Under the pieces are notes generated by a model, which was not told where the DNA came from, did no database searches, and saw only the letters and a list, made by a program, of their open reading frames with translations. Both the position numbers and the translations under genes were made by a program. Source: an uncultured Bacteroidia bacterium (GTDB taxonomy: Bacteria; Bacteroidota; Bacteroidia; Bacteroidales; Prolixibacteraceae). From it: 64,000 nt of DNA. Position 1 is the first letter of the stretch. Every line of letters starts with the position of its first letter. Below are positions 1-64,000 of the stretch, in pieces. The stretch covers positions 1 through 64,000 of the forward strand of contig CAIXCY010000022.1 in NCBI GenBank assembly GCA_903918045.1, in the 5' to 3' direction.

Positions 1-1037
1 CACCAGTTCCCCTGTATCTGAAGGATATCAGCGCCACTATCGATAGCTCCATTAATCTGTTCATAAATATCCCCCTTCTTCATGTTCGGAGCTACCTGCG
101 ATATGACCTTAATCTTACTTCCGGTAGCTTTCTTATATTTAGCCATCAACGGATTGGAAACAAACCCAATATTAATGGTATCAATGCCGGCATTTTCAGC
201 CAATAAGAGGGTCTCATAAACCTTTTTTTCTGTGTTATACGCTTTGAATAAGGATGATACATAAATCAGATCGCGGGAATGGGCCCAACCCCCGATCAAA
301 TTTCCTCCTGCCACCAGCCTGCTGATCTGATGCTTACCTATTTTTCCCTTGGGAAGGACTCCCTTAAGTTCAGCCAGCGCTGTCGATTTCACCTGAATTG
401 TCGCACCCGTCATCACATCAACATCATACTTTTTGCTGTTATTGAAAGCTCCCCACCCCATCAAACCAAGTGCAGGTAAAGTAAACAAATTTTTCAGCGC
501 TTCTCTACGACTTTTAATATCCGCCTCGGCAGAGGAATTCTTCAGAATAGGGTCCTCTTTTTTCAAAATAGTCATCCTGTGGCGGAGCAAATCTATTCCA
601 AATCCGGTTTCTTTTGCCAATGCAATATAAATTAGTGCAATAGCTTCAATAAATAATTTGTCAACGATATACAGATGACCCTCACCAGTTCCTAGCAATG
701 ATGCACCAAAAGGTGGATAGGCAAAATAATAGAGTGTTAATAAAAGAGCTCCTGAAATTGCGATATACCGAACAAAAAATCCCAGAAATAATCCTAATCC
801 TATAATAATCAAACCATAAATATTCAGGATATCAACAACTTTCATGAGTGAGGGTGAAACCGAAAACCAGTGATAAAAACCGGATAAAAAACCGGAGGTA
901 TTGGCCAGGAAGGAATAGGCACTCCACTTTTCGGCAAATAGTTTCACGACTCCTTCATAAAAAAAATGCCAGCCAATTGACATTCTGAGCAGGGTTATAA
1001 GAGCCCCTTTCAAACCAATTTGAGTGCTATTTTTCAT
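1..1037 (-). CDS. DoxX-like membrane domain fused to an aldo/keto-reductase-like TIM-barrel domain (partial, runs off left edge)
   Basis: An open frame of 345 codons starts at the ATG at 1037 and reaches the window edge without a stop, so the C-terminus is missing. Residues about 1-145 form a four-helix membrane region of DoxX type (it opens MKNSTQIGLKGALITLLRMS, then WHFFYEGVVKLF), with a quinol-oxidase-subunit-like GEGHLYIVDK segment. After a linker with a second hydrophobic stretch near LFTLPALGLMGW comes a soluble domain that starts ISRLVAGGNLIGGWAHSRD and continues with beta/alpha units (ETLLLAENAGIDTINIG). That second part resembles the start of TIM-barrel proteins of the aldo/keto reductase superfamily; this is inference. 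The gene follows the PQQ propeller gene on the same strand, 130 bases downstream of it. DoxX proteins often take part in quinone-linked or thiosulfate electron transfer, but the substrate here is unknown. Confidence 0.75.
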   Translation of the reverse strand, partial: MKNSTQIGLKGALITLLRMSIGWHFFYEGVVKLFAEKWSAYSFLANTSGFLSGFYHWFSVSPSLMKVVDILNIYGLIIIGLGLFLGFFVRYIAISGALLLTLYYFAYPPFGASLLGTGEGHLYIVDKLFIEAIALIYIALAKETGFGIDLLRHRMTILKKEDPILKNSSAEADIKSRREALKNLFTLPALGLMGWGAFNNSKKYDVDVMTGATIQVKSTALAELKGVLPKGKIGKHQISRLVAGGNLIGGWAHSRDLIYVSSLFKAYNTEKKVYETLLLAENAGIDTINIGFVSNPLMAKYKKATGSKIKVISQVAPNMKKGDIYEQINGAIDSGADILQIQGNW

Positions 1038-1167
1038 CTATTCTGTTGGTTAAAGATTTCCAATCAAAATACACCTGAAGTTGTCCTAAAAATATTCTGG
1101 TTTTATGACAATTCCAATTTTATATATTGTCAATCAAAAATAACATAATCTTTACTCAAAAGCGAAT

Positions 1168-2459
1168 TTAGGGTTTATTTCCAATACGATAGAGTGAAAA
1201 TTCGTTTCGAATCAGGATTGAGTTACTTGCAATCGCAGGCGTTGCAAACAGGTCACCAGGCAATTTATTCTCAGCCAAAATTTCAAGCTTACGTCCTGCT
1301 TTCAGAACAAGTGTCTCCCCCTTTATTGATGAAAGATAGACTTTTCCACCTGCATAAACCGGTGACGAATTATATTTATTCTTGAGTTTTTTGGTATATA
1401 TCGTTTCTGCGGTTTTTGCATCAATTACGATAAGATTATTTCTGCTATCAACAGTGTAGATAATCCCATCCTTAACTAAAGGGGTAAGTAACTGTAAAAT
1501 AGGGGTTTTACCCTCCACCGTATATTTGTTTGTGTAACATCTCCATTACCGCGGGGATCAACGGCCAGTAATTCAGCGTATTTTTCACCATCCTTTGGAG
1601 TCACAAAACTGGTATAGAAAAAAACCAATCCATCCTCAGAAAAAGGCATAGCAATCGTTGAATCCTCTCCCTGAACAACACGCCAAACCTCTTTACCCGT
1701 TTGAACTTCGTAAGCAACACATACTGCAGCTCCATTAGAAATAAGCAAATCTTTTCCGTTTACATTAACCACAATTGGCGTGATATAGGCTTTTTTACCA
1801 ACAGGCGAGAGACGTTCATAATATTCCTGGGGACGTTCTGCCTTCCATACCGTTTCTCCATTTTTTTTGTTGAGTGCCACAATGAACTGGTGATCAGTAC
1901 CTTCATAATGAAGAATAAGCAGATCTTTATTAAGCATTGGGGATGATCCCGTACCCTGCATATGATCACATTTTAAATCATCCCTCTTCCAGACAATCTG
2001 ACCATTATCGGTATTTACACAGGCGGTGCCGGTACTGCCAAAATTCAGGTAAACAAACCCTTTTTCAATACAGGGAGTTGGTGTGGCATAGGTGTTTACC
2101 GAATGTTTACTATAAATACTATCCTGCTTAAAAAGCAAAATATCAAAGAGTTGCCTTCCTGTTATAAAATCAACACAAATTCCAGACATCTCCTTCCCAT
2201 CTGTAGTTGCGGTGGTTAACCAAACCTGATCTCCGTAAACCACCGGCGAAGACCATCCCCTCCCCCGAATATCAATTTTCCAGATAATATTTGTTGAATC
2301 GTTCCAGAAACCAGGAACAAGTGTGTCCGCAGATATTCCAGTTAGGCTACTTCCTCTGAATTGGGTCCAGTTACTCTGCTGGCCAAATGATGCTTTCGGG
2401 CCAAAAACCAACATCATACTAAAAACTAAAACGGAAAACCCGCTAAGATATTTTTCCAT
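1168..2459 (-). pseudogene. PQQ-like beta-propeller (BamB/YncE-like) secreted protein, frameshifted
   Basis: Two overlapping frames together make one beta-propeller protein. The upstream frame (ATG at 2459, reading to 1476) has a signal peptide ending near SFGQQ and then blades with WTQFRGSSLTG, WKIDIRGRGWSSPVV, YATPTPCIEKG and TGKEVWR, typical of quinoprotein-like PQQ_2 repeats. It loses homology after RWRVK and ends in an unrelated tail. The missing last blades continue in the next frame from TPILQLLTPLVKDGIIYTV to the stop at 1168. The change of frame falls at a short homopolymer pair, GGGGTTTT at 1502-1509, so a one-base indel (true mutation or sequencing error) explains it. Such proteins are exported and bind or scaffold rather than catalyse; the target here is unknown. 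Confidence 0.72.
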
Positions 2460-2494
2460 CAATATTCTGTTAATCTCGAAAATAAACTTATCAA

Positions 2495-3172
2495 CTATTT
2501 TAATAAATCGTTCCAGTCCGGGAAAAGCATATCAGCACCCGATTCCAATAAAATCCGGTCATCCAATATTCCGGTATTAATCGCAACCGTAAAGATCCCG
2601 GCAGCTTTTGCAGATTCTACACCCAAAGGGGCATTTTCAATTACAATAACTTCATGTGATTTAAATCCTGATTTATGTAATGCAGTAAGATAAGGTTCCG
2701 GATGAGGCTTACCATGGACCACATTTTTGCCTGAAATAATCCGGTCAGCCGACACAAAATCTTTAAAATCAAGAAGTAAAGCCTTAAGATACTTATCCTG
2801 AGATGAACCGGTAACCACCCAGATCGCTTTCCCCTGCTTTTTAAGATCAGCCATCAACATCATTGCTCCTTCAAAAGGGGCTGCATCAGGATAGCCTGCT
2901 ATAATCTCCGTCTTTTTCGAATAGATCTGCTCAATCTCAAAATCAGTAGCAAGCCGATCTTCATTCTGCTGAAAAACCAGATTGATAGTTGACTGGGCTG
3001 TGCGACCCTCATTCAGATAGACCATCTGCGGGGGAAAATATATCCCAAAATGGTGAAATGCCCTACTCCACGCATCGGCATGCGCACCCATCGAATCGTA
3101 AAGCACACCATCCATATCAAAAAAGACACCTTTCTTCTGTGATAAAACCTTATCAATTCCCTTTTTTATCAT
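2495..3172 (-). CDS. HAD-superfamily phosphatase, beta-phosphoglucomutase-like
   Basis: The protein has about 225 residues and all four HAD motifs. Motif I is FFDMDGVLYDS near the N-terminus, with the nucleophile Asp and the general acid Asp. Motif II is VVTGSSQ. Motif III is the KPHPEPY loop, and motif IV is IENAPLGVESAKAAG. A helical cap lies between motifs I and II, as in the beta-phosphoglucomutase/phosphatase (subclass IA) group. A mutase would need a different hinge, so a sugar-phosphate or nucleotide phosphatase is equally likely. I prefer the ATG at 3172, four bases after the stop of the ATPase gene, over a GTG at 3184. It lies downstream of that ATPase in the same direction and may be co-transcribed. 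The physiological substrate cannot be read from the sequence. Confidence 0.85.
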   Translation of the reverse strand: MIKKGIDKVLSQKKGVFFDMDGVLYDSMGAHADAWSRAFHHFGIYFPPQMVYLNEGRTAQSTINLVFQQNEDRLATDFEIEQIYSKKTEIIAGYPDAAPFEGAMMLMADLKKQGKAIWVVTGSSQDKYLKALLLDFKDFVSADRIISGKNVVHGKPHPEPYLTALHKSGFKSHEVIVIENAPLGVESAKAAGIFTVAINTGILDDRILLESGADMLFPDWNDLLK

Positions 3173-3176
3173 TTTC

Positions 3177-4331
3177 TTAAACACTCAGATTTCTAAAATT
3201 TATTATTCGATGACCATTGATTGTCATCTCCTGTTCTCCGGAATAGATCATATTGGAGTCGGAAATACGGTCGGGTATCAATTTTCGCAAATAATCAAGC
3301 CCCTTTAAGAAATGTGAAGTATAGGTCTGACTTGGCTTAATCTCGAATAAATTTAATTGATATCCCGATTCCTGTAAAACATCCACTTCATTCCCATGAT
3401 TATCCCGGTAGAAGTAAAGATTATTATCCAAACCCGCATTGAACCGCTTCTTCAATAACTCCAAAATCACCATATTTTCAAATAATGCTCCCCGAAGCGG
3501 ATGGGTTTCAATATGGGAAACATTCTCAATTCCTAAAAGGTATGAGGCTAAACCCACATCATAGAAATAGAGCTTGGGGGTTTTCACCATCCGTTTATTT
3601 ATATTTGCGGACCATGGCTGCACCAAAAATACAATAAAAGTCGCCTGTAAGGCAGATAACCATGATTGTATTGTCATTGAAGAAACGCCAACTTCATTAG
3701 CCAAACTGCTTGCATTTAATAATTGACCGGTACGCCCTACACACAATTTTACAAACCGCTGAAAATAAATAAGATCCTTCACCTGTAAAAGCCGGCGAAT
3801 ATCACACTCCAAATAGGTTTCATAATAGTTTCGATAGGCCTTTGCCGGGTTTAACTCTTCAGAATATATTCCCGGATAAAAACCGTTCACTATATAATCA
3901 TCTGTTTTATAAGCTATTCCGAGGTTAGAAATCTCACCTATTGTAAGAGGCAGTAATTTGAGAATTGCAACACGACCCGCAAGGCTTTGCGCCACCTGAC
4001 TAAGCATTGAAACATATTTGCTACCGGTAAGTATAAATTGTCCTTTTTGCTTTTTGACATCGACAATCCCCTGGATGTATGAGAGAATATCGGGATAACG
4101 CTGAAACTCGTCTATTATTGCTCCATCCGGATTAGCTGAAAAAAATGCTCTTGGGTCAGCTGTGATTTGCTCTCTTAGATCCGGATTTTCCATAGAAAAA
4201 TAGGGCTTGCCAGGAAAACACCTTTGCGCTAAAGAGGTTTTCCCGGCCTGACGCGGCCCGGTAATCATAACAACCGGATAATGTAACGCAAGTTCCAGTA
4301 ATTCAGCCTCAATATCTCTCTTTATCCACAT
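3177..4331 (-). CDS. AAA ATPase with C-terminal DUF4143 nuclease-like domain
   Basis: The protein has about 384 residues. The N-terminal AAA_14 ATPase shows a Walker A loop GPRQAGKT at residues 25-32 and a Walker B-like IIDEFQRYPDIL, followed by a sensor segment ILTGSKYVSML. A central winged-helix-like region carries LANEVGVSSMTIQSWLSAL. The C-terminal DUF4143 domain has the NHGNEVDVLQE segment, whose E-V-D resembles a PD-(D/E)XK-type site. The family is common and often horizontally moved; its function is unresolved, with toxin-like and DNA-related roles proposed. The start is the ATG at 4331, not the TTG nine bases upstream. Two TTTGTACAAA palindromes sit immediately before it (see separate entry). 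Confidence 0.85.
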   Translation of the reverse strand: MWIKRDIEAELLELALHYPVVMITGPRQAGKTSLAQRCFPGKPYFSMENPDLREQITADPRAFFSANPDGAIIDEFQRYPDILSYIQGIVDVKKQKGQFILTGSKYVSMLSQVAQSLAGRVAILKLLPLTIGEISNLGIAYKTDDYIVNGFYPGIYSEELNPAKAYRNYYETYLECDIRRLLQVKDLIYFQRFVKLCVGRTGQLLNASSLANEVGVSSMTIQSWLSALQATFIVFLVQPWSANINKRMVKTPKLYFYDVGLASYLLGIENVSHIETHPLRGALFENMVILELLKKRFNAGLDNNLYFYRDNHGNEVDVLQESGYQLNLFEIKPSQTYTSHFLKGLDYLRKLIPDRISDSNMIYSGEQEMTINGHRIINFRNLSV

Positions 4332-4371
4332 TTTGTACAAATTGAAAGTACAACTTTAAATTTGTACAAAT
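4332..4371 (-). promoter_or_regulatory. Twin TTTGTACAAA palindromes before the ATPase gene
   Basis: The same 10-base palindrome TTTGTACAAA occurs at 4332-4341 and 4361-4370, with centres 29 bases apart. The second extends to ATTTGTACAAAT (4360-4371). The first touches the start codon of the AAA/DUF4143 gene. Paired operators of this form usually bind a dimeric repressor. No regulator is recognisable next to the gene, so autoregulation is a guess. Confidence 0.45.
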
Positions 4372-4411
4372 TTACATTTAAAAATTGATTATAAGATCAT
4401 TACAAACAAAA

Positions 4412-4442
4412 ATTGTGACAAGACAAAATATTTCTAACTTTG
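4412..4442 (+). promoter_or_regulatory. Bacteroidota-type promoter for the FAD oxidoreductase gene
   Basis: The -7 element TAACTTTG (4435-4442) fits TAnnTTTG exactly. ATTG (4412-4415) stands 19 bases upstream as a three-of-four match to the -33 TTTG element. The leader to the ATG at 4508 would be about 60 bases. Confidence 0.5.
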
Positions 4443-4507
4443 CCCGGTTTGTCTTACCCTTGTTAGGGCACTCCAAAGAAAATAAATAAAAATCAACGAC
4501 CCATCGA

Positions 4508-5902
4508 ATGGTTTACGACATCATAATTGTAGGGGCAGGTCCGGCCGGGATTTTTACCGCATACGAACTTGTAAAAGAGCGTAACGATCTCAAAATTATT
4601 ATCCTCGAAAAAGGGAGAGATATCCATCACCGAAATTGCCCCAAACATACCAATGGAGGGACCTGCATTAATTGCAAACCTTGCTCAATTACAACGGGTT
4701 GGGCAGGAGCCGGCGCTTATTCCGACGGCAAATTATCCCTTTCACACGAGGTGGGTGGTATGCTGCCCGACTATATCGGAATAGAAAAAACCATGGAGAT
4801 GATCAAATACACCGACGATATTTACCTCAAATTCGGCGCCGATTCTAAAATCCATGGTGAAAAAGAAACACCGGCAATGCGCGAAATCCGCAGAAAATCA
4901 ATAGAAGCAAATCTTAAACTGGTCCCCTGTCCAGTGCGCCACCTCGGAACTGAAAAAACCCAGGAACTTTACCGCGCCCTTTTCGATCACCTTACCAGCA
5001 ATGGCGTAGAGGTCAGGTTTAATACTCCTGTCGAAGATTTTATCATTGATCAAAACCAGATTCAAGGAGTTAGAAGTTCAAAAGAGACTTTCTTAGCAAA
5101 GCATGTCGTGGTTACTGTCGGTCGTGAAGGTTCTGACTGGTTGATGCAACAATGTAAAATGCAACATATTCCAATTGAGACGGGTATTGTGGATATCGGG
5201 GTTCGCCTTGAATGCCGCAACGAAATTATGCAGGAGATCAACGAAAATTTTTATGAAGCCAAACTGGTCCATTTCACACGGTTTTTCGATGATAAGGTGC
5301 GTACCTTCTGCTCCAACCCCGGTGGATTTGTATCCTCTGAATACTATGAGGGAAATTTGGCAGTCGTGAACGGCCATAGCTACAAAGATCTGAAAAGCAA
5401 TAATACCAATTTCGCCCTTCTCGTTTCACAGAAATTTACCGAACCGTTTAATGCTCCAATTGAATATGGCCGGCATATAGCTAGATTAGCCAATATGCTG
5501 ACTCGCAATAAAATACTTGTTCAACGCTTCGGAGATCTGGTCCGTGGAAGAAGAACAACACCTGAACGGCTTTACAGGAATAATATCATACCCACGCTAA
5601 AGGATGCCGTGCCCGGTGACCTGAGCCTTGTCCTTCCCCATCGCATTTTAATGGATATTATTGAAATGATAAGGTCGCTTGATAAAGTTAGTCCGGGTTT
5701 GGCAAGCGATGAGACCCTCCTTTACGGTGTAGAAGTTAAATTCTATTCCAGCATCATTAAAGTCGACCATACATTTCAGAGTGAGGCGGTAAAAAATCTC
5801 CACTTTGGAGGCGACGGGGCAGGAATAACACGGGGATTAATGCAAGCCTCTGTAAATGGCATACTTATAGCAAGGGAAATAATTAAATGCATTAACAAGT
5901 GA
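4508..5902 (+). CDS. FAD-dependent oxidoreductase (COG2509 family)
   Basis: The protein has 464 residues. A Rossmann dinucleotide fold opens at once, with GAGPAG at residues 9-14 and an acidic ILEKG strand end that would hold the FAD ribose. A cysteine cluster (C44, C53, C56, C59) sits just before the GWAGAGAYSDGKLSL segment conserved in this uncharacterised family. The C-terminus has the typical second FAD contact FGGDGAGITRGLMQASVNG, which closes the flavin site. It has no signal peptide and is likely cytosolic. It stands alone between the ATPase gene (divergent) and metH (87 bases downstream). The substrate is unknown; annotation as a dehydrogenase or geranylgeranyl-reductase-like protein would be over-precise. 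Confidence 0.85.
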   Translation: MVYDIIIVGAGPAGIFTAYELVKERNDLKIIILEKGRDIHHRNCPKHTNGGTCINCKPCSITTGWAGAGAYSDGKLSLSHEVGGMLPDYIGIEKTMEMIKYTDDIYLKFGADSKIHGEKETPAMREIRRKSIEANLKLVPCPVRHLGTEKTQELYRALFDHLTSNGVEVRFNTPVEDFIIDQNQIQGVRSSKETFLAKHVVVTVGREGSDWLMQQCKMQHIPIETGIVDIGVRLECRNEIMQEINENFYEAKLVHFTRFFDDKVRTFCSNPGGFVSSEYYEGNLAVVNGHSYKDLKSNNTNFALLVSQKFTEPFNAPIEYGRHIARLANMLTRNKILVQRFGDLVRGRRTTPERLYRNNIIPTLKDAVPGDLSLVLPHRILMDIIEMIRSLDKVSPGLASDETLLYGVEVKFYSSIIKVDHTFQSEAVKNLHFGGDGAGITRGLMQASVNGILIAREIIKCINK

Positions 5903-5989
5903 TCATTTAGGTGCCCTGGCTTGTTAATAAGCTTGGCAGATCTTTAAAAACTGTCAGAATTTTTGAGTTTGAGTTTACAATAAAGCAAG

Positions 5990-8900
5990 ATGAATAAGGA
6001 AAGCAATATACGGAAGGAACTGAAACACCGTATTCTCGTACTCGATGGAGCGATGGGAACAATGATTCAACGGGTAAAATTAACGGAAGAGGATTTTCGT
6101 GGCGACCGTTTCACAACCTGGCCTTCACCACTGAAAGGGGATAACGATCTTCTTTCAATCACCAAACCTTCAGTAATTCATGAAATTCATGAAGGATTTC
6201 TTGAAGCTGGCGCAGATATCGTTGCCACGAATACCTTTAATGCCACTCGCGTCTCACAGGCCGACTATGGAATGGAAGAATATGTTTATGAGATAAATAA
6301 GTGCTCAGCGCAGATAGCGCATGATGCCGCCGTGAAATATTCTACGCCTGAAAAACCACGCTATGTGGCAGGTGCTATCGGTCCAACGAATAAAACCTGT
6401 TCGATGTCACCCGATGTAAATGATGCCGGGTACCGCGCCATCACTTTCGCAGAAATGAAGGAATCATATCGCGAACAAGTAGAGGGATTGATCGATGGCG
6501 GTGTCGATATACTTTTAGTAGAAACGATATTCGACACCCTGAATGCCAAAGCAGCTATGATGGCCATCGAGGAAGTGCTGGAAAGTCGAAAAATTACTAT
6601 TGATGTGATGATCTCGGGAACCATAACGGATGCAAGTGGTCGAACTCTATCCGGTCAGACTGTTGAAGCGTTTCTTAACTCATTATCCCACATTAATTTA
6701 CTGACAATAGGATTAAACTGCTCATTGGGCGCTAAGGAGTTGCGACCATACCTTGAAGAACTTAGCCGCAAGGCACCTTTCTATATCAGTGCGCACCCAA
6801 ATGCCGGATTACCTAACCAATTTGGAGAATATGACGAAACTCCACAAACGATGGGCGTTTATGTTCAGGATTTTTTCGAAAGCCGAATGGTTAACATCAT
6901 TGGTGGATGTTGCGGTACAACACCAGAACACATTCATGAATTAGCGAATCTCGCAACAAAAGCTAAGCCTCATAAACCAACGAAACCTGAAATTGCAACC
7001 CGCCTAAGCGGCCTTGAACCACTAACCGTTGATAAGAACTCAAACTTTATAAACATCGGTGAACGTTGTAATGTAGCGGGATCTATCAAATTTGCAAGGC
7101 TTATCCGGGAAGAAAAATACGAGGAAGCCCTTGCAATCGCACGCGAAATGGTCGATGGAGGTGCACAGGTTATTGACATCAACATGGATGATGCGATGCT
7201 TGATGCCGAAAAAGAGATGGTCCGATTTCTCCACCTCTTAATGTCTGAACCAGACATGGCCAAACTACCCATAATGGTCGATTCCTCAAAATGGTCCGTT
7301 ATAGAAGCTGGTTTACAATGTATTCAGGGTAAGGCTATTGTAAATTCTATCAGCCTTAAGGAAGGTGAGGAATATTTTAAGAATTGTGCTCATAAAATTA
7401 AGAAATATGGTGCGGCTGCCGTTGTAATGGCATTTGACGAACAAGGTCAGGCTGCAACTCTGGAAGACCGGATTCGGATATGTAAACGCGCTTACGACAT
7501 CCTTGTTGATGAAGTCCATTTCCCTCCTCAGGATATCATCTTTGATCCAAACGTTTTAACCGTCGGTACAGGAATTGAGGAACATAATAATTATGCAGTC
7601 GATTTTATAAAAGCTACCAAATGGATCAAGGAGAATCTTCCATATGCCAAAGTTAGCGGCGGAATTTCAAACGTCTCTTTCTCATTCCGTGGTAACAACA
7701 CAATCCGTGAGGCATTTCATTCTGTATTTCTTTACCATGCTATTGCTGCAGGTCTTGATATGGGCATCGTTAACCCAGGAATGTTGCAGATTTACGACGA
7801 GATCCCAAAAGATCTGCTCGAATATGTCGAGGATGTAATTCTAAACCGCAGACCCGATTCAACTGAAAGGATTCTTGCCTTTTCCGAAAATATTGCAGCC
7901 CGAGGTAAAAAAGAGGAAAAAACTGAGGAATGGCGTCTGCTTGAAGTTAAAGAACGTATCCAACATGCTCTTGTAAAAGGGATTACAGAATTCATCGAAG
8001 ACGATATTTCCGAATTGCTTCCGCAATATAACAGCGCAATTAGGGTAATCGAAGAGCCTTTAATGGATGGAATGAATCGGGTTGGGGACCTGTTCGGAAG
8101 TGGAAAAATGTTTCTTCCTCAGGTAATTAAGTCCGCTCGTGTAATGAAAAAGGCAGTTGCCTTCCTGCAACCTTATATTGAACAGGACAAAATCGATTTA
8201 AAACAAGCACCCACAGAGAAAAAGAAAATTCTGATGGCTACTGTTAAGGGTGACGTACATGATATCGGCAAAAACATCGTCGGGGTTGTGCTTGCCTGTA
8301 ATAATTACGATGTCGTTGATCTTGGCGTAATGGTTCCCGCCGAAAAAATCCTCGATAGAGCTATTGAAGAAAATGCAGATATTATTGGTTTGAGCGGCCT
8401 GATAACCCCCTCCCTTGAAGAGATGGCACATGTAGCTCATGAAATGGAACGGCGTGGTTTTAAAGTTCCACTGATGATAGGTGGTGCAACTACATCAAAG
8501 ATCCATACCGCCGTAAAAATAGCACCTCAGTATAGCCAAACAGTTGTTTATGTTAAAGATGCATCCCGTGCAGTCCAGGTCGTCTCTAACCTATTGGCGA
8601 AGGATCATGATTATCTTGAAGCGATAAAAACCGAATATAAAGAATTACGCGCTACACACAGCGCAAAGAAACCAAAGGAATATTTAACCCTTGCAAATGC
8701 ACGGGCAAATGCTTTTAATCCGGGCTGGAATGAAACCATGGTTTACCCTCCTGTCAAAACCGGAATTCAGGTTTTTGAAGACTATCCGTTGGAAGAGTTA
8801 AGACATTATATAGACTGGACTTTCTTCTTCATTGCATGGGAATTCAGAGGGAAATTTCCGGCGATTTTTGATGACCCTAATCAGGGTGCTGAAGTACGAA

Positions 8901-9658
8901 AACTTTATGATGAGGCAAATCTATTTCTGGACGAGATTATAGCAAAGAAAATGATTACGGCCAAAGGGGTTGTGGGTATCTGGCCCGCAAATGCAGTTGG
9001 TGACGATATTGAGCTGTATTCAGACGATAGTCGGCAATCTATAGAGGCAACCTTCCATCACCTGCGTCAACAGCAGAAAAGAGGCGCTAACCTGCCAAAC
9101 TACTGCTTAAGTGATTTTGTCGCACCTAAAAACTCAGGTATTGCCGATTATTGCGGCGGATTTGCAGTAACCGCAGGAATTGGTGTAGCTGAATGGGTTG
9201 AAAAATTCAAACTTGAAGGTAATGATTATCAGGCTATATTACTAGAATCATTGGCTGATAGATTAGCTGAGGCATTTGCAGAACGTCTTCACGAAAGGGT
9301 AAGAAAGGAGTTTTGGGGTTACGCATCCGATGAAAACCTGTCAGCCATCGATTTGATAAATTGCAAATATCAGGGTATTAGACCCGCAGCAGGTTACCCT
9401 GCGTGTCCTGAACATTCTGAAAAGAAAGTATTATTCGATATATTGGGAGCCTCAGAAAAAGCAGATATACACCTCACAGAACATTTTTCAATGTATCCTA
9501 CAGCATCAGTTTGCGGCCAGTATTTTGCCCATCCGAATGCAGTATACTTTGGATTGGAAAAAATCGAAAAGGATCAGATTTCAGACTTTGCAAAACGTAA
9601 AAATGTATCCATTGAATATGTAGAGAAATTTCTACCCTCAAATTTGAGTTATAAATAG
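5990..9658 (+). CDS. metH: Cobalamin-dependent methionine synthase
   Basis: At 1222 residues this is a full-length MetH (the E. coli enzyme has 1227). It transfers a methyl group from 5-methyltetrahydrofolate to homocysteine through methylcobalamin. The order is a homocysteine-binding barrel (about 1-320) with zinc ligands C244, C307 and C308; a pterin-binding barrel (about 345-615, opening [13 protein letters not shown]); a four-helix cap and B12-binding Rossmann domain (about 640-890); and a C-terminal AdoMet reactivation domain (about 910-1222). The cobalt-ligand histidine is H757 in the DVHDIG motif. No cobalamin riboswitch fits in the 87-base upstream gap. The folate genes that supply its cofactor lie immediately downstream on the opposite strand, stop to stop. 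Confidence 0.98.
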
Positions 9659-9684
9659 TATAATTCCATCAATTTCTATTTTCT

Positions 9685-10056
9685 TCAAAATATCTCATCA
9701 ACTAAAGCTTTTAAAAAATCTCTTTCGTAATAATCCCTGTCGATAATCTCTTGGTCCCAAACCACAATATCCAGGTCAATGGTCCGGGGACCAAACTTAG
9801 GAGCGGTTCGATCACGCTTAAGTCTGTCCTCGATACCCTTCAGATAACTCTTAAAATCCCCTATCTCCAATTTGGTGGAAACCTTTACAGCCCCATTCTG
9901 GAAATCAGGTTGATCAATTATACCGATAGGTTTCGTTGTTACCTTCGAGGAAACAGCGATCAACATATGCTCAAGACGAAGAAATAACAAGGCTGCCGCA
10001 ATATTACGCTCTGGTTCAATATTTGAACCTATTCCAATGATGCATTCGTGATTCAT
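9685..10056 (-). CDS. folK: 2-amino-4-hydroxy-6-hydroxymethyldihydropteridine pyrophosphokinase
   Basis: The protein has 123 residues. FolK transfers pyrophosphate from ATP to 6-hydroxymethyl-7,8-dihydropterin in folate synthesis. Visible hallmarks are the N-terminal GIGSNIEPERNI, the pterin-contact region IIDQPDFQNGAVKV, and the signature KFGPRTIDLDIVVWD with its metal-binding aspartates. The protein is shorter than the usual 150-170 residues because it ends soon after ERDFLKALVDEI, where other FolK proteins carry a longer HP..R.F.L.PL tail. The catalytic core is intact. Its ATG shares one base with the stop of folB (TAATG), so translation is likely coupled. It is probably the last gene of the operon, 26 bases from the convergent metH stop. 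Confidence 0.93.
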   Translation of the reverse strand: MNHECIIGIGSNIEPERNIAAALLFLRLEHMLIAVSSKVTTKPIGIIDQPDFQNGAVKVSTKLEIGDFKSYLKGIEDRLKRDRTAPKFGPRTIDLDIVVWDQEIIDRDYYERDFLKALVDEIF

Positions 10057-10406
10057 TACCTTTTTGCCTCTAATTCAACAGAAACTGATTCTGAAAATCG
10101 AAGTGCACCTGGTTTGTCTATTTCAACCTTTGCTCTCAAAACCCTTTTATCCGCCATGATTAATTGTAAAACCTCGTTTGTCAGCTTCTCAAGTAAATTG
10201 TAATTACTGGCAGAAACAAAAGAAACTATAGACTTGGTTATAGTCTTATAATTATAAATCTCATCCTGGTGATCTGTTACAAGTGCACCTGAAATATCTA
10301 CCTCTATTTCAAGATTAATCTTGACATCCTGAAGATTATTTCTCTCTTCAGGATTGAAACCTATAATTGTAGGAATAAGTAGGTTCTTAATCCGTATAAC
10401 TGCCAT
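10056..10406 (-). CDS. folB: Dihydroneopterin aldolase
   Basis: The protein has 116 residues, the usual FolB length. It cleaves 7,8-dihydroneopterin to 6-hydroxymethyl-7,8-dihydropterin and glycolaldehyde. The N-terminal strand IRIKNLLIPTIIGFNPEER is typical of the tunnelling fold and carries the pterin-site residues. The central YNYKTITKSIVSFV and NLLEKLTNEVLQ segments carry the conserved Tyr and Glu, and the tail VEIDKPGALRFSESVSVEL matches the family's VxKPxA strand. The product is the substrate of the downstream FolK, whose start overlaps this stop by one base. The gene lies 27 bases after the SDR gene. Confidence 0.95.
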   Translation of the reverse strand: MAVIRIKNLLIPTIIGFNPEERNNLQDVKINLEIEVDISGALVTDHQDEIYNYKTITKSIVSFVSASNYNLLEKLTNEVLQLIMADKRVLRAKVEIDKPGALRFSESVSVELEAKR

Positions 10407-10433
10407 AAAATATTTGTTAGTGAATGAATAAAA

Positions 10434-11153
10434 CTACATTAAATGACTTCCACCGTCACAATAAATAGTTTGTCCCGTTATGTCTTTATTATCAATGATA
10501 TAATCAATTGTTTTCATTATTGAAGATGTACCAGATGGAATTTTCATTGGGGTTTTACACGCTATTTGGTCAAGATAAACCTGATCTTTTCCGGGCGGAG
10601 GTAAAACTGCACCAGGAGCAATTGCATTAACCCGAAAGTTAGGAGCCAATTCCAGGGCACTCATTTTAGAAAGCTCAAAAAGTGCCTTTTTGGAAAGTGA
10701 ATAGGCCAGATAATCACTTTTGTTTGTGGTAATTCTTGTATCCAAAATGTTTATAATCTGACCCTTATCCTGCTGCCTGGCAAAATCGCGCATTAGAATA
10801 AAAGGTGCAATATAATTGATCATCGAGTGTTTCATCAGGAGTTCGCTCGTCGTTTTTTTTAAAGACGAAGGTTCAAAAACTGAAGCATTATTGATTAAAA
10901 GATCCAGCAAACCAAACCGGTTAATAACAGATTTAACAAGATTCTCTGTTTGAACAATATCCAGCAAATCAGCTTGAAAGATCTCTAATCTAAGATTGGG
11001 AAACTTTAAAGCTAATTCACTCTTTAAACTCAAAACTTCTCTTTTTGAAGAGCTGTAATGAAGTGCAAGATCCCACCCACTTTCTGCAAGGTGGATCGCT
11101 ATTTCACGACCTATTCTGACTGCACTTCCTGTGACCAATGCAACTTTCACCAT
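10434..11153 (-). CDS. SDR-family oxidoreductase, FolM/pteridine-reductase-like
   Basis: The protein has 239 residues and is a classical short-chain dehydrogenase. It opens with the cofactor loop TGSAVRIG (residues 8-15), in which the TGxxxRxG form is the pteridine-reductase/FolM variant of the usual TGxxxGxG. It continues with NNAS, and the catalytic YSLSK lies about residue 150. The C-terminal VNAIAPGAVLPP and TGQTIYCDGG segments are usual for the fold. It leads the folB-folK unit, which supports a role as an NADPH-dependent dihydropterin or dihydrofolate reductase. A general 3-oxoacyl reductase is less likely given the Arg in the cofactor loop. No folA is visible in this window. The pteridine-reductase role is inference. 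Confidence 0.82.
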   Translation of the reverse strand: MVKVALVTGSAVRIGREIAIHLAESGWDLALHYSSSKREVLSLKSELALKFPNLRLEIFQADLLDIVQTENLVKSVINRFGLLDLLINNASVFEPSSLKKTTSELLMKHSMINYIAPFILMRDFARQQDKGQIINILDTRITTNKSDYLAYSLSKKALFELSKMSALELAPNFRVNAIAPGAVLPPPGKDQVYLDQIACKTPMKIPSGTSSIMKTIDYIIDNKDITGQTIYCDGGSHLM

Positions 11154-11202
11154 GACACAACTTTTTGATAAATTTAAAAGAATATTTCAAGGATTACAAC
11201 GA

Positions 11203-11233
11203 AAAAAAGGATGTTCTTCCGAACATCCTTTTT
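11203..11233 (-). terminator. Rho-independent terminator after yceI
   Basis: A perfect 13-base-pair stem (11204-11216 with 11221-11233) encloses a four-base loop. On the minus strand it is followed by a run of T. It lies 22 bases past the yceI stop and separates yceI from the folate operon. Confidence 0.85.
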
Positions 11234-11254
11234 AATATAATATCATGTAATGTT

Positions 11255-11872
11255 TTACTTCTTGGAAGCTACAATGCTAAACGCCAGTGTAAAATCATCA
11301 TAAATTACCTTATCACCCAATCCCTGAAAGAAACTGCTGGAACCATATTTAACTCCAAACTTAGCACGGTTTACAGTCATGATACCATCTGCACTTAATT
11401 TATCACCACTCTGTTTTACCTTTGCATTGAATTCAATTGGATTTGTAACACCCTTGATAGTTAGATCCCCAGAAATTTTATAATCATCACCGGAAACTGC
11501 TGTAGCTTTTTTAACTACCAAAGTTGCCTCAGGAAATTTATCGACTGCAAAAAAATCTTCTGAAGATAGATGACCAATAAGTTTTTTGTTATAACCAGCA
11601 TCTGTAAGATCAACATCAACAATTGATTTCATATCTATAACCAAAGTGCCACCTGTAATTACAGCATTATTTGCAGCAATCGATCCATTAGCAAATGAAA
11701 TAGTGCCATTATGTTGACCAGTTACTTTTTTTGCCTCCCATTTTACTGCACTAACTCCCTTATCAACAACGTAATCCGCAGCTTTTGCCTTAAAACTAAA
11801 AACAGCAAATATTACTGTCATAACAACTAAAGCCAATTTCATTCTTCCCAAAATTGATAGTTTCTTGCTCAT
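11255..11872 (-). CDS. YceI family periplasmic protein
   Basis: The protein has 205 residues. A signal peptide ends near KAKAA (residue about 31), so it is exported. The mature part is the lipocalin-like YceI barrel: YVVDKGVSAVKWEAKKVTG at its start, then GTLVIDMKSIVDVDL, IGHLSSEDFFAVDKFPEA (the family's conserved HLxSxDFFdvekyPea), and a DLTIKGVTNPIEF strand. YceI proteins bind long isoprenoid or amide lipids and are often induced under stress. The gene has its own terminator and no partner on its strand. It is divergent from the Crp/Fnr regulator, with a 160-base AT-rich intergenic region between them. Confidence 0.93.
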   Translation of the reverse strand: MSKKLSILGRMKLALVVMTVIFAVFSFKAKAADYVVDKGVSAVKWEAKKVTGQHNGTISFANGSIAANNAVITGGTLVIDMKSIVDVDLTDAGYNKKLIGHLSSEDFFAVDKFPEATLVVKKATAVSGDDYKISGDLTIKGVTNPIEFNAKVKQSGDKLSADGIMTVNRAKFGVKYGSSSFFQGLGDKVIYDDFTLAFSIVASKK

Positions 11873-12033
11873 TTTTTTAATTTTTAATCTTTGAATATTT
11901 ATAATACTATTAGTTTTAAATTATTCAATTAACACGAAACATGATATATTTGTTTAAACATATAATTCGATTTTACTATTAAATTTTAATACTATATTTA
12001 TAGCTCGAAAATTCCTAACTTTTATAATTGATT

Positions 12034-12744
12034 ATGAAGAATTTAAATGAACCACTGGACGATATAACACTATCAGGTTTTCGCTTTTTCAAGTCATTAA
12101 GCGAAGAAGAACTAAAAAGTTTAAATTACGAAAAGACGTGTACATCCCTAAAAAAGGGGAGTATTATCTATAAAGAAGGGAGCCGACTCACGGGATTCTA
12201 CTGTATTGTTAGGGGTATTGTAAAAGTTTATAAGACAGGAATCGACGGTAAAGAACAGATTATCAGATTCGCTAGAAAAGGGGATATCATTGCCTATCGA
12301 TCACTTTTAAGCCAGGAATCGGCATGCACTACCTCAAAAATCATCGAAGATGCTATATTATGCCATGTACCCTATAAAACACTTCTTACCCTTATTGAGA
12401 AAAACTCATCATTTGCCTTGGCGATGCTTCGAATTGTATGTGCTGAGCTCAAAGAGGCCAATGAATATATCACTGACATTGCCCAGAAAACCGTTCGTGA
12501 ACGGTTAGCAGAAATATTACTGCTGCTTAAGGACAGTTTCGATCTCGATGCCGATCAGACACTTCAGATTTCCTTAACAAGGGAGGAACTGGCCAATACT
12601 GTCGGTACAGCAACAGAATCAATAATTAGACTTCTATCAGAGTTCAAACAGGATAAACTAATAGATCTACAGGGACGCAAAATCAAAATTATCAATCTTG
12701 CCGGACTTACTAAGGTCGCTAATCTAACAAATAATAGAAGTTAA
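12034..12744 (+). CDS. Crp/Fnr family transcriptional regulator
   Basis: The protein has about 236 residues, counted from the ATG at 12034; a TTG six bases upstream is in frame but less likely. The N-terminal half is a cyclic-nucleotide-binding-type beta-barrel (KGSIIYKEGSRLTGFYCIVRGIVKVYK, then GDIIAYRSLL). A long dimer helix follows, and then a winged helix-turn-helix of the Crp class (LTREELANTVGTATESIIRLLSEFKQDKLI). The N-terminal cysteines are not arranged as in oxygen-sensing Fnr, so an iron-sulfur cluster is not supported. It stands alone and divergent from yceI, which it could regulate. The effector is unknown. Confidence 0.9.
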   Translation: MKNLNEPLDDITLSGFRFFKSLSEEELKSLNYEKTCTSLKKGSIIYKEGSRLTGFYCIVRGIVKVYKTGIDGKEQIIRFARKGDIIAYRSLLSQESACTTSKIIEDAILCHVPYKTLLTLIEKNSSFALAMLRIVCAELKEANEYITDIAQKTVRERLAEILLLLKDSFDLDADQTLQISLTREELANTVGTATESIIRLLSEFKQDKLIDLQGRKIKIINLAGLTKVANLTNNRS

Positions 12745-12773
12745 CAGGTAATCGCGAAAACCGTTCATTCTAA

Positions 12774-14027
12774 TTACATCTGTTTCAGCCATTCTTCTGG
12801 ATCCAACTTAGTATTTTCTCGCCATAACTGGAATTTGAGAACTGTCTTATTATCATCACTAAGGTCGGTAAATATGCTACCTATCTCTTCCTTGCTATCA
12901 ACTTGCTGTCCAGCTTTAACAAACACTTCACTCAAATTCGAGTAAACAGTCAAATAATTTCCATGTCTAATTATAACAGCTATGTTGCCACCTGGTATGG
13001 CCACAATTTTGGTCACCTCACCCTTAAAAATTGCTCTGGCCTTTGCATTTGCCTGAGTCGTAATATCTACCCCTGCATTACGGACAACAACATATTTTAA
13101 TACAGCATGAGGATGCTCCCCAAAATGATCTGTAATCAATCCGCGTTGAACAGGCCAGGGAAACTTGCCTCGGTTATTTGAAAAATCTCCAGAAAGCCAT
13201 TTCTCCTCGGAAGTCAATGCAAAACCTTTTTCATTTGATGACTTTCTGTTAACTTTTTTGGCTTCTTCTGATATCACCCTTTCAATTTCCTGTTGCAACC
13301 TTACCTCCGCCTTTCTTTGACTTTCAAGCTTTTTACCTAACTCTTTCTCTTTTTGGTGCAATTCTGCATAAACATCCTTTTGCTGTCTCTTTTGCTTCTC
13401 AATAATCTGGGTCTGATTCAATTTTGAAACCAAAAGATGCTGCTTCAAATCCTTTTGCTTATTGAACTCTAATAACTGATTAGCTATCGAATTTTTAAAT
13501 TCATAGATTTTTTCAGCTTGTTTACGCCGGTAATCAGCATATTCTTTTAAATATATAAATCGCTTATATGCCTGATTGAAATCCTGAGCTGATAAAATAA
13601 AAAGCAGCTGATTACTGTTGTCCTGATTTCTACCAGCATATCTAATCATGGACGCATATTTAATTTTAACACTTTGAAGAGCGTTGCTAAGTGAATCTAC
13701 CTTTTTAAAATTTTGCTGTATCGAGGAATCTAGATAACCAATCTCACCGGAAATACTATTTATCAAAACATCCTGCAATTTTATTTGTCGCTCAAGGACA
13801 GAAAGTCTGGTTAGTGAGGCTTTTGCATTGTTATTGGTCTCCTTAAGCAGATTATTGATGTATTCAATTTCAGAAGCAGTTTTCTCCTTCCTTCGCCTTA
13901 ATTCTTCAAGCGACTGACCATATGTGTTTACAACAATAAAAACGCAAAACGCAAAAGTAATCAGTTTTAAAAAACGAGCCAAAAAATACTCCATCAAGAT
14001 AATATTAGCAAAATGACACTTAATCAT
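12774..14027 (-). CDS. EnvC-like murein hydrolase activator (degenerate LytM/M23 domain)
   Basis: The protein has 417 residues. A signal sequence ends near VVNTYGQS, and an inner ATG at 13994 would give a more ordinary signal peptide. A long coiled coil (about residues 40-270) follows, and then a LytM/peptidase M23 domain (about 295-415). The catalytic zinc residues are missing: the usual HxGxD site reads NAGVD and the HxH site reads VYSN. The domain is therefore likely non-enzymatic and should activate cell-wall amidases at division, as E. coli EnvC does. Its ATG overlaps the stop of the DUF4292 gene by four bases (ATGA), so the two are probably coupled. Confidence 0.88.
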   Translation of the reverse strand: MIKCHFANIILMEYFLARFLKLITFAFCVFIVVNTYGQSLEELRRRKEKTASEIEYINNLLKETNNNAKASLTRLSVLERQIKLQDVLINSISGEIGYLDSSIQQNFKKVDSLSNALQSVKIKYASMIRYAGRNQDNSNQLLFILSAQDFNQAYKRFIYLKEYADYRRKQAEKIYEFKNSIANQLLEFNKQKDLKQHLLVSKLNQTQIIEKQKRQQKDVYAELHQKEKELGKKLESQRKAEVRLQQEIERVISEEAKKVNRKSSNEKGFALTSEEKWLSGDFSNNRGKFPWPVQRGLITDHFGEHPHAVLKYVVVRNAGVDITTQANAKARAIFKGEVTKIVAIPGGNIAVIIRHGNYLTVYSNLSEVFVKAGQQVDSKEEIGSIFTDLSDDNKTVLKFQLWRENTKLDPEEWLKQM

Positions 14028-14902
14028 TCTATCAATAGCATTTTGTATTTTGGAGAAACAGAAAACCCAAAGTTTTTTTCATCATCCAAACTCACTTTGG
14101 ATAATTCAATTGACAACTCAATTTTTTTCTGGCCTGTTAAAGCAATCTCCATTAATCCGGGAAACCATTGTTCCATAACCTTTTCATATTTCGAAAACTC
14201 AAGCTTAAGCCCGTTATTGGTATCAAGGTCGTTAAATACCATTTTCTTTACGACAAATGAATCAGGATCAATATAGATATCTTGTTTGATGAGATGCCCA
14301 ATATCCAAACGATTCCGATATCGTTCCAGTTTTTCTTCATTTTTATTAAACCTCCTTAACTTCCTATCCCGAATTGATGTAATTTTATACATATTATCCT
14401 CTATCTCGCATACAAAGTCTTTAAAATCTTTATCTTTAGGATCTTGCCTGAATGAAAATAATTTATTACTTAACAACGCTTGTAAGACTCCAAAATCTAC
14501 GTCAATACCAAGTAATTTGCTCAGGTAATTATTTTTTCCTACAAATAATTGCTGATCAATAAAATACACTACTTTAAACGAATCTGTATTAACCTCAATC
14601 TTACCAACCGGGATTGCAAGCTTCTGAGCATATATCTGAATAATACTATCACGTTTGATTTTATATGATCCACGAACAGAAGTAACCTTTCCTTCGTTTG
14701 AAAATGTAATCGCAGCTTTTTTAACCGATAACGTTTCAAATTTTAAGGATTTATCATTCACAAATTTTATTACCTTACCTACACTGTAATGCTTTATTCT
14801 TTTGGGTTGAGTTACTTTCTCAACATGTTTACATCCTGACAAGATAAAGGTCAGAATAATAACGTATAAAAAGAAGTTAATAAACCTAACTCGGCAGTGC
14901 AT
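14024..14902 (-). CDS. DUF4292 lipoprotein
   Basis: The protein has about 292 residues. From the ATG at 14902 it begins with a hydrophobic signal and the clear lipobox LSGC, so it is a lipoprotein. The body has the DUF4292 pattern: a beta-rich fold related to LolA/LolB-type carriers, with AAITFSNEGKVTSVRGSYKI early and a repeated strand pattern with KKMVFNDLDTNNGLKLEFSKYE late. The family is found mainly in Bacteroidota. The start lies four bases after the TPR gene stop and its own stop overlaps the EnvC-like gene, so the three form one unit. A role in outer-membrane or lipid trafficking is plausible from the fold but unproven. Confidence 0.85.
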   Translation of the reverse strand: MHCRVRFINFFLYVIILTFILSGCKHVEKVTQPKRIKHYSVGKVIKFVNDKSLKFETLSVKKAAITFSNEGKVTSVRGSYKIKRDSIIQIYAQKLAIPVGKIEVNTDSFKVVYFIDQQLFVGKNNYLSKLLGIDVDFGVLQALLSNKLFSFRQDPKDKDFKDFVCEIEDNMYKITSIRDRKLRRFNKNEEKLERYRNRLDIGHLIKQDIYIDPDSFVVKKMVFNDLDTNNGLKLEFSKYEKVMEQWFPGLMEIALTGQKKIELSIELSKVSLDDEKNFGFSVSPKYKMLLIE

Positions 14903-14906
14903 ATTA

Positions 14907-16682
14907 TTAGTTTTCTTTTGTTTCAATGTATCTTTTTTCTGCTATTTTCTGCTTAAGAGTTTTGGAATTATTCCCTTTTTCTAGAGATTTCTTCCATTGT
15001 ATGAGTGCATTATCTCTTTCATTAAGATAATAAAGGATGTCGCCATAGTGCTCCACGAGTACTGAATTATCTTGAGATATTTTTGATAATGCTGTTTCCA
15101 TATAAAACTTAGCCAATTGATAATCCTTTTTCATGAAAAATACCCATGCATAGGTATCCAAATAAGTAGCATTATCAGGATTAGCCTGGATAACTTTTGC
15201 ACTAAGCTTCTCAGCAATCCCAAGCCGCTCACCTCTTAGAGAGAGATAATAGGCATAGTTATTCAATGCCATGTAGTTCTCAGGATCAAGTTCAACAACT
15301 TTATCGAAAACATCAAAGGCTTCGTTAAATCGCTTCAAATTATAAAATGCCTCAGCACGATAAGTATAAAGCTGCGATACAATTTTGGGGTCACTTTTCA
15401 CATGTACTAGACCTGAATCGATTACAGCAAGGATTTCAGAATACTTCTTTTGTTGCAATAAACCAACTGATTTAAGAATATAAATCAATGGCTGATCAGG
15501 AAAATATTCTATTGCCTTTTTACTGTCCTGATTCATAGACAACCAATCCTGCAGATCATTATTTAATATTAAAAGACGCTCCCAATACTGGTAATTATCC
15601 TTCTTCATGTCGATCACAATTCTGATCTGTTTTCGCGCCTCCTCCAATTGCATTTTGCCTTGAAAGTAATCAACTAAAAAGGCACGTGGACGCTCATCAT
15701 CAATGTGGGCATCGATTAAAATATGTAGTAACTCACCTTGACGTTCATCAGAAATTTTATTGGGACCAGGTTTAATAAGCATTAAATACAATTGAGCCTT
15801 AGTCTCAAATTCCAATAATGAATTTTTAAACGCCAGTTTTATATGCTCATACGCCTTTATTGTATCGTTTCCTTCAAGATAAAAATCAGCAATTGAAAGG
15901 TGCACGAAGCCATCATTTGGATCAATTTCTAAAATCTTATTGTAATTTTGTAGAGCCTTCTCCCTGTTTTTATCTGCTAAATACATGTCTGCAAGTAGTC
16001 CATAATACTTGGCTTCTGTAGGATTCACCTTTATAAGCTTTTCTATTTCGCTATAAGCAGCAGGTTTATTTCCTAATTGAATATAGATTTGTTGCCTGCC
16101 AAGGGCAATTGGCTCAGTCAATCCATTTTTTTGTTCAAGTCGGTTATAACATGCCAGTGCTCCTTCCTTCTTTCCAGCCATTGCAAGCATTGTCGCCTGA
16201 TAATAGGGGAAATCTGCATTATCAGGAATTAAGTTTGAGAGAGATTCATATTCCTTCGCTGCCTTTTCAAATAATTTATTCTGCTGATATACTTTGACAA
16301 GTAATAGTCGATAATACTGATTATCAGGATTTAGAGAAACTGCCTTTTCAAGTAAAAACATCGAACTTTGATAATCACCTTTGGTTACATGAATGTTTGC
16401 AATCTCATATAAGGTTGCTGAAGAGTGAATATCTATTTCTAAACATCGTGAGAATAATTTTATCGCATCATCAAAATTTCCTAATGTCTTTTGCTTTATT
16501 CCTTCAATATACAGATATTCAAACTCTTTTAGAGCTTCCTCACTAATTTGGTTTTCAATAGTATCAGTGGATATATTGGCGATTTTCATAGGTATTGCAG
16601 TTTTGGAAACTTTACATGAAAATACTGCCGTCAGACTTATTACAAAACACATTAAAAATAATAAACGTTCTTTTCCGGTCAT
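14907..16682 (-). CDS. Tetratricopeptide-repeat lipoprotein
   Basis: The protein has 591 residues. An N-terminal signal ends at a VFSC lipobox (cysteine near residue 23). The rest is built of some fourteen TPR-like helix pairs, seen in recurring patterns such as NFDDAIKLFSRCLEID, KALQNYNKILEIDPNDGFVHLSIADFY and EAFDVFDKVVELDPENYMALNNYAYYLSLRGE. It has no catalytic motif, so a scaffold role at the periplasmic face of a membrane is the reasonable reading. It lies between dut (38 bases upstream) and the DUF4292 gene (4 bases downstream) on the same strand. This order recurs in Bacteroidota, which suggests a shared envelope task. Confidence 0.88.
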   Translation of the reverse strand: MTGKERLLFLMCFVISLTAVFSCKVSKTAIPMKIANISTDTIENQISEEALKEFEYLYIEGIKQKTLGNFDDAIKLFSRCLEIDIHSSATLYEIANIHVTKGDYQSSMFLLEKAVSLNPDNQYYRLLLVKVYQQNKLFEKAAKEYESLSNLIPDNADFPYYQATMLAMAGKKEGALACYNRLEQKNGLTEPIALGRQQIYIQLGNKPAAYSEIEKLIKVNPTEAKYYGLLADMYLADKNREKALQNYNKILEIDPNDGFVHLSIADFYLEGNDTIKAYEHIKLAFKNSLLEFETKAQLYLMLIKPGPNKISDERQGELLHILIDAHIDDERPRAFLVDYFQGKMQLEEARKQIRIVIDMKKDNYQYWERLLILNNDLQDWLSMNQDSKKAIEYFPDQPLIYILKSVGLLQQKKYSEILAVIDSGLVHVKSDPKIVSQLYTYRAEAFYNLKRFNEAFDVFDKVVELDPENYMALNNYAYYLSLRGERLGIAEKLSAKVIQANPDNATYLDTYAWVFFMKKDYQLAKFYMETALSKISQDNSVLVEHYGDILYYLNERDNALIQWKKSLEKGNNSKTLKQKIAEKRYIETKEN

Positions 16683-16720
16683 CCTTGTAAATTTAAATTC
16701 TAAATTGGACCATAATCATC

Positions 16721-17155
16721 TCAGTGCTTACCGGTATGTCCAAATCCACCCTTACCTCTGGTAGTATCCTCCAATACTTCAACTTTTTCCCAAGTAACAA
16801 TTTCATGAGATGCTAAGATCATTTGGGCAATTCTTTCACCATGCTTAACAACAAATTTTTCTGATGAAAGATTAATAAGAATAACCATAATTTCACCTCG
16901 ATAATCAGCATCTATTGTTCCCGGAGAATTTAGAACAGTGATTCCCATTTTTATAGCAAGACCACTTCTTGGCCTGACTTGGGCCTCATATCCAATGGGT
17001 ATTTCTATAAATAATCCTGTTGGAATAAGCTTTCGATCTAATGGTTCCAGTATCACTTCCTCTATCAGATTCGCTCTCAAATCCATCCCCGCCGCGTGTT
17101 CTGTACTATAATGTGGTAGCTCGTTCGATGAACGATTAATAATTTTTACATTCAT
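16721..17155 (-). CDS. dut: dUTP diphosphatase
   Basis: The protein has about 144 residues. It hydrolyses dUTP to dUMP and pyrophosphate, which keeps uracil out of DNA and feeds thymidylate synthesis. All five trimeric dUTPase motifs are present: [24 protein letters not shown] with the catalytic Asp and the uracil-contacting Tyr; RIAQMI; and the C-terminal GKGGFGHTG arm that closes over the substrate. The ATG at 17155 aligns with known starts; an in-frame ATG 33 bases upstream would add an unlikely extension. The gene is upstream of the TPR-DUF4292-EnvC block and 151 bases downstream of the flippase gene. Confidence 0.97.
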
Positions 17156-17306
17156 CCATAAATATTTTATTATACATAGGTATTTCAAAGAATACCAAAT
17201 TTGATTATTTGAACAATAAAGATATTACCCATTTGGCATATTATTCACTCACTTTATTTTAATCCGCTAATATAGTAAACAATTACAATCCTTGCTCCTT
17301 GATTTT

Positions 17307-18797
17307 TTAGCCTCTTTTAATATTGAATAATCCTTTTAAATCAGATTTTTCCTTTACCCATACAAATAAAAAAAAGAGCATCAACAAACTAGAATTAAAT
17401 GATAACCTCAATATTGTATTATCGAAAATTACAGTTATCTCTATCAGATACAATGCTAAAGCAACACAAAAGTAAGATCCTATACGTTTTAAATCATACT
17501 TAACAGGGAAATATATCTGACCCACCAGATATGAAGTTACTGTCATAACAAGTGATGCAGCAAAAAATGCATATCCGCATGCCATAAATCCCCAACGTGG
17601 TATAAATAATACATTTAAAACACAGGTAATGATCGCCCCCACTATCGCAAATCTGGCACCAAAATGGGTCTGATCAGTAAGCTTATACCATAATGATTGC
17701 GTATAAAATATTCCTAAAAACAAATTTCCCATAAGTAGCCATGGAACAACTTTTATTCCCTCATGGTACCCGGATTGAGATGTACCTATAAAATACTTTA
17801 AAATATCCATATAGAACATAACTCCCAGAAAGATAATGAGACCCAGAATCACAAAATACTTCATAATAACCGCATAAACCTTCTTTGAGTCTTCATTTTT
17901 ATAATGTGAGAATAAAAATGGTTCAAATGAAAAACGAAAAGCCTGAATAAATAATGCCATCAGAATGGCGAGCTTTCCACTTGCAGAATAGATTCCTAAT
18001 TCAAAAATAGGTTTGGAAGAATCTGGAAGTAATTTGGGAAGAAGAATTTTATCAATATTAAGATTAACCATTCCTGCCATTCCAATAACAAGAATTGGCC
18101 AACCGTACTTTAACATCTTTTTTAAAAGGGTCCAATCAAAATTAGATATTTTCAACCTCAGATCAGGAAAAAACAATAAAAGAGAAACTGCTGAGGGAAC
18201 TAAGTAAGATAGAAATGCATATCCAATTCCTATATTTGGATTATAAATATATCGGATAATTGAATTTGGATGGGAGTGAAGTATTTTAGGGCATATATAA
18301 AGCCAGAAAACATTTAAAAAAATACTAAGAGCTATATTAATACTTTTAAATACAGCAAACTTTACAGGCTTTGACTTGAGCCTAAGTTTCGCAAATGGAA
18401 TTGCAGAAAGTGCATCAAGTGCAACGGTCAACCCCATCCAAATAATATAGTTTTGATGACCTTTGTAGCTAATCCAAACTGATATATTGGATGAAAAACT
18501 TAATACCAGTATAATAAATAGAAGCGAAGAAATGGCCAGCGAAACCATGGTAGTGGTATATACTTTCTCTGGATGTTCACTTCTTCCAGCAAACCTAAAA
18601 TATGACGTCTCCATACCATAGGTTAAAACTACCTGAAGAAATGCAACATAAGCAAGAATATTACTTAAGATACCAAACTCATCAGGCAAAAACATCCGGG
18701 TATAAAGTGGAGTAAGCCACCAGTTTAAAAATCTTCCAATAATACTCGGTACACCATAAATAACAGTTTCACCGGCAAGCTTTTTTAATACACTCAA
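17307..18797 (-). CDS. Polysaccharide flippase (MOP superfamily)
   Basis: The protein has about 496 residues and 12-14 hydrophobic segments across its whole length, in the MOP/Wzx pattern. The family opening is LAGETVIYGVPSIIGRFLNW followed by LTPLYTRMFLPDEFGILSNI. It would flip lipid-linked oligosaccharides across the inner membrane. No ATG is available near the conserved start; I chose the TTG at 18797 (giving MSVLKKLAGE), and another TTG lies at 18806. A Bacteroidota-type promoter lies just upstream. This gene is not within the polysaccharide locus at 35-47 kb, which has its own flippase. It sits instead at the head of the dut/TPR/EnvC block. Confidence 0.88.
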   Translation of the reverse strand: MSVLKKLAGETVIYGVPSIIGRFLNWWLTPLYTRMFLPDEFGILSNILAYVAFLQVVLTYGMETSYFRFAGRSEHPEKVYTTTMVSLAISSLLFIILVLSFSSNISVWISYKGHQNYIIWMGLTVALDALSAIPFAKLRLKSKPVKFAVFKSINIALSIFLNVFWLYICPKILHSHPNSIIRYIYNPNIGIGYAFLSYLVPSAVSLLLFFPDLRLKISNFDWTLLKKMLKYGWPILVIGMAGMVNLNIDKILLPKLLPDSSKPIFELGIYSASGKLAILMALFIQAFRFSFEPFLFSHYKNEDSKKVYAVIMKYFVILGLIIFLGVMFYMDILKYFIGTSQSGYHEGIKVVPWLLMGNLFLGIFYTQSLWYKLTDQTHFGARFAIVGAIITCVLNVLFIPRWGFMACGYAFFAASLVMTVTSYLVGQIYFPVKYDLKRIGSYFCVALALYLIEITVIFDNTILRLSFNSSLLMLFFLFVWVKEKSDLKGLFNIKRG

Positions 18798-18822
18798 AAT
18801 ATACAATGTCTTAAGTAAAATG

Positions 18823-18850
18823 CAAAGATAATGCTTTAGCTATTCACAAA
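18823..18850 (-). promoter_or_regulatory. Bacteroidota-type promoter for the flippase gene
   Basis: Read on the minus strand, TATCTTTG (18823-18830) matches TAnnTTTG, and TTTG (18847-18850) lies 16 bases upstream. The expected transcript would start only about 15-20 bases before the TTG start codon. Confidence 0.45.
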
Positions 18851-18877
18851 ACTAATTTACCAAAGTAAACAGATGAT

Positions 18878-18893
18878 TGTTCCACGTGAAGCA
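18878..18893. other. parS: parS-like site (one mismatch)
   Basis: TGTTCCACGTGAAGCA matches the general ParB-binding consensus TGTTNCACGTGAAACA at every position except one (G for A). It lies in the intergenic space before the glutaminyl cyclase gene, 6.6 kb from a perfect site at 25532. The pairing supports a centromere-like region, but one mismatch lowers certainty. Confidence 0.6.
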
Positions 18894-18992
18894 ATGTTAA
18901 TAAAACAAGCCTCTTTTGTTAATATCACATGTTTTTTATTTAATTTTCCAAATTATAAATTTGAGCTGCTATGGTTCAATTTAAATTTGATT

Positions 18993-20066
18993 ATGAGAAA
19001 ACTAAGCTTTTTTATTCTTTTGATTCTTTTTTCAACTTTTGATTTAATCAACTGTGCGAACTCTGCAAAAAGAGTGAGACCCCCTGTTACTTCAATAAAA
19101 ATAATATCTAAAAATTCAAATTATACTATAGGAGAACCACTATCTGTTGAAATTAAAACAAAAATTAAAGATGGTACATTCCGAAAAACTGAACTTTTCT
19201 TAGATGGAAAATCTTTAATTTTTAGCGAAAAACCCGAATTTTCATACCAATTTGATACCAAAAATCTTCAGGTTGGAACACACTATCTAAAATCCCTGGC
19301 CACTACAAATGACGGTATTATTGGTGAAAACTTCAATGAGTTTTTACTTAAGTCTGATCTTAATCCTCAAAAATTTAGTTATAAAATAGTCAAAACATAC
19401 CCACATAATACTGACCATTTTACTGAAGGATTAGAAATTAAAAATGGATATTTATATGAAGGTACCGGACAGGAAGGAAGTTCTGCAATTTACAAAACTG
19501 ACTTATCTTCCTGGAAAACAATGAAAGAATTTAAACTTAATGATCAATATTTCGGGGAAGGAATAACCATCTTAAACAATAAATTATACCAGCTTACTTA
19601 TAAAACACAAATTGGTTTTGTTCGCGACTTGAACACTTTTGATCTTATAAAATCATGGTATTTTAAAAATGAACAGGGTTGGGGTCTTACAAATGATGGT
19701 GAATGTTTAATTATGAGCGATGGAACGCAATTTTTAACCTTTATTGATTCACAAAATTTTAATGAGATAAGAAAGATTGAGGTATGTGATCAGTACGGCG
19801 TTGTTAAAAATATAAATGAACTTGAATACATTAACGGTCTTATTTGGGCCAATATATGGACTACTGACAAGGTTGTTGAAATTGATCCTAAAACAGGAAA
19901 AATAATCGCTGAAATTGATTTAGGTGGACTTTTATCATCTGTTATGGTTAACCCAAAAAATTCTGTCGATGTCTTGAATGGAATAGCCTATGATCATGCA
20001 ACTAACAAGATTTATGTAACCGGTAAACTTTGGCCTAAACTATTTGAAATAGAAATAGTTAAATAA
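18993..20066 (+). CDS. Glutaminyl-peptide cyclotransferase (bacterial/plant type) lipoprotein
   Basis: The protein has about 357 residues from the ATG at 18993. A further 40 in-frame codons upstream contain the parS-like site and precede a good signal peptide, so I reject the longer start. The signal ends in a LINC lipobox. After an Ig-like segment (about residues 30-130) comes a five-bladed propeller of the plant/bacterial glutaminyl cyclase family: TYPHNTDHFTEGLEI, YEGTGQEGSSAIYK, YFGEGITILNNKLYQLTYK, ELEYINGLIWANIW and VLNGIAYDHATNKIYVTGKLWPKLFEI. It would convert N-terminal glutamine of exported proteins to pyroglutamate. It is convergent with ruvB, eight bases apart. Confidence 0.9.
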   Translation: MRKLSFFILLILFSTFDLINCANSAKRVRPPVTSIKIISKNSNYTIGEPLSVEIKTKIKDGTFRKTELFLDGKSLIFSEKPEFSYQFDTKNLQVGTHYLKSLATTNDGIIGENFNEFLLKSDLNPQKFSYKIVKTYPHNTDHFTEGLEIKNGYLYEGTGQEGSSAIYKTDLSSWKTMKEFKLNDQYFGEGITILNNKLYQLTYKTQIGFVRDLNTFDLIKSWYFKNEQGWGLTNDGECLIMSDGTQFLTFIDSQNFNEIRKIEVCDQYGVVKNINELEYINGLIWANIWTTDKVVEIDPKTGKIIAEIDLGGLLSSVMVNPKNSVDVLNGIAYDHATNKIYVTGKLWPKLFEIEIVK

Positions 20067-20074
20067 ATTTGTAA

Positions 20075-21100
20075 TCAAAAAAGAGATTGCTCGTTTGACT
20101 TCCTGTTAATCCTTCCTAAATGGCTAAAAGCTAACTCAGTAGCCTCACGCCCTCTGGGAGTACGTTTCAAAAAACCTTCCTTAATTAAAAAAGGTTCATA
20201 AACTTCTTCTATAGTTCCGGAATCTTCTCCCACTGCAGTTGCTATTGTAGTCAATCCAATAGGTCCCCCTCTAAACTTATCAATTATCGTAATTAAAATT
20301 CGATTGTCCATTTCATCAAGACCATGTTTATCAATATTAAGGGCTTCAAGAGCATATCGTGTAATTTTAAGATCAATGATACCATTTCCTTTTACCATTG
20401 CAAAATCACGTACTCTGCGCAATAAGGCATTAACTATTCGGGGTGTTCCCCGGCTCCGTCGTGCAATTTCCTCAGCAGAATCCTGATAAATTTCGATATT
20501 TAGAATTCTTGCAGAACGTTTCACAATATTAGTCAATACCTCTATATCATAGTATTCGAGATGACAGTTAATACCAAACCTGGCCCTTAATGGAGCTGTT
20601 AGTAGACCACTACGTGTTGTGGCCCCTATTAACGTAAAATGATTAAGGTCGAGTTGAATTGAACGTGCACTAGGTCCTTTATCTATCATGATATCTATAC
20701 GGTAATCTTCCATAGCAGAATAAAGATATTCCTCCACAACTGGACTTAATCGATGTATTTCATCAATAAAAAGTACATCATTATTTTCCAGGTTAGTAAG
20801 AACACCAGCAAGATCACCCGGCTTATCAAGTACTGGTCCAGAGGTGAGTTTTAAATTTACACCCAATTCATTTGCAATAATATTCGAAAGTGTTGTCTTC
20901 CCTAACCCTGGAGGTCCATGCAATAAAACATGGTCAAGAGATTCTCCCCTCATTACAGCTGCCTTCACAAATATTTTGAGATTTTCCACTATCTTACTCT
21001 GACCACTAAAATCATTAAACTTAAGAGGTCTAAGTTTGTTGTCAAATTCATTATCTACCTTATCAGCATTTTCTCCGCGTATATCAACTAAATTATCCAT
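20075..21100 (-). CDS. ruvB: Holliday junction branch migration DNA helicase RuvB
   Basis: The protein has about 341 residues from the ATG at 21100 (a start 36 bases upstream is also in frame). RuvB is the hexameric motor of RuvAB that moves Holliday junctions in recombinational repair. Visible features are [12 protein letters not shown] at the N-terminus, Walker [11 protein letters not shown], Walker [10 protein letters not shown], sensor [10 protein letters not shown], the arginine-finger region APLRARFG, and the winged-helix end [22 protein letters not shown]. ruvA and ruvC are not in the window. It is on the minus strand, in line with a leading-strand direction left of the candidate origin. 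Confidence 0.98.
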
Positions 21101-21158
21101 ATTTCTTAAGCACTCATCCTGGTAAAATACTACCATATAAATCTATTATTCAACCAGA

Positions 21159-21545
21159 TTATGGCAATGTATGTAGTATATTTTGAAACTTTATAATATC
21201 AAAGGGCTTCTCTAGAATATCATCCATTCCACCTTTTATACATTTTTCACGGTCATTATTTATTGTGTTTGCTGTAAAGGCTATAATTGGAATATGCCCC
21301 ATGTCAGGTTTACTGGCCTCTAATGCCCTAATTCTTTTTGTTGATTCAAAACCATCCATAATTGGCATCATTATATCCATTAAAATTAAATCAAATTTTT
21401 CATTACTAAACATTTGAACGCCTTCTAAACCATTTACTGCTATGCTAACTTTATAGTTAAACCGTGCCAAACTTATCTTCATAAGCCTTTGGTTTAGCTC
21501 ATTATCTTCGACTAAAAGGATTGATAATCTATCGCACAAATTCAT
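21159..21545 (-). CDS. Stand-alone response-regulator receiver protein
   Basis: The protein has 128 residues and consists of one CheY-like receiver domain with no output domain. The acidic pocket is E13/D14, the phospho-acceptor is D57 in LILMDIMMP, the switch threonine is in IAFTAN, and the invariant lysine is in EKPF. The similarity is closest to receivers of hybrid histidine kinases (the VEDNELNQRL opening), so it may be a phosphorelay shuttle or a detached receiver. No kinase is adjacent. It is the last minus-strand gene before the candidate origin region, 58 bases upstream of ruvB. Confidence 0.9.
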   Translation of the reverse strand: MNLCDRLSILLVEDNELNQRLMKISLARFNYKVSIAVNGLEGVQMFSNEKFDLILMDIMMPIMDGFESTKRIRALEASKPDMGHIPIIAFTANTINNDREKCIKGGMDDILEKPFDIIKFQNILHTLP

Positions 21546-22069
21546 TCTTTAATGAGTTTATAATTTCTTAAATTCACACAAATTTAAATTTAATTAATCA
21601 ATGTGCAATTTATTCGTTTTAGATTTACTTATTACTAGTATTATTATTTTTTAATAAGAATTTAAATCTATTATTATTTTAATAGGGTGTTGATTTAGTT
21701 TATTTTTTTGATATTTTTTTTTTGGTTTTTTGATTTTCGCTGTTTCTTAACTTATATTTATTCAACTATAAACAGTATAAATTGTTCTTTTGTTGCTTTT
21801 TAATTTAATATTAACTTGTTGTTGATATCCATATACTTCTTTTTTTATGATTTTCTTTTTTGGTATTTTTGGTATTTTTAAAGTGTATTTTTTTTAAAAG
21901 TTTTTTAAAAATTTGTCTTTGATTTTATTTTTTATTTTTTAAGATGAGAGCGTGTATTTTAGTTATAATTTTTTTTTAGCATTTAGTTATCGTGTTTTGT
22001 TCATATCATGTTTACTGATTTTTTATAAATATTTTTTATAAATTTTAATTGTATTTTTAATTTTATAGT
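21546..22069. other. Gene-free, T-rich strand-switch region: candidate replication origin
   Basis: These 524 bases hold no credible gene. In 21661-22020 I count 212 T, 82 A, 43 G and 23 C (18% GC), whereas 21541-21600 has 28 T, 23 A, 2 G and 7 C. The strand bias therefore flips at about 21.6 kb. Gene direction flips here too: mostly minus to the left and mostly plus to the right. Long T tracts could form an easily melted region. No TTATCCACA-type DnaA box cluster is visible, so the call rests on asymmetry and on the two nearby parS sites. Confidence 0.5.
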
Positions 22070-22507
22070 ATGATAGTCATAGGAATTGCTGGAGACCACG
22101 CTGGATTTCATTTAAAAAGCATCGTTTTTGATCATTTGAAAGAAAAAGGATATCAAGTTATTGATTTTGGTTGTAATTCGGATCTTAGTTGTGATTATAC
22201 TGAATTTGCACATTTACTTGGCAAAGCTATTGATAATAAACTGATTGATTTTGGTTTTGTATTTTGTGGCAGTGGTAATGGTATTAATATTACTGTTAAT
22301 AAACATCAGATGGTTCGTTCTGCACTATGTTGGAGTTCTGAAATTGCATCGTTATCAAGGCATCATAATAATGCAAATGTATGTTCGTTACCAGCACGTT
22401 TTGTGACTTCTGATGTAGCTATAAATATCGTAGATACATTTTTATTCGAGCCATTTGATGGAGGTCGGCATCTTCAAAGAGTTCTAAATATTCCAATTGT
22501 AATTTAA
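22070..22507 (+). CDS. rpiB: Ribose-5-phosphate isomerase B
   Basis: The protein has 145 residues. It interconverts ribose-5-phosphate and ribulose-5-phosphate in the pentose phosphate pathway. The family signatures are all present: IGIAGDHAGFHLK with the catalytic-site Asp and His, the base C66 in FVFCGSGNGINITVNK, and the substrate loop RSALCW...ARHHN-type segment (here SRHHNNANVCSLPARFV). It has the RpiB/LacA/LacB fold and the RpiB-type Cys. It is the first plus-strand gene to the right of the candidate origin, with strongly A/T-ending codons. Untranslated, AT-rich DNA flanks it on both sides, so it is likely a single-gene transcript. Confidence 0.95.
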   Translation: MIVIGIAGDHAGFHLKSIVFDHLKEKGYQVIDFGCNSDLSCDYTEFAHLLGKAIDNKLIDFGFVFCGSGNGINITVNKHQMVRSALCWSSEIASLSRHHNNANVCSLPARFVTSDVAINIVDTFLFEPFDGGRHLQRVLNIPIVI

Positions 22508-22813
22508 ATCTCTTATATTTATATATTCAGTATTTTTAAGAAATTTTTTCCTTGTCACATCTTTTTTAATAAGATAATTCTTGAATCTTGGATTTTTTAA
22601 TTACCATATTTTTACTTATTATGTTTATAATCTTGTTTTTAATTTTTGAACTTATCATAATAAATTTTTTTATTATGATTTAAAATTTTTTTTATCATTT
22701 TAAAAAATTAGAAATATTTTAGTGCTATTAACTATTTTTTGTTTTACTAGTTTGTGTATTTTTATTTTTTTAGTGTGCGGTATGTTTGTCATCCTTAATT
22801 TTAATAACTTTTT
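22508..22813. other. AT-rich intergenic stretch, no gene seen
   Basis: About 306 bases with long T tracts on the plus strand. There is no frame of useful length, no clear hairpin terminator and no DnaA box. It continues the T-over-A bias that begins at about 21.6 kb. Confidence 0.6.
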
Positions 22814-23224
22814 ATGAATATTCCCTTGTTCTATAAGGAATTGAATATTCCATCGGCAGTGGAAGGGTTAGATGATTGTTTATTATTAGTTAAAGAAATT
22901 GGTGAAAATTTTAATCTTGATTTGGATAAATTATTATCATTACAAACTGTAATTGTGGAGTCAGTTGAGAATGCTATTATTCATGGAAATAATGGTATTC
23001 GTGAGTTGAAGGTTCGTTTTCTTATTCAAGTATACACAGAATCTATATTCATTGAAGTGGAGGATCAGGGTAAAGGATTTGATATTGATTCAGTTCCTTC
23101 ACCAATTTTACCTGAGAATTTAAGAAAGGAGTGTGGAAGGGGAATTTTTTTTATAAGATCTCTTAGTTCCAGTTGTTTTACAAGAGGTAAAGGGAATATT
23201 TTATATATTAAAATTGATAGATAA
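22814..23224 (+). CDS. RsbW-like anti-sigma/serine kinase ATPase (GHKL fold)
   Basis: The protein has 136 residues and is a single HATPase_c_2 domain. The N box is ESVENAIIHGNNG (about residues 56-68), the G1 box is VEDQGKGFD (about 88-96), and the G2-type box is CGRGIFFIRSLS. No sensor or dimerisation domain is attached, as in anti-sigma factors of the RsbW/SpoIIAB type. It would bind ATP and either phosphorylate an anti-sigma antagonist or hold a sigma factor. Neither partner is nearby. Its stop overlaps the ybeY start by one base (TAATG), so translation is coupled to rRNA processing and tRNA modification genes. Confidence 0.85.
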   Translation: MNIPLFYKELNIPSAVEGLDDCLLLVKEIGENFNLDLDKLLSLQTVIVESVENAIIHGNNGIRELKVRFLIQVYTESIFIEVEDQGKGFDIDSVPSPILPENLRKECGRGIFFIRSLSSSCFTRGKGNILYIKIDR

Positions 23225-23664
23225 TGGCTATATTTTTCAATACAGAGGATACTGCTAAACCTAAAATCTCATTTATATTACTTAAACGTTGGCTCAATAC
23301 TATTTTAAGACAGTATGATAAAAATGCCGGGGAAATAAACTTTATTTTTTGCAGTGATAATTATTTATTGGAAATTAATAATAAATTTTTAAAGCATGAT
23401 TATTTTACTGATATTATCACTTTTGATTATTGTGAGGGTTTAAAAGTTTCAGGTGATATTTATATTAGTCTTGATAGGGTTAAAGATAATTCCGAATTGT
23501 TTGGGTATTCATTTTTAGATGAACTCTTAAGGGTGATTGTTCATGGTCTGCTGCATTTATTAGGATATAAGGACAAGGCCGATGATGAAATAATTTTAAT
23601 GCGTAAGTTAGAGGATAAATTTGTGGATTTGTTTAAGAATATGAAAAATGGATATATTAAATGA
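23224..23664 (+). CDS. ybeY: Endoribonuclease YbeY (rRNA maturation factor)
   Basis: The protein has 146 residues. YbeY is a metal-dependent RNase needed for 16S rRNA 3' end maturation and ribosome quality control. The DIITFDY and SGDIYIS segments lead to the metal motif HGLLHLLGYKD. In most bacteria this motif is HGxLHLxGYDH with three histidines. Here H107 and H111 are present, but the third ligand position (117) is Asp. Several Bacteroidota YbeY proteins, as I recall, share this change, so it is probably lineage-typical and still able to bind metal. The gene overlaps its upstream neighbour by one base and mnmG by 17 bases. Confidence 0.92.
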   Translation: MAIFFNTEDTAKPKISFILLKRWLNTILRQYDKNAGEINFIFCSDNYLLEINNKFLKHDYFTDIITFDYCEGLKVSGDIYISLDRVKDNSELFGYSFLDELLRVIVHGLLHLLGYKDKADDEIILMRKLEDKFVDLFKNMKNGYIK

Positions 23665-25531
23665 ATATGATATAATTGTTGTCGGGGGTGGACATGCTGG
23701 TTGTGAGGCGGCTGTCGCAGCAGCTAAGCTCGGTTCAAAAGTTTTATTGATAACGATGGATTTGTCACGCATGGCTCAGATGAGTTGTAATCCTGCAGTT
23801 GGTGGAATTGCTAAAGGTCAACTTGTTAGGGAAATTGATGCTTTAGGTGGTCAAATGGGAATAGTTACTGATTTATCTTCTATTCAATTCAGGATGTTAA
23901 ACCTCTCCAAAGGACCGGCTATGTGGAGTCCAAGGGCCCAATGTGATAAGAACGTATTCTCAGCTACTTGGAAAACACTTTTAGAAGGGCAAGCTGACCT
24001 GGATTTTTGGCAAGGAACCGTTTTAAATTTAATTATTGAAGATAAGAAAGTAGTTGGTGTAGTTACGGATATTGGTGTAGGTTTTCGAGGCAGATGTGTT
24101 ATTTTGACAAGTGGAACTTTTCTTAATGGATTAATGCATTTTGGATCATCTCAAATTTCGGGCGGTAGAATTTCAGAACCTTCGTCCAATGGAATTACTG
24201 AACAACTTATTTCTGTTGGTTTTATAGCGGGACGCATGAAAACTGGTACTCCTGTTAGAATTGATAAGCGGACTATAGACTTTTCCAAACTTATTCGTCA
24301 AGATGGTGAGGATAGTATAATTCAGTTTAGTTATACCCCTAATATTAATAATGTTTTACCTAAGTTACCATGTTATATCACTTATACTAATGAAAAGGTA
24401 CACAGAATTATTGAATCTGGTTTTAAGGAAAGTCCTTTATTTGACGGCACTATTAAAGGATTAGGTCCCAGATATTGTCCAAGTATAGAAACTAAGCTAA
24501 TTACTTTTACTGATAAAGATAGACACCAGCTTTTTTTGGAACCAGAAGGTGTTGATTCCCTTGAGTATTATTTAAATGGTTTTTCATCTTCTCTTAGTTG
24601 GAGGGTGCAATATGATGCTATGCATTGTATCCCTGGTTTAGAATATTCAAAAATATTTAAACCTGGTTATGCTATAGAATATGACTATTTTTTACCTACA
24701 CAGTTGACTCATACACTCGAAACAAAACTTATTGAAAACTTATTTTTTGCTGGTCAAATTAATGGAACGACTGGTTATGAAGAAGCTGGTTCGCAAGGTA
24801 TAATTGCTGGTATTAATGCTCATTTAAAGGTTGGAGGGGGTAATCCTTTTATTTTATCCCGAAGTGAAGCGTACATTGGAGTTTTGATCGATGATCTCGT
24901 TACCAAAGGTGTTGATGAACCATATAGAATGTTTACATCTAGAGCTGAATATCGTTTACTATTGCGTCAGGATAATGCTGATGAGCGTTTGACACCGTTA
25001 GGATTTAAACTTGGTTTAGCCGGAATGGAAAGGTATAATCGTTTAAGAATTAAGCTCGCTTTTAAGGAAGTTCTAGTAACATTCTGCAGAAGGTTTAGTG
25101 TCTCACCTGATTCTATTAACAATTTATTAGTTTTAAAAGAGACATCGCGTCTTAAGCAAAATGTAAAACTGGATACTTTGATCAGAAGGCCTCAGTTGTC
25201 AATATTTGATTTTCTCGGGTATATTCCTAAATTAGAGGATATTTATCAAAGTATAGAATTATCTTTGAGGCAGGAAGTATTTCAGGCGGCAGAGATTTTA
25301 CTTAAATATTCTGGCTATATTGATAGGGAATCAGTTGTAGCTAGTAAATTGACCAGATTAGAAGATCTTCTAATTAATGATAAATTTAATTACAATGGAA
25401 TAGATTCTCTATCTACTGAGGCACGACAGAAATTGGAAAAGGTTCAACCATTAACAATTGGTCAAGCATCGCGTATACCGGGGGTATCTCCTAGTGACAT
25501 CAATGTTCTCTTAGTTTTAATGGGAAGGTGA
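23648..25531 (+). CDS. mnmG: tRNA uridine-5-carboxymethylaminomethyl modification enzyme MnmG
   Basis: The protein has 627 residues, the standard length. With MnmE it installs the cmnm5 group on U34 of several tRNAs, using FAD, NADH and methylene-tetrahydrofolate. The N-terminal FAD fold shows VVGGGHAGCEAA. The MDLSRMAQMSCNPAVGG and GGRISEPSSNGITEQL segments are diagnostic, and the C-terminal helical MnmE-binding region ends PGVSPSDINVLLVLMG. It starts inside the end of ybeY. In many bacteria mnmG (gidA) is close to oriC, and here a parS palindrome begins one base after its stop codon. mnmE is not in the window. Confidence 0.98.
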   Translation: MDILNEYDIIVVGGGHAGCEAAVAAAKLGSKVLLITMDLSRMAQMSCNPAVGGIAKGQLVREIDALGGQMGIVTDLSSIQFRMLNLSKGPAMWSPRAQCDKNVFSATWKTLLEGQADLDFWQGTVLNLIIEDKKVVGVVTDIGVGFRGRCVILTSGTFLNGLMHFGSSQISGGRISEPSSNGITEQLISVGFIAGRMKTGTPVRIDKRTIDFSKLIRQDGEDSIIQFSYTPNINNVLPKLPCYITYTNEKVHRIIESGFKESPLFDGTIKGLGPRYCPSIETKLITFTDKDRHQLFLEPEGVDSLEYYLNGFSSSLSWRVQYDAMHCIPGLEYSKIFKPGYAIEYDYFLPTQLTHTLETKLIENLFFAGQINGTTGYEEAGSQGIIAGINAHLKVGGGNPFILSRSEAYIGVLIDDLVTKGVDEPYRMFTSRAEYRLLLRQDNADERLTPLGFKLGLAGMERYNRLRIKLAFKEVLVTFCRRFSVSPDSINNLLVLKETSRLKQNVKLDTLIRRPQLSIFDFLGYIPKLEDIYQSIELSLRQEVFQAAEILLKYSGYIDRESVVASKLTRLEDLLINDKFNYNGIDSLSTEARQKLEKVQPLTIGQASRIPGVSPSDINVLLVLMGR

Positions 25532-25547
25532 TGTTCCACGTGGAACA
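25532..25547. other. parS: parS centromere site (perfect palindrome)
   Basis: TGTTCCACGTGGAACA is a perfect 16-base palindrome (18 bases with the flanking A and T). It fits the widely conserved ParB-binding parS consensus, and it lies directly after the mnmG stop and before apt. ParB would load here, spread and guide origin segregation. A second, one-mismatch copy lies at 18878. Confidence 0.88.
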
Positions 25548-25576
25548 TTTTAATTTTTAATTTTAAATATAAATAA

Positions 25577-26101
25577 ATGGATCTGGAACAAGTAAAAAAC
25601 TCAGTTAGAAATATACCTGACTACCCAAAACCCGGTATTCATTTTAAGGATGTATCTACTGCCTATCAAAATAGTGATGTGTTTCGCTATATTGCTGAAG
25701 AAATTCATGAAAAATATAAGGATTTAGGAATTACTAAAGTTGTTGGTATCGAATCAAGAGGATTTATTTTGGGAGGGGTTTTAGCAGATAAACTGAATGC
25801 TGGATTTGTACCTGTACGAAAACCTGGCAAATTGCCAGCTAAAAAATATTCTCAATCTTATCAATTGGAATATGGGTTCGATACGCTTGAAATACATCAG
25901 GATGCGCTCGTTAAGGACGATATAGTTTTAATTCATGATGATCTATTGGCAACTGGTGGAACCATTTCTGCCACTATTGATTTGGTTCATCTATTTGGAG
26001 TATCCAAAATATATGCTAATTTTTTTATTGAGTTAGATTTTCTTCAAGGTATAAAAAAAATTGATGAAGCGGTACCCGTGTGGTCTTTAATCCATTTTTA
26101 A
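25577..26101 (+). CDS. apt: Adenine phosphoribosyltransferase
   Basis: The protein has 174 residues. It salvages adenine to AMP with PRPP. The N-terminal hood IRNIPDYPKPGIHFKDVS-type sequence (here VRNIPDYPKPGIHFKD), the central GIESRGFILGGVLA, the flexible loop RKPGKLPAKKYSQSY, and the PRPP-binding motif VLIHDDLLATGGTISA are all characteristic of APRT. The gene is 45 bases after mnmG across the parS site and 10 bases before uvrC, so it may be read from a transcript shared with either. The order mnmG-apt-uvrC recurs in Bacteroidota. Confidence 0.97.
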   Translation: MDLEQVKNSVRNIPDYPKPGIHFKDVSTAYQNSDVFRYIAEEIHEKYKDLGITKVVGIESRGFILGGVLADKLNAGFVPVRKPGKLPAKKYSQSYQLEYGFDTLEIHQDALVKDDIVLIHDDLLATGGTISATIDLVHLFGVSKIYANFFIELDFLQGIKKIDEAVPVWSLIHF

Positions 26102-26111
26102 GAAAATTAGG

Positions 26112-27917
26112 ATGGATAGTGAAAATTATTTGATAGAAAATCTAAAAGAAATTGTTTCAAATTTGCCTGAATTGCCCGGAGTATATCAGTATTTTAACTC
26201 TGAAGGCAAGATAATTTATGTTGGGAAGGCAAAAAATTTACGGAAAAGGGTCTCATCCTATTTTTCAAAAGTTCATGAGAATCGTAAAACGTCTATTCTT
26301 GTAAAGAAAATTTCAAATATCCGATTTATTGTTGTAGACACTGAAGAGGATGCCCTTCTTCTTGAAAATAATCTCATAAAGAAATATCAACCCAGGTATA
26401 ATGTCTTGTTAAAAGATGACAAGTCTTTTCCTTGGATTTGTATTAAAAATGAACCCTTCCCTCGGGTTTTCTTCACACGAAACGTAATTCGTGATGGATC
26501 ACAGTATTTCGGCCCCTATACATCTGTTCCTATGGTACGAACATTGCTGGATGTAACTAAAAGATTGTATCCAATTAGAAATTGCAGTCTGAATCTGTCA
26601 GATCTAAACTTAGCAAGAGAAAAATATCAGGTCTGTCTTGAATATCAAATTGGAAATTGCAAAGGACCCTGTGAATCTTTACAAACAGAGGAAGAGTATA
26701 ATGAGGGAATTGTTCAGATAAAAGATATTCTTAAAGGGAATTTAACTTCTGTATTAGTTCATCTTAAAGCTAAGATGGATCATTTGGCTGCTGAATATAA
26801 ATTTGAAGAGGCTGAATTATTTAAAAATAAAATAGCAGTATTAGAACATTACAAAAGCAAATCAACTATTGTAAGTTCATCTATTTCCAATATAGATGTT
26901 TTTTCGTTGGAAGAGGATGAAAATTATGCCTACGTAAACTTTTTACGGGTTGTAGATGGTGCAATTATTCAGGCGCATACTCTGGAGATAAAGAAAAGAC
27001 TCGAAGAATCAAAAGAGGAGCTTTTATCATTGGGAATAATTGAAATAAGACAAAAGTTTTTTCTTAATTCAAAAGAGATTATTTTACCATTTTCAATCGG
27101 AATACAATTAAAGGATGTAAAAATGACTATTCCCCAGATAGGGGATAAACGTAAGCTGTTGGAGTTGTCCGAACGCAATGTTAAATTTTATAAACTCGAA
27201 AAGAATAAGCAACTTTCACTTCGAACACCCCAAAACAGAACTGATCGAGTTTTGGGACAGATGCAAAAAGATCTGCGTTTAAGTGAACTTCCCAGACGTA
27301 TTGAATGTTTTGATAATTCTAATATGCAGGGAGCTCAACCTGTTGCAGCATGTGTCGTATTTATTGATGGTAAACCGGCAAAACGGGAATACCGTCATTT
27401 TAATGTAAAGACCGTTGAAGGTCCTAATGATTTCGCTTCAATGGAAGAGATAATTTTTCGCAGATATCATCGTGTTATCAACGAAAATGGCCAACTGCCT
27501 CAATTAATAATTATAGATGGAGGTAAAGGGCAATTAACTTCTGCTATGCTTACTTTGGAGAAACTTCAACTTCGGGGTGTTATAGCTGTTATTGGCATTG
27601 CTAAAAGGTTAGAAGAGATTATATATCCTGATGATCCGATTCCAATGTATTTGGATAAAAATTCAGAAACATTAAGAGTTATACAATATTTGAGGAATGA
27701 AGCCCACAGATTTGGAATTACATTTCACCGAAACAAACGTTCCAAAGAATTTATTATAAATGAGCTTTCCATTATTCCGGGTATAGGTGAGAAGACAATC
27801 GAATTATTAATGAAAAGATTTAAATCTGTTTCACGATTAAGGTTAGCGACTCCGAAAGAAATTATTTTGGAAATTGGTGAAAGCCGGGCACGAAAAATAA
27901 TTGAACACTTAAAATAG
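26112..27917 (+). CDS. uvrC: Excinuclease ABC subunit UvrC
   Basis: The protein has 601 residues. UvrC makes both incisions in nucleotide excision repair after UvrA/UvrB find the lesion. Domains in order are a GIY-YIG nuclease (about 17-95, with GVYQYF and IIYVGKAKNLRKRV), a cysteine region, a UVR segment (AAEYKFEEAELFKNKI, about 205-240) that binds UvrB, an RNase H-like 5'-incision domain with FDNSNMQGAQPVA and IIDGGKGQL, and a C-terminal helix-hairpin-helix pair (IPGIGEKTIELLMKRF). It starts 10 bases after apt. Its 3' end overlaps the convergent lplA end by nine bases. Confidence 0.98.
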   Translation: MDSENYLIENLKEIVSNLPELPGVYQYFNSEGKIIYVGKAKNLRKRVSSYFSKVHENRKTSILVKKISNIRFIVVDTEEDALLLENNLIKKYQPRYNVLLKDDKSFPWICIKNEPFPRVFFTRNVIRDGSQYFGPYTSVPMVRTLLDVTKRLYPIRNCSLNLSDLNLAREKYQVCLEYQIGNCKGPCESLQTEEEYNEGIVQIKDILKGNLTSVLVHLKAKMDHLAAEYKFEEAELFKNKIAVLEHYKSKSTIVSSSISNIDVFSLEEDENYAYVNFLRVVDGAIIQAHTLEIKKRLEESKEELLSLGIIEIRQKFFLNSKEIILPFSIGIQLKDVKMTIPQIGDKRKLLELSERNVKFYKLEKNKQLSLRTPQNRTDRVLGQMQKDLRLSELPRRIECFDNSNMQGAQPVAACVVFIDGKPAKREYRHFNVKTVEGPNDFASMEEIIFRRYHRVINENGQLPQLIIIDGGKGQLTSAMLTLEKLQLRGVIAVIGIAKRLEEIIYPDDPIPMYLDKNSETLRVIQYLRNEAHRFGITFHRNKRSKEFIINELSIIPGIGEKTIELLMKRFKSVSRLRLATPKEIILEIGESRARKIIEHLK

Positions 27918-28886
27918 GTGATCGCAGTATTCAGATAGTAACATTGTTGCATCTGAATTTATTTTTGGCATAACCTTTATTTTTTCCTTTATAATATCGT
28001 AATCATGTTGTGTTCCTGTTAAGACATTTTCAAATTCCAGCTCAATAGTAAGATCCACCGGATCTGTTAGAATCTTAGCAATTCCAATGATTCCTTTCTC
28101 TATTGAAAGCTCTACACTAATGGAGATATTTCTAATATGGAATATATTTTTAAAGATATATTTTGGTGAATATCCGTATATCCAATTCCAAGTTTCAAAC
28201 TTCTTCTTTGAATTACTTGAGATTTCATTTATTTCAACTTGATCTAAAGTTTTAATTCGTGTATCTTTTGCATTTATTATGTTCTGAAATAATGCATTGG
28301 AAAATTGATCTGTCGTTATTGAATTTTTAAGATGGTCAGATATATTGGTAACTTTTGATCGTACTGATTTTATTGATTTATCGGTATACCTGACTCCGTT
28401 ATTTTTAAGTGCAGATGATAGTTTTATCAAATCAGTATCAAAAAGAAGCGTGCCGTGAGATAGTACTCTTGTTTTATAAATATGCATGGCATTTCCGGAT
28501 ATTTTTTCAGAATTAATAAGAAGATCATTCCTTCCAGATAATTTTGCATCTAATCCCATTTGATTCAAGGCCTCCAGAATTGGCAATGTGAATTTAGAGA
28601 AGTTAATTTGATCCCGATTTTCACAATTATGAATAAAGCTAAAATTAAGATTATTAAAATCCTGATAAACAGTTCCTCCTCCAGATATCCGTCTGGCAAG
28701 TTTTATATTATTTTTTCTTATGTAGGCTAGATTTATTTCTGATAATAAATTTTGATGCTTTCCCACAACAACACACGGTTCATTAATATAAAGCATAAAA
28801 ATCTCCTCCCTACTGCGTTTTAGAAAATATTCCTCTGTGGCCAGATTAAAATATGGGTTTGAATTGGTGGAGATCAAGCAACGCAT
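27909..28886 (-). CDS. lplA: Lipoate-protein ligase A
   Basis: The protein has 325 residues. It activates lipoate with ATP and attaches it to lipoyl domains of 2-oxoacid dehydrogenases or the glycine cleavage system. The N-terminal catalytic domain has NPYFNLATEEYFLK, VVVGKHQNLLSEINL and the key RRISGGGTVYQDFNNLNFSFI loop, with the lysine-bearing GRNDLLINSEKISGNA segment. The C-terminal accessory domain follows from about residue 245. Single-gene transcription is likely: a TATCTTTG -7 element lies upstream at 28922-28929 (minus strand), though without a good -33 partner. It is convergent with uvrC, overlapping by nine bases. Confidence 0.95.
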   Translation of the reverse strand: MRCLISTNSNPYFNLATEEYFLKRSREEIFMLYINEPCVVVGKHQNLLSEINLAYIRKNNIKLARRISGGGTVYQDFNNLNFSFIHNCENRDQINFSKFTLPILEALNQMGLDAKLSGRNDLLINSEKISGNAMHIYKTRVLSHGTLLFDTDLIKLSSALKNNGVRYTDKSIKSVRSKVTNISDHLKNSITTDQFSNALFQNIINAKDTRIKTLDQVEINEISSNSKKKFETWNWIYGYSPKYIFKNIFHIRNISISVELSIEKGIIGIAKILTDPVDLTIELEFENVLTGTQHDYDIIKEKIKVMPKINSDATMLLSEYCDHLF

Positions 28887-29586
28887 TATATGGTGGTTTT
28901 GTATTTTTATTTAAAACCCTGCAAAGATATATATATGTTCTGTTTAAAGTACTTTTTCATTACTATTCAAAAGAGGTTGTAAGTCATTTAAGTTTAATAG
29001 TTTTTGTTTAATGAATTGGACGATTGTTTTTTTCGTCTTCGAAGTGTAGCACGAATTATTATTTAATTAATATTTTTAGGTGGAAAGGAAATTCAATAAT
29101 AGAATTTTAATTAAATATTTATCAGCCTTAAATTTGTGAATAGGTAAAGAAAGAGTATTAGCTTTTTAAGTATGGTTGTCGTTCTGATTCCAAAAATATC
29201 TTATAATAATTGATGTTAGTGTAAATCAATTAAATGATAATTACTCATATTGATGAATGGGATAAAATGTATTTGTGTTTGGGGAATTTTACTGTTGCAC
29301 AAAAGTCTTCGTAGATTATTCTGGTCCCTACTAATTCTTTCTATTGTTGATTAGAATCTCATATTCCTAAAAAACATAAACATCCATCATCTGAAAAAAT
29401 TAGCCTGAAAAAAGCGTAATGAATCCATGAACAGGCATATGTTCTGCCCGATAAGGAGGATGAGAGCCTGGAATGATTATTCTTAGGATAAAAAATATAA
29501 CACCTTTTACTTCAGCATTTGGACTGAAAACAGTCTAAACTATTTATTCGAACTGGATCTGTGCAAAATCAAACTTTGGTAAATAT
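28887..29586. other. 700-base intergenic region, no gene recognised
   Basis: No frame of credible length or recognisable product is present on either strand. It holds the lplA upstream region (minus strand) and a weak inverted repeat at 29518-29539 (nine-base arms with one G/A difference and an AAAA loop). It may contain decayed sequence or a small RNA, but I cannot support either. Confidence 0.5.
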
Positions 29587-29619
29587 AAAGGCCTGTAAAC
29601 TAAATGCTTACAGGCCTTT
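29587..29619 (-). terminator. Terminator after the initiator tRNA
   Basis: A perfect 12-base-pair stem (29587-29598 with 29608-29619) around a nine-base loop lies four bases past the 3' end of the tRNA on the minus strand and ends in a short T run. Confidence 0.8.
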
Positions 29620-29623
29620 GAAG

Positions 29624-29696
<73 letters not shown>

Positions 29697-29738
29697 ATAT
29701 ATTTTTGTTTTAAGAACGTCTTTTATTTTAAGAGATTG

Positions 29739-29769
29739 CAAATGTATAGACAATAACCGGAAAATCAAA
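29739..29769 (-). promoter_or_regulatory. Promoter of the initiator tRNA
   Basis: Read on the minus strand, TTTG (29766-29769), exactly 19 bases, then TACATTTG (29739-29746), a full match to the Bacteroidota TTTG/TAnnTTTG promoter, about 42 bases before the tRNA 5' end. Confidence 0.72.
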
Positions 29770-29940
29770 GAAAATTAGGATAAAATTAGGCATAATCTTA
29801 TATAAAACTGATATATAATGGTTTAGATCTAAGTATTTAAAAATAAAACCATATTTTCCCCTCTATATATCGTTAATATTGGTAATTTTGAGGTATAGAA
29901 AGATTTGATTAATCACTTAGTTTTTAAATAAAATCTCCTG

Positions 29941-30771
29941 ATGAATAGAATTAACTTTATTTTAGTTTTACTCTTCTTGACAATTGGATCTACCGCTCAG
30001 GAACTTCGCCCCGGTCAACGGTCATTGCCGGAATTGGGTGAAAAATTTAAAATTGGTATGGCAGGATATACCTTTCTCAAGATTGACCTCGACAAGGCAC
30101 TTGAAACGATGCAACGAGTTGATTTACACTATTTATGCATAAAGGATTTTTATCTGCCTATGAATAGCAATGAAGATCAGATTGCACAGTTTAAGGAGAA
30201 ATTGAAGGCAAAGGGGGTCATAGCGTATGCGGTAGGACCAATTTATATGGGATCTGAAGCGGAAATTGATCATGCTTTTGAGTACGCGAAAAAGGTGGGA
30301 GTTAAATTGATTGTTGGTATTCCTACTTATGAACTTCTTCCGTACGTAGAGAAAAAAGTCAAATTATATGGTTTTAAGTATGCTATTCACCTTCATGGAC
30401 CTGATATCGCTACATTCCAGGATGCAGATGAAGTGTGGCTTCATGTCAAGGATCTTGATCCCAGAATTGGGATGTGTCTCGATATTGGACATGACACGCG
30501 CAATGGGAAGAATCCTGTAGCAGATTTGAAAAATTATCATTCACGCGTATTTGATATTCATCTTAAGGATGTTACAGGGAATACAAAATCGGGATATTCA
30601 CTTGAAATTGGCCGGGGAATTATAGATTTTCCATCCTTTGTCAAAATGCTTCGTAAAGTTGGGTATACCGGTGTATGTAGTTTGGAGCACGAGAAGGACA
30701 TGGCTGATCCCTATATGGGTATCAGCGAATCAATTGGCTATTTAAGAGGCATTATTGAAGCTACAAAATAG
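29941..30771 (+). CDS. Exported sugar phosphate isomerase/epimerase-like protein (xylose-isomerase-like TIM barrel)
   Basis: The protein has 276 residues. A signal peptide (LLFLTIGSTAQ) is followed by an AP-endonuclease-2/xylose-isomerase-like barrel. Strand-end residues typical of the metal site are visible: CIKDFYLP, the HLHG segment, CLDIGHDTRNGKNP, DIHLKDV, and the final CSLEHEKDMADPYMG. The regularly placed His, Asp and Glu residues suggest a divalent metal centre. Many such exported proteins in Bacteroidota act on sugars or inositols, but the substrate here is unknown. It stands alone between the tRNA and the glycogen phosphorylase gene (180-base gap). Confidence 0.85.
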   Translation: MNRINFILVLLFLTIGSTAQELRPGQRSLPELGEKFKIGMAGYTFLKIDLDKALETMQRVDLHYLCIKDFYLPMNSNEDQIAQFKEKLKAKGVIAYAVGPIYMGSEAEIDHAFEYAKKVGVKLIVGIPTYELLPYVEKKVKLYGFKYAIHLHGPDIATFQDADEVWLHVKDLDPRIGMCLDIGHDTRNGKNPVADLKNYHSRVFDIHLKDVTGNTKSGYSLEIGRGIIDFPSFVKMLRKVGYTGVCSLEHEKDMADPYMGISESIGYLRGIIEATK

Positions 30772-30951
30772 GTTAATAATATAGGTTTTATTTACGAGAT
30801 TCAGGTGTTTAATACAAAATGTTAAGTTTATTAAATTATTAACATTCAACCAAAAATCTCAAGGATGAATCAATAAAAGTTAGATTTGCAGTTTAATTTT
30901 TCTTAAGGATAATAGATTTTATTCGTTATCCCCCCTTTAAAATTTATCAAA

Positions 30952-33543
30952 ATGGAAATAAAAGGATTTAAAATAAGGCAATCTGAGAATGCCGGACCCA
31001 CCTGGAAAAAAATTATCGTAGAGTCAAATGTACCTGAGGAGCTTCAGCCGCTTCGGGAATTATCCAGAAACCTATGGTGGGTTTGGAGTGATCCCGTTCG
31101 GGCATTATTTAATGAAATAGATCCTGTAATCTGGGAAGCCTGCCAACACAATCCCATCGTTTTGCTTGAAGAGACTAGTCTTGAACGTTTTGAAGCTTTG
31201 AAATCTGACCAATCCTTTATTCTTAGAATGAAGTCTGCAGATCTGATGCTCAAAAAGTATCTTGCTGAACGTGAAGAACTGAGAGGTCCTAAGATTGCCT
31301 ATTTCAGTATGGAATTTGGCCTTCATTCGAGTCTTAAAATATATTCCGGCGGGCTTGGTATTCTTGCAGGAGATTTTCTTAAAGAGGCAAGTGACTCGAA
31401 AGTGGATATGACTGGAGTAGGTCTGCTTTACCGTTTTGGGTATTTCAAGCAGATTATTTCTGGTCAGGGTGAGCAGATTGCTCAATATGATGCCGAACAC
31501 TTCTCAAAGATCCCTATTCAACCGGTGATGGATGAGTCCGGAGCTTGGATCACCATTGGAATCGATATGCCTGGAAGAACAGTTTATGCACATGCCTGGT
31601 CGGTTAAGATTGGGAAGATCGTGTTATATTTGCTTGATACGGATTTTGATGCAAATCAGGATTTTGACCGGTTTATTACGCATCACCTTTATGGAGGGGA
31701 TAATGAAAACCGATTAAAGCAGGAGATGGTACTTGGATTGGGTGGAATTAAACTACTTGAAAGATTAGGTATTAAGTCAGATATATATCATTGCAACGAA
31801 GGTCATGCTGCTTTTATCGGGCTTGAAAGGATTAAAAACCTGATGGAGAAATCGGGCTTAAATTTTGGTGAAGCTCAGGAGATGATTAGGGTTTCCACCC
31901 TCTTTACTACACACACTCCCGTCCCTGCCGGACATGACTCTTTTCATGTAGAGCTTTTCAAGCTTTATATGGGAGGAATGGCTCAGAAGATGAATATTTC
32001 GCTTGATGATTTTCTTTACCTTGGAAAAGCTTCTGCTCAGGATGATCATTTTAATATGAGTTATCTGGCTTCAAATCTTTCGCAAGAGATCAACGGGGTG
32101 AGTATGTTACACGGAAAGATCAGCAAAGAGGTTCTTGCCGAATTATATAAGGGCTTTTTACCCGATGAGCTTGAAAATATCGGTTATGTAACCAATGGTG
32201 TTCACTATCCTACCTGGGCAGCACCTGAATGGAAATCTATTCACGAAAAGTTTCTAAAGCCGGAAGCTCTGGCTGAAGATATCCATGATTATGAGGAAGA
32301 TGAGGAGGCACGTGCCTGGAGAAATATCTACAAAGTTCAGGATGATCAGATCTGGGAAACTAAATCAAAATTGCGTGAAAAATTAGTTAACTATATTAAG
32401 CAACGTTTTTCGGATATCCATGTGCAGCGCAATGAAAATCCTAAATATATTGCCGAAGCAACATCAAAATTGAATTCAAAGGCACTAACTATAGGCTTTG
32501 CACGTCGTTTTGCAACTTACAAACGGGCCCATTTGCTATTTCGTAACCTCGATCGTCTGGAGCGAATAGTAAATAACCCCGATCGTCCGGTTCAGTTTCT
32601 TTTTGCAGGGAAGGCACATCCTGCAGATAAGGCTGGCCAGGATCTGATTAAATACATTTTTGATATTTCGAAGCGCCCTGAATTTATTGGTAAAATCTTG
32701 TTTATTCAGAATTATGATATGAACCTTGCCAAAATGCTGGTACAGGGCTGTGACATTTGGATGAATACGCCGACTCGTCCTCTTGAAGCATCAGGCACCT
32801 CTGGCGAAAAAGGGGTAATGAATGGAACACTTCACTTTTCTGTACTTGACGGCTGGTGGGTAGAAGGGTATAAAAAGGATGCTGGTTGGTCTCTTCCACT
32901 TGAAAGAACCTTTGATAATCAGGAGTTACAGGATGATCTGGATGCTGAGGCAATCTATGGCATCTTTGAAAATGAAATTGTTCCTGCCTATTACTACCGG
33001 AATGAAAAGGGAATTCCGATTCTTTGGGTTGACTTTATAAAAAATACTTTCGCAGAGGTTGTGCCTCATTTCACTACACGCCGAATGATGAAAGATTATT
33101 TTAACCGTTTCTACATCCCATTAGCAACCAGATTGGACCAGTTAAAAGCCAATGGATTTTCAAAAGCAAAAGAAATTGCAGGCTGGAAACAACGAGTTCT
33201 TGAAGTTTGGGACCAGATTGAAGTGGTCAGTGTTCAGTTTGCCGATGGAATTACCAATACCTATAAGATGGGACAGACTTATGATGCCCATATTGTATTG
33301 GATAATAAAGGATTATCAGCAGATGAAATTGGGATTGAAGTGATTATAGCAACAGGTTCCGATCGGCAGGAGTATGTCGAGAAACACGATTTTATTCCCG
33401 GAAAAACTGAAAATGGGTTGACTCAGTACTCCCTTAATCTTACACTTACTAAGCCGGGTTCGTATAATTATGGAATCAGGATTTTTCCTAAAAACGCGGA
33501 CCTTCCAAATCGTCAGGATTTCAGAATATTAAGATGGATTTAG
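30952..33543 (+). CDS. glgP: Alpha-glucan (glycogen) phosphorylase, DUF3417 type
   Basis: The protein has 863 residues. It releases glucose-1-phosphate from glycogen or maltodextrin using inorganic phosphate and PLP. The N-terminal DUF3417 segment (LRELSRNLWWVWSDPVRALF, about 34-53) and the shorter, divergent length place it in the archaeal/bacterial group of glucan phosphorylases, not the E. coli MalP type. Core features include AYFSMEFGLHSSLKIYSGGL, the CNEGHAAF site and GFARRFATYKRAHLL. K620 in GTSGEKG is the likely PLP lysine. The last approximately 90 residues form a beta-sandwich-like extension. No glgA, glgB or glgC is adjacent. It is convergent with the LytTR regulator gene, one base apart. 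Confidence 0.93.
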   Translation: MEIKGFKIRQSENAGPTWKKIIVESNVPEELQPLRELSRNLWWVWSDPVRALFNEIDPVIWEACQHNPIVLLEETSLERFEALKSDQSFILRMKSADLMLKKYLAEREELRGPKIAYFSMEFGLHSSLKIYSGGLGILAGDFLKEASDSKVDMTGVGLLYRFGYFKQIISGQGEQIAQYDAEHFSKIPIQPVMDESGAWITIGIDMPGRTVYAHAWSVKIGKIVLYLLDTDFDANQDFDRFITHHLYGGDNENRLKQEMVLGLGGIKLLERLGIKSDIYHCNEGHAAFIGLERIKNLMEKSGLNFGEAQEMIRVSTLFTTHTPVPAGHDSFHVELFKLYMGGMAQKMNISLDDFLYLGKASAQDDHFNMSYLASNLSQEINGVSMLHGKISKEVLAELYKGFLPDELENIGYVTNGVHYPTWAAPEWKSIHEKFLKPEALAEDIHDYEEDEEARAWRNIYKVQDDQIWETKSKLREKLVNYIKQRFSDIHVQRNENPKYIAEATSKLNSKALTIGFARRFATYKRAHLLFRNLDRLERIVNNPDRPVQFLFAGKAHPADKAGQDLIKYIFDISKRPEFIGKILFIQNYDMNLAKMLVQGCDIWMNTPTRPLEASGTSGEKGVMNGTLHFSVLDGWWVEGYKKDAGWSLPLERTFDNQELQDDLDAEAIYGIFENEIVPAYYYRNEKGIPILWVDFIKNTFAEVVPHFTTRRMMKDYFNRFYIPLATRLDQLKANGFSKAKEIAGWKQRVLEVWDQIEVVSVQFADGITNTYKMGQTYDAHIVLDNKGLSADEIGIEVIIATGSDRQEYVEKHDFIPGKTENGLTQYSLNLTLTKPGSYNYGIRIFPKNADLPNRQDFRILRWI

Positions 33544-33544
33544 G

Positions 33545-34300
33545 CTAAAGCTTATTGCACAGTAGTTTATTTAGTAAATTCTCCTTGTGTTTTGGAGAAA
33601 CTTTCAACAGTTCACCACTTTTGAGTTCAACCATTCCCCCGTCAGATTTTAGATATCTGACTACATTAGGAAAATTTACTAAATGGCTTCTGTGGATTCT
33701 GACAAATCCAAGAGGAGCGAGCAGGTGCTCAAATTCAAGCAAAGTACGGCTTACAACTTTTTCTGTATTATCTTTAAAAATAATCCTCGTGTAATTTCTT
33801 TTTCCTTCGCATCTAATAATATCACCAACATTTATAATAGCAAAGCCATTAATTTCGGGTAATGCAACTGTTTTGGAGGCAGTTTCATCTGTAGAAAGCA
33901 AATTTTCCTTTAATGTATCCACTCTGACTTTGTTATCTACCTGGTTAATATGAGGAATGCGCTTAATGGCCTTTGTAAGCTCATCTACAATCAGGGGTTT
34001 TATAATATAGTCGAATGCTGAATATTTGAAAGCTTTAACAGCATATTCACTGTATGCAGTTATAAATATAAGTTTAAAATTTATAAGTTTTAATTTATCC
34101 AAAAGTTCGAACCCGGTGCCGTCAGGCATACTTATATCCAATAAGACCAGATCGGGATTTGTCTTTTCAATTAATTTAACTCCATCTGCAACCGTCCCTG
34201 CTTCTCCCATAATTTCGATGTTATCAAGAAATTTTTCGAGCATATCTCTCAAAATTAATCTTGACACATAATCATCATCAATAATAACTGTTTTTAGCAT
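33545..34300 (-). CDS. LytTR-family response regulator
   Basis: The protein has 251 residues. An N-terminal receiver domain (VIIDDDYVSRL; phospho-acceptor D55 in LVLLDISMPDGTG; ITAYSEYAVKAF; K in DYIIKPL) is followed, after a linker, by a LytTR DNA-binding domain (about 150-250) with GDIIRCEGKRNYTRIIF, RTLLEFEHLL and FVRIHRSHLVNF. It controls transcription after phosphorylation by a partner kinase, usually a LytS/His_kinase-type membrane protein. None is encoded nearby, so the kinase and targets are unknown. It ends one base from glgP, convergent, and starts 146 bases from the divergent tsaB. Confidence 0.93.
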   Translation of the reverse strand: MLKTVIIDDDYVSRLILRDMLEKFLDNIEIMGEAGTVADGVKLIEKTNPDLVLLDISMPDGTGFELLDKLKLINFKLIFITAYSEYAVKAFKYSAFDYIIKPLIVDELTKAIKRIPHINQVDNKVRVDTLKENLLSTDETASKTVALPEINGFAIINVGDIIRCEGKRNYTRIIFKDNTEKVVSRTLLEFEHLLAPLGFVRIHRSHLVNFPNVVRYLKSDGGMVELKSGELLKVSPKHKENLLNKLLCNKL

Positions 34301-34446
34301 AGTTGATTGTTAAAACGGGTAATCCAGGGTGGCATAATATTATAATCAAATAAATATATAAATTCAACCCAATATTATAGTTTAACAAACAAGGTTCAAA
34401 AATGATTAAACTTTTTGAATATTTCTCATCTTTGTAAAAAAAGTCA

Positions 34447-35172
34447 ATGGCCCTTATTCTAAATATTGAATCCTCCACCGAGGTATGTTCTGTTTCACTT
34501 GCTCTAGATGGTAAAGAAATTAACTTACGGGAAAACACTGATGGGCAAAATCACGGAATGCTCCTTACTGTTTTTATAAATGAGTTGTTCGAAGAATCAA
34601 AAGTTACTGCGGATAAACTAGACGCCGTGGCAGTTTCAGGGGGACCTGGTTCATATACTGGTCTTAGAATTGGCGTTTCCGTTGCAAAGGGGATTTGTTA
34701 TGGCTCAAATTTGCCTTTAATTGCTGTAACATCCCTTGAGGCAATGGCTGATTATGTGATTCGAAATCTTGAGAAAATCCACGCTGTTAATAATGATCAA
34801 ATTCTATTTTGTCCGATGATAGATGCACGTAGAATGGAGGTATTTACCGCCTTTTATAATAAAAACTGCAAATTAATTCGGGGAATACAAGCTGATATTA
34901 TTGACCATCAATCCTATTTTGAGTACCTTGAAAATAATATTGTACTATTTTTTGGAAATGGATCTTCTAAATGCCGTGAAACGATTAACCACCCAAATGC
35001 ACTATTTATCCCAGATATAATCACATCTTCAAGATATATGATTCCACTTTCTGAAAGGGAGTTTAAATCTTTACTATTTTCTGATGTCGCATATTATGAG
35101 CCTTTCTATCTTAAGGATTTTGTGGCAACAGTTCCATTAAAAAATATTATTAAATCTGGTTCTATTGGTTAG
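34447..35172 (+). CDS. tsaB: tRNA N6-threonylcarbamoyladenosine biosynthesis protein TsaB
   Basis: The protein has 241 residues. TsaB is the ASKHA-fold scaffold that pairs with TsaD to place threonylcarbamoyl on A37 of ANN-decoding tRNAs. The N-terminal LILNIESSTEVCSVSLALDG, the motif AVSGGPGSYTGLRIGVSVAKG and PMIDARRMEVFTAFYN are diagnostic. The C-terminal part is less conserved, as usual. It lacks the HxxxH iron motif of TsaD, which separates the paralogues. tsaD and tsaE are not in the window. It precedes the polysaccharide locus by 60 bases but is unlikely to belong to it functionally. Confidence 0.95.
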   Translation: MALILNIESSTEVCSVSLALDGKEINLRENTDGQNHGMLLTVFINELFEESKVTADKLDAVAVSGGPGSYTGLRIGVSVAKGICYGSNLPLIAVTSLEAMADYVIRNLEKIHAVNNDQILFCPMIDARRMEVFTAFYNKNCKLIRGIQADIIDHQSYFEYLENNIVLFFGNGSSKCRETINHPNALFIPDIITSSRYMIPLSEREFKSLLFSDVAYYEPFYLKDFVATVPLKNIIKSGSIG

Positions 35173-35232
35173 TAGGTTGACGGATGTGATAAACAGAATA
35201 ATTTTCGTTATTAATAACTAAATTCACCGGTG

Positions 35233-36531
35233 ATGAAAAAAGTATTAATAATCACCTATTATTGGCCACCTAGTGGAGGGGCAGGTGTTCAGCGATGGCT
35301 TAAGTTTGCGAAATATCTTCGCTATTTTGGATGGGAACCTGTGATTTATACACCGTTAAATCCCGGATTTTCGCTGATAGATGAAACTTTGCAGGCTGAC
35401 ATCCCTGAAGGAATTGAGGTTATTAAAACGGCTATTTGGGAGCCTTATGGGTTCTATAAAAAAATCACCGGTCAAAAGAGTACCTCCATAATTAATACAG
35501 GTTTTTTGACCCACAAAGAACCTGTCGGCATTATTGAGCGATTATCAATCTGGGTCAGGGGAAATCTGTTTATTCCAGATGCCAGGAAATTCTGGATAAA
35601 ACCATCAGCTAAGTTTCTTGTTAACTATTTGAAAATTCATCCGGTTGACGCTCTTGTTTCTACAGGGCCTCCACATTCAATGCACATGATTGCATTAAAA
35701 GTCAGTGAGCGTCTGAATATTCCCTGGCTAGCAGATTTCCGTGATCCCTGGACTGATTTTGATTTTTATAAAGATATGAAGATCACGGCATGGGCTGACA
35801 GAAAACATAAAAAACTTGAATTTGAGACTTTTACCCGATGTAGCGCAATGGTCGTAGTAAGCCACGACATGAAGGTGAACTATGAAAAGATGGGGGGACA
35901 CAATGTACACCTGATAACTAATGGCTATGATCCGGATGACATTGATCAGGGTATAGTTCTAATGGATTCAAAGTTCACTATTTCGCATATTGGATCGTTG
36001 CCCCCCAACCGGAATCCGAAATTATTATGGAGGGCTCTGTCCGAATTGTGCGAATTGAGACCTGCATTTCGTAACGATCTTGAAATTAAGCTTGTGGGGC
36101 AGGTTGACAACGCGGTTTTTGATGACCTCACCCGGTTTAACCTCATAGGGCAGCTAAATCATATCAGGTATGTGCCACATAATCAGGTCTCTATATTGAT
36201 GAAGCAATCTGCAGTGCTATTGCTTGCGATTAACAACAGTTCGAATGCCAAAGGGATACTGACAGGAAAATTTTTCGAATACATGGCATCGGGCCGACCT
36301 ATCCTGGCTATAGGTCCAAAATCGGGCGATGTGTCACAGATTCTTTTCGAATCAGGTGCTGGAGAGATTGTCGATTATGATGAAAATCAGCGTATTGTAG
36401 AGGTTATTGGGAGGATGTACGAAAAATACCTTAACAATGACTTGGTAATTAGTACGGAAGGGATCGAAAAATATTCACGCAAAAATCTCACAGCAGAGCT
36501 CACCTCCATTTTGAATAGTATAATACAATGA
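35233..36531 (+). CDS. Glycosyltransferase family 4
   Basis: The protein has about 432 residues from the ATG at 35233 (a GTG lies one codon upstream). GT-B fold: the N-terminal domain opens with ITYYWPPSGGAGVQRWLKFAKYL, the family-4 loop for acceptor binding. The C-terminal domain carries TISHIGSLPPNRNP and the donor-site FFEYMASGRPILAIGPKSGD with the conserved E of the EX7E motif. It has no transmembrane segment, so it acts at the inner face of the membrane. It opens the polysaccharide locus and overlaps the next gene by four bases, so the pair is translated together. Donor and acceptor sugars cannot be read. Confidence 0.88.
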   Translation: MKKVLIITYYWPPSGGAGVQRWLKFAKYLRYFGWEPVIYTPLNPGFSLIDETLQADIPEGIEVIKTAIWEPYGFYKKITGQKSTSIINTGFLTHKEPVGIIERLSIWVRGNLFIPDARKFWIKPSAKFLVNYLKIHPVDALVSTGPPHSMHMIALKVSERLNIPWLADFRDPWTDFDFYKDMKITAWADRKHKKLEFETFTRCSAMVVVSHDMKVNYEKMGGHNVHLITNGYDPDDIDQGIVLMDSKFTISHIGSLPPNRNPKLLWRALSELCELRPAFRNDLEIKLVGQVDNAVFDDLTRFNLIGQLNHIRYVPHNQVSILMKQSAVLLLAINNSSNAKGILTGKFFEYMASGRPILAIGPKSGDVSQILFESGAGEIVDYDENQRIVEVIGRMYEKYLNNDLVISTEGIEKYSRKNLTAELTSILNSIIQ

Positions 36532-37604
36532 AGAAAATAGTTACCATCGTCGGAGCCCGTCCCCAGTTTGTAAAGGCTGCGGTTGTAAGTCGCGCACTTC
36601 AAAATGAGGGGATTGAAGAGTTAATTGTTCATACCGGACAACATTTTGACGCTAATATGTCAGAGGTATTCTTTGAGGAGATGCAAATTCCAAAACCAAA
36701 ATACAACCTCGAAATCAGCAATTTAAATCATGGGTCAATGACCGGGAGGATGCTTGAGAAGATTGAGGAGATCCTGATCATCGAAAAACCGGATTTTGTG
36801 CTTGTTTATGGAGATACCAATTCAACACTCGCCGGGGCGCTGGCGGCGGCAAAGCTAAATATCCGCGTTGGACATGTTGAAGCAGGCCTGAGGTCGCATA
36901 ATAATAAAATGCCCGAGGAAATTAACCGGATACTTACGGACCGGATTGCATCTGTTTTGTTTTGCCCCACGGATACGGCGATTGAAAATCTTGCGAAAGA
37001 AGGGTATGGAAATTTCGATTGCCGGATAGTAAAAAGTGGAGATGTGATGCAGGATGCTGCAATGTTTTACAGCAAATCATCTGACGAAAATTCAACGATT
37101 CTCAAAAAATTAAAGGTCGATTCGAATTCGTACATATTGGCAACTATTCATCGTCAGGAAAATACAAATGATCCTCAAAACCTTATCAATATAATTGGTG
37201 CGTTGAATGATATTAGTTCACAGACAACCGTTATATTGCCTCTTCATCCGCGCACCCGGTATATTCTTGAACAGCAGGGAATTACAACTCTGTTTAAAAC
37301 TATTGCACCTGTGGGATATCTTGATATGATAAGTCTTATAAAAAACTGCAGCATGGTTTTTACCGATAGTGGTGGTTTGCAAAAGGAGGCTTTCTTTTTC
37401 CATAAACATTGCATTACTTTGAGGGAGGAGACTGAGTGGATCGAATTGGTTGATTTTGGTTATAATACAATTGTGGGCAGTAATCGATCCAAAATAGTGG
37501 AGAGCTATTGGCAAATGAGGAATAAATCATCCGACTTTTCACGGAATCTGTATGGTAATGGACATGCATCGGAAACAATTGCAAAATTATTAGCAAATTT
37601 GTAA
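36528..37604 (+). CDS. wbpI: UDP-HexNAc 2-epimerase, WbpI/WecB family (probable UDP-2,3-diacetamido-glucuronate 2-epimerase)
   Basis: The protein has 358 residues and is a non-hydrolysing UDP-N-acetylglucosamine 2-epimerase. It has IVGARPQFVKAAVVSRAL, HTGQHFDANMSEVFFEEM, YGDTNSTLAGALAAAKL, HVEAGLRS, and the C-terminal DSGGLQKEAFFF and REETEWIELV. The fold and catalytic acid/base residues are shared by WecB (making UDP-ManNAc) and WbpI (making UDP-ManNAc3NAcA). The GQHFDANMSEVFF form and the presence of WbpE-, WbpD- and WbpB-like genes in the same run favour WbpI, the last step of that pathway. This choice is inference from context. It overlaps the upstream glycosyltransferase by four bases (ATGA). 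Confidence 0.85.
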   Translation: MKKIVTIVGARPQFVKAAVVSRALQNEGIEELIVHTGQHFDANMSEVFFEEMQIPKPKYNLEISNLNHGSMTGRMLEKIEEILIIEKPDFVLVYGDTNSTLAGALAAAKLNIRVGHVEAGLRSHNNKMPEEINRILTDRIASVLFCPTDTAIENLAKEGYGNFDCRIVKSGDVMQDAAMFYSKSSDENSTILKKLKVDSNSYILATIHRQENTNDPQNLINIIGALNDISSQTTVILPLHPRTRYILEQQGITTLFKTIAPVGYLDMISLIKNCSMVFTDSGGLQKEAFFFHKHCITLREETEWIELVDFGYNTIVGSNRSKIVESYWQMRNKSSDFSRNLYGNGHASETIAKLLANL

Positions 37605-37620
37605 GGGTAAAAAGTGAATT

Positions 37621-38751
37621 ATGGTGAATTCAATAAAGATGGTAGACCTCCACGGTCAATATCTAAAAGTAAAAGAGGAGGTAGATCAGGCTATACAGAC
37701 GGTGATCAACTCTTCGTCCTTTATTAATGGAAGTGCAGTTGACGAATTTTGCCAACAACTAGCTGAATATTTGGGAGTTAAAAAAGTTATTTCATGTGCG
37801 AATGGCACTGATGCGTTGCAGATTTCTTATCAGTCGCTAGGGTTAAAGCCAGGTGACGAAGTGATTATGCCCACCTTTAATTATGTCGCTTCTGTCGAAG
37901 CCGCTGCTTTACTGGGACTTAAACCTGTATTTGTGGATGTTAGGAAGGATTCATTCAATATCAATGAAAATTTGATCGAAGAGCAAATCACGAAGGCTAC
38001 AAAAGCAATCGTCGCAGTTCATTTATTCGGCCAGTCAGCAAATATGGAGCCGATTCTTGATTTAGCCCAACGATTTAGCTTGAAGGTTATTGAAGATAAT
38101 GCACAATCGTTGGGTGCCGTTTACACATTCTCTAATGGAGTAGAAAAAATGACAGGAACTATGGGGGATATCAGTATTCACTCCTTTTTCCCCACTAAAA
38201 ATCTTGGATGCTTTGGTGATGGAGGGGCAATTTCCACAAATGATATGGAACTTGCAAAAAAAGCATTAATGATTTCTCGTCATGGGCAAGGTCAAAAATA
38301 TAATTATGAGATGATTGGGTGCAATTCCAGACTGGATACCTTGCAGGCTGCGATACTCAGTGTTAAGCTCAAGAAGCTGAAAAGCTATATCAAAAGCCGC
38401 AGGGAAGCTGGATTTATTTACAATCAGTTGCTTCAAAATATTAAAGAAGTTGTTGGACCATTTGGAGAGAACTCAATGTATCATACATATAATCAATATG
38501 TTATTAAGCTTAAAGATAGGGATAAAATAAAGGAGGATCTAAGACTCGCTGGTGTTCCTTCGATGATCTACTATCCGTCGCCGCTTCATTTGCAAAATGC
38601 CTATGCATATCTGGGATATGTTCGGGGTGATTTTCCTGTAGCTGAGACGCTATGTCAAGAGGTTCTTGCCCTTCCTATTCATACTGAAATAACATTACAG
38701 GAGCAGCAATTCATTATTGAGACACTCCTTCAAACAATCGATAAATTATGA
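37621..38751 (+). CDS. wbpE: DegT/DnrJ/EryC1 sugar aminotransferase, WbpE-like
   Basis: The protein has 376 residues and is a PLP-dependent sugar aminotransferase. It has the early IKMVDLHGQYLKVKEEVDQA segment, SCANGTDALQISYQSL (PLP phosphate site), MPTFNYVASVEAAALLGLKP, VHLFGQSANM, and the catalytic lysine K193 in FFPTKNLGCFGDGG. In the diacetamido-uronate pathway WbpE moves an amino group from glutamate to C3 of the 3-keto UDP-GlcNAcA made by WbpB. That role is inferred from its place between the WbpI- and WbpD-like genes. It lies 16 bases after wbpI and overlaps wbpD by four bases. Confidence 0.88.
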   Translation: MVNSIKMVDLHGQYLKVKEEVDQAIQTVINSSSFINGSAVDEFCQQLAEYLGVKKVISCANGTDALQISYQSLGLKPGDEVIMPTFNYVASVEAAALLGLKPVFVDVRKDSFNINENLIEEQITKATKAIVAVHLFGQSANMEPILDLAQRFSLKVIEDNAQSLGAVYTFSNGVEKMTGTMGDISIHSFFPTKNLGCFGDGGAISTNDMELAKKALMISRHGQGQKYNYEMIGCNSRLDTLQAAILSVKLKKLKSYIKSRREAGFIYNQLLQNIKEVVGPFGENSMYHTYNQYVIKLKDRDKIKEDLRLAGVPSMIYYPSPLHLQNAYAYLGYVRGDFPVAETLCQEVLALPIHTEITLQEQQFIIETLLQTIDKL

Positions 38752-39323
38752 AACAATTTTATGCACACCAAACAGCGATAATTGATGAGCATTGTGAAAT
38801 TGGAGAGGGAACTAAAATTTGGCATTTCAGTCATATTATGGCAGGATCTAAAATTGGAAAAAGTTGTAATATTGGACAAAATGTGGTTGTTTCTCCCCAG
38901 GTTATTCTCGGGAATAATGTTAAGGTTCAGAATAATGTTTCTATTTATACGGGGGTTATTTGTGAAGATGATGTATTCCTGGGTCCATCAATGGTTTTTA
39001 CAAATGTGATTAACCCGCGAAGTGCAATTATACGCAAGGACTCATACATGAAAACTGTTGTTAGCAAAGGTGCAACTATTGGCGCTAATGCCACGGTGGT
39101 CTGCGGTAACAATATAGGCAAATATGCCATGATTGGTGCAGGTTCAGTAATTACTAAGGATGTACCTCCATATGCGTTATTTTATGGCAATCCAGCAAGG
39201 CAAATGGGATGGGTAAGCGAATACGGTCATAAACTGAATTTCAATAACGAAGGGATTGGAATTTGTCCTGAAAGTGGTGAACAATACAGATTGATTAATG
39301 ATCAATTAGAGAAGATTCAATGA
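38748..39323 (+). CDS. wbpD: N-acetyltransferase of the left-handed beta-helix family, WbpD-like
   Basis: The protein has 191 residues, built of hexapeptide repeats that form a left-handed beta helix (IGEGTKIWHFSHIMAGSKIG, IGQNVVVSPQVILGNNVKVQ, VICEDDVFLGPSMVFTN, GATIGANATVVCGNNIGKYA). They are followed by the usual DVPPYALFYGNPARQMGWV tail. It matches WbpD/WlbB, trimeric enzymes that acetylate the C3 amine of UDP-GlcNAc3NA with acetyl-CoA. The conserved KIWHFSHIM early loop with its His and the VKVQNNVSIYTGV turn are characteristic of this branch. It follows wbpE with a four-base overlap, so the amine donor and its acetyl-transfer step are made together. Confidence 0.87.
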   Translation: MKQFYAHQTAIIDEHCEIGEGTKIWHFSHIMAGSKIGKSCNIGQNVVVSPQVILGNNVKVQNNVSIYTGVICEDDVFLGPSMVFTNVINPRSAIIRKDSYMKTVVSKGATIGANATVVCGNNIGKYAMIGAGSVITKDVPPYALFYGNPARQMGWVSEYGHKLNFNNEGIGICPESGEQYRLINDQLEKIQ

Positions 39324-39424
39324 TTTATCTATATTGATTGTATAAGTTTGTATGCGGTTTCCAACAGTCCTCTTTTTCGCTATAAATACACATATAATAG
39401 TAATGTTAGTTAAATATTTAAAGA

Positions 39425-40204
39425 ATGTTTATTAAACAAGTGCTTTATAAAATATTAGGTGTCCGGAATTATCTGCTTGTGGTGAGCAAATTATTTTTTA
39501 TTTCCTATTCGTTAGGTTTGTTAAAAAAAAATAAAGATTTTGATTGTCATTATTTTGTAAAAAAACTCTTAAATAAGGGTGATTATGTGATTGATATTGG
39601 GGCAAATCTTGGGTATTATTCTCGTCTTTTTGCAAAATTAGTGGGACCTCAGGGAAGAGTCTTAAGCGTCGAGCCTGTATCACTTTTTAGGAAGGTCTTG
39701 AATATTAATACTTCAGGATTTAGAAATACTACCATAATCCCTTATGCTCTGGGGGAAAAGGATGACATTGCCATTACTATGGGGATTCCGAAAAGCAATA
39801 AATATCTTCGTCATGGTCTTACTAGAGTACTGGAAAATCATGAAAATGCACCATCGGAATTTACATTTTCAGAAAGGATGTTTACCCCCGAAACATTATT
39901 TCAAAACCTGACACGTTGTGACTTCATCAAATGTGATGTAGAAGGATATGAAATTCATATTATTCCTCAGATTGAATTTCTAATCAAGCCGTTTAAACCT
40001 ATCATACAGATTGAAATCGAATTAGATAACCGAATTATAATTTATCAATTTCTTTCCAGATTTGGCTACAAGGGATATTATCTATCAAATGAAAGATTGT
40101 TTGAGGTTGGAGAAAATCTTAAGGAGATTGATAGTGACCTTTTCTTTATTCCACTTGAAAAAATGAAAATTGTGGAACATCTTATTGCTCAAATAAACAA
40201 CTAA
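39425..40204 (+). CDS. FkbM-family methyltransferase
   Basis: The protein has 259 residues. A class I SAM-dependent fold is seen in GDYVIDIGANLGYYSRLFAKLVGPQG (motif I about residues 54-66), VEPVSLFRK, and the FkbM signature FIKCDVEGYEIHIIPQIE. FkbM enzymes usually methylate hydroxyl groups on sugars or natural products. Within this locus a sugar O-methyltransferase is the natural reading. The N-terminal approximately 40 residues form an amphipathic extension with several hydrophobic residues. It sits 101 bases after wbpD and two bases before the WbpB-like gene, so it is in the same transcription unit. Confidence 0.85.
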   Translation: MFIKQVLYKILGVRNYLLVVSKLFFISYSLGLLKKNKDFDCHYFVKKLLNKGDYVIDIGANLGYYSRLFAKLVGPQGRVLSVEPVSLFRKVLNINTSGFRNTTIIPYALGEKDDIAITMGIPKSNKYLRHGLTRVLENHENAPSEFTFSERMFTPETLFQNLTRCDFIKCDVEGYEIHIIPQIEFLIKPFKPIIQIEIELDNRIIIYQFLSRFGYKGYYLSNERLFEVGENLKEIDSDLFFIPLEKMKIVEHLIAQINN

Positions 40205-40205
40205 A

Positions 40206-41180
40206 ATGAAAAATTTCGCGTTAATCGGAGCTGCTGGTTATATAGCTCCGCGGCATATGAAAGCCATTAAGGAGACTGGTAATAAACTTGTTGCTGCCTA
40301 TGATCCATATGATGGAGTTGGGGTTATTGACAGTTATTCACCTGATACGAAGTTTTTTGTTGAATTTGAAAGATTCGATAGGTATCTTGAAAAACTTAAA
40401 TATGATAAAGGTATGGCGATTGATTATATGAGCATCACATCGCCAAATTATCTGCATGATGCACATATTCGTGTGGCTCTAAGACGTGGAGCTCATGCAA
40501 TCTGCGAAAAGCCATTAGTCCTAAATCCTTGGAATATTGAACCATTGCAGCGTGTAGCTTTAGATACAGGACAAAAAATATATACCATTCTACAGCTTAG
40601 ACTTCATCCTGTCATCATTGCATTAAAGGAACAAGTGGCTTCAACAGAATCCGAAAAAGTTTACGATATAGACCTGACCTATATTACTTCTCGGGGGAAC
40701 TGGTATTATACCTCTTGGAAAGGGGATATTTCGAAATCAGGGGGTATTGCCACGAACATAGGCATCCATTTTTTTGATATGTTAACTTGGATTTTTGGTA
40801 ATGTGAAAGAGAATACAGTAAATCTGCATACCCATGACAGAGCATCGGGTATTTTGCAACTTGAAAAGGCACGGGTCAGGTGGTTTCTAAGTATCAATAG
40901 CGAAACATTACCTACTGAGGTTAAAGAGAAGGGGAAGACTACTTTCCGTTCAATTACGGTCGAAGGGAGGGAGATTGAATTCAGTGAAGGATTTACCGAT
41001 CTGCATACCCGAAGTTACGAAGAAATTCTCAAAGGAAATGGATTTGAGATTGATCAAGCACGTAAGTCTATCGAAATTGTATATGACATCCGGAATCAGA
41101 GCCCTATAGGTCTAAAAGGGGATTTTCACCCATTTGCAAGTAAACCGCAATCAGTACATCCATTTTACAGAATAGATTAA
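40206..41180 (+). CDS. wbpB: Gfo/Idh/MocA sugar dehydrogenase, WbpB/WlbA (UDP-N-acetylglucosaminuronate 3-dehydrogenase)
   Basis: The protein has 324 residues. The Rossmann opening ALIGAAGYIAPRHMKAIKET is the WlbA/WbpB form of the Gfo/Idh fold. Catalytic-site residues are visible in CEKPLVLNP (the EKP motif) and GGIATNIGIHFFDML (the Gx3DxxxH-type site, here GIHFFD). These enzymes oxidise C3 of UDP-GlcNAcA with NAD+ and recycle the cofactor with 2-oxoglutarate, giving the keto sugar that WbpE aminates. Here the gene is separated from wbpE/wbpD only by the FkbM gene. The C-terminal half is a beta-sheet domain (DIDLTYITSRGNWYYTSWKGD). I am confident of the subfamily from this opening motif. Confidence 0.92.
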   Translation: MKNFALIGAAGYIAPRHMKAIKETGNKLVAAYDPYDGVGVIDSYSPDTKFFVEFERFDRYLEKLKYDKGMAIDYMSITSPNYLHDAHIRVALRRGAHAICEKPLVLNPWNIEPLQRVALDTGQKIYTILQLRLHPVIIALKEQVASTESEKVYDIDLTYITSRGNWYYTSWKGDISKSGGIATNIGIHFFDMLTWIFGNVKENTVNLHTHDRASGILQLEKARVRWFLSINSETLPTEVKEKGKTTFRSITVEGREIEFSEGFTDLHTRSYEEILKGNGFEIDQARKSIEIVYDIRNQSPIGLKGDFHPFASKPQSVHPFYRID

Positions 41181-41193
41181 TATTTAGTAACTT

Positions 41194-42201
41194 ATGATGA
41201 AGAAGCCGATCTTGTTGATCTATGTCAATTTCTCATCCTTTGTAAAAGCTGATTTTGAAATCTTGTCTTCGTTTGCCATGGTTACAAAATATCAGTTTAA
41301 ACCGGGAAAGGGGATTATCGCAACTGGAATTGAGCTGATAAAGGAGTTGTTTTTCCTGGTTTTCAAAGGGTACAGGTACGAAAGCATACTTATTTGGTTT
41401 GGAGATTATCATTCTTTGCTTCCTGTTTTATATGCTAAAGTATTTGGAAAAAAATCTTATATCGTAATTGGGGGATACGATGTTTCTACACTAGAGGAGT
41501 ATAAATACGGCTCATTTAGTCATCCAATACGGGCGTTTTTTACCCGAATGACTTTCAAATATGTTGATATTTGTTTTCCAGTCGCTGAAGCATTATACAA
41601 AAAACTTTTAAGAATAAATCCTCATGCAAAAGCTGAAATAATAGCCACCTATGCTGATATTGCTAAATTCAATTTTAATGAGTACAGCAGATCATCCAGG
41701 ATAATCACGGTATCCGGCACATCAAATCAGCAGCGTCTGATGGTTAAAGGTCTTGATCGTTTCAGAGAATTGGCCACTTACTTACCTGAATTTGAATTCT
41801 TGATAATCGGAGTTAACGATGGGGTTAAGAAATATTTTGAACCGATTCCTGCTAATTTAACCTTAATCCCGCCGCAACATTTTGACAACATGGTTTCCTA
41901 TTATCAAAGTGCCTCAATTTATGCTCAATTATCCCGTTCTGAGGGGCTTCCAAATGCACTCTGTGAGGCTATGCTATGTGGCTGTATACCAATAGGAACC
42001 GATGTAGGTGATGTGCGAATCGCTATCGGTGAGACTGGATTGACCGTCGCGGAGTGGAATCCTGAGTCGTTGGCTAAGTTTATTCGTTTGAATCATAATA
42101 ATAGAATTAGAAGGGATGAAGCAAGAGCCCGAATTTTATCAATTTTCAATCCCAAAAGGCGAATAGAGCGGTTCAATCAAATATTTGGGTCTTCACAATG
42201 A
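41194..42201 (+). CDS. Glycosyltransferase (GT4-like)
   Basis: The protein has 335 residues and a GT-B fold of reduced size. The N-terminal half is short (SYIVIGGYDVSTLEEYKYGS carries a polar loop at the acceptor side). The C-terminal half shows ITVSGTSNQQRLMVKGLDR and EFLIIGVND, and the donor site SRSEGLPNALCEAMLCGCIPI with the catalytic E of EX7E. It begins 13 bases after the WbpB gene, and the start may be either of two adjacent ATG codons. It probably adds one residue to the repeat unit of the surface polysaccharide; its linkage is not predictable. Confidence 0.82.
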   Translation: MMKKPILLIYVNFSSFVKADFEILSSFAMVTKYQFKPGKGIIATGIELIKELFFLVFKGYRYESILIWFGDYHSLLPVLYAKVFGKKSYIVIGGYDVSTLEEYKYGSFSHPIRAFFTRMTFKYVDICFPVAEALYKKLLRINPHAKAEIIATYADIAKFNFNEYSRSSRIITVSGTSNQQRLMVKGLDRFRELATYLPEFEFLIIGVNDGVKKYFEPIPANLTLIPPQHFDNMVSYYQSASIYAQLSRSEGLPNALCEAMLCGCIPIGTDVGDVRIAIGETGLTVAEWNPESLAKFIRLNHNNRIRRDEARARILSIFNPKRRIERFNQIFGSSQ

Positions 42202-42346
42202 CCTTTATTATATTTTGAATTTGGAACAAGCCCCATCAGGAAAGAAATAAATTTTTGGATCTGTTGTTCAAACACTTGTCTAAACAACCTTTTTTCTATC
42301 TTTATCAGTATTAATTAATCACTTAATAAATAACCACTATTTGCAT

Positions 42347-43120
42347 ATGAAGGAAAGTGAGCTTACGGGGCAGAAATTATGGGAAGATTATTGGGAAAAG
42401 AAGGAAAACATAAAAACTTCTAAGCGGAAAAGCTTGCTTTTCTTTGAAATTTTGAAAACATTTGATAAATATCTGCCTGATAAGAGAGGACTCTCGATTC
42501 TTGAGATCGGCGGAGGACAAGGAGAATATCTTCTTTACCTTACCCGTCATTTTATGTATCTGGCTCATTCTTTAGATTATTCCCGGATCGGAAACGAACA
42601 AACGCGTGATCTTTTTTCCAAGGCAGGATTGCCTGTTATACTATACGAGCGTGATCTTTTTACGGATAATTCAGATCTTCCTAAATTTGATATCGTTTTT
42701 TCACTTGGATTAATTGAACATTTTGAAAATTCTGATATAGTGGTGAAAAAGCATTTAGAGCTGGTTAAACCAGGTGGAATACTTTTTCTTGGTGTTCCAA
42801 ATTATGGCGGTATCTATCGGCCAGTTTTAAAAATGCTTGCCCCGTCGGTTGAGGAAACTCATAACATGGAAACGATGAATATAAAAAATTGGAGCTCTTT
42901 TGAAGAAAAACTCTCTATGAAGTCCATATTTACCGGATATATTGGTGGTTTTGAGCCTCTTAATATGAAAAAATTAGAGGTTAGAACGGTGCTTAATCGG
43001 ATTCTTTATTTTTTTACAAGGGTGCTTATGGTCATTTTCTCCTTTAGAATGCAGTTTCTAAGACGTTTTAATTCAAAATACTGGAGCGGATATATGGTTG
43101 GAATATACAGGAAGCTTTGA
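42347..43120 (+). CDS. Class I SAM-dependent methyltransferase
   Basis: The protein has about 257 residues from the ATG at 42347 (a TTG two codons upstream is rejected). The SAM motif is LSILEIGGGQGEYLLYLTRH (about residues 49-68). The catalytic-side motif is FDIVFSLGLIEHFENSD and the post-III strand is LVKPGGILFLGVPNYGG, the Methyltransf_11/23 pattern. The C-terminal third has two hydrophobic stretches, perhaps for membrane contact. A 145-base gap precedes it, so it may have its own promoter. Its substrate is likely a sugar or lipid-linked intermediate of this locus, by position only. Confidence 0.82.
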   Translation: MKESELTGQKLWEDYWEKKENIKTSKRKSLLFFEILKTFDKYLPDKRGLSILEIGGGQGEYLLYLTRHFMYLAHSLDYSRIGNEQTRDLFSKAGLPVILYERDLFTDNSDLPKFDIVFSLGLIEHFENSDIVVKKHLELVKPGGILFLGVPNYGGIYRPVLKMLAPSVEETHNMETMNIKNWSSFEEKLSMKSIFTGYIGGFEPLNMKKLEVRTVLNRILYFFTRVLMVIFSFRMQFLRRFNSKYWSGYMVGIYRKL

Positions 43121-43304
43121 CTCGTTTATTTGTTAAAGAACCAGATAGGATTGGGGAATAAACTAGGGGGATAAAATATTTGTCCAAAGTCATAATTTTG
43201 ATATTTTAAACTTAAAATATTATTGGGCACTAAATTTTCTGACTAATTTTTAATTACTTTTTTTTGGAGCTTAACATTTATAATTCATAATGCTGATTTC
43301 TACT

Positions 43305-44324
43305 TCATTTATAGGATTCATTTCCAATAGATTTTGCGAGCCATTCTATGTCCATTTTGAAGAGGCTGAAAAACAGGCCAACTATAGACCGAAGTTTCCA
43401 AACAGGCATCCTAAAACCGAAATGGAATATCGATGTGATGTAATCTTTTCGAGCGCCTTTGAAATTCTTGCGGATTAATTTATACCTGCCAGATCGGGAA
43501 TAGCTTACAACCAACCGGTTACAAAAATGTTCACGGATTTCTTCTTTTGTAAGGTTGTGCCGCTCGAATACCTGTAAGTAGCGGCTCCGGACCTGCTCTA
43601 TCAATTTATAAAAGCCAAGGGTCATTTCAACCGTATAAGTTTTGGTTATTTGACCAGGATAGATTCGCCAACTGCCCAAAGGTTGATCGACATACGAGAA
43701 TTCTCCTTGCATAAGTAATTCCAGTATAGTAGGAAAATCTACAAGAGGAAGGTTATGACCCTGAATGAATCCGCCTATTTTAAGCAAAGCCTCTTTTCGA
43801 ATGATAATTGTAAGTGCAGGAACGAGAGTTTTAAAAATATATTTCCTTAGGAATTCTCCTGTCGGTTTGTTGCTAAAATATATTTGATCCTCAGGATTCA
43901 AAGGGGCTAAACAGTAATTATGCGACAAGTCGATGGATGATTGGTAAGCTTTACCCCACGATAAAATGGACTCAGAATCCTTCTCCAATACTTTGATCTG
44001 AATTTCAAGCTTATTTGGGAACCAGATGTCATCACATTCAAGGATTGCGATATAGCTTCCCAAACACTTTGAGAGTGCGAAATTGTAAGATTCAGCCAGG
44101 CGAAAGATTCCAATATTTTCCTGAGAATATGGCTTTATCCTGCTATCTTTTGCTGCATAATCAGATGCAATTTTAAATGTTCCGTCTGTACTTCCATCAT
44201 CAATAATAATCATCTCCCAATTGCTGTATGATTGTGCCTGCACTGATTCAATGCAGGATGCAATAAACTTTTCGTGATTATAGGTTGGTGAAATAATTGA
44301 TACTAATGGGCTTGGAATACTCAT
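43305..44324 (-). CDS. Glycosyltransferase family 2
   Basis: The protein has 339 residues. A GT-A domain opens with PLVSIISPTYNHEKFIASCI, has IIIDDGSTDGT, and the DXD-type ILECDDIW near residue 95 that binds the metal and UDP-sugar. The C-terminal 130 residues are basic and would contact the membrane or acceptor. It is on the minus strand, opposite to most of the locus, and convergent with the methyltransferase gene upstream (184-base gap). The opposite direction suggests that it was added to the locus on its own. Acceptor and donor are unknown. Confidence 0.88.
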   Translation of the reverse strand: MSIPSPLVSIISPTYNHEKFIASCIESVQAQSYSNWEMIIIDDGSTDGTFKIASDYAAKDSRIKPYSQENIGIFRLAESYNFALSKCLGSYIAILECDDIWFPNKLEIQIKVLEKDSESILSWGKAYQSSIDLSHNYCLAPLNPEDQIYFSNKPTGEFLRKYIFKTLVPALTIIIRKEALLKIGGFIQGHNLPLVDFPTILELLMQGEFSYVDQPLGSWRIYPGQITKTYTVEMTLGFYKLIEQVRSRYLQVFERHNLTKEEIREHFCNRLVVSYSRSGRYKLIRKNFKGARKDYITSIFHFGFRMPVWKLRSIVGLFFSLFKMDIEWLAKSIGNESYK

Positions 44325-44531
44325 AATTGGTTTGATTATAGAATATTAAGAAGTGATACTGAAGGAACTGAATTCTTTTGTTTTCCGACGGCTTAAAATT
44401 ATGCTTTTTTCCTTCAAATTGGTCATAATTGGAATTAAGATAATGGTAATTTGAGGTTTCAATTCCAAAACCTGAAGGTTATCGTTTGAAAAAATGTTTA
44501 ATTTAGCACGTTAATGTAAGTAATAGGATGA

Positions 44532-46022
44532 ATGGGTTTAAGTAATTTAAAACGAAAGGCTGTAAACGGTTTTTTTTGGAGTATGCTTGAAAGTATCCTG
44601 AGTCAGGGGCAAGGGATGATTTTCGGGATTTTTCTTGCTCGGATGCTTTCCCCGGGAGAGTTTGGCCTTGTGGGGATGATTACTATCTTTATTTCTATTG
44701 CTCAGGTTTTTGTTGATAGTGGATTAAGTCAAGCCCTGATCGGGAAACAAAATTGTACAAGGCTCGATTATAGCACGATCTTTTGGGCAAATATTTTTAT
44801 TGGAGTACTGGCCTACCTGATTATTTGGTTCTGTGCCCCTTTCATTGCAGGATTTTACCAAAAACCCGAGCTAATCCAACTTACTAAATTTGCTTCAATA
44901 GCCATTTTAATTGGTTCTTTGACACTTATTCAGCAGACGATATTAATTAAAGAGATAGATTTTAAGACGATTACGAAGATCTCAACTATAAGTACTTTTT
45001 TCTCTGGTGTTGTCTCCCTCTTATTGGCATATAACGGTTTCGGCGTGTGGAGTTTGGTTTGGCGAACATTGGTCAACCAAGCTTTGCGCAGTTTTATGAT
45101 GTGGCGGCATAGTCATTGGCTGCCTCAATGGGTGTTCAGTAAAAAACTTTTTTTTGAGCATTTTTCTTTTGGTTCAAACATTTTATTGATCTCAATTATT
45201 GCAGTTATTTATAAGAGCATCTATAACTTTATAATTGGTAAAAATTATTCTGAAACAGTGTTGGGCTATTATACCAACGCTGATCAATATAGCTCAATCC
45301 CTTCAATAAATCTGACCAATATAACGGCAAAAGTTAGCTTTCCTGTATTGTCTGAAATGCAACACGATAATGAAAGCCTTAGGGTAAGTATAAGAAAGCT
45401 TATTAAAACCATTATGTATGTATCATTTATTATTATGTTTGGGTTAGCAGCAATTGCACACCCGCTTTTTTATGTTTTGTTTGGAGAAAAATGGTTGCCG
45501 GCTGTCCCAATATTTCAGGCACTTTGTTGTGCTTATGCCATTACTCCAATGCATGCTATTAATCACAGCATATTTAAAGTTAAAGGACGTCCAGACCTAT
45601 TTTTGAAAACGGAGTTGATCAAATATATACTTTTTACCCCCCTTTTAATTTTAGGAGTTTATTTCGGTTTAACAATATTGGTAATTGGCATTGTAGTATT
45701 TAACTGGTTGGGATATTTGATTAATTCTTTTTATTCAGAACAATTAATAAATTACTCAGGCCTAGCTCAATGGCTAGACTTTTTTCCAATCATGCTGCTA
45801 TCAGGGATTCCAGCATTCTTGATTTGGGGCTTAGGTGTAATATTTCCGGTTGATCCGTTAACGGCTTTGGGGATTCAGATTTTGGCTTACTTCGCAATAA
45901 TCTTAGGAATCTCAGTACTTTTCAGGATACCCGCTTTTTATGAAATCACTGCAATTCTAAAGAACAAATTTACTTTTATTAATATTGTAAAGACTTTTAA
46001 GCCTCAAGACAACGAATTCTGA
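44532..46022 (+). CDS. Lipopolysaccharide/O-antigen flippase (MOP superfamily)
   Basis: The protein has 496 residues and about 14 hydrophobic segments. The N-terminal KAVNGFFWSMLESILSQGQG and GIFLARMLSPGEFGLVGMIT with FVDSGLSQALI match lipopolysaccharide biosynthesis protein of the WzxC/Polysacc_synt_3 type. It would move lipid-linked repeat units to the periplasmic face of the inner membrane for the polysaccharide made here. It differs clearly from the other flippase at 17.3-18.8 kb, so the window holds two separate MOP exporters. It ends one base before the stop of the convergent methyltransferase gene. Confidence 0.9.
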   Translation: MGLSNLKRKAVNGFFWSMLESILSQGQGMIFGIFLARMLSPGEFGLVGMITIFISIAQVFVDSGLSQALIGKQNCTRLDYSTIFWANIFIGVLAYLIIWFCAPFIAGFYQKPELIQLTKFASIAILIGSLTLIQQTILIKEIDFKTITKISTISTFFSGVVSLLLAYNGFGVWSLVWRTLVNQALRSFMMWRHSHWLPQWVFSKKLFFEHFSFGSNILLISIIAVIYKSIYNFIIGKNYSETVLGYYTNADQYSSIPSINLTNITAKVSFPVLSEMQHDNESLRVSIRKLIKTIMYVSFIIMFGLAAIAHPLFYVLFGEKWLPAVPIFQALCCAYAITPMHAINHSIFKVKGRPDLFLKTELIKYILFTPLLILGVYFGLTILVIGIVVFNWLGYLINSFYSEQLINYSGLAQWLDFFPIMLLSGIPAFLIWGLGVIFPVDPLTALGIQILAYFAIILGISVLFRIPAFYEITAILKNKFTFINIVKTFKPQDNEF

Positions 46023-46964
46023 TTAGATGTGATGAAGGTAAAAACAAGCCGTATCGCCATCGTTGATTTCGTTGAGCCTTTTAGCTTCCCGTTGCCATGC
46101 TTTAAGTTGCCTTCTAGTGATTATCTCATTATCTTGATAACCAAGACCTTTTAAATATTTTTCGCTACCGGTAAATTGTGCTGCTTCTGAAATATATTCG
46201 ACATTAATTACTTTAAGTGAACATTTATTACATAGTAGGGAAATGCTTTTAATTGTGTGGAGGAAAAAGTGTCTTGGTGCGTCGAGCTGAACCCAATTTG
46301 TGTGATATTTTCGCCAGGCAAAACAATTTGCCACCGGAATTCTTATAATAATGGTTCCTTGTGGTTTAAGTAGGTCATGTAATCTTGATAATATATCTTT
46401 TGGATTTTCCATATGCTCGAAAGAGTGATGGAGCATAATAAGATCGAATTTTCCATTGATTTCAAAAATGTCTTTTTTGTATATCGATATTCCATTAGGA
46501 TAGAAAATATCCTCCTTATTGTAAGGATCAATTCCTGTCAGGTTTTGAAAACCACCCCGCTGCATTGATAAAAGCAGTCTACCTGCACCACAACCAACAT
46601 CCAGAATTGTGCTATTAAAATTGGCCATTTGAGTTGGTATCCAAGGGAAAGGATTTTTATAAACGACAGATAATATAGATCCCAGTAGATCAAATTTTCC
46701 TATATAAAAGGAAACAACTCTTTTTTTAATAAAATTTCTTAACCCACTAATTTTAGTGGCAAAATCAGGTTGCTGATAGGAATAGTAAGTATCCGGGTAA
46801 TAGCAGTCCATATCCTTTGGGACCTCCACAATCTGAATACACCTGCAGTTAGCACATTCAAAATATTCGAACTCACTATTTAATCCCAGCATCAGTTCTT
46901 TAGCAATAAAAAATTGATTATATGATTGATTATTACATATTTGACAGTGCAGAATTGAATCCAT
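46023..46964 (-). CDS. Zinc-ribbon class I SAM-dependent methyltransferase
   Basis: The protein has 313 residues. The N-terminus has two CxxC pairs (CQIC near residue 6 and CANC near residue 37) that would form a zinc ribbon, as in sugar C-methyltransferase-like proteins. The SAM domain follows with LDVGCGAGRLLLSMQ, then DLIMLHHSFEHMENP and LKPQGTIIIRIPV. The C-terminal approximately 70 residues are a helical extension with KAWQREAKRLNEI near the end. It is on the minus strand with no gap to the flippase stop. Position suggests sugar methylation in the same polysaccharide, but this is inference. Confidence 0.83.
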   Translation of the reverse strand: MDSILHCQICNNQSYNQFFIAKELMLGLNSEFEYFECANCRCIQIVEVPKDMDCYYPDTYYSYQQPDFATKISGLRNFIKKRVVSFYIGKFDLLGSILSVVYKNPFPWIPTQMANFNSTILDVGCGAGRLLLSMQRGGFQNLTGIDPYNKEDIFYPNGISIYKKDIFEINGKFDLIMLHHSFEHMENPKDILSRLHDLLKPQGTIIIRIPVANCFAWRKYHTNWVQLDAPRHFFLHTIKSISLLCNKCSLKVINVEYISEAAQFTGSEKYLKGLGYQDNEIITRRQLKAWQREAKRLNEINDGDTACFYLHHI

Positions 46965-47196
46965 AATATATGTGTTTAGATTTTAGGAATATTTGACAGA
47001 ATGCAGAAAGTCAGTCCTCGATTTCCATCAGAAACTGGTCTCCCTTCAGCTTGCGCAATAATTTGCGGAAAAATTAATGGGTGATTTTCTTACAAAAGTA
47101 GGAAAATATGTCAAAAGTAGGATTTATTGTCCTGTTAGAGAGAGTCCAAACCTTCAAAAAAAGTACTTTTGTAATTAAAATGTAAAAGTTACTGTT

Positions 47197-49662
47197 ATGA
47201 TAAAGTTTTCGTGGAAAAAGAGTTTACCTCATATTACCGCAATTATTCTTTTCCTGTTATTGCCAATTGTCTATTTTTCACCTGTTTTAGAAAATAAACA
47301 GTTGAATCAGCATGATTCACAGACTTATATTGGGATGTCGAAAGAAATTGTTGATTACAATAAGAAGAGTGACGATCTTGCCTTGTGGTCTAATTCCATG
47401 TTCGGTGGAATGCCTGCTTATCTGGTCGGACTACCAATAAAGACTATTATATCTTCAGTTTATAATCTCACTAATCTTTATAACTGGAGGCCAATAAGTT
47501 TTATATTTCTTTATTTTGCCGGGTTTTATTTAGCTTTATTACTCTTTGGCGTATCCCCATGGCTTGCTCTTGCCGGAGCACTTGGTTTTGGATTTAGCTC
47601 CTATAATTTTATAATTATAGCCGCCGGTCATGCCTCGAAAGCGATTGCGATTGGGTATATGGCACCTGTAATTGCCTCATTTTATTTTACACTGAAAAAA
47701 GAAAAATGGATTGGTGGTGCTCTCTTCGGTATTTCCCTTGCTCTGGAAATATATTCCGGTCATCCACAAATCAGTTATTATACCCTTCTGATCCTTTTAA
47801 TTATGGGAATTACCGAATTGGTATTTGCATTTAAAAATAAAGAGATACCTGAGATTATAAAACGGATTGCAATCATTGTAGCTTTTACGCTTCTTGCAGT
47901 GGCCTCCAATACGAGCAGACTATGGACGACCTGGGAGTATGGAAAGTATTCAATGAGGGGGAAGTCTGATCTTACTAACGATAAGGCTAATAAAACCAGT
48001 GGACTTGACCGTGATTATGCTACGAGCTACAGTTATGGAATTGGAGAAACTTTAACACTGCTTATTCCCGATTTTAACGGAGGTTCTTCAACTGTAGGAT
48101 TCGGTGAAAATTCAGAGACCGGGAAAATGTTGAGGAGTAATAATGTGCCAAATGCAAGTGTTGTGGTAAAGCAACTTCCCGGATATTGGGGTGGACAGCC
48201 TCAGACTTCAGGGCCGGTTTATTTTGGATCGATCATCTGCTTCATTTTTATTCTAGGCCTTTTTATATTGAAAGGACCGATCCGGATTTGGGTGGTTATT
48301 GCTACACTTCTATCTATTGCACTAGCCTGGGGACATAATTTTATGCCTCTTACCAATCTTTTTCTGGACTATTTTCCAGGATATAACAAGTTCAGAACTG
48401 TAACGATGATTCTTGTTATTGCAGGGTTTACTTTCCCGCTTTATGCTATTCTAACGCTTCAAAAGATTATAAATCGTGAGATAGATAGCAAAAAATTGCT
48501 AAAGCCTTTAGCCTGGAGCATTGGATTAACTGCCGGAATTGCGCTGATCTTCGCAGTCCTACCCGGAATGGCTGGTTCATTTACCTCACCTATAGACAGC
48601 CAGCTTCCCGATTGGCTTCAAGGAAGCATTATATCTGACCGGCAATCCATGTTGCAATCTGATGCACTTCGATCCGCAATTTTCATTCTATTGGGGGCCG
48701 GAGTAATTTGGGCGCTGGTTGAAGAGAAGATTAAAGTAAGCAATGGTCTCCTGATACTTGGTATATTAATCGTGGTGGATATGTGGGGCGTCGATAAAAG
48801 ATATTTAAACGATGCACTTTTTGTGTCTGCTCAGGAGGCAAGAAATCCAATTAAAGCAACAGCTGCCGATCAAGCCATCTTACAAGATAAAACATCTGAT
48901 TATAGGGTATTAAATATGGCGGTAAGTACTTTTAATGATGCAACTACCTCTTATTTTCATCAGTCAATCGGAGGTTACCACGGAGCCAAGATGCGACGGT
49001 ACCAGGAGCTCATTGATTTTCATATTGGTAACGAAATGGCATTAATCGGTCAACGCCTTGAAAAAATAAAAACAGAATCGGGTATGGATTCTCTTTTTCT
49101 TGGACTTAATGCGCTTAATATGTTGAATACTAAATATTTGATTTATAATCCTCAGGCTGTTCCGATTCAAAATAAGCATGCGCTTGGGAGTGTGTGGCTT
49201 GTCGATAAATACCAATTTGTGGATAATGCTGACCAGGAAATTGCAGCGATAAAAATTATTGATCCTGCAAGAGAGGTTGTGATTGACAAAAAATATCAAG
49301 CCATGCTAAATGGAATTATTTTGAGAAGTGATCCGGAGGCAAATATCGTATTAAAGGAAAAGTCGCTTAATAAGATGACCTATCATTATCAGGGTAACGG
49401 GAATCAGCTTGCTGTATTTTCGGCAATCTATTATCCCAAAGGTTGGAACGTTTATATTGAGGGCAAAATTGTCCCTCATTTTCAGGCTGATTTTGTATTG
49501 AGGAGCATGCTCTTAACAAAAGGAAATTATGACATTGTTTTTAAATTTGAACCGGTTTCCTTTCTTGTAGGGTCCGTAATATCATTTTGGAGTTCAATAC
49601 TTCTGTTACTTTTTATTACAGCTCTTTTTGTAAAAACGTATTTTCTTCCTGCGAAGAATTAA
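47197..49662 (+). CDS. YfhO family membrane protein
   Basis: The protein has 821 residues. About 11-13 hydrophobic segments fill residues 10-500 and about 780-815, with a soluble domain between. The YfhO/GT-C-like features are HDSQTYIGMSKEIVDY near the N-terminus (the acidic D of the first extracytoplasmic loop), WSNSMFGGMPAY, and the periplasmic region with NMLNTKYLIYNP and SAIYYPKGWNVYI. In Gram-positive bacteria YfhO helps glycosylate teichoic acids using lipid-linked sugars; in Bacteroidota the target is unknown. A TACTTTTG -7 element (47164-47171) fits a promoter 26 bases before the ATG, without a good -33. It is 31 bases upstream of ftsX. Confidence 0.87.
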   Translation: MIKFSWKKSLPHITAIILFLLLPIVYFSPVLENKQLNQHDSQTYIGMSKEIVDYNKKSDDLALWSNSMFGGMPAYLVGLPIKTIISSVYNLTNLYNWRPISFIFLYFAGFYLALLLFGVSPWLALAGALGFGFSSYNFIIIAAGHASKAIAIGYMAPVIASFYFTLKKEKWIGGALFGISLALEIYSGHPQISYYTLLILLIMGITELVFAFKNKEIPEIIKRIAIIVAFTLLAVASNTSRLWTTWEYGKYSMRGKSDLTNDKANKTSGLDRDYATSYSYGIGETLTLLIPDFNGGSSTVGFGENSETGKMLRSNNVPNASVVVKQLPGYWGGQPQTSGPVYFGSIICFIFILGLFILKGPIRIWVVIATLLSIALAWGHNFMPLTNLFLDYFPGYNKFRTVTMILVIAGFTFPLYAILTLQKIINREIDSKKLLKPLAWSIGLTAGIALIFAVLPGMAGSFTSPIDSQLPDWLQGSIISDRQSMLQSDALRSAIFILLGAGVIWALVEEKIKVSNGLLILGILIVVDMWGVDKRYLNDALFVSAQEARNPIKATAADQAILQDKTSDYRVLNMAVSTFNDATTSYFHQSIGGYHGAKMRRYQELIDFHIGNEMALIGQRLEKIKTESGMDSLFLGLNALNMLNTKYLIYNPQAVPIQNKHALGSVWLVDKYQFVDNADQEIAAIKIIDPAREVVIDKKYQAMLNGIILRSDPEANIVLKEKSLNKMTYHYQGNGNQLAVFSAIYYPKGWNVYIEGKIVPHFQADFVLRSMLLTKGNYDIVFKFEPVSFLVGSVISFWSSILLLLFITALFVKTYFLPAKN

Positions 49663-49692
49663 ATCCTGATCCTACTTAAAACTTATTTTACA

Positions 49693-50571
49693 ATGGCAAA
49701 AAATAAGCCCCAGAAATTGAAAAACAGTTTATTTAGTTCTTATTTTTCAACAACCATAAGTATTTCAATGATTCTTTTTCTCTTTGGATTGTTGGGTTTA
49801 TTATTGATAAATGCCCAGAGACTTTCAGATTTCATGAAGGAAAATATTGGGGTAACCCTAATCCTAAAAGAAAGTGCAAAGGAAGTGGATATAATGAAGC
49901 TACAAAAAACACTGGAAGCTGCGAACTTTATTAAATCCACGAAGTTTATTGGTAAAGAGAGGGCTGCAGCGGAACTAAAAAATGAGCTTGGGGAAGATTT
50001 TGTCGACTTTCTTGGTTTTAATCCGCTTTTATCATCTATTGATGTTACACTTTATGCTGGATATGCAAATCCCGACAGTCTGGCTTTTCTTGAGCGTAAA
50101 TTCCTAAGCCATAATGAAATACAGGAGGTATACTACCAACGAAATCTGGTAAAACAGTTGAACACAAATGTGAAAAAAGTGAGCATCATTCTTTTGGCAT
50201 TAAGCTTACTAATGTTTTTTATTTTTGCTGCTTTGATAAATAATACGATTCGGTTGTCAATTTATTCCAAACGATTCTTAATTAATACAATGCAACTTGT
50301 AGGTGCCACACGATCATTTATCCGCAGGCCATTTGTGGCCAAAAGTGTATTTCAGGGTATCTATGGTGGTTTAATTGCTTGTTTCATGTTTTTAATCCTC
50401 TTTTTTAGTTATCAAAAGGATTTAAAATCGTTCATTGATTTTCAAAATCTGACTACTCTTGCGCTTCTTGGAGGATCTATATTTTTCATGGGAATTTTTA
50501 TATCTTTGATATCTACTTATTTAGCAGTCAATAAATTTTTACGAATGAGGTTTGATCAGCTCTTTTATTGA
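49693..50571 (+). CDS. ftsX: Cell division protein FtsX (permease)
   Basis: The protein has 292 residues. Four transmembrane segments (about 22-42, 165-185, 215-235 and 250-275) with a large extracellular domain between the first two, and the FtsX C-terminal domain with NTIRLSIYSKRFLINTMQLVGATRSFIRRPF. FtsX works with the ATPase FtsE at the septum and controls cell-wall hydrolases. In this phylum ftsE is usually not adjacent, and it is absent here. Elsewhere in the window, the EnvC-like protein at 12.8 kb could be the partner acted on by this complex, as in E. coli. It is the first gene of the DUF3098-truB-queA run. Confidence 0.92.
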   Translation: MAKNKPQKLKNSLFSSYFSTTISISMILFLFGLLGLLLINAQRLSDFMKENIGVTLILKESAKEVDIMKLQKTLEAANFIKSTKFIGKERAAAELKNELGEDFVDFLGFNPLLSSIDVTLYAGYANPDSLAFLERKFLSHNEIQEVYYQRNLVKQLNTNVKKVSIILLALSLLMFFIFAALINNTIRLSIYSKRFLINTMQLVGATRSFIRRPFVAKSVFQGIYGGLIACFMFLILFFSYQKDLKSFIDFQNLTTLALLGGSIFFMGIFISLISTYLAVNKFLRMRFDQLFY

Positions 50572-50606
50572 ACTATCTTCGTAGGTTAGAAATAATATTT
50601 TTTTGC

Positions 50607-50858
50607 ATGGCCATAAATACTGAAAATAAGGGGGAACAAAAGTTCGCCTTAGGGAAAGAAAACCTGCGGCTTTTAATGATTGGGTTTTTGATAATCCTTG
50701 TTGGATTTGTTTTGATGATTGGTGGAGGATCTTCTGATCCCGCTGTATTTAATAAAGAGATATTTAATTTTCAGCGAATTACTCTGGCCCCGATTGTCGT
50801 TATGATTGGGTTTGTGTTTGAGATTTTTGCAATTATGAAGAAACCCGGATCAAAATAA
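50607..50858 (+). CDS. DUF3098 membrane protein
   Basis: The protein has about 83 residues from the ATG at 50607. An upstream TTG at 50568 would overlap the ftsX stop and add 13 residues, but the ATG leaves the family's FALGKENLRLLMIGF start intact. Two membrane segments flank a GGGSSDPAVFNKEIFNFQRITLA loop. DUF3098 is a small inner-membrane family that follows ftsX in many Bacteroidota genomes. Its function is unknown. It is 18 bases upstream of truB and likely co-transcribed with the run. No transport or catalytic residue is evident. Confidence 0.85.
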   Translation: MAINTENKGEQKFALGKENLRLLMIGFLIILVGFVLMIGGGSSDPAVFNKEIFNFQRITLAPIVVMIGFVFEIFAIMKKPGSK

Positions 50859-50875
50859 CATAGTTCGGATTATTC

Positions 50876-51574
50876 ATGACGCAAACAGAAATTTCAGAGT
50901 TTGATTTTGAAAAAGGGGAAGTTTTGGTTTTTGACAAACCGCTTGACTGGACCTCATTTGATCTTGTGCATAAAGTAAGGTTTATTATCTGCAAGAAATT
51001 GAATATTAAGAAATTGAAAGTTGGTCATGCTGGTACTCTTGACCCAAAGGCCACCGGTATATTAATTTTATGCACTGGCAAAGCAACCTCCAGAATAGAA
51101 ACCCTTCAGGCTGATGAAAAGGAGTATATTGCAACTTTGAAATTTGGGGCAACTACACCTTCTTTCGATCTTGAAAGTGCTGAAGATGCCTTTTATGAAA
51201 CTGCTCATATATCAAAGGAACTTCTGATTAACATATTGCCACAATTTATCGGCACGATTATGCAGGTACCACCTGATTATTCTGCTGTTAAAATTAATGG
51301 GAAGCGTGCCTATGACTATGCAAGGAAAGGAATTGCAGTCGAGATAAAATCGAAGGTTCTGGAGATTAAGGAAATAGAGGTAATCGGTTTTGATCTACCG
51401 GAGGTAAAACTAAGAGTTGTTTGTGGGAAAGGGACCTATATTAGGGCCCTTGCACGCGACATCGGAATTGCACTTCACAGTGGAGCCTATCTCACCGGAT
51501 TACGACGTACCAGAGTAGGAAAATTTAGCCTGGCCCAAGCTATTGTGTTGGAGGATTTTTTGAAAAAGCAGTGA
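50876..51574 (+). CDS. truB: tRNA pseudouridine(55) synthase
   Basis: The protein has 232 residues. TruB isomerises U55 in the T loop of tRNAs and acts as a tRNA chaperone. The catalytic region GHAGTLDPKATGILILCTGKAT holds the Asp nucleophile; ADEKEYIATLKFGATTPSFD and QVPPDYSAVKINGKRAYDYARKG are characteristic. The C-terminus KGTYIRALARDIG with LRRTRVG closes the active site. No C-terminal PUA domain is present, which is usual in this group. It lies 18 bases after DUF3098 and 65 bases before queA, so the tRNA-modification pair shares a transcript. Confidence 0.97.
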   Translation: MTQTEISEFDFEKGEVLVFDKPLDWTSFDLVHKVRFIICKKLNIKKLKVGHAGTLDPKATGILILCTGKATSRIETLQADEKEYIATLKFGATTPSFDLESAEDAFYETAHISKELLINILPQFIGTIMQVPPDYSAVKINGKRAYDYARKGIAVEIKSKVLEIKEIEVIGFDLPEVKLRVVCGKGTYIRALARDIGIALHSGAYLTGLRRTRVGKFSLAQAIVLEDFLKKQ

Positions 51575-51639
51575 ACAAATATTCGTATTTGATTCCATTT
51601 TGTTATACATAATTATTTCTGCATATAAAGTTATCACCT

Positions 51640-52692
51640 ATGAAGCTTTCAAAATTTAAGTACAATTTGCCGGAGGAACTCATTGCCCTCCATCCAACTC
51701 AGAACAGGGATGAATCTCGAATGATGGTTTTACACCGGAGCACGGGAGAAATTGAACACAAAATATTTAAAGATGTAGTTGACTACTTCAGCAGCGACGA
51801 TATTATGGTGTTTAATAACACTAAGGTTTTTCCAGCACGACTTTATGGCAATAAGGAGAAAACGGGTGCTCAGATTGAGGTTTTTTTACTTCGGGAATTG
51901 AATCGGGAGCAACGTCTTTGGGATGTATTGGTTGATCCTGCACGCAAAATCAGGATTGGGAATAAGCTTTATTTTGGCGAGGATGATCTTTTGGTTGCGG
52001 AGGTTATTGATAATACCACTTCACGTGGGAGAACTTTGCGTTTCCTTTTTGACGGGACATATGAAGAATTTAAGGACACCCTATACAACCTTGGCGAGAC
52101 TCCTCTTCCTAAATTTATCAATCGCCCTGTTGAAGAGGAAGATGCCCAGCGCTACCAGACTGTGTATGCTAAGCATGAAGGGGCTGTTGCAGCTCCGACT
52201 GCCGGATTGCATTTTAGTCGTGAATTATTGAAGAGACTAGAAATTAAGGGGATTCATTTTGCTGATATTACTTTGCATGTAGGTTTAGGGAATTTTAGAA
52301 GTGTGGATGTTGAAGATCTCACTAAACATAAGATGGATTCAGAACAGATCTGGATCAGGGATGAGGCCGTTGAAATTGTAAACAATGCAAAACTAAGTAA
52401 ACAACACATTTGTGCGGTAGGGACAACAGTAATGCGTACCCTTGAAAGTTCGGTATCAACAAATGGAATGTTAAAACCATATGAAGGTTGGACAAATAAA
52501 TTTATTTTTCCTCCTTATGATTTTACAGTTGCTGACAGTATGATCTCAAACTTTCATTTACCACTTTCTACATTGCTAATGATGGTTGCCGCTTTTGCCG
52601 GGTACGATAAACTGATGAGTGCCTATAAAGTTGCTATAAAGGAGAAGTACCGTTTTGGCACTTATGGTGATGCTATGCTGATTGTAGATTGA
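51640..52692 (+). CDS. queA: S-adenosylmethionine:tRNA ribosyltransferase-isomerase
   Basis: The protein has 350 residues. QueA transfers the ribosyl moiety of SAM to 7-aminomethyl-7-deazaguanine in tRNA, giving epoxyqueuosine in the queuosine pathway. Diagnostic segments are [67 protein letters not shown]-type [11 protein letters not shown], and TTVMRTLES. No other queuosine genes are nearby. It is the last gene of the ftsX run and is followed by a strong hairpin shared with the convergent efp. Confidence 0.97.
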
Positions 52693-52710
52693 TTTTACAC
52701 CAATATAAAT

Positions 52711-52741
52711 GATAAAGGCCGGAAAAATTCCGGCCTTTATC
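52711..52741. terminator. Bidirectional terminator between queA and efp
   Basis: A perfect 14-base-pair stem (52711-52724 with 52728-52741) and an AAA loop, GC-rich in the middle (GGCCGG / CCGGCC). It lies between the convergent stops of queA (52692) and efp (52762). AT-rich flanks permit termination both ways, although T tracts are short. Confidence 0.85.
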
Positions 52742-52761
52742 ATTTAATGTCTTGAACGGGA

Positions 52762-53331
52762 TTATTTTTTAACTCTCTCGTAATAAGATTTATCGCGAGT
52801 ATCGACACGAATTATATCACCCTGATTGATAAAAAGTGGAACCATAATGGTTGCTCCAGTCTCTACTATTGCTTGTTTAAGTGCAGTTGAAGAAGCTGTG
52901 TTTCCACGGTCACCCGATTCAGTATAAGTTATCTCAAGGTCTATAAACGGAGGAAATTCGACTGTCAGAGGAGTTTCTGTATCTGCATGATACATAATCT
53001 CAAGTGTCATCCCCTCTTTCATTAGATCCGCATTATCGACAAGCTCAGTTCCGATTGATACCTGTTCAAAGGACTCAGAGTTCATAAAATTAAAACCCAT
53101 TTCGTCTTTATATAGAAACTGATATGGGCGGCGTTCAATCCGGACAGTATTGATTTTTGTCCCTACAGAAAAGGTGTTATCAATTACTTTACCCGTTTTC
53201 AGATTTTTAAGTTTAGTCCGCACGAATGCAGGGCCTTTACCTGGTTTAACATGCTGAAACGACACAACCTGAAATAATTGCTCGTTAAACTCAATACACA
53301 GCCCATTCCGAATTTCTGCTGTAGTTGCCAT
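52762..53331 (-). CDS. efp: Translation elongation factor P
   Basis: The protein has 189 residues, the standard length. EF-P rescues ribosomes stalled at polyproline by entering next to the P-site tRNA. The KOW-like domain I has QHVKPGKGPAFVRTKLKNL with K32 at the tip, the residue that is lysylated, rhamnosylated or otherwise modified in other bacteria. Domains II and III follow with TYTESGDRGNTASSTALKQA (the signature before the end) and GDIIRVDTRDKSYYERVKK. No epmA, epmB or earP is nearby, so the modification state is unknown. It is transcribed on its own. Confidence 0.98.
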   Translation of the reverse strand: MATTAEIRNGLCIEFNEQLFQVVSFQHVKPGKGPAFVRTKLKNLKTGKVIDNTFSVGTKINTVRIERRPYQFLYKDEMGFNFMNSESFEQVSIGTELVDNADLMKEGMTLEIMYHADTETPLTVEFPPFIDLEITYTESGDRGNTASSTALKQAIVETGATIMVPLFINQGDIIRVDTRDKSYYERVKK

Positions 53332-53662
53332 TGGCTTTTGTATTTATGATTTTAATAAACTAAAGAAAACCCTTAAAGGAAATTTTTTGCAAATTTAGAC
53401 AAATGAACGTTAACAATGAAATAATATTTTGTCCAATCGATTCATGAATTAATCTATGTAAATTATAGATAATCAAATAGATATATAATTTTCTATATGG
53501 ATTTATACTACCTACTCCTTTAAACTGCAGGAATAAGGAGGTAGAAGCCCGCCTGGCAAAAGACATATCCAACCTATTAAACTATTTTTATTATCGATTT
53601 TTGAAAGGGAAGTTAACCACTTTTTATTCTAATTTTGACTCTATAACTTTCAGGATAAGTCA
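53332..53662. other. 331-base intergenic region with efp promoter element and a hairpin
   Basis: On the minus strand, TAAATTTG (53390-53397) matches the Bacteroidota -7 element and lies 59 bases before the efp ATG. An imperfect inverted repeat (CTACCT..CTCCTT at 53508-53520 and AAGGAGGTAG at 53535-53544) could be a bulged hairpin. No gene is seen. Confidence 0.5.
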
Positions 53663-54421
53663 ATGATTGAATTTCCTTCCACTTTTGCGATTTCCACTTT
53701 TGATTGGGTGCTAATTATAATTTGCGCAGTACTTATTGGCATGTCTAAAACAGGTGTTCCAGGTGTTTCAATGATCGTCGTACCAACACTTGCATTGATC
53801 TTTGGTGGGAAACAATCCACAGGCGTACTTCTTCCAATTCTAATCATGGCTGATGTATTTGCAGTAATTTATTATCATCGTCATGCAAATTGGCGACACC
53901 TGCTTCGGGCACTGCCGTGGGCAGTAACTGGTTTACTATTGGCGTTATGGATTGGGAACCAAGTTAATGATCAACAATTTAAGCGAATGATCGCCATCAT
54001 TGTTTTCCTTAGTATAATCGTTATGATCTGGAAAGATTATGGATTTAAGAAGGAATTCACACCCGATCATTGGTTGTTTGCTGCCTTACTGGGAGTAGCA
54101 GGAGGATTTGCAACAATGATTGGGAATGTAGCAGGCCCAATTTTTGCGATTTACCTACTTGCTATGCATCTGGATAAGAAGGGCTATATTGGGACAACTG
54201 CGTGGTTTTTCTTTATTATCAATTTATCGAAGTTTCCACTTCAGGCACTTGTGTGGAAAAATATTACTCTTCACACGCTGACTATTGATATCCTGGTTTT
54301 TCCTGCTATTGCTCTAGGCGCATGGTTTGGAATTTTCGTTGTGAAACGGATATCGGAGTTGACTTATAAATGGTTAGTGGTGGTTATAACTGTACTGTCT
54401 GCTCTTCTTATTTTTGTTTAA
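53663..54421 (+). CDS. TSUP (TauE/SafE) family membrane transporter
   Basis: The protein has 252 residues and about seven to eight membrane segments. The TauE/SafE hallmark repeats are the N-terminal MSKTGVPGVSMIVVPTLALIFGGKQSTG and the related second-half segment AALLGVAGGFATMIGNVAGPIFAIYLL. These transporters move small anions such as sulfite, sulfoacetate or thiosulfate. The substrate is not predictable here, and no sulfur gene is adjacent. It stands alone between the 331-base intergenic region and the membrane-fusion protein gene. The 80-residue half repeats suggest a normal, intact protein of the family's usual length. Confidence 0.9.
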   Translation: MIEFPSTFAISTFDWVLIIICAVLIGMSKTGVPGVSMIVVPTLALIFGGKQSTGVLLPILIMADVFAVIYYHRHANWRHLLRALPWAVTGLLLALWIGNQVNDQQFKRMIAIIVFLSIIVMIWKDYGFKKEFTPDHWLFAALLGVAGGFATMIGNVAGPIFAIYLLAMHLDKKGYIGTTAWFFFIINLSKFPLQALVWKNITLHTLTIDILVFPAIALGAWFGIFVVKRISELTYKWLVVVITVLSALLIFV

Positions 54422-54545
54422 TTAACAAATTTGTCTTATTTTATCTTTTATAGGTTGTTGAGATTGTTTTCCTTAAATGTGGCACAGCTATTTTTATTGG
54501 ATTTAGAAGGGTGGCGGCAACTCAATTTTTTATAACTTTAACCCC

Positions 54546-54573
54546 TTTGTTATTCTAAACTATCCTAAATTTG
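54546..54573 (+). promoter_or_regulatory. Bacteroidota-type promoter for the efflux genes
   Basis: TTTG (54546-54549), 16 bases, then TAAATTTG (54566-54573), an exact -7 match about 50 bases before the ATG at 54624. The -7 element sits in the loop of a 7-bp inverted repeat (AAACTAT / ATAGTTT), a possible operator. Confidence 0.5.
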
Positions 54574-54623
54574 AATAGTTTGGAAAGATTGAGATTCTCC
54601 GTCTATTTTAATATTTTAAATCA

Positions 54624-55853
54624 ATGATATTCAATAAAAAACAAAACTTGACTTTTATGATTCCACAAGGGATCATACTGTTATTTATTATATTTTTCTT
54701 CTCCTGCAGGCTTATGCCTAAGAGCATTAACGTAGGGGATTGTATACTTCTTACTGTTGAAAAGGGTGATGTTTTTGAACCAATTATGGCGACCGGAACC
54801 GTTGAGTCAGAAAATGAGGTATTAATCCGGTGCCCATATAGCAGTATCCTTAAGAGAATTTATAAGGAGCCTGGTAGCAGGGTTCAAAGAGGGGATGCCA
54901 TATTAATGATGGAGGATGAACAAATCAAGGAAGAGATTGATAAGATTAAAGATCAGCTTGATTTAAAGAGGAATACTCTTGAAAAAAATAAATTAAGTGA
55001 ATTTAGTACAACAGTAGACCTGAATTACAGCGAAGAGGTCAAAAGGTTGAATATTAATTCTTTGAAAACCCAGTTGGCAGACGAGAAACAGCTTCTTGAG
55101 GTAGGTGGAATTTCACCTGCAAAAATTGAGAAGACAAAAGAGGAGATTGCGCTGGCTGAAAAGGATCTGGCTATGCTTAAACAGAAAAATGGGATTCGGT
55201 TGAAGCAATTGAATGCAGAAGAACAAGGGCTGAACCTAGGCATAAAAATTCAGGAGAAAGAGTTGGCAGACAAAGTTAATACTTTGAATGAAATGCGAGT
55301 CCTTGCACCATCAAATGGAATTGTACTTTCAATTGCTAATAAGGTTGGCGAAAAGGTAAATATAGATAATGTTTTAGTACGGATGTCCGATCTTTCTACA
55401 TTTAAAATAGTAGGGTCTGCTGAGGATAAGGTTGCAGATTTCATTAAAACTGGAAGGAAAGTCATTGCAATTATTGATAGCGAGAGGCTTCCAGGACAAA
55501 TTGGGAATGTTAATCCTGTGATCGAGAACAATAAAATCTTATTTAATGTTCATCTGGAACAAAAAAATCATCCAAAACTTATTCCAAACCAACGGATTAC
55601 GTTATGGGTTGTTAAGAATCAGGCAGATAATGCTTTGATAATTAATAATCTAAATCTCTTTGACAAAGAGGTTCCAAACGTTGCTTATGTTTTGAAAAAT
55701 GGTACAGCGACCCGTCACGAGATTACAACAGGGATAAGGAATCCTGACCATATTCAGATATTGACAGGGGTTGAGGCCGGAGATACAATCATTGTTCCGA
55801 AACGTGGAATATCTGCATTTCATAATTCAGTCAGTGTGGCAATAAACAAATAA
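54624..55853 (+). CDS. HlyD/MacA-type periplasmic adaptor (membrane fusion) protein
   Basis: The protein has 409 residues. An N-terminal hydrophobic segment ends near FFSC, possibly lipidated. A biotinyl-lipoyl half motif (GTVESENEVLIRCPYSSILKRIYKEPGSRVQRGDAIL) is followed by an alpha-helical hairpin of about 130 residues (DEQIKEEIDKIKDQ through KELADKVNTLNEM). Then come the second lipoyl half (LAPSNGIVLSIANKVGEKVNIDNVLVRMSD), a beta-barrel and a C-terminal domain ending with VPKRGISAF. It would bridge an inner-membrane exporter and TolC. The TolC gene starts six bases later. No inner-membrane transporter gene (ABC, RND or MFS) is adjacent. Confidence 0.9.
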   Translation: MIFNKKQNLTFMIPQGIILLFIIFFFSCRLMPKSINVGDCILLTVEKGDVFEPIMATGTVESENEVLIRCPYSSILKRIYKEPGSRVQRGDAILMMEDEQIKEEIDKIKDQLDLKRNTLEKNKLSEFSTTVDLNYSEEVKRLNINSLKTQLADEKQLLEVGGISPAKIEKTKEEIALAEKDLAMLKQKNGIRLKQLNAEEQGLNLGIKIQEKELADKVNTLNEMRVLAPSNGIVLSIANKVGEKVNIDNVLVRMSDLSTFKIVGSAEDKVADFIKTGRKVIAIIDSERLPGQIGNVNPVIENNKILFNVHLEQKNHPKLIPNQRITLWVVKNQADNALIINNLNLFDKEVPNVAYVLKNGTATRHEITTGIRNPDHIQILTGVEAGDTIIVPKRGISAFHNSVSVAINK

Positions 55854-55859
55854 TATAAG

Positions 55860-57383
55860 GTGAAGAAATTAATATTTATTATACTAATCATTTCTAATTG
55901 CTTTTTGTTCCATGGTGTTGTTTTAGCTCAGGATCAAAAGCCAGATGAAGAGGTGACCAAAATTAAATTCAATTTAAGTCTTCATAACGTTGTGGAACTT
56001 GCAATTGGACAATCATCTGCGGTAAAATACGTACAAAATACTAATGTCAATTATTTCTGGAGGTGGAAAAATTTTCAGAAAACATTTTTACCTAATTTGG
56101 TTGTATCCGGGACCTTACCAAATTTTAATCAGTCGACAATACCTGTTACTCAACCCGACGGAAGTATTGAATTTAAGGAAGTTTCCAACCTTATGGCATC
56201 TGCAAATCTCTCATTAAATCAGTCAATTCCGTTAACAGGCACATATATTTATGCTTCTACTTCAGCAAGCCGTGTTCAGGATTACTATAAAAAACAGACA
56301 AATTTTTCAGGAAATCCGATCTCATTTGGTTTTTATCAACCCATTTTTGCATATAATTGGATGAAATGGTCAAAAAAGACTGAGCCGATGATCTATAATG
56401 AGGCACAAAAGAATTTTATTCAATCAATTGAAGGAATTGCCTATACAGCGACATTACGATTTTTCAATTATTTAAGGATACAAACTGATTATAAGCTTGC
56501 TGAGAGTGCATTGAAAAACAGCAACGATAATCTTCGAATCGCTAAAACCAAGCAAAAACTGGGTCAGATCTCTGAAAACGATTTTTCGAGGATAGAACTT
56601 TCTGTGCTCAATGCCCAGAAGGCTTTAAATTCCGCTGGAATGGCATTAAAGAATTCTGATTTTGAACTTAAATCCTATGTTGGAATTGATCAGAATCAGG
56701 ATATTGAGTTACAAATGCCTCTGAATATTACGCTATTCGACATTGATTCAAAAAAAGCACTTGCTGAGGCTAAGATTAATCGCCCGGAAGCTGTAAATTT
56801 TGAGCGAAGGCTTATAAATGCTGACAGAGATCTGACGGCTGCCAAACGAGCAACAGGGTTAGCGGCAACCCTTTCAGGAAGTTATGGATTATCAAATAGT
56901 GCCGATTATATGGCTCAAATATACAAGTCACCAAACCGTTCACAGGTATTGCAATTGACGGTGAGCATTCCCATTTTGGATTGGGGACGTGCAGCTTCGG
57001 CAGTAAAAATGGCCGAATCACAACGTGACCTCGCCCAGTTTGATGTGCAAAAAGCAAAAGAAGATTTCGATCGAAGTGTAATTGTTCAGGTTGAACAATT
57101 TAGTCTCTTAAAGGGGCAGCTTGTAACTGCAAAAGAAGCAGATCGAGTTGCAGAAAACGGGTATAAAATAGCCTTAAAGAGATTTCAGAATGGAGAGATT
57201 AGTATTACGGATCTGAATATCGCTTTAGCCGAGCGTGAAAGTGCGAAGCGCGACTATATTGGATCTCTGTCTACTTATTGGCTGGCCTATTACAATCTTC
57301 GAATTCTGACACTTTATGATTTCGAAATCGATCAAAAGATAAAATATGACAATCCTATGCTTTTAAAAGGATCCGGCAAATGA
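55860..57383 (+). CDS. TolC family outer membrane efflux protein
   Basis: The protein has 507 residues, starting at a GTG after the adaptor gene with six bases between. The signal peptide ends near VVLAQ. Two related halves, each an OEP domain, carry the beta-barrel and long coiled-coil hairpin. The first half has SLHNVVELAIGQSSAVKYVQNTN and the second has QGEIS-type ends, here LGQISENDFSRIELSVLNAQKAL and RFQNGEISITDLNIALAERESAKRDYIGSLS. It is the outer-membrane exit duct for an efflux or type I export system with the adjacent adaptor. The inner-membrane pump must come from elsewhere. Confidence 0.92.
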   Translation: MKKLIFIILIISNCFLFHGVVLAQDQKPDEEVTKIKFNLSLHNVVELAIGQSSAVKYVQNTNVNYFWRWKNFQKTFLPNLVVSGTLPNFNQSTIPVTQPDGSIEFKEVSNLMASANLSLNQSIPLTGTYIYASTSASRVQDYYKKQTNFSGNPISFGFYQPIFAYNWMKWSKKTEPMIYNEAQKNFIQSIEGIAYTATLRFFNYLRIQTDYKLAESALKNSNDNLRIAKTKQKLGQISENDFSRIELSVLNAQKALNSAGMALKNSDFELKSYVGIDQNQDIELQMPLNITLFDIDSKKALAEAKINRPEAVNFERRLINADRDLTAAKRATGLAATLSGSYGLSNSADYMAQIYKSPNRSQVLQLTVSIPILDWGRAASAVKMAESQRDLAQFDVQKAKEDFDRSVIVQVEQFSLLKGQLVTAKEADRVAENGYKIALKRFQNGEISITDLNIALAERESAKRDYIGSLSTYWLAYYNLRILTLYDFEIDQKIKYDNPMLLKGSGK

Positions 57384-57453
57384 TTAATTATGCGTGTATT
57401 GATATTATTCTGTGATTACCTTTTTTGTTTGATTGAAACCTATAATTAACCTC

Positions 57454-58089
57454 ATGAACCAGATTTTTCGGATGTTTTTTATCATAATGGTAGCAGTACT
57501 TTTAGTATTTTGCAGCTCTTTAAAAGCCAAAAAATCACTTGAAGATCTCAGGACAGCCTTTAATAGTGAATCGACATCAGCAGAAAAATATGCAAAATTT
57601 GGGCAAGCTGCAATGAATGAAGGTTATGATACATTGGCGCAATTATTTATTGCAGTTTCAAAATCGGAGCGGATTCATGCCATGAATTTTGGGAAAGTTA
57701 TTGAGAAATTTGGTTTAGACTGTGGAACCCCCGAAATTGGTAATTTTGAAGTAAAGTCCACCATTGAGAATCTCAGGGCTGGAATAAGAACTGAAACATT
57801 TGAAATGCAAACTGTCTATCCTTCTTTTATTAGAACCGCCGAGAGAGAGAAGACAGCTGAAATTGCCAGGACTTTTACCTGGGCGAGCAATTGCGAAAAG
57901 AAGCATCTGAAGTTCTTTCGTAATGCTGCCATAATTATTGATAGAGGGAGCGAAAAAGGTATTCCTAACGTTTGGTTGGTTTGTTCCATTTGTGGGAATA
58001 TTTATAGCAGCATTGATTTACCTGTGAAGTGCGAATATTGCCTCACGAAACAAGAAAATTTCATAGGTTATTCCAGGAAATCTGAATAA
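57454..58089 (+). CDS. Exported rubrerythrin-like diiron protein
   Basis: The protein has about 211 residues from the ATG at 57454 (a TTG 21 bases upstream is rejected). It has a hydrophobic N-terminus with a cysteine near residue 20 (LVFC), so it is either lipidated or cleaved. The four-helix bundle keeps the diiron-type residues: NSESTSAEKYAKF, SKSERIHAMNFG (ExxH), TETFEMQTVYPSF and NCEKKHLKFF (ExxH). A C-terminal rubredoxin-like part has CSIC and CEYC. Rubrerythrins reduce hydrogen peroxide in anaerobes, usually in the cytosol, so an exported form is notable. Convergent with tpx. Confidence 0.85.
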   Translation: MNQIFRMFFIIMVAVLLVFCSSLKAKKSLEDLRTAFNSESTSAEKYAKFGQAAMNEGYDTLAQLFIAVSKSERIHAMNFGKVIEKFGLDCGTPEIGNFEVKSTIENLRAGIRTETFEMQTVYPSFIRTAEREKTAEIARTFTWASNCEKKHLKFFRNAAIIIDRGSEKGIPNVWLVCSICGNIYSSIDLPVKCEYCLTKQENFIGYSRKSE

Positions 58090-58144
58090 ATAAAGCCAGA
58101 ATATTTTGCCCTTTAAAATCAGGATAGGCTAAGGCAATCAATAA

Positions 58145-58185
58145 GAGCGCAAAAATCAAGGGGTAAGCATTTGATTCTTGCGCTC
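58145..58185. terminator. Hairpin between the rubrerythrin gene and tpx
   Basis: Arms 58145-58159 and 58171-58185 pair over 15 bases with one mismatch around an 11-base loop, between the convergent stops. No strong T tract follows on the plus strand. Confidence 0.6.
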
Positions 58186-58207
58186 GTTATAATCTGATAA
58201 ATATCTT

Positions 58208-58717
58208 TTAAAGTGACTTTACAACCTCCAGTGCAGCGTTATAATCCGGCTCATTCGTTACTTCAGGAACATATTCGATATACCGGACGATTCCTGATTT
58301 GTCAATAACAACTGTTCCGCGGGCAAGAAGGCGTAGTTCCTTAATAACATAGCCATATTTTTCTCCAAAGTCGAGGTCTTTATGGTCTGAGATTGTTTTA
58401 ATATTATCAAGGCCTTCAGCGGCGCAGAAGCGGCTTTGAGCAAATGGAAGGTCTACTGAAACAGACAATACAACCACCTCATTAAGATTATTTACTTCCG
58501 CATTGAATCTCCTGTTCTGGGCGGCGCAAACGCTAGTGTCAACCGATGGATACACCGCAATAATAATGGTTTTACCTGCGAAATCTGATAATTTTACTGG
58601 TGCAAGGCCTGCTCCAACTGCAATAAAATCCGGTGCTTTATCTCCAACTTTAATTTCATTCCCAAGAAGTGTTAACGGGTTGCCTGCGAATGTTACTTTA
58701 ACTGAACTCTCTTTCAT
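58208..58717 (-). CDS. tpx: Thiol peroxidase (Tpx)
   Basis: The protein has 169 residues and is an atypical 2-Cys peroxiredoxin that reduces lipid and alkyl hydroperoxides with thioredoxin. The peroxidatic cysteine is C64 in SVDTSVCAAQNRRF and the resolving cysteine is C98 in QSRFCAAEGL, as in E. coli Tpx (C61, C95). KVGDKAPDF and GTVVIDKSGIVRYIEYVPEVTNEPDYNAAL are also typical. Convergent with the rubrerythrin gene, a second peroxide-removing gene, which makes a small oxidative-defence cluster. Confidence 0.97.
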   Translation of the reverse strand: MKESSVKVTFAGNPLTLLGNEIKVGDKAPDFIAVGAGLAPVKLSDFAGKTIIIAVYPSVDTSVCAAQNRRFNAEVNNLNEVVVLSVSVDLPFAQSRFCAAEGLDNIKTISDHKDLDFGEKYGYVIKELRLLARGTVVIDKSGIVRYIEYVPEVTNEPDYNAALEVVKSL

Positions 58718-58892
58718 TTTTTACTTTTTAATGATTTTTTACTGATGTATTTATAAGTCGCACATTTATTGTGCTTAATATTTCGGTTTTGTGGGTGATC
58801 GTCCACTTTCACTAATTCAAATTATTACTCTCCTGCTGAAGAAACAAGTTGATGAATTAAAAGTTTGAGCGAGTCTTTATAATAAACAACTT

Positions 58893-59279
58893 CTATCCGT
58901 TTTTCGAAGTACTAGTCAGACTTTGAATGAAACGGAGGGCTACCTTTACTATTTTGGTTGAGTTTTTGGAGACAAGATTTGTTATCCCGTATTGTGCAAT
59001 AATTCCAGATATCCGGAGCAATGGATTTTTAGAGTTTCGTGTGATTAAAACACGTGAAAGATAGCCGGTTATAATACCGGCAGTTGTTTCAATCAATGGC
59101 TCTTTTAAGTCGGATAAAGTAAGAAATTCATTTATCGCTGCCCGAATAACATTTACAGGCTTGAGGCTTTCATAAGTCACAAAGAACTGGTCTCTAAGCA
59201 GTTTTTCTTCTGCTACCTGCCTGGTCTCAAGTTTTATTATGGCAACCCTAAGCGCTTCAACTGTTTTTATCTTTTGCAT
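58893..59279 (-). CDS. Hypothetical protein of the YtxH/holin-like envelope-stress group
   Basis: The protein has 128 residues that I do not recognise as a named family. It starts with a charged helix (QKIKTVEALRVAIIKLETRQVAEEKLLRDQF), and its middle IETTAGIITGYLSRVLI may be an amphipathic or short membrane segment. It follows the holin-like gene by 48 bases on the same strand, as the third gene of a YtxH-holin-hypothetical group that recurs in Bacteroidota. Location and function are unknown. Its residue pattern is that of a helical peripheral membrane protein. Confidence 0.7.
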   Translation of the reverse strand: MQKIKTVEALRVAIIKLETRQVAEEKLLRDQFFVTYESLKPVNVIRAAINEFLTLSDLKEPLIETTAGIITGYLSRVLITRNSKNPLLRISGIIAQYGITNLVSKNSTKIVKVALRFIQSLTSTSKNG

Positions 59280-59327
59280 ATGTCCTTGATAAATAATATA
59301 CGAAAATCAGAGGCTACTTAATTTTAG

Positions 59328-59690
59328 CTAATCTGCTGTGATTTGTTCATCCTGAAGAAGGATTTTGATCACAGAATTTCTCACTGTTCGTTTAATAAGG
59401 AAATTGCGAAGTAGATATACAATAAGTGCCACCACCCCATAGAATCCAGACAATGCAAAAAATCCAAGCCAGATTTTACCCAGGAGGTCACCAATGAATA
59501 GGGCTATTCCAATATTAAGATTAATAAAGAGTAACCCTAACAACATCAGAACTACAAAGCCCGAGACCAGGTTGGATACTATTTCGGCGATCTTGTCGGT
59601 CCCCTTTAATTTGAATAGTTGAAGTGTTGTTTTAATGTAGGCCTGACCGCGTTCCAATAAAGCCTCAACGGGAGTTATATTCTCTTCCAT
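59328..59690 (-). CDS. Phage-holin-like (DUF1469, YqjE-like) small membrane protein
   Basis: The protein has 120 residues and two hydrophobic stretches (FVVLMLLGLLFINLNIGIALF about residues 50-70, and LGFFALSGFYGVVALIVYLL about 75-100). Its N-terminal amphipathic helix (ALLERGQAYIKTTLQLFKLKG) and length match the holin superfamily III/YqjE group, which is membrane stress-related and not a phage lysis protein. No phage gene is nearby. It lies 47 bases after the YtxH gene. Function is inferred only from the family and context. Confidence 0.8.
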   Translation of the reverse strand: MEENITPVEALLERGQAYIKTTLQLFKLKGTDKIAEIVSNLVSGFVVLMLLGLLFINLNIGIALFIGDLLGKIWLGFFALSGFYGVVALIVYLLRNFLIKRTVRNSVIKILLQDEQITAD

Positions 59691-59737
59691 TTAATATTTT
59701 TAGTGAGCTTCGAAATTCTGATGATCACAATAGGACA

Positions 59738-59992
59738 CTATTTATCAAGGTGAGCCTCTAAATTCTCTTTAGACGCTTCCTCTTTAGCATCCTTTAGCGC
59801 TGATTCGAATTTTTCTGTTACTTCTGACAGAAAATTTTTCACTGTTTCTTCGAGATCTTCCACCAGGTCTTTTCCCTTTTTGGCAACTTTTTTACGTGTT
59901 TCACACCCCTTGTCGGGCGCAAAAAGAACTCCTAATAAGGCTCCGGCGGTAACCCCTGCCAGAATGCCTAATAACACTTTTCCAGTACTCAT
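59738..59992 (-). CDS. YtxH-domain protein
   Basis: The protein has 84 residues. An N-terminal glycine-rich membrane segment (GKVLLGILAGVTAGALLGVLFAPDKGCETRKK) carries the YtxH LFAP.kG motif, followed by an acidic/basic helix (DLVEDLEETVKNFLSEVTEKFE). YtxH proteins are general-stress proteins in Firmicutes and are common in Bacteroidota ahead of a holin-like gene, the order seen here. It is likely the first gene of this three-gene unit. Function is unknown. Confidence 0.85.
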   Translation of the reverse strand: MSTGKVLLGILAGVTAGALLGVLFAPDKGCETRKKVAKKGKDLVEDLEETVKNFLSEVTEKFESALKDAKEEASKENLEAHLDK

Positions 59993-60187
59993 AACATCAA
60001 ATTTTTAATAGCTAATTATAACCAATTAACACATTAATTAATAGAGCATTAAATTGCATTATATTTTATATATGCTCCTTTCAAATATACGAAATATTAG
60101 ATAAATAAGTTGCAGGAATAATCCAATTTATTTGAGTTTATCATATCTGGATAAATTACTTTTTAAGTCAGAGAAATCGGGATTATA

Positions 60188-60199
60188 TGTTGTACAACA
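60188..60199. promoter_or_regulatory. Palindrome upstream of araR
   Basis: TGTTGTACAACA is a perfect 12-base palindrome 59 bases before the chosen araR start. A TAAATTTG -7 element (60239-60246) lies between. It could be an operator for AraR or another regulator; it also shares the TTGTACAA core with the sites at 4332-4371. Confidence 0.4.
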
Positions 60200-60258
60200 G
60201 TTTATACCCAAAATTAATACAAGTAAATAATACTTTTATAAATTTGCATCAAATTAAC

Positions 60259-60981
60259 ATGGACAAGATGGAGGGTGAGAATGCTATAAGGATGCTGAGC
60301 GAACTCTATAAACAGTACCCAAAACATTATATTGCAGTAGATTGCTCGATTTTCGGATATGAAGATGGAGAGCTAAAGTTACTACTATATCCCCGTGGAT
60401 TTGAGCCTGCACAAGGTAAGTGGTCTTTAATGGGAGGATTCGTTCAGGAGGATGAATCGGTAGAAGAGGCTGCAGGGAGGGTACTTCTTCAAACTACAGG
60501 CTTGAAAGATATATTTTTGGAACAAGGGAAAGCATTTTCCAAACCTGACAGAGATCCAGGGGCAAGGGTGATAAGCATGACCTTTGTGGCTCTCATCCGG
60601 ATAGATATTCATGACAAGGATTTGGTCCGTGAGAGTGGTGCCCACTGGTGGCCTGTAACAAAATTGCCTGCTTTGATCTTTGATCATGAAGAGATTGTAA
60701 AAAACAGCCTGGATTTGTTACAGCAGGAAGCAAGTATCGATCTGATCGGAAAGGATTTACTTCCAGAAATGTTTACCTTAATGCAACTTAGAAGCCTCTA
60801 TGAAGCGATCTTCCAAAAATCGTTTGATCCGGGAAATTTCCGAAAAAAAGTGCTATCGGTAGGAATCCTCGAACGACTAAATGTGAAAAACACCAAGGAA
60901 TCTAAAAAAGGGGCATTCTATTATCAATTTAAAAGTGGAGATAGCGGTTTGCGAAGTGAAAGAATTGTCAAGTTTCCCTGA
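60259..60981 (+). CDS. araR: AraR-like Nudix-domain transcriptional regulator of arabinose use
   Basis: The protein has about 240 residues from the ATG at 60259. The N-terminal Nudix fold (about residues 20-150) is followed by a winged helix-turn-helix (about 165-235; LRSLYEAIFQKSFDPGNFRKKVLSVGILERL). In the Nudix box the residues that bind metal are replaced: E66 stays, but the three other glutamates read V75, Q78 and T79, so hydrolysis is unlikely and the domain should sense a ligand. In Bacteroides such proteins are the arabinose regulator AraR, and araA follows directly, 71 bases downstream. It probably represses or activates the operon depending on L-arabinose. Confidence 0.88.
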   Translation: MDKMEGENAIRMLSELYKQYPKHYIAVDCSIFGYEDGELKLLLYPRGFEPAQGKWSLMGGFVQEDESVEEAAGRVLLQTTGLKDIFLEQGKAFSKPDRDPGARVISMTFVALIRIDIHDKDLVRESGAHWWPVTKLPALIFDHEEIVKNSLDLLQQEASIDLIGKDLLPEMFTLMQLRSLYEAIFQKSFDPGNFRKKVLSVGILERLNVKNTKESKKGAFYYQFKSGDSGLRSERIVKFP

Positions 60982-61052
60982 CGGCGAATTAATAAGAGTA
61001 AATATTACCTTAATAAATATAAAATTAACACAAATAATTAATTTATTGAATC

Positions 61053-62564
61053 ATGGCAAATACATCTTTGAATCAGTTTGAAATCTGGTTTGTAACAGGA
61101 GCACAGCTGCTGTATGGAGGTGATGCGGTCGTAAAAGTTGACGCACACTCAAATGAAATGGTAAAGGGGTTGAACGAATCGGGCAATTTGCCTGTAAAAG
61201 TTGTTTATAAAGGGACTGCTAATTCGTCGTCTGAAATTGCAGAAATAATGCGGGCTGCAAACGGAGATACGAATTGTATTGGTTTAATTACCTGGATGCA
61301 TACTTTTTCACCTGCTAAAATGTGGATTCATGGGTTGATGGATTATAAAAAACCATTAATGCACCTTCATACACAATTCAACGAACAAATTCCATGGTCA
61401 GATATAGACATGGACTTTATGAACCTGAATCAATCGGCACATGGCGACCGTGAGTTTGGATTTATTACCAGTCGTTTACGCAAACCGCGTAAAATAGTTG
61501 TGGGTTACTGGAAGGATAAATCGACCCAGGAAAAAATCGCTTCCTGGATGCGCGTTTGTGCCGGTTGGGCTGATTCACAAAACATGCTTATTATCCGTTT
61601 CGGTGACAACATGAACAATGTGGCTGTAACTGATGGTGACAAAGTAGAGGCTGAAATCCGTTTGGGATACCACGTTGACAATGCACCAATCGCAAAACTG
61701 GTTCCTTATGTGGAGGCTGTTACCGAAGCAGAAATGGATGCATTAGTTGCTGAATACGAAAAACTGTATGACTTTGCCGAAGATTGTAAGAAGGGTTCGG
61801 AAAAACACCTTTCCGTACGTCAGGCCGCCGCTCAGGAAATTGGATTACGGCGGTTCTTGCAAGATAAAAAGGCGACGGCTTTCACTACCAGCTTCAACGA
61901 ATTGGAAGGAATGTCTCAATTGATGGGTTTTGCTTCCCAACGGTTGATGGCCGAAGGTTTTGGGTTTGGTGCTGAGGGTGACTGGAAAACTGCCGCCCTA
62001 ACTCGTACGATGTGGGTCATGGCTCAAGGTTTACCAGGTGGATGTTCCTTCCTTGAGGATTATGTATTGAACTTTGACGGAGCAAACAGTTCAATTCTTC
62101 AGTCACATATGTTGGAAATCAACCCTGAAATTGCAGCAAATAAACCGCGTATTGAGGTTCATTTTTTGGGAATTGGGGATGCAGGTGTATGTGCCCGCTT
62201 AATATTCCAGGCGCACGAAGGTGAAGGTATTGCTGCCACTATTGTCGATATGGGCAACCGTTTCCGCATGATTGTTAATGAAGTAGAGGTGATAAAACCA
62301 GAAGCATTGCCTAAATTGCCTGTTGCATGTGCTTTGTGGAAACCAATGCCGAACCTTGAGATAGGTGCAGGTGCCTGGATTACTGCAGGTGGAACTCACC
62401 ACTCGAGTTTCTCGTTCTCCATCACTACTGAGATGATGGAAGATTACGCAGAAATTGCTGACATCGAAATGTTGATTATAGATAAAGAGACCAACATAAG
62501 AGAATTCAAACAAACTATACGTAATAACGAAGTTTATTATCTGTTGAATAAGGCACTTAGGTAA
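61053..62564 (+). CDS. araA: L-arabinose isomerase
   Basis: The protein has 503 residues, the standard length. It converts L-arabinose to L-ribulose with a manganese ion. Motifs are the N-terminal EIWFVTGAQLLYGGDAV, the substrate region LITWMHTFSPAKMWIHGLMD, HLHTQFNEQIPWSDIDMDFMNLNQSAHGDREFGF, the acidic segment FGAEGDWKTAALTRTMW and SFLEDYVLNFDG with metal-ligand glutamates, then GGTHHSSFS near residue 450. It sits between araR and a sodium/solute symporter gene. araB and araD are not in the window and would lie beyond the right edge or elsewhere. Confidence 0.97.
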   Translation: MANTSLNQFEIWFVTGAQLLYGGDAVVKVDAHSNEMVKGLNESGNLPVKVVYKGTANSSSEIAEIMRAANGDTNCIGLITWMHTFSPAKMWIHGLMDYKKPLMHLHTQFNEQIPWSDIDMDFMNLNQSAHGDREFGFITSRLRKPRKIVVGYWKDKSTQEKIASWMRVCAGWADSQNMLIIRFGDNMNNVAVTDGDKVEAEIRLGYHVDNAPIAKLVPYVEAVTEAEMDALVAEYEKLYDFAEDCKKGSEKHLSVRQAAAQEIGLRRFLQDKKATAFTTSFNELEGMSQLMGFASQRLMAEGFGFGAEGDWKTAALTRTMWVMAQGLPGGCSFLEDYVLNFDGANSSILQSHMLEINPEIAANKPRIEVHFLGIGDAGVCARLIFQAHEGEGIAATIVDMGNRFRMIVNEVEVIKPEALPKLPVACALWKPMPNLEIGAGAWITAGGTHHSSFSFSITTEMMEDYAEIADIEMLIIDKETNIREFKQTIRNNEVYYLLNKALR

Positions 62565-62682
62565 TTCACAATTTGGGATGTTTTTGCAAATTCGATGTTT
62601 GAAGCTGTAGTGGATTGTTTTTACGATATAGCGGAAGATTTATACAAAGCAATTTTAAATCAAATTAACCTAGCAAAAAATT

Positions 62683-64000
62683 ATGAATTGGAGTTCACAT
62701 GAATTTATTTGGCTCGACTGGACAATTATGGCTGTCGGAATTTTTGCCGTTGCGTGGGCCGTCTGGCGTTCGATTCAAAAACACAAACGTTTGCAACAGG
62801 GAGCCGATAGCGAGGATTACCTTTTCGGGAAAGGGGAACCATGGTATATCATTGGTGCGGCAATCTTTGCTGCAAATATCGGCTCTGAACACCTTGTTGG
62901 GCTTGCCGGCACAGGTGCAAAGGCAGGAGTAGGAATGGCGCACTGGGAAATGCAAGGCTGGATGATTCTCATTCTGGGGTGGCTTTTTGTGCCGTTCTAT
63001 CAACTTATGAACATTAAGTTGGGAAAAATTATTACAATGCCTGACTTTCTCAAAAATCGGTACACACCTGCAACCGGATCGTGGTTGTCTATCATCACCC
63101 TTATAGCCTACGTATTGACCAAAGTGAGTGTAACAGCGTTTACCGGTGGCATCTTTATGGAGAGCCTTCTTGGGTTGCCTTTTTGGTACGGAGCTATCGG
63201 ATTGATCGTAATAACGGGGATCTTTACCGTATTGGGAGGCATGAAGGGTGTAATGACACTTTCGGCAATTCAAACCCCTATACTTATTATCGGCTCATTC
63301 CTAGTGCTATTTCTGGGATTGGCGGCACTTGGAGACGGCAGTATTGCTCACGGTTGGACTGCGATGATCGACTATTCCAAAACGCTAAACGTAGGAAAAG
63401 ACGGTCTTGCTCACGGCACAAACCACATGTTCCATTTAGAGACAGGGGATCCGATGTACGATGACTATCCTGGATTTTGGGTTTTTATTGGAGCCACAAT
63501 TATCGGCTTTTGGTATTGGGCGACTGACCAACACATCGTTCAGCGCGTACTCGGACAACGCAAAGGTGAGCCTAGCGATGTAGTGATGATGCGTGCCCGA
63601 AGAGGTACTATCGCTGCAGGTTATTTCAAATTATTACCAGTATTTATGTTCCTTATACCCGGCATGATAGCAGCTGCATTGGCGGCGCGTCCCGGGAGCG
63701 GCTTTACGTTGGAAAACCCCGATACCGCCTTTGGCTCAATGGTAAAGTTTGTATTGCCCGCCGGAGTGAAAGGTATTGTAACCATTGGCTTTATATCCGC
63801 TTTGGTTGCGTCTTTGGCGGCATTCTTCAACTCTTGCGCGACACTTTATACCGAAGACTTTTATAAGCCAATGTTCAAAAATAAAAGCGAGGCTACCTAT
63901 GTATTGACAGGTCGTCTTGCAACTGTTGTAGTTGTGATACTTGGTATTGCATGGATACCTGTCATGATGAGTCTCGGAAGCCTTTATTCCTATCTGCAAG
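62683..64000 (+). CDS. Sodium/solute symporter (SSS/SGLT family), partial, runs off right edge
   Basis: The frame from the ATG at 62683 stays open for 439 codons to the window edge. It begins MNWSSHEFIWLDWTIMAVGI and has SGLT-type membrane segments. The sugar-transporter hallmarks are DYLFGKGEPWYIIGAAIFAANIGSEHLVGLAGTGAK (the Na+ site 2 region), then TDQHIVQRVLGQRKGEPSDV and GFISALVASLAAFFNSCATLYTEDFY. Its place 118 bases after araA suggests sodium-coupled L-arabinose uptake (AraT-like). At least eight membrane segments are visible; the remaining C-terminal part is cut off. Confidence 0.9.
   Translation, partial: MNWSSHEFIWLDWTIMAVGIFAVAWAVWRSIQKHKRLQQGADSEDYLFGKGEPWYIIGAAIFAANIGSEHLVGLAGTGAKAGVGMAHWEMQGWMILILGWLFVPFYQLMNIKLGKIITMPDFLKNRYTPATGSWLSIITLIAYVLTKVSVTAFTGGIFMESLLGLPFWYGAIGLIVITGIFTVLGGMKGVMTLSAIQTPILIIGSFLVLFLGLAALGDGSIAHGWTAMIDYSKTLNVGKDGLAHGTNHMFHLETGDPMYDDYPGFWVFIGATIIGFWYWATDQHIVQRVLGQRKGEPSDVVMMRARRGTIAAGYFKLLPVFMFLIPGMIAAALAARPGSGFTLENPDTAFGSMVKFVLPAGVKGIVTIGFISALVASLAAFFNSCATLYTEDFYKPMFKNKSEATYVLTGRLATVVVVILGIAWIPVMMSLGSLYSYLQ

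Follow-up and report, generated by a model that had tools for sequence, protein, structure and literature searches.

A probable chromosomal replication origin with an altered DnaA-box-like element beside rpiB in an uncultured member of the Prolixibacteraceae

Our analysis of a 64,000-nucleotide stretch of DNA from an uncultured Prolixibacteraceae bacterium (the window) indicates that the junction between a response-regulator gene and rpiB is very probably the chromosomal replication origin (oriC). The junction is an AT-rich intergenic stretch at a negative-to-positive switch of GC skew, and it carries a conserved element, common to many related bacteria, whose sequence suggests a modified site at which DnaA docks and opens the DNA. 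From the conserved architecture of this element and from covariation with the initiator, we infer an unwinding mechanism that would use a changed DnaA box. The coordinates of all features are collected in Table 1.

Table 1. Features of the proposed origin and its surroundings, in window coordinates.
Feature	Position	Strand	Basis
parS-type site, TGTTCCACGTGAAGCA, one mismatch	18878-18893	none	motif search
ruvB	20075-21136	-	PF05496, 3.4e-78
Stand-alone response-regulator receiver protein	21159-21545	-	PF00072, 1.3e-25
Proposed oriC, the AT-rich junction between the response-regulator gene (-) and rpiB (+)	21546-22069	none	16.4% GC; gene-free; skew changepoint; profile match 21551-22068, circular for the window itself
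Likely -7 promoter element TAAATTTG of the response-regulator gene, apart from the core	21579-21586	-	conserved position in genus
DnaA-trio-like repeat, five triplets, T every 3 nt (3'->5': TAA TTT TAT TAT TAT)	21669-21683	+	36-core alignment
G-rich spacer AGGG between triplets and boxes (consensus AGnC)	21684-21687	none	core alignment
Box 1, 5'-AAATCAACA, consensus TTATNAACA	21688-21696	-	GTT in 36/36 cores, the cores having been picked with the word in view
Box 2, tandem, weaker, 5'-AAATAAACT	21697-21705	-	core alignment
Further TATNAACA box, TATAAACA	21767-21774	+	word search
Further TATNAACA box, TATCAACA	21820-21827	-	word search
Further TATNAACA box, TATGAACA	21998-22005	-	word search
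rpiB	22070-22507	+	PF02502, 1.6e-48
mnmG (gidA)	23648-25531	+	PF01134, 1.3e-155
parS site directly 3' of mnmG, TGTTCCACGTGGAACA	25532-25547	none	motif search

Across the whole junction, the window's list of open reading frames holds none of at least 60 aa. An earlier note on this DNA had called it gene-free with 18% GC, which agrees with the 18.3% counted in 21661-22020, and the plus-strand T/A and G/C counts given there are exact (28/23 and 2/7 in 21541-21600; 212/82 and 43/23 in 21661-22020). Left of the junction, the genes for the receiver protein and ruvB are both on the minus strand; right of it, rpiB, the gene for a HATPase_c_2 protein, ybeY, mnmG, a phosphoribosyltransferase gene and uvrC are all on the plus strand. 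The change of gene direction that had been described, from mostly minus at 12.8-21.5 kb to all plus at 22.1-27.9 kb, stands, with a plus-strand glutamine cyclotransferase gene at 18873-20066 as the exception on the left. The placing of mnmG next to the junction has to be corrected, since it is the fourth gene rightward, preceded by rpiB, the HATPase_c_2 gene and ybeY. Two parS-type sites are indeed found within 4 kb on either side.

The same note had put the change in strand bias at about 21.6 kb, and a two-segment maximum-likelihood fit in 10-base steps finds a GC-skew changepoint, stronger than chance would give, at 21,600 (interval 21,380-22,060). Cumulative GC skew has its minimum at 21,599, and a base-by-base fit places the changepoint at 21,634 (log-likelihood gain 104.5; interval 21,429-21,944). 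Single kilobases deviate on both sides, being positive at 5-9 kb and 19-20 kb on the left and negative at 53-54 and 59-60 kb on the right; farther along the window's contig (C22; 88,672 bp), skew at 64-84 kb is positive or near zero. The junction is also a divergent gene pair, and it is conceivable that the skew arises only from divergent transcription and that the conserved element acts as a promoter or as a regulatory site for the operon downstream (response regulator-ruvB here, nadA-response regulator-ruvB in relatives). When GC3 skew on the plus strand is separated by gene strand, however, using 55 of 61 ORFs after dropping six that overlap, it changes from -0.150 on the left (n=4) to +0.196 on the right (n=28) in plus genes, and from -0.283 (n=14) to +0.080 (n=9) in minus genes. 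Because the sign changes in genes of both orientations, the direction of transcription alone cannot produce the switch.

The genome that holds the window is a draft of 281 contigs whose order is not derivable, and chromosome-wide skew was therefore sampled in five closed genomes of the same family, in 20-kb pieces (20 from G043 and 10 each from G046, G058, G054 and G028). In all five, the skew goes from negative to positive across mnmG, as resolved to about 25-450 kb, which again argues against an effect of local transcription. The skew has the expected sign in 55 of the 60 pieces, the side of the terminus being taken from the same data; the pieces of unexpected sign lie at 1.9 Mb (+0.003) and 3.3 Mb (-0.025) in G043, at 1.16 Mb (+0.074) in G046, at 2.70 Mb (+0.169) in G058 and at 3.25 Mb (+0.088) in G028.

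In bacteria, dnaA is often linked to the origin, and one may ask whether replication starts at dnaA here as well. In the five closed relatives, however, dnaA is 1.1-2.1 Mb away from mnmG, the site of the skew switch, and the full dnaA of the window's own genome is on another contig, C88. An origin far from dnaA is common in Bacteroidetes, according to the excerpted text of PMC4755523, and we regard an origin at dnaA as barely credible. Where such outcomes could have appeared, that is, in the five closed relatives, neither a distant skew minimum nor a dnaA-linked origin was found, which supports the origin reading of the earlier note. Outside the family, skew is positive from the core of the element onward in one closed genome (G293) of family f123, with mnmG and two parS sites about 19 kb off, and weak or unclear at the core in two of the three closed f123 genomes sampled (G339 and G354). 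In G221, another member of the Bacteroidales, skew is weak and mnmG lies about 20 kb from the core.

How is the junction arranged in relatives? In the genus of the window, ruvB(-) and the response regulator(-) precede the junction, which is followed by rpiB(+) and, farther on, ybeY(+) and mnmG(+). Four loci of other families are inverted, with rpiB(-), junction, nadA(+), response regulator(+) and ruvB(+) ... mnmG(+), and there the skew goes positive at or near the junction (L013, Bacteroidales; L018, Breznakibacter; L019, Carboxylicivirga; L045, Marinilabiliaceae); the remaining eight of the 12 other-family loci show mixed or weak local skew. The stand-alone receiver protein is kept with ruvB beside the origin in most family loci examined, and it might link signalling to initiation; in G028 and G058, none was found beside ruvB. 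The assemblies of two genus members break within the origin junction (L139 and L140 in G011; L144 and L197 in G017), perhaps owing to low complexity, and breaks of this kind are helpful when origins are sought in draft genomes.

In 22 family loci, cut around the junction and fitted with only lower-to-higher skew changes permitted, the changepoint lies a median of 60 bp from the conserved element, and the element falls within the 3-log-unit changepoint interval in all 22. The poor fits among them are Tangfeifania, which is uninformative (gain 1.0), and G043 and G046, which are more than 1 kb off (-1087 and +1294). These results also bear on whether the origin is nearby but elsewhere, for example in the stretch between mnmG and parS or in the gap 22508-22813, which is likewise AT-rich and gene-free and has one TATNAACA inside. 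That gap is beyond both changepoint intervals of the window, the conserved element sits at 21,669-21,705, and other genera of the family carry different plus genes 3' of the junction; we consider such a displaced origin very unlikely, a shade more so than the promoter reading, and favor the junction itself.

In the element, a short spacer separates triplet repeats from two TATNAACA-like boxes in tandem. In the alignment of 36 cores, the spacer has the consensus AGnC, box 1 reads TGTTNATA, which on the minus strand is TATNAACA, and a weaker box 2 stands in tandem with it. All cores were anchored on the box 1 word, two of them (G058 and Tangfeifania) being placed by eye, so that the invariance of box 1 is partly by choice. 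The triplet period played no part in the anchoring, and a T recurs every 3 nt in 20-23 of the 23 cores outside the genus and in 12-13 of the 13 within it, which supports the triplet reading; roughly half of the cores outside the genus have a TAG as the box-proximal triplet.

We combined 10 genus junctions into a profile and searched it at full sensitivity against 12 further loci of the family, 12 from other families and 59 pieces of background sequence. At E<=10 it matched the junction in 11 of the 12 family loci, most weakly in G033 and G046 (E 0.17 each) and G058 (E 6), and in six of the 12 loci of other families; it missed the Tangfeifania junction, gave a single off-junction match (JC049, E 3.6) and matched none of the 59 20-kb background pieces (1.18 Mb). 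When 145 loci were scanned along with the window, the profile matched 15 of them at E<=1 and also the window itself; reversed copies of the same sequences gave no match at that threshold.

Could this conserved element nonetheless serve transcription? In 11 of the 12 other-family loci examined, it stands immediately 5' of nadA, as a promoter might. It remains constant, however, while the gene downstream of it varies between nadA, the response regulator and ruvB, and in the genus a separate promoter-like element, TAAATTTG, lies about 85 bp nearer the gene. Of 12 genus sequences, 11 have this separate element at -32 to -43 and the remaining one has TAGTTTTG; the name -7 element assumes that TAnnTTTG is a promoter motif. 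The presumed -33/-7 promoter pair of Bacteroidota is absent from the 355 bp upstream of the response regulator, where only the -7-like element was seen. Taken with the skew of genes on both strands, these observations make a promoter or regulatory site improbable as the explanation of the junction, and we retain the origin reading.

The boxes also emerge from word counts made without assuming a DnaA box. In 12 genus junctions, CTATNAAC occurs 15 times against 1.1 expected, alongside GTTCATA and AACAGNTA, and TATNAACA occurs 26 times against 5.3; among 12 further junctions, the top word is ATNAACAG (13 against 0.8), and TATNAACA occurs 20 times against 4.8. Because the sequences within each set are related, these figures overstate independence. 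Junctions hold 47 copies of TATNAACA in 15.6 kb, compared with a mean of 0.26 per 500 bp in matched AT-rich control stretches, none of which (0 of 149) holds at least three; the window's junction holds three. The word is absent from six family junctions (G054, G065, G023, G048, G058 and G028). Canonical TTATNCACA boxes number zero in the window's junction and one across 11 genus junctions, so that the canonical cluster by which an oriC is recognized is not seen, and the G046 junction also holds a perfect TTATCCACA. The earlier note had remarked that no DnaA-box cluster was visible, an absence probably explained by the C-to-A change that the box has at position 6 relative to TTATCCACA; neither TTATNCACA nor a relaxed form (TTWTNCACA) is enriched at the junction, and both forms were discarded as the junction signal.

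To gauge how far the element extends, we consider two models, R1 (23 cores, built without the genus) and R2 (35 cores, sequence only). At E<=0.001 under stricter filters, R2 gave 48 matches in 47 of 149 Bacteroidales genomes, our own included (46 of 148 others), some possibly in genomes whose cores built R2, and no match in the other 102. Across 148 genomes of the phylum, the same search matched six besides our own, all from f123, a family of the same class and a different order, and none of the remaining 141; since no f123 genome was in the R2 building set, the f123 matches are an independent test. The match is the only one at E<=0.001 in 46 of the 47 genomes, among them our own, which is part of R2. 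In 36 loci (30 Bacteroidales, including our own, and six f123), nadA or rpiB is found within about 1.5 kb of the element in 33, with nadA in 22; rpiB is beside the element in all six f123 loci, and neither gene is near it at L209, L220 and L229.

With R1, the junction outranks every other site of the genome in 10 of the 15 genus genomes. In our own genome it ranks third, tied (12.9 bits, E 0.62); it is not top in G014, and it is not among the matches listed for G010, G011 and G012, where contigs end close to mnmG. A better R1 match in our own genome (C82:108634) was rejected as an origin, for it lies within an ORF and has no lasting negative-to-positive switch, and a second R1 match in G017 turned out to be the other side of the same junction and not a separate site. 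Apart from these, G028 carries a dispersed 63-bp sequence, at C1:725461-725523 and a dozen or so places, that matches the origin model weakly and with repeated identical scores.

If the box has changed, has the initiator changed with it? The DnaA of our genome has 476 aa, and its recognition helix reads GGKDHATVLH, compared with GGRDHTTVIH in B. subtilis (8btg). All nine further DnaA read from the family (six) and from f123 (three) have DHATVLHAC. DHA is thus present in 10 of 10 DnaA read from lineages with the element, and DHS or DHT in 30 of 30 others; the 30 come from a sample of 41 phylum genomes, of which the 30 best-scoring loci, our own and three from f123 were read and seven lay outside the reading, and ranking by best score favors non-DHA proteins. 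None of the 30 DHS or DHT genomes is among the phylum genomes matched by R2. The correspondence holds by lineage and not by genome: within f123, G257 has the element, and G261 and G265 are without it at E<=0.001. We take the variable position to be that of E. coli Thr435 and to contact the box. We tentatively suggest, while holding the idea with some doubt, that initiator and site may have switched specificity together in Bacteroidales and at least f123, the helix from DHS or DHT to DHA and the box from TTATNCACA to TTATNAACA, within a conserved triplet opening unit kept beside rpiB and nadA (or nadA's replacements) through inversions. If so, standard DnaA-box searches would miss these origins.

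Tandem TTATCCACA-TTATNCACA pairs were also considered as proof of box covariation and set aside as too few: they occur in three of 24 genomes, two of family f121, whose members read have DHT or DHS, and one of f123 (G265, DHA), where the pair is without a skew switch. The two f121 pairs (L318 in G253, L319 in G269) coincide with a small local change of skew sign and may be the origins of those genomes. A second Bac_DnaA_C match in our genome (G000:C109:262-636, L002) is a 124-aa ORF matching only the C-terminal DNA-binding domain of DnaA; this length falls short of a whole DnaA, and the ORF was not accepted as an initiator.

Segregation genes and sites are in keeping with an origin region. In 14 of the 16 genomes searched, mnmG is followed within about 20 bp on its 3' side by a parS-type site; of the exceptions, G028 has a one-mismatch site about 2.6 kb 3' of mnmG, and the nearest site in G058 is about 49 kb away. 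With one HTH_ParB match in our own genome, on contig C82, both marks of a ParABS centre are present: the genome has a ParB gene, and a parS palindrome stands close to the origin. Away from the window, near the start of a contig (G000:C150:141-156), there is another parS-like site, CGTTTCACGTGGAACA.

We propose the following model for initiation. DnaA would bind the TATNAACA boxes, and the two tandem boxes at 21688-21705 would guide it onto the triplet-repeat strand at 21669-21683. From there, DnaA may unwind the AT-rich DNA in the manner of the basal unwinding system (BUS) of B. subtilis, and two forks would depart in opposite directions from the opened duplex. ParB would load at the two parS sites, one 2.7 kb leftward and the other 3.5 kb rightward, and the new origins would be segregated. 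The box change at position 6 relative to TTATCCACA is possibly matched by the change of the recognition helix from DHT or DHS to DHA.

The likeness to known unwinding systems lies in the order of parts. The BUS comprises DnaA boxes and DnaA-trios (PMC8287927), with triplets of B. subtilis and H. pylori given in PMC10316083, and the rules in the excerpted text of PMC8287927 call for a box with at most two mismatches to TTATCCACA or a species-specific box, and for at least three 3'-NAN-5' triplets within 16 bp. The element shares tandem boxes, a short spacer and triplet repeats in this order, as far as its sequence tells. It differs in the C-to-A change at position 6 of its box (TTATNAACA) and in its triplets, where T is invariant and the middle base varies, being mostly A or G in non-genus cores and often T in those of the genus. 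The triplets and boxes of the window match the published consensus poorly, and its copy is a degenerate example of the element. Its box 1 has three mismatches to TTATCCACA and two to TTATNAACA; TAT TAT TAT, 10 bp from box 1, formally fits the triplet rule, but that rule is lax in AT-rich DNA. Read 3'->5', four of the five triplets have a middle A.

The placement of the proposed origin has precedents. Origins linked to mnmG were predicted by Ori-Finder in two Flavobacteriaceae (PMC11278836, in the excerpted parts of which a figure legend labels two regions opposite to the text, and PMC12843772), and the origin of Prevotella intermedia is described, among these two papers and PMC4755523, as lying away from dnaA at a GC-skew transition. 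Such mnmG-linked, dnaA-distant origins share the placement of the window's site; those published for Bacteroidota, in the excerpts at hand, are Ori-Finder predictions, whereas here a conserved element with an altered box adjoins rpiB and nadA or the response regulator. In gut bacteria including Bacteroides caecimuris, origins were set from parS and skew with support from coverage (PMC10197239). As here, parS stands beside the skew switch in those systems and the origin is not systematically tied to dnaA; they differ in that the excerpted text reports no conserved oriC sequence. The mnmG (gidA) gene also adjoins the origin in E. coli (PMC4446571, in part), unlike which the window's site has other neighbours and is without a TTATNCACA cluster. 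Excerpts of two further papers give other DnaA-box variants (PMC5043019) and a Bacteroidota endosymbiont without dnaA or DnaA boxes (PMC2768785). The location of the origin is already known in kind; in the literature searched, which was that of PMC, with most subscription journals and DoriC outside it and papers in part as excerpts, we found no description of the conserved element, of the TTATNAACA box or of a nadA- or rpiB-linked oriC element in Bacteroidota.

What is the relevance of such an element? The phylum is common in gut and sediment, and dnaA is the wrong landmark for its origins there. The 85-position model offers a sequence handle for finding origins directly in draft genomes and MAGs, and growth-rate estimates based on coverage depend on the correct origin. 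If the covariation of DnaA and its box is true, these bacteria would provide a clear example from nature of a joint change of specificity in an initiator and the site that it recognizes.
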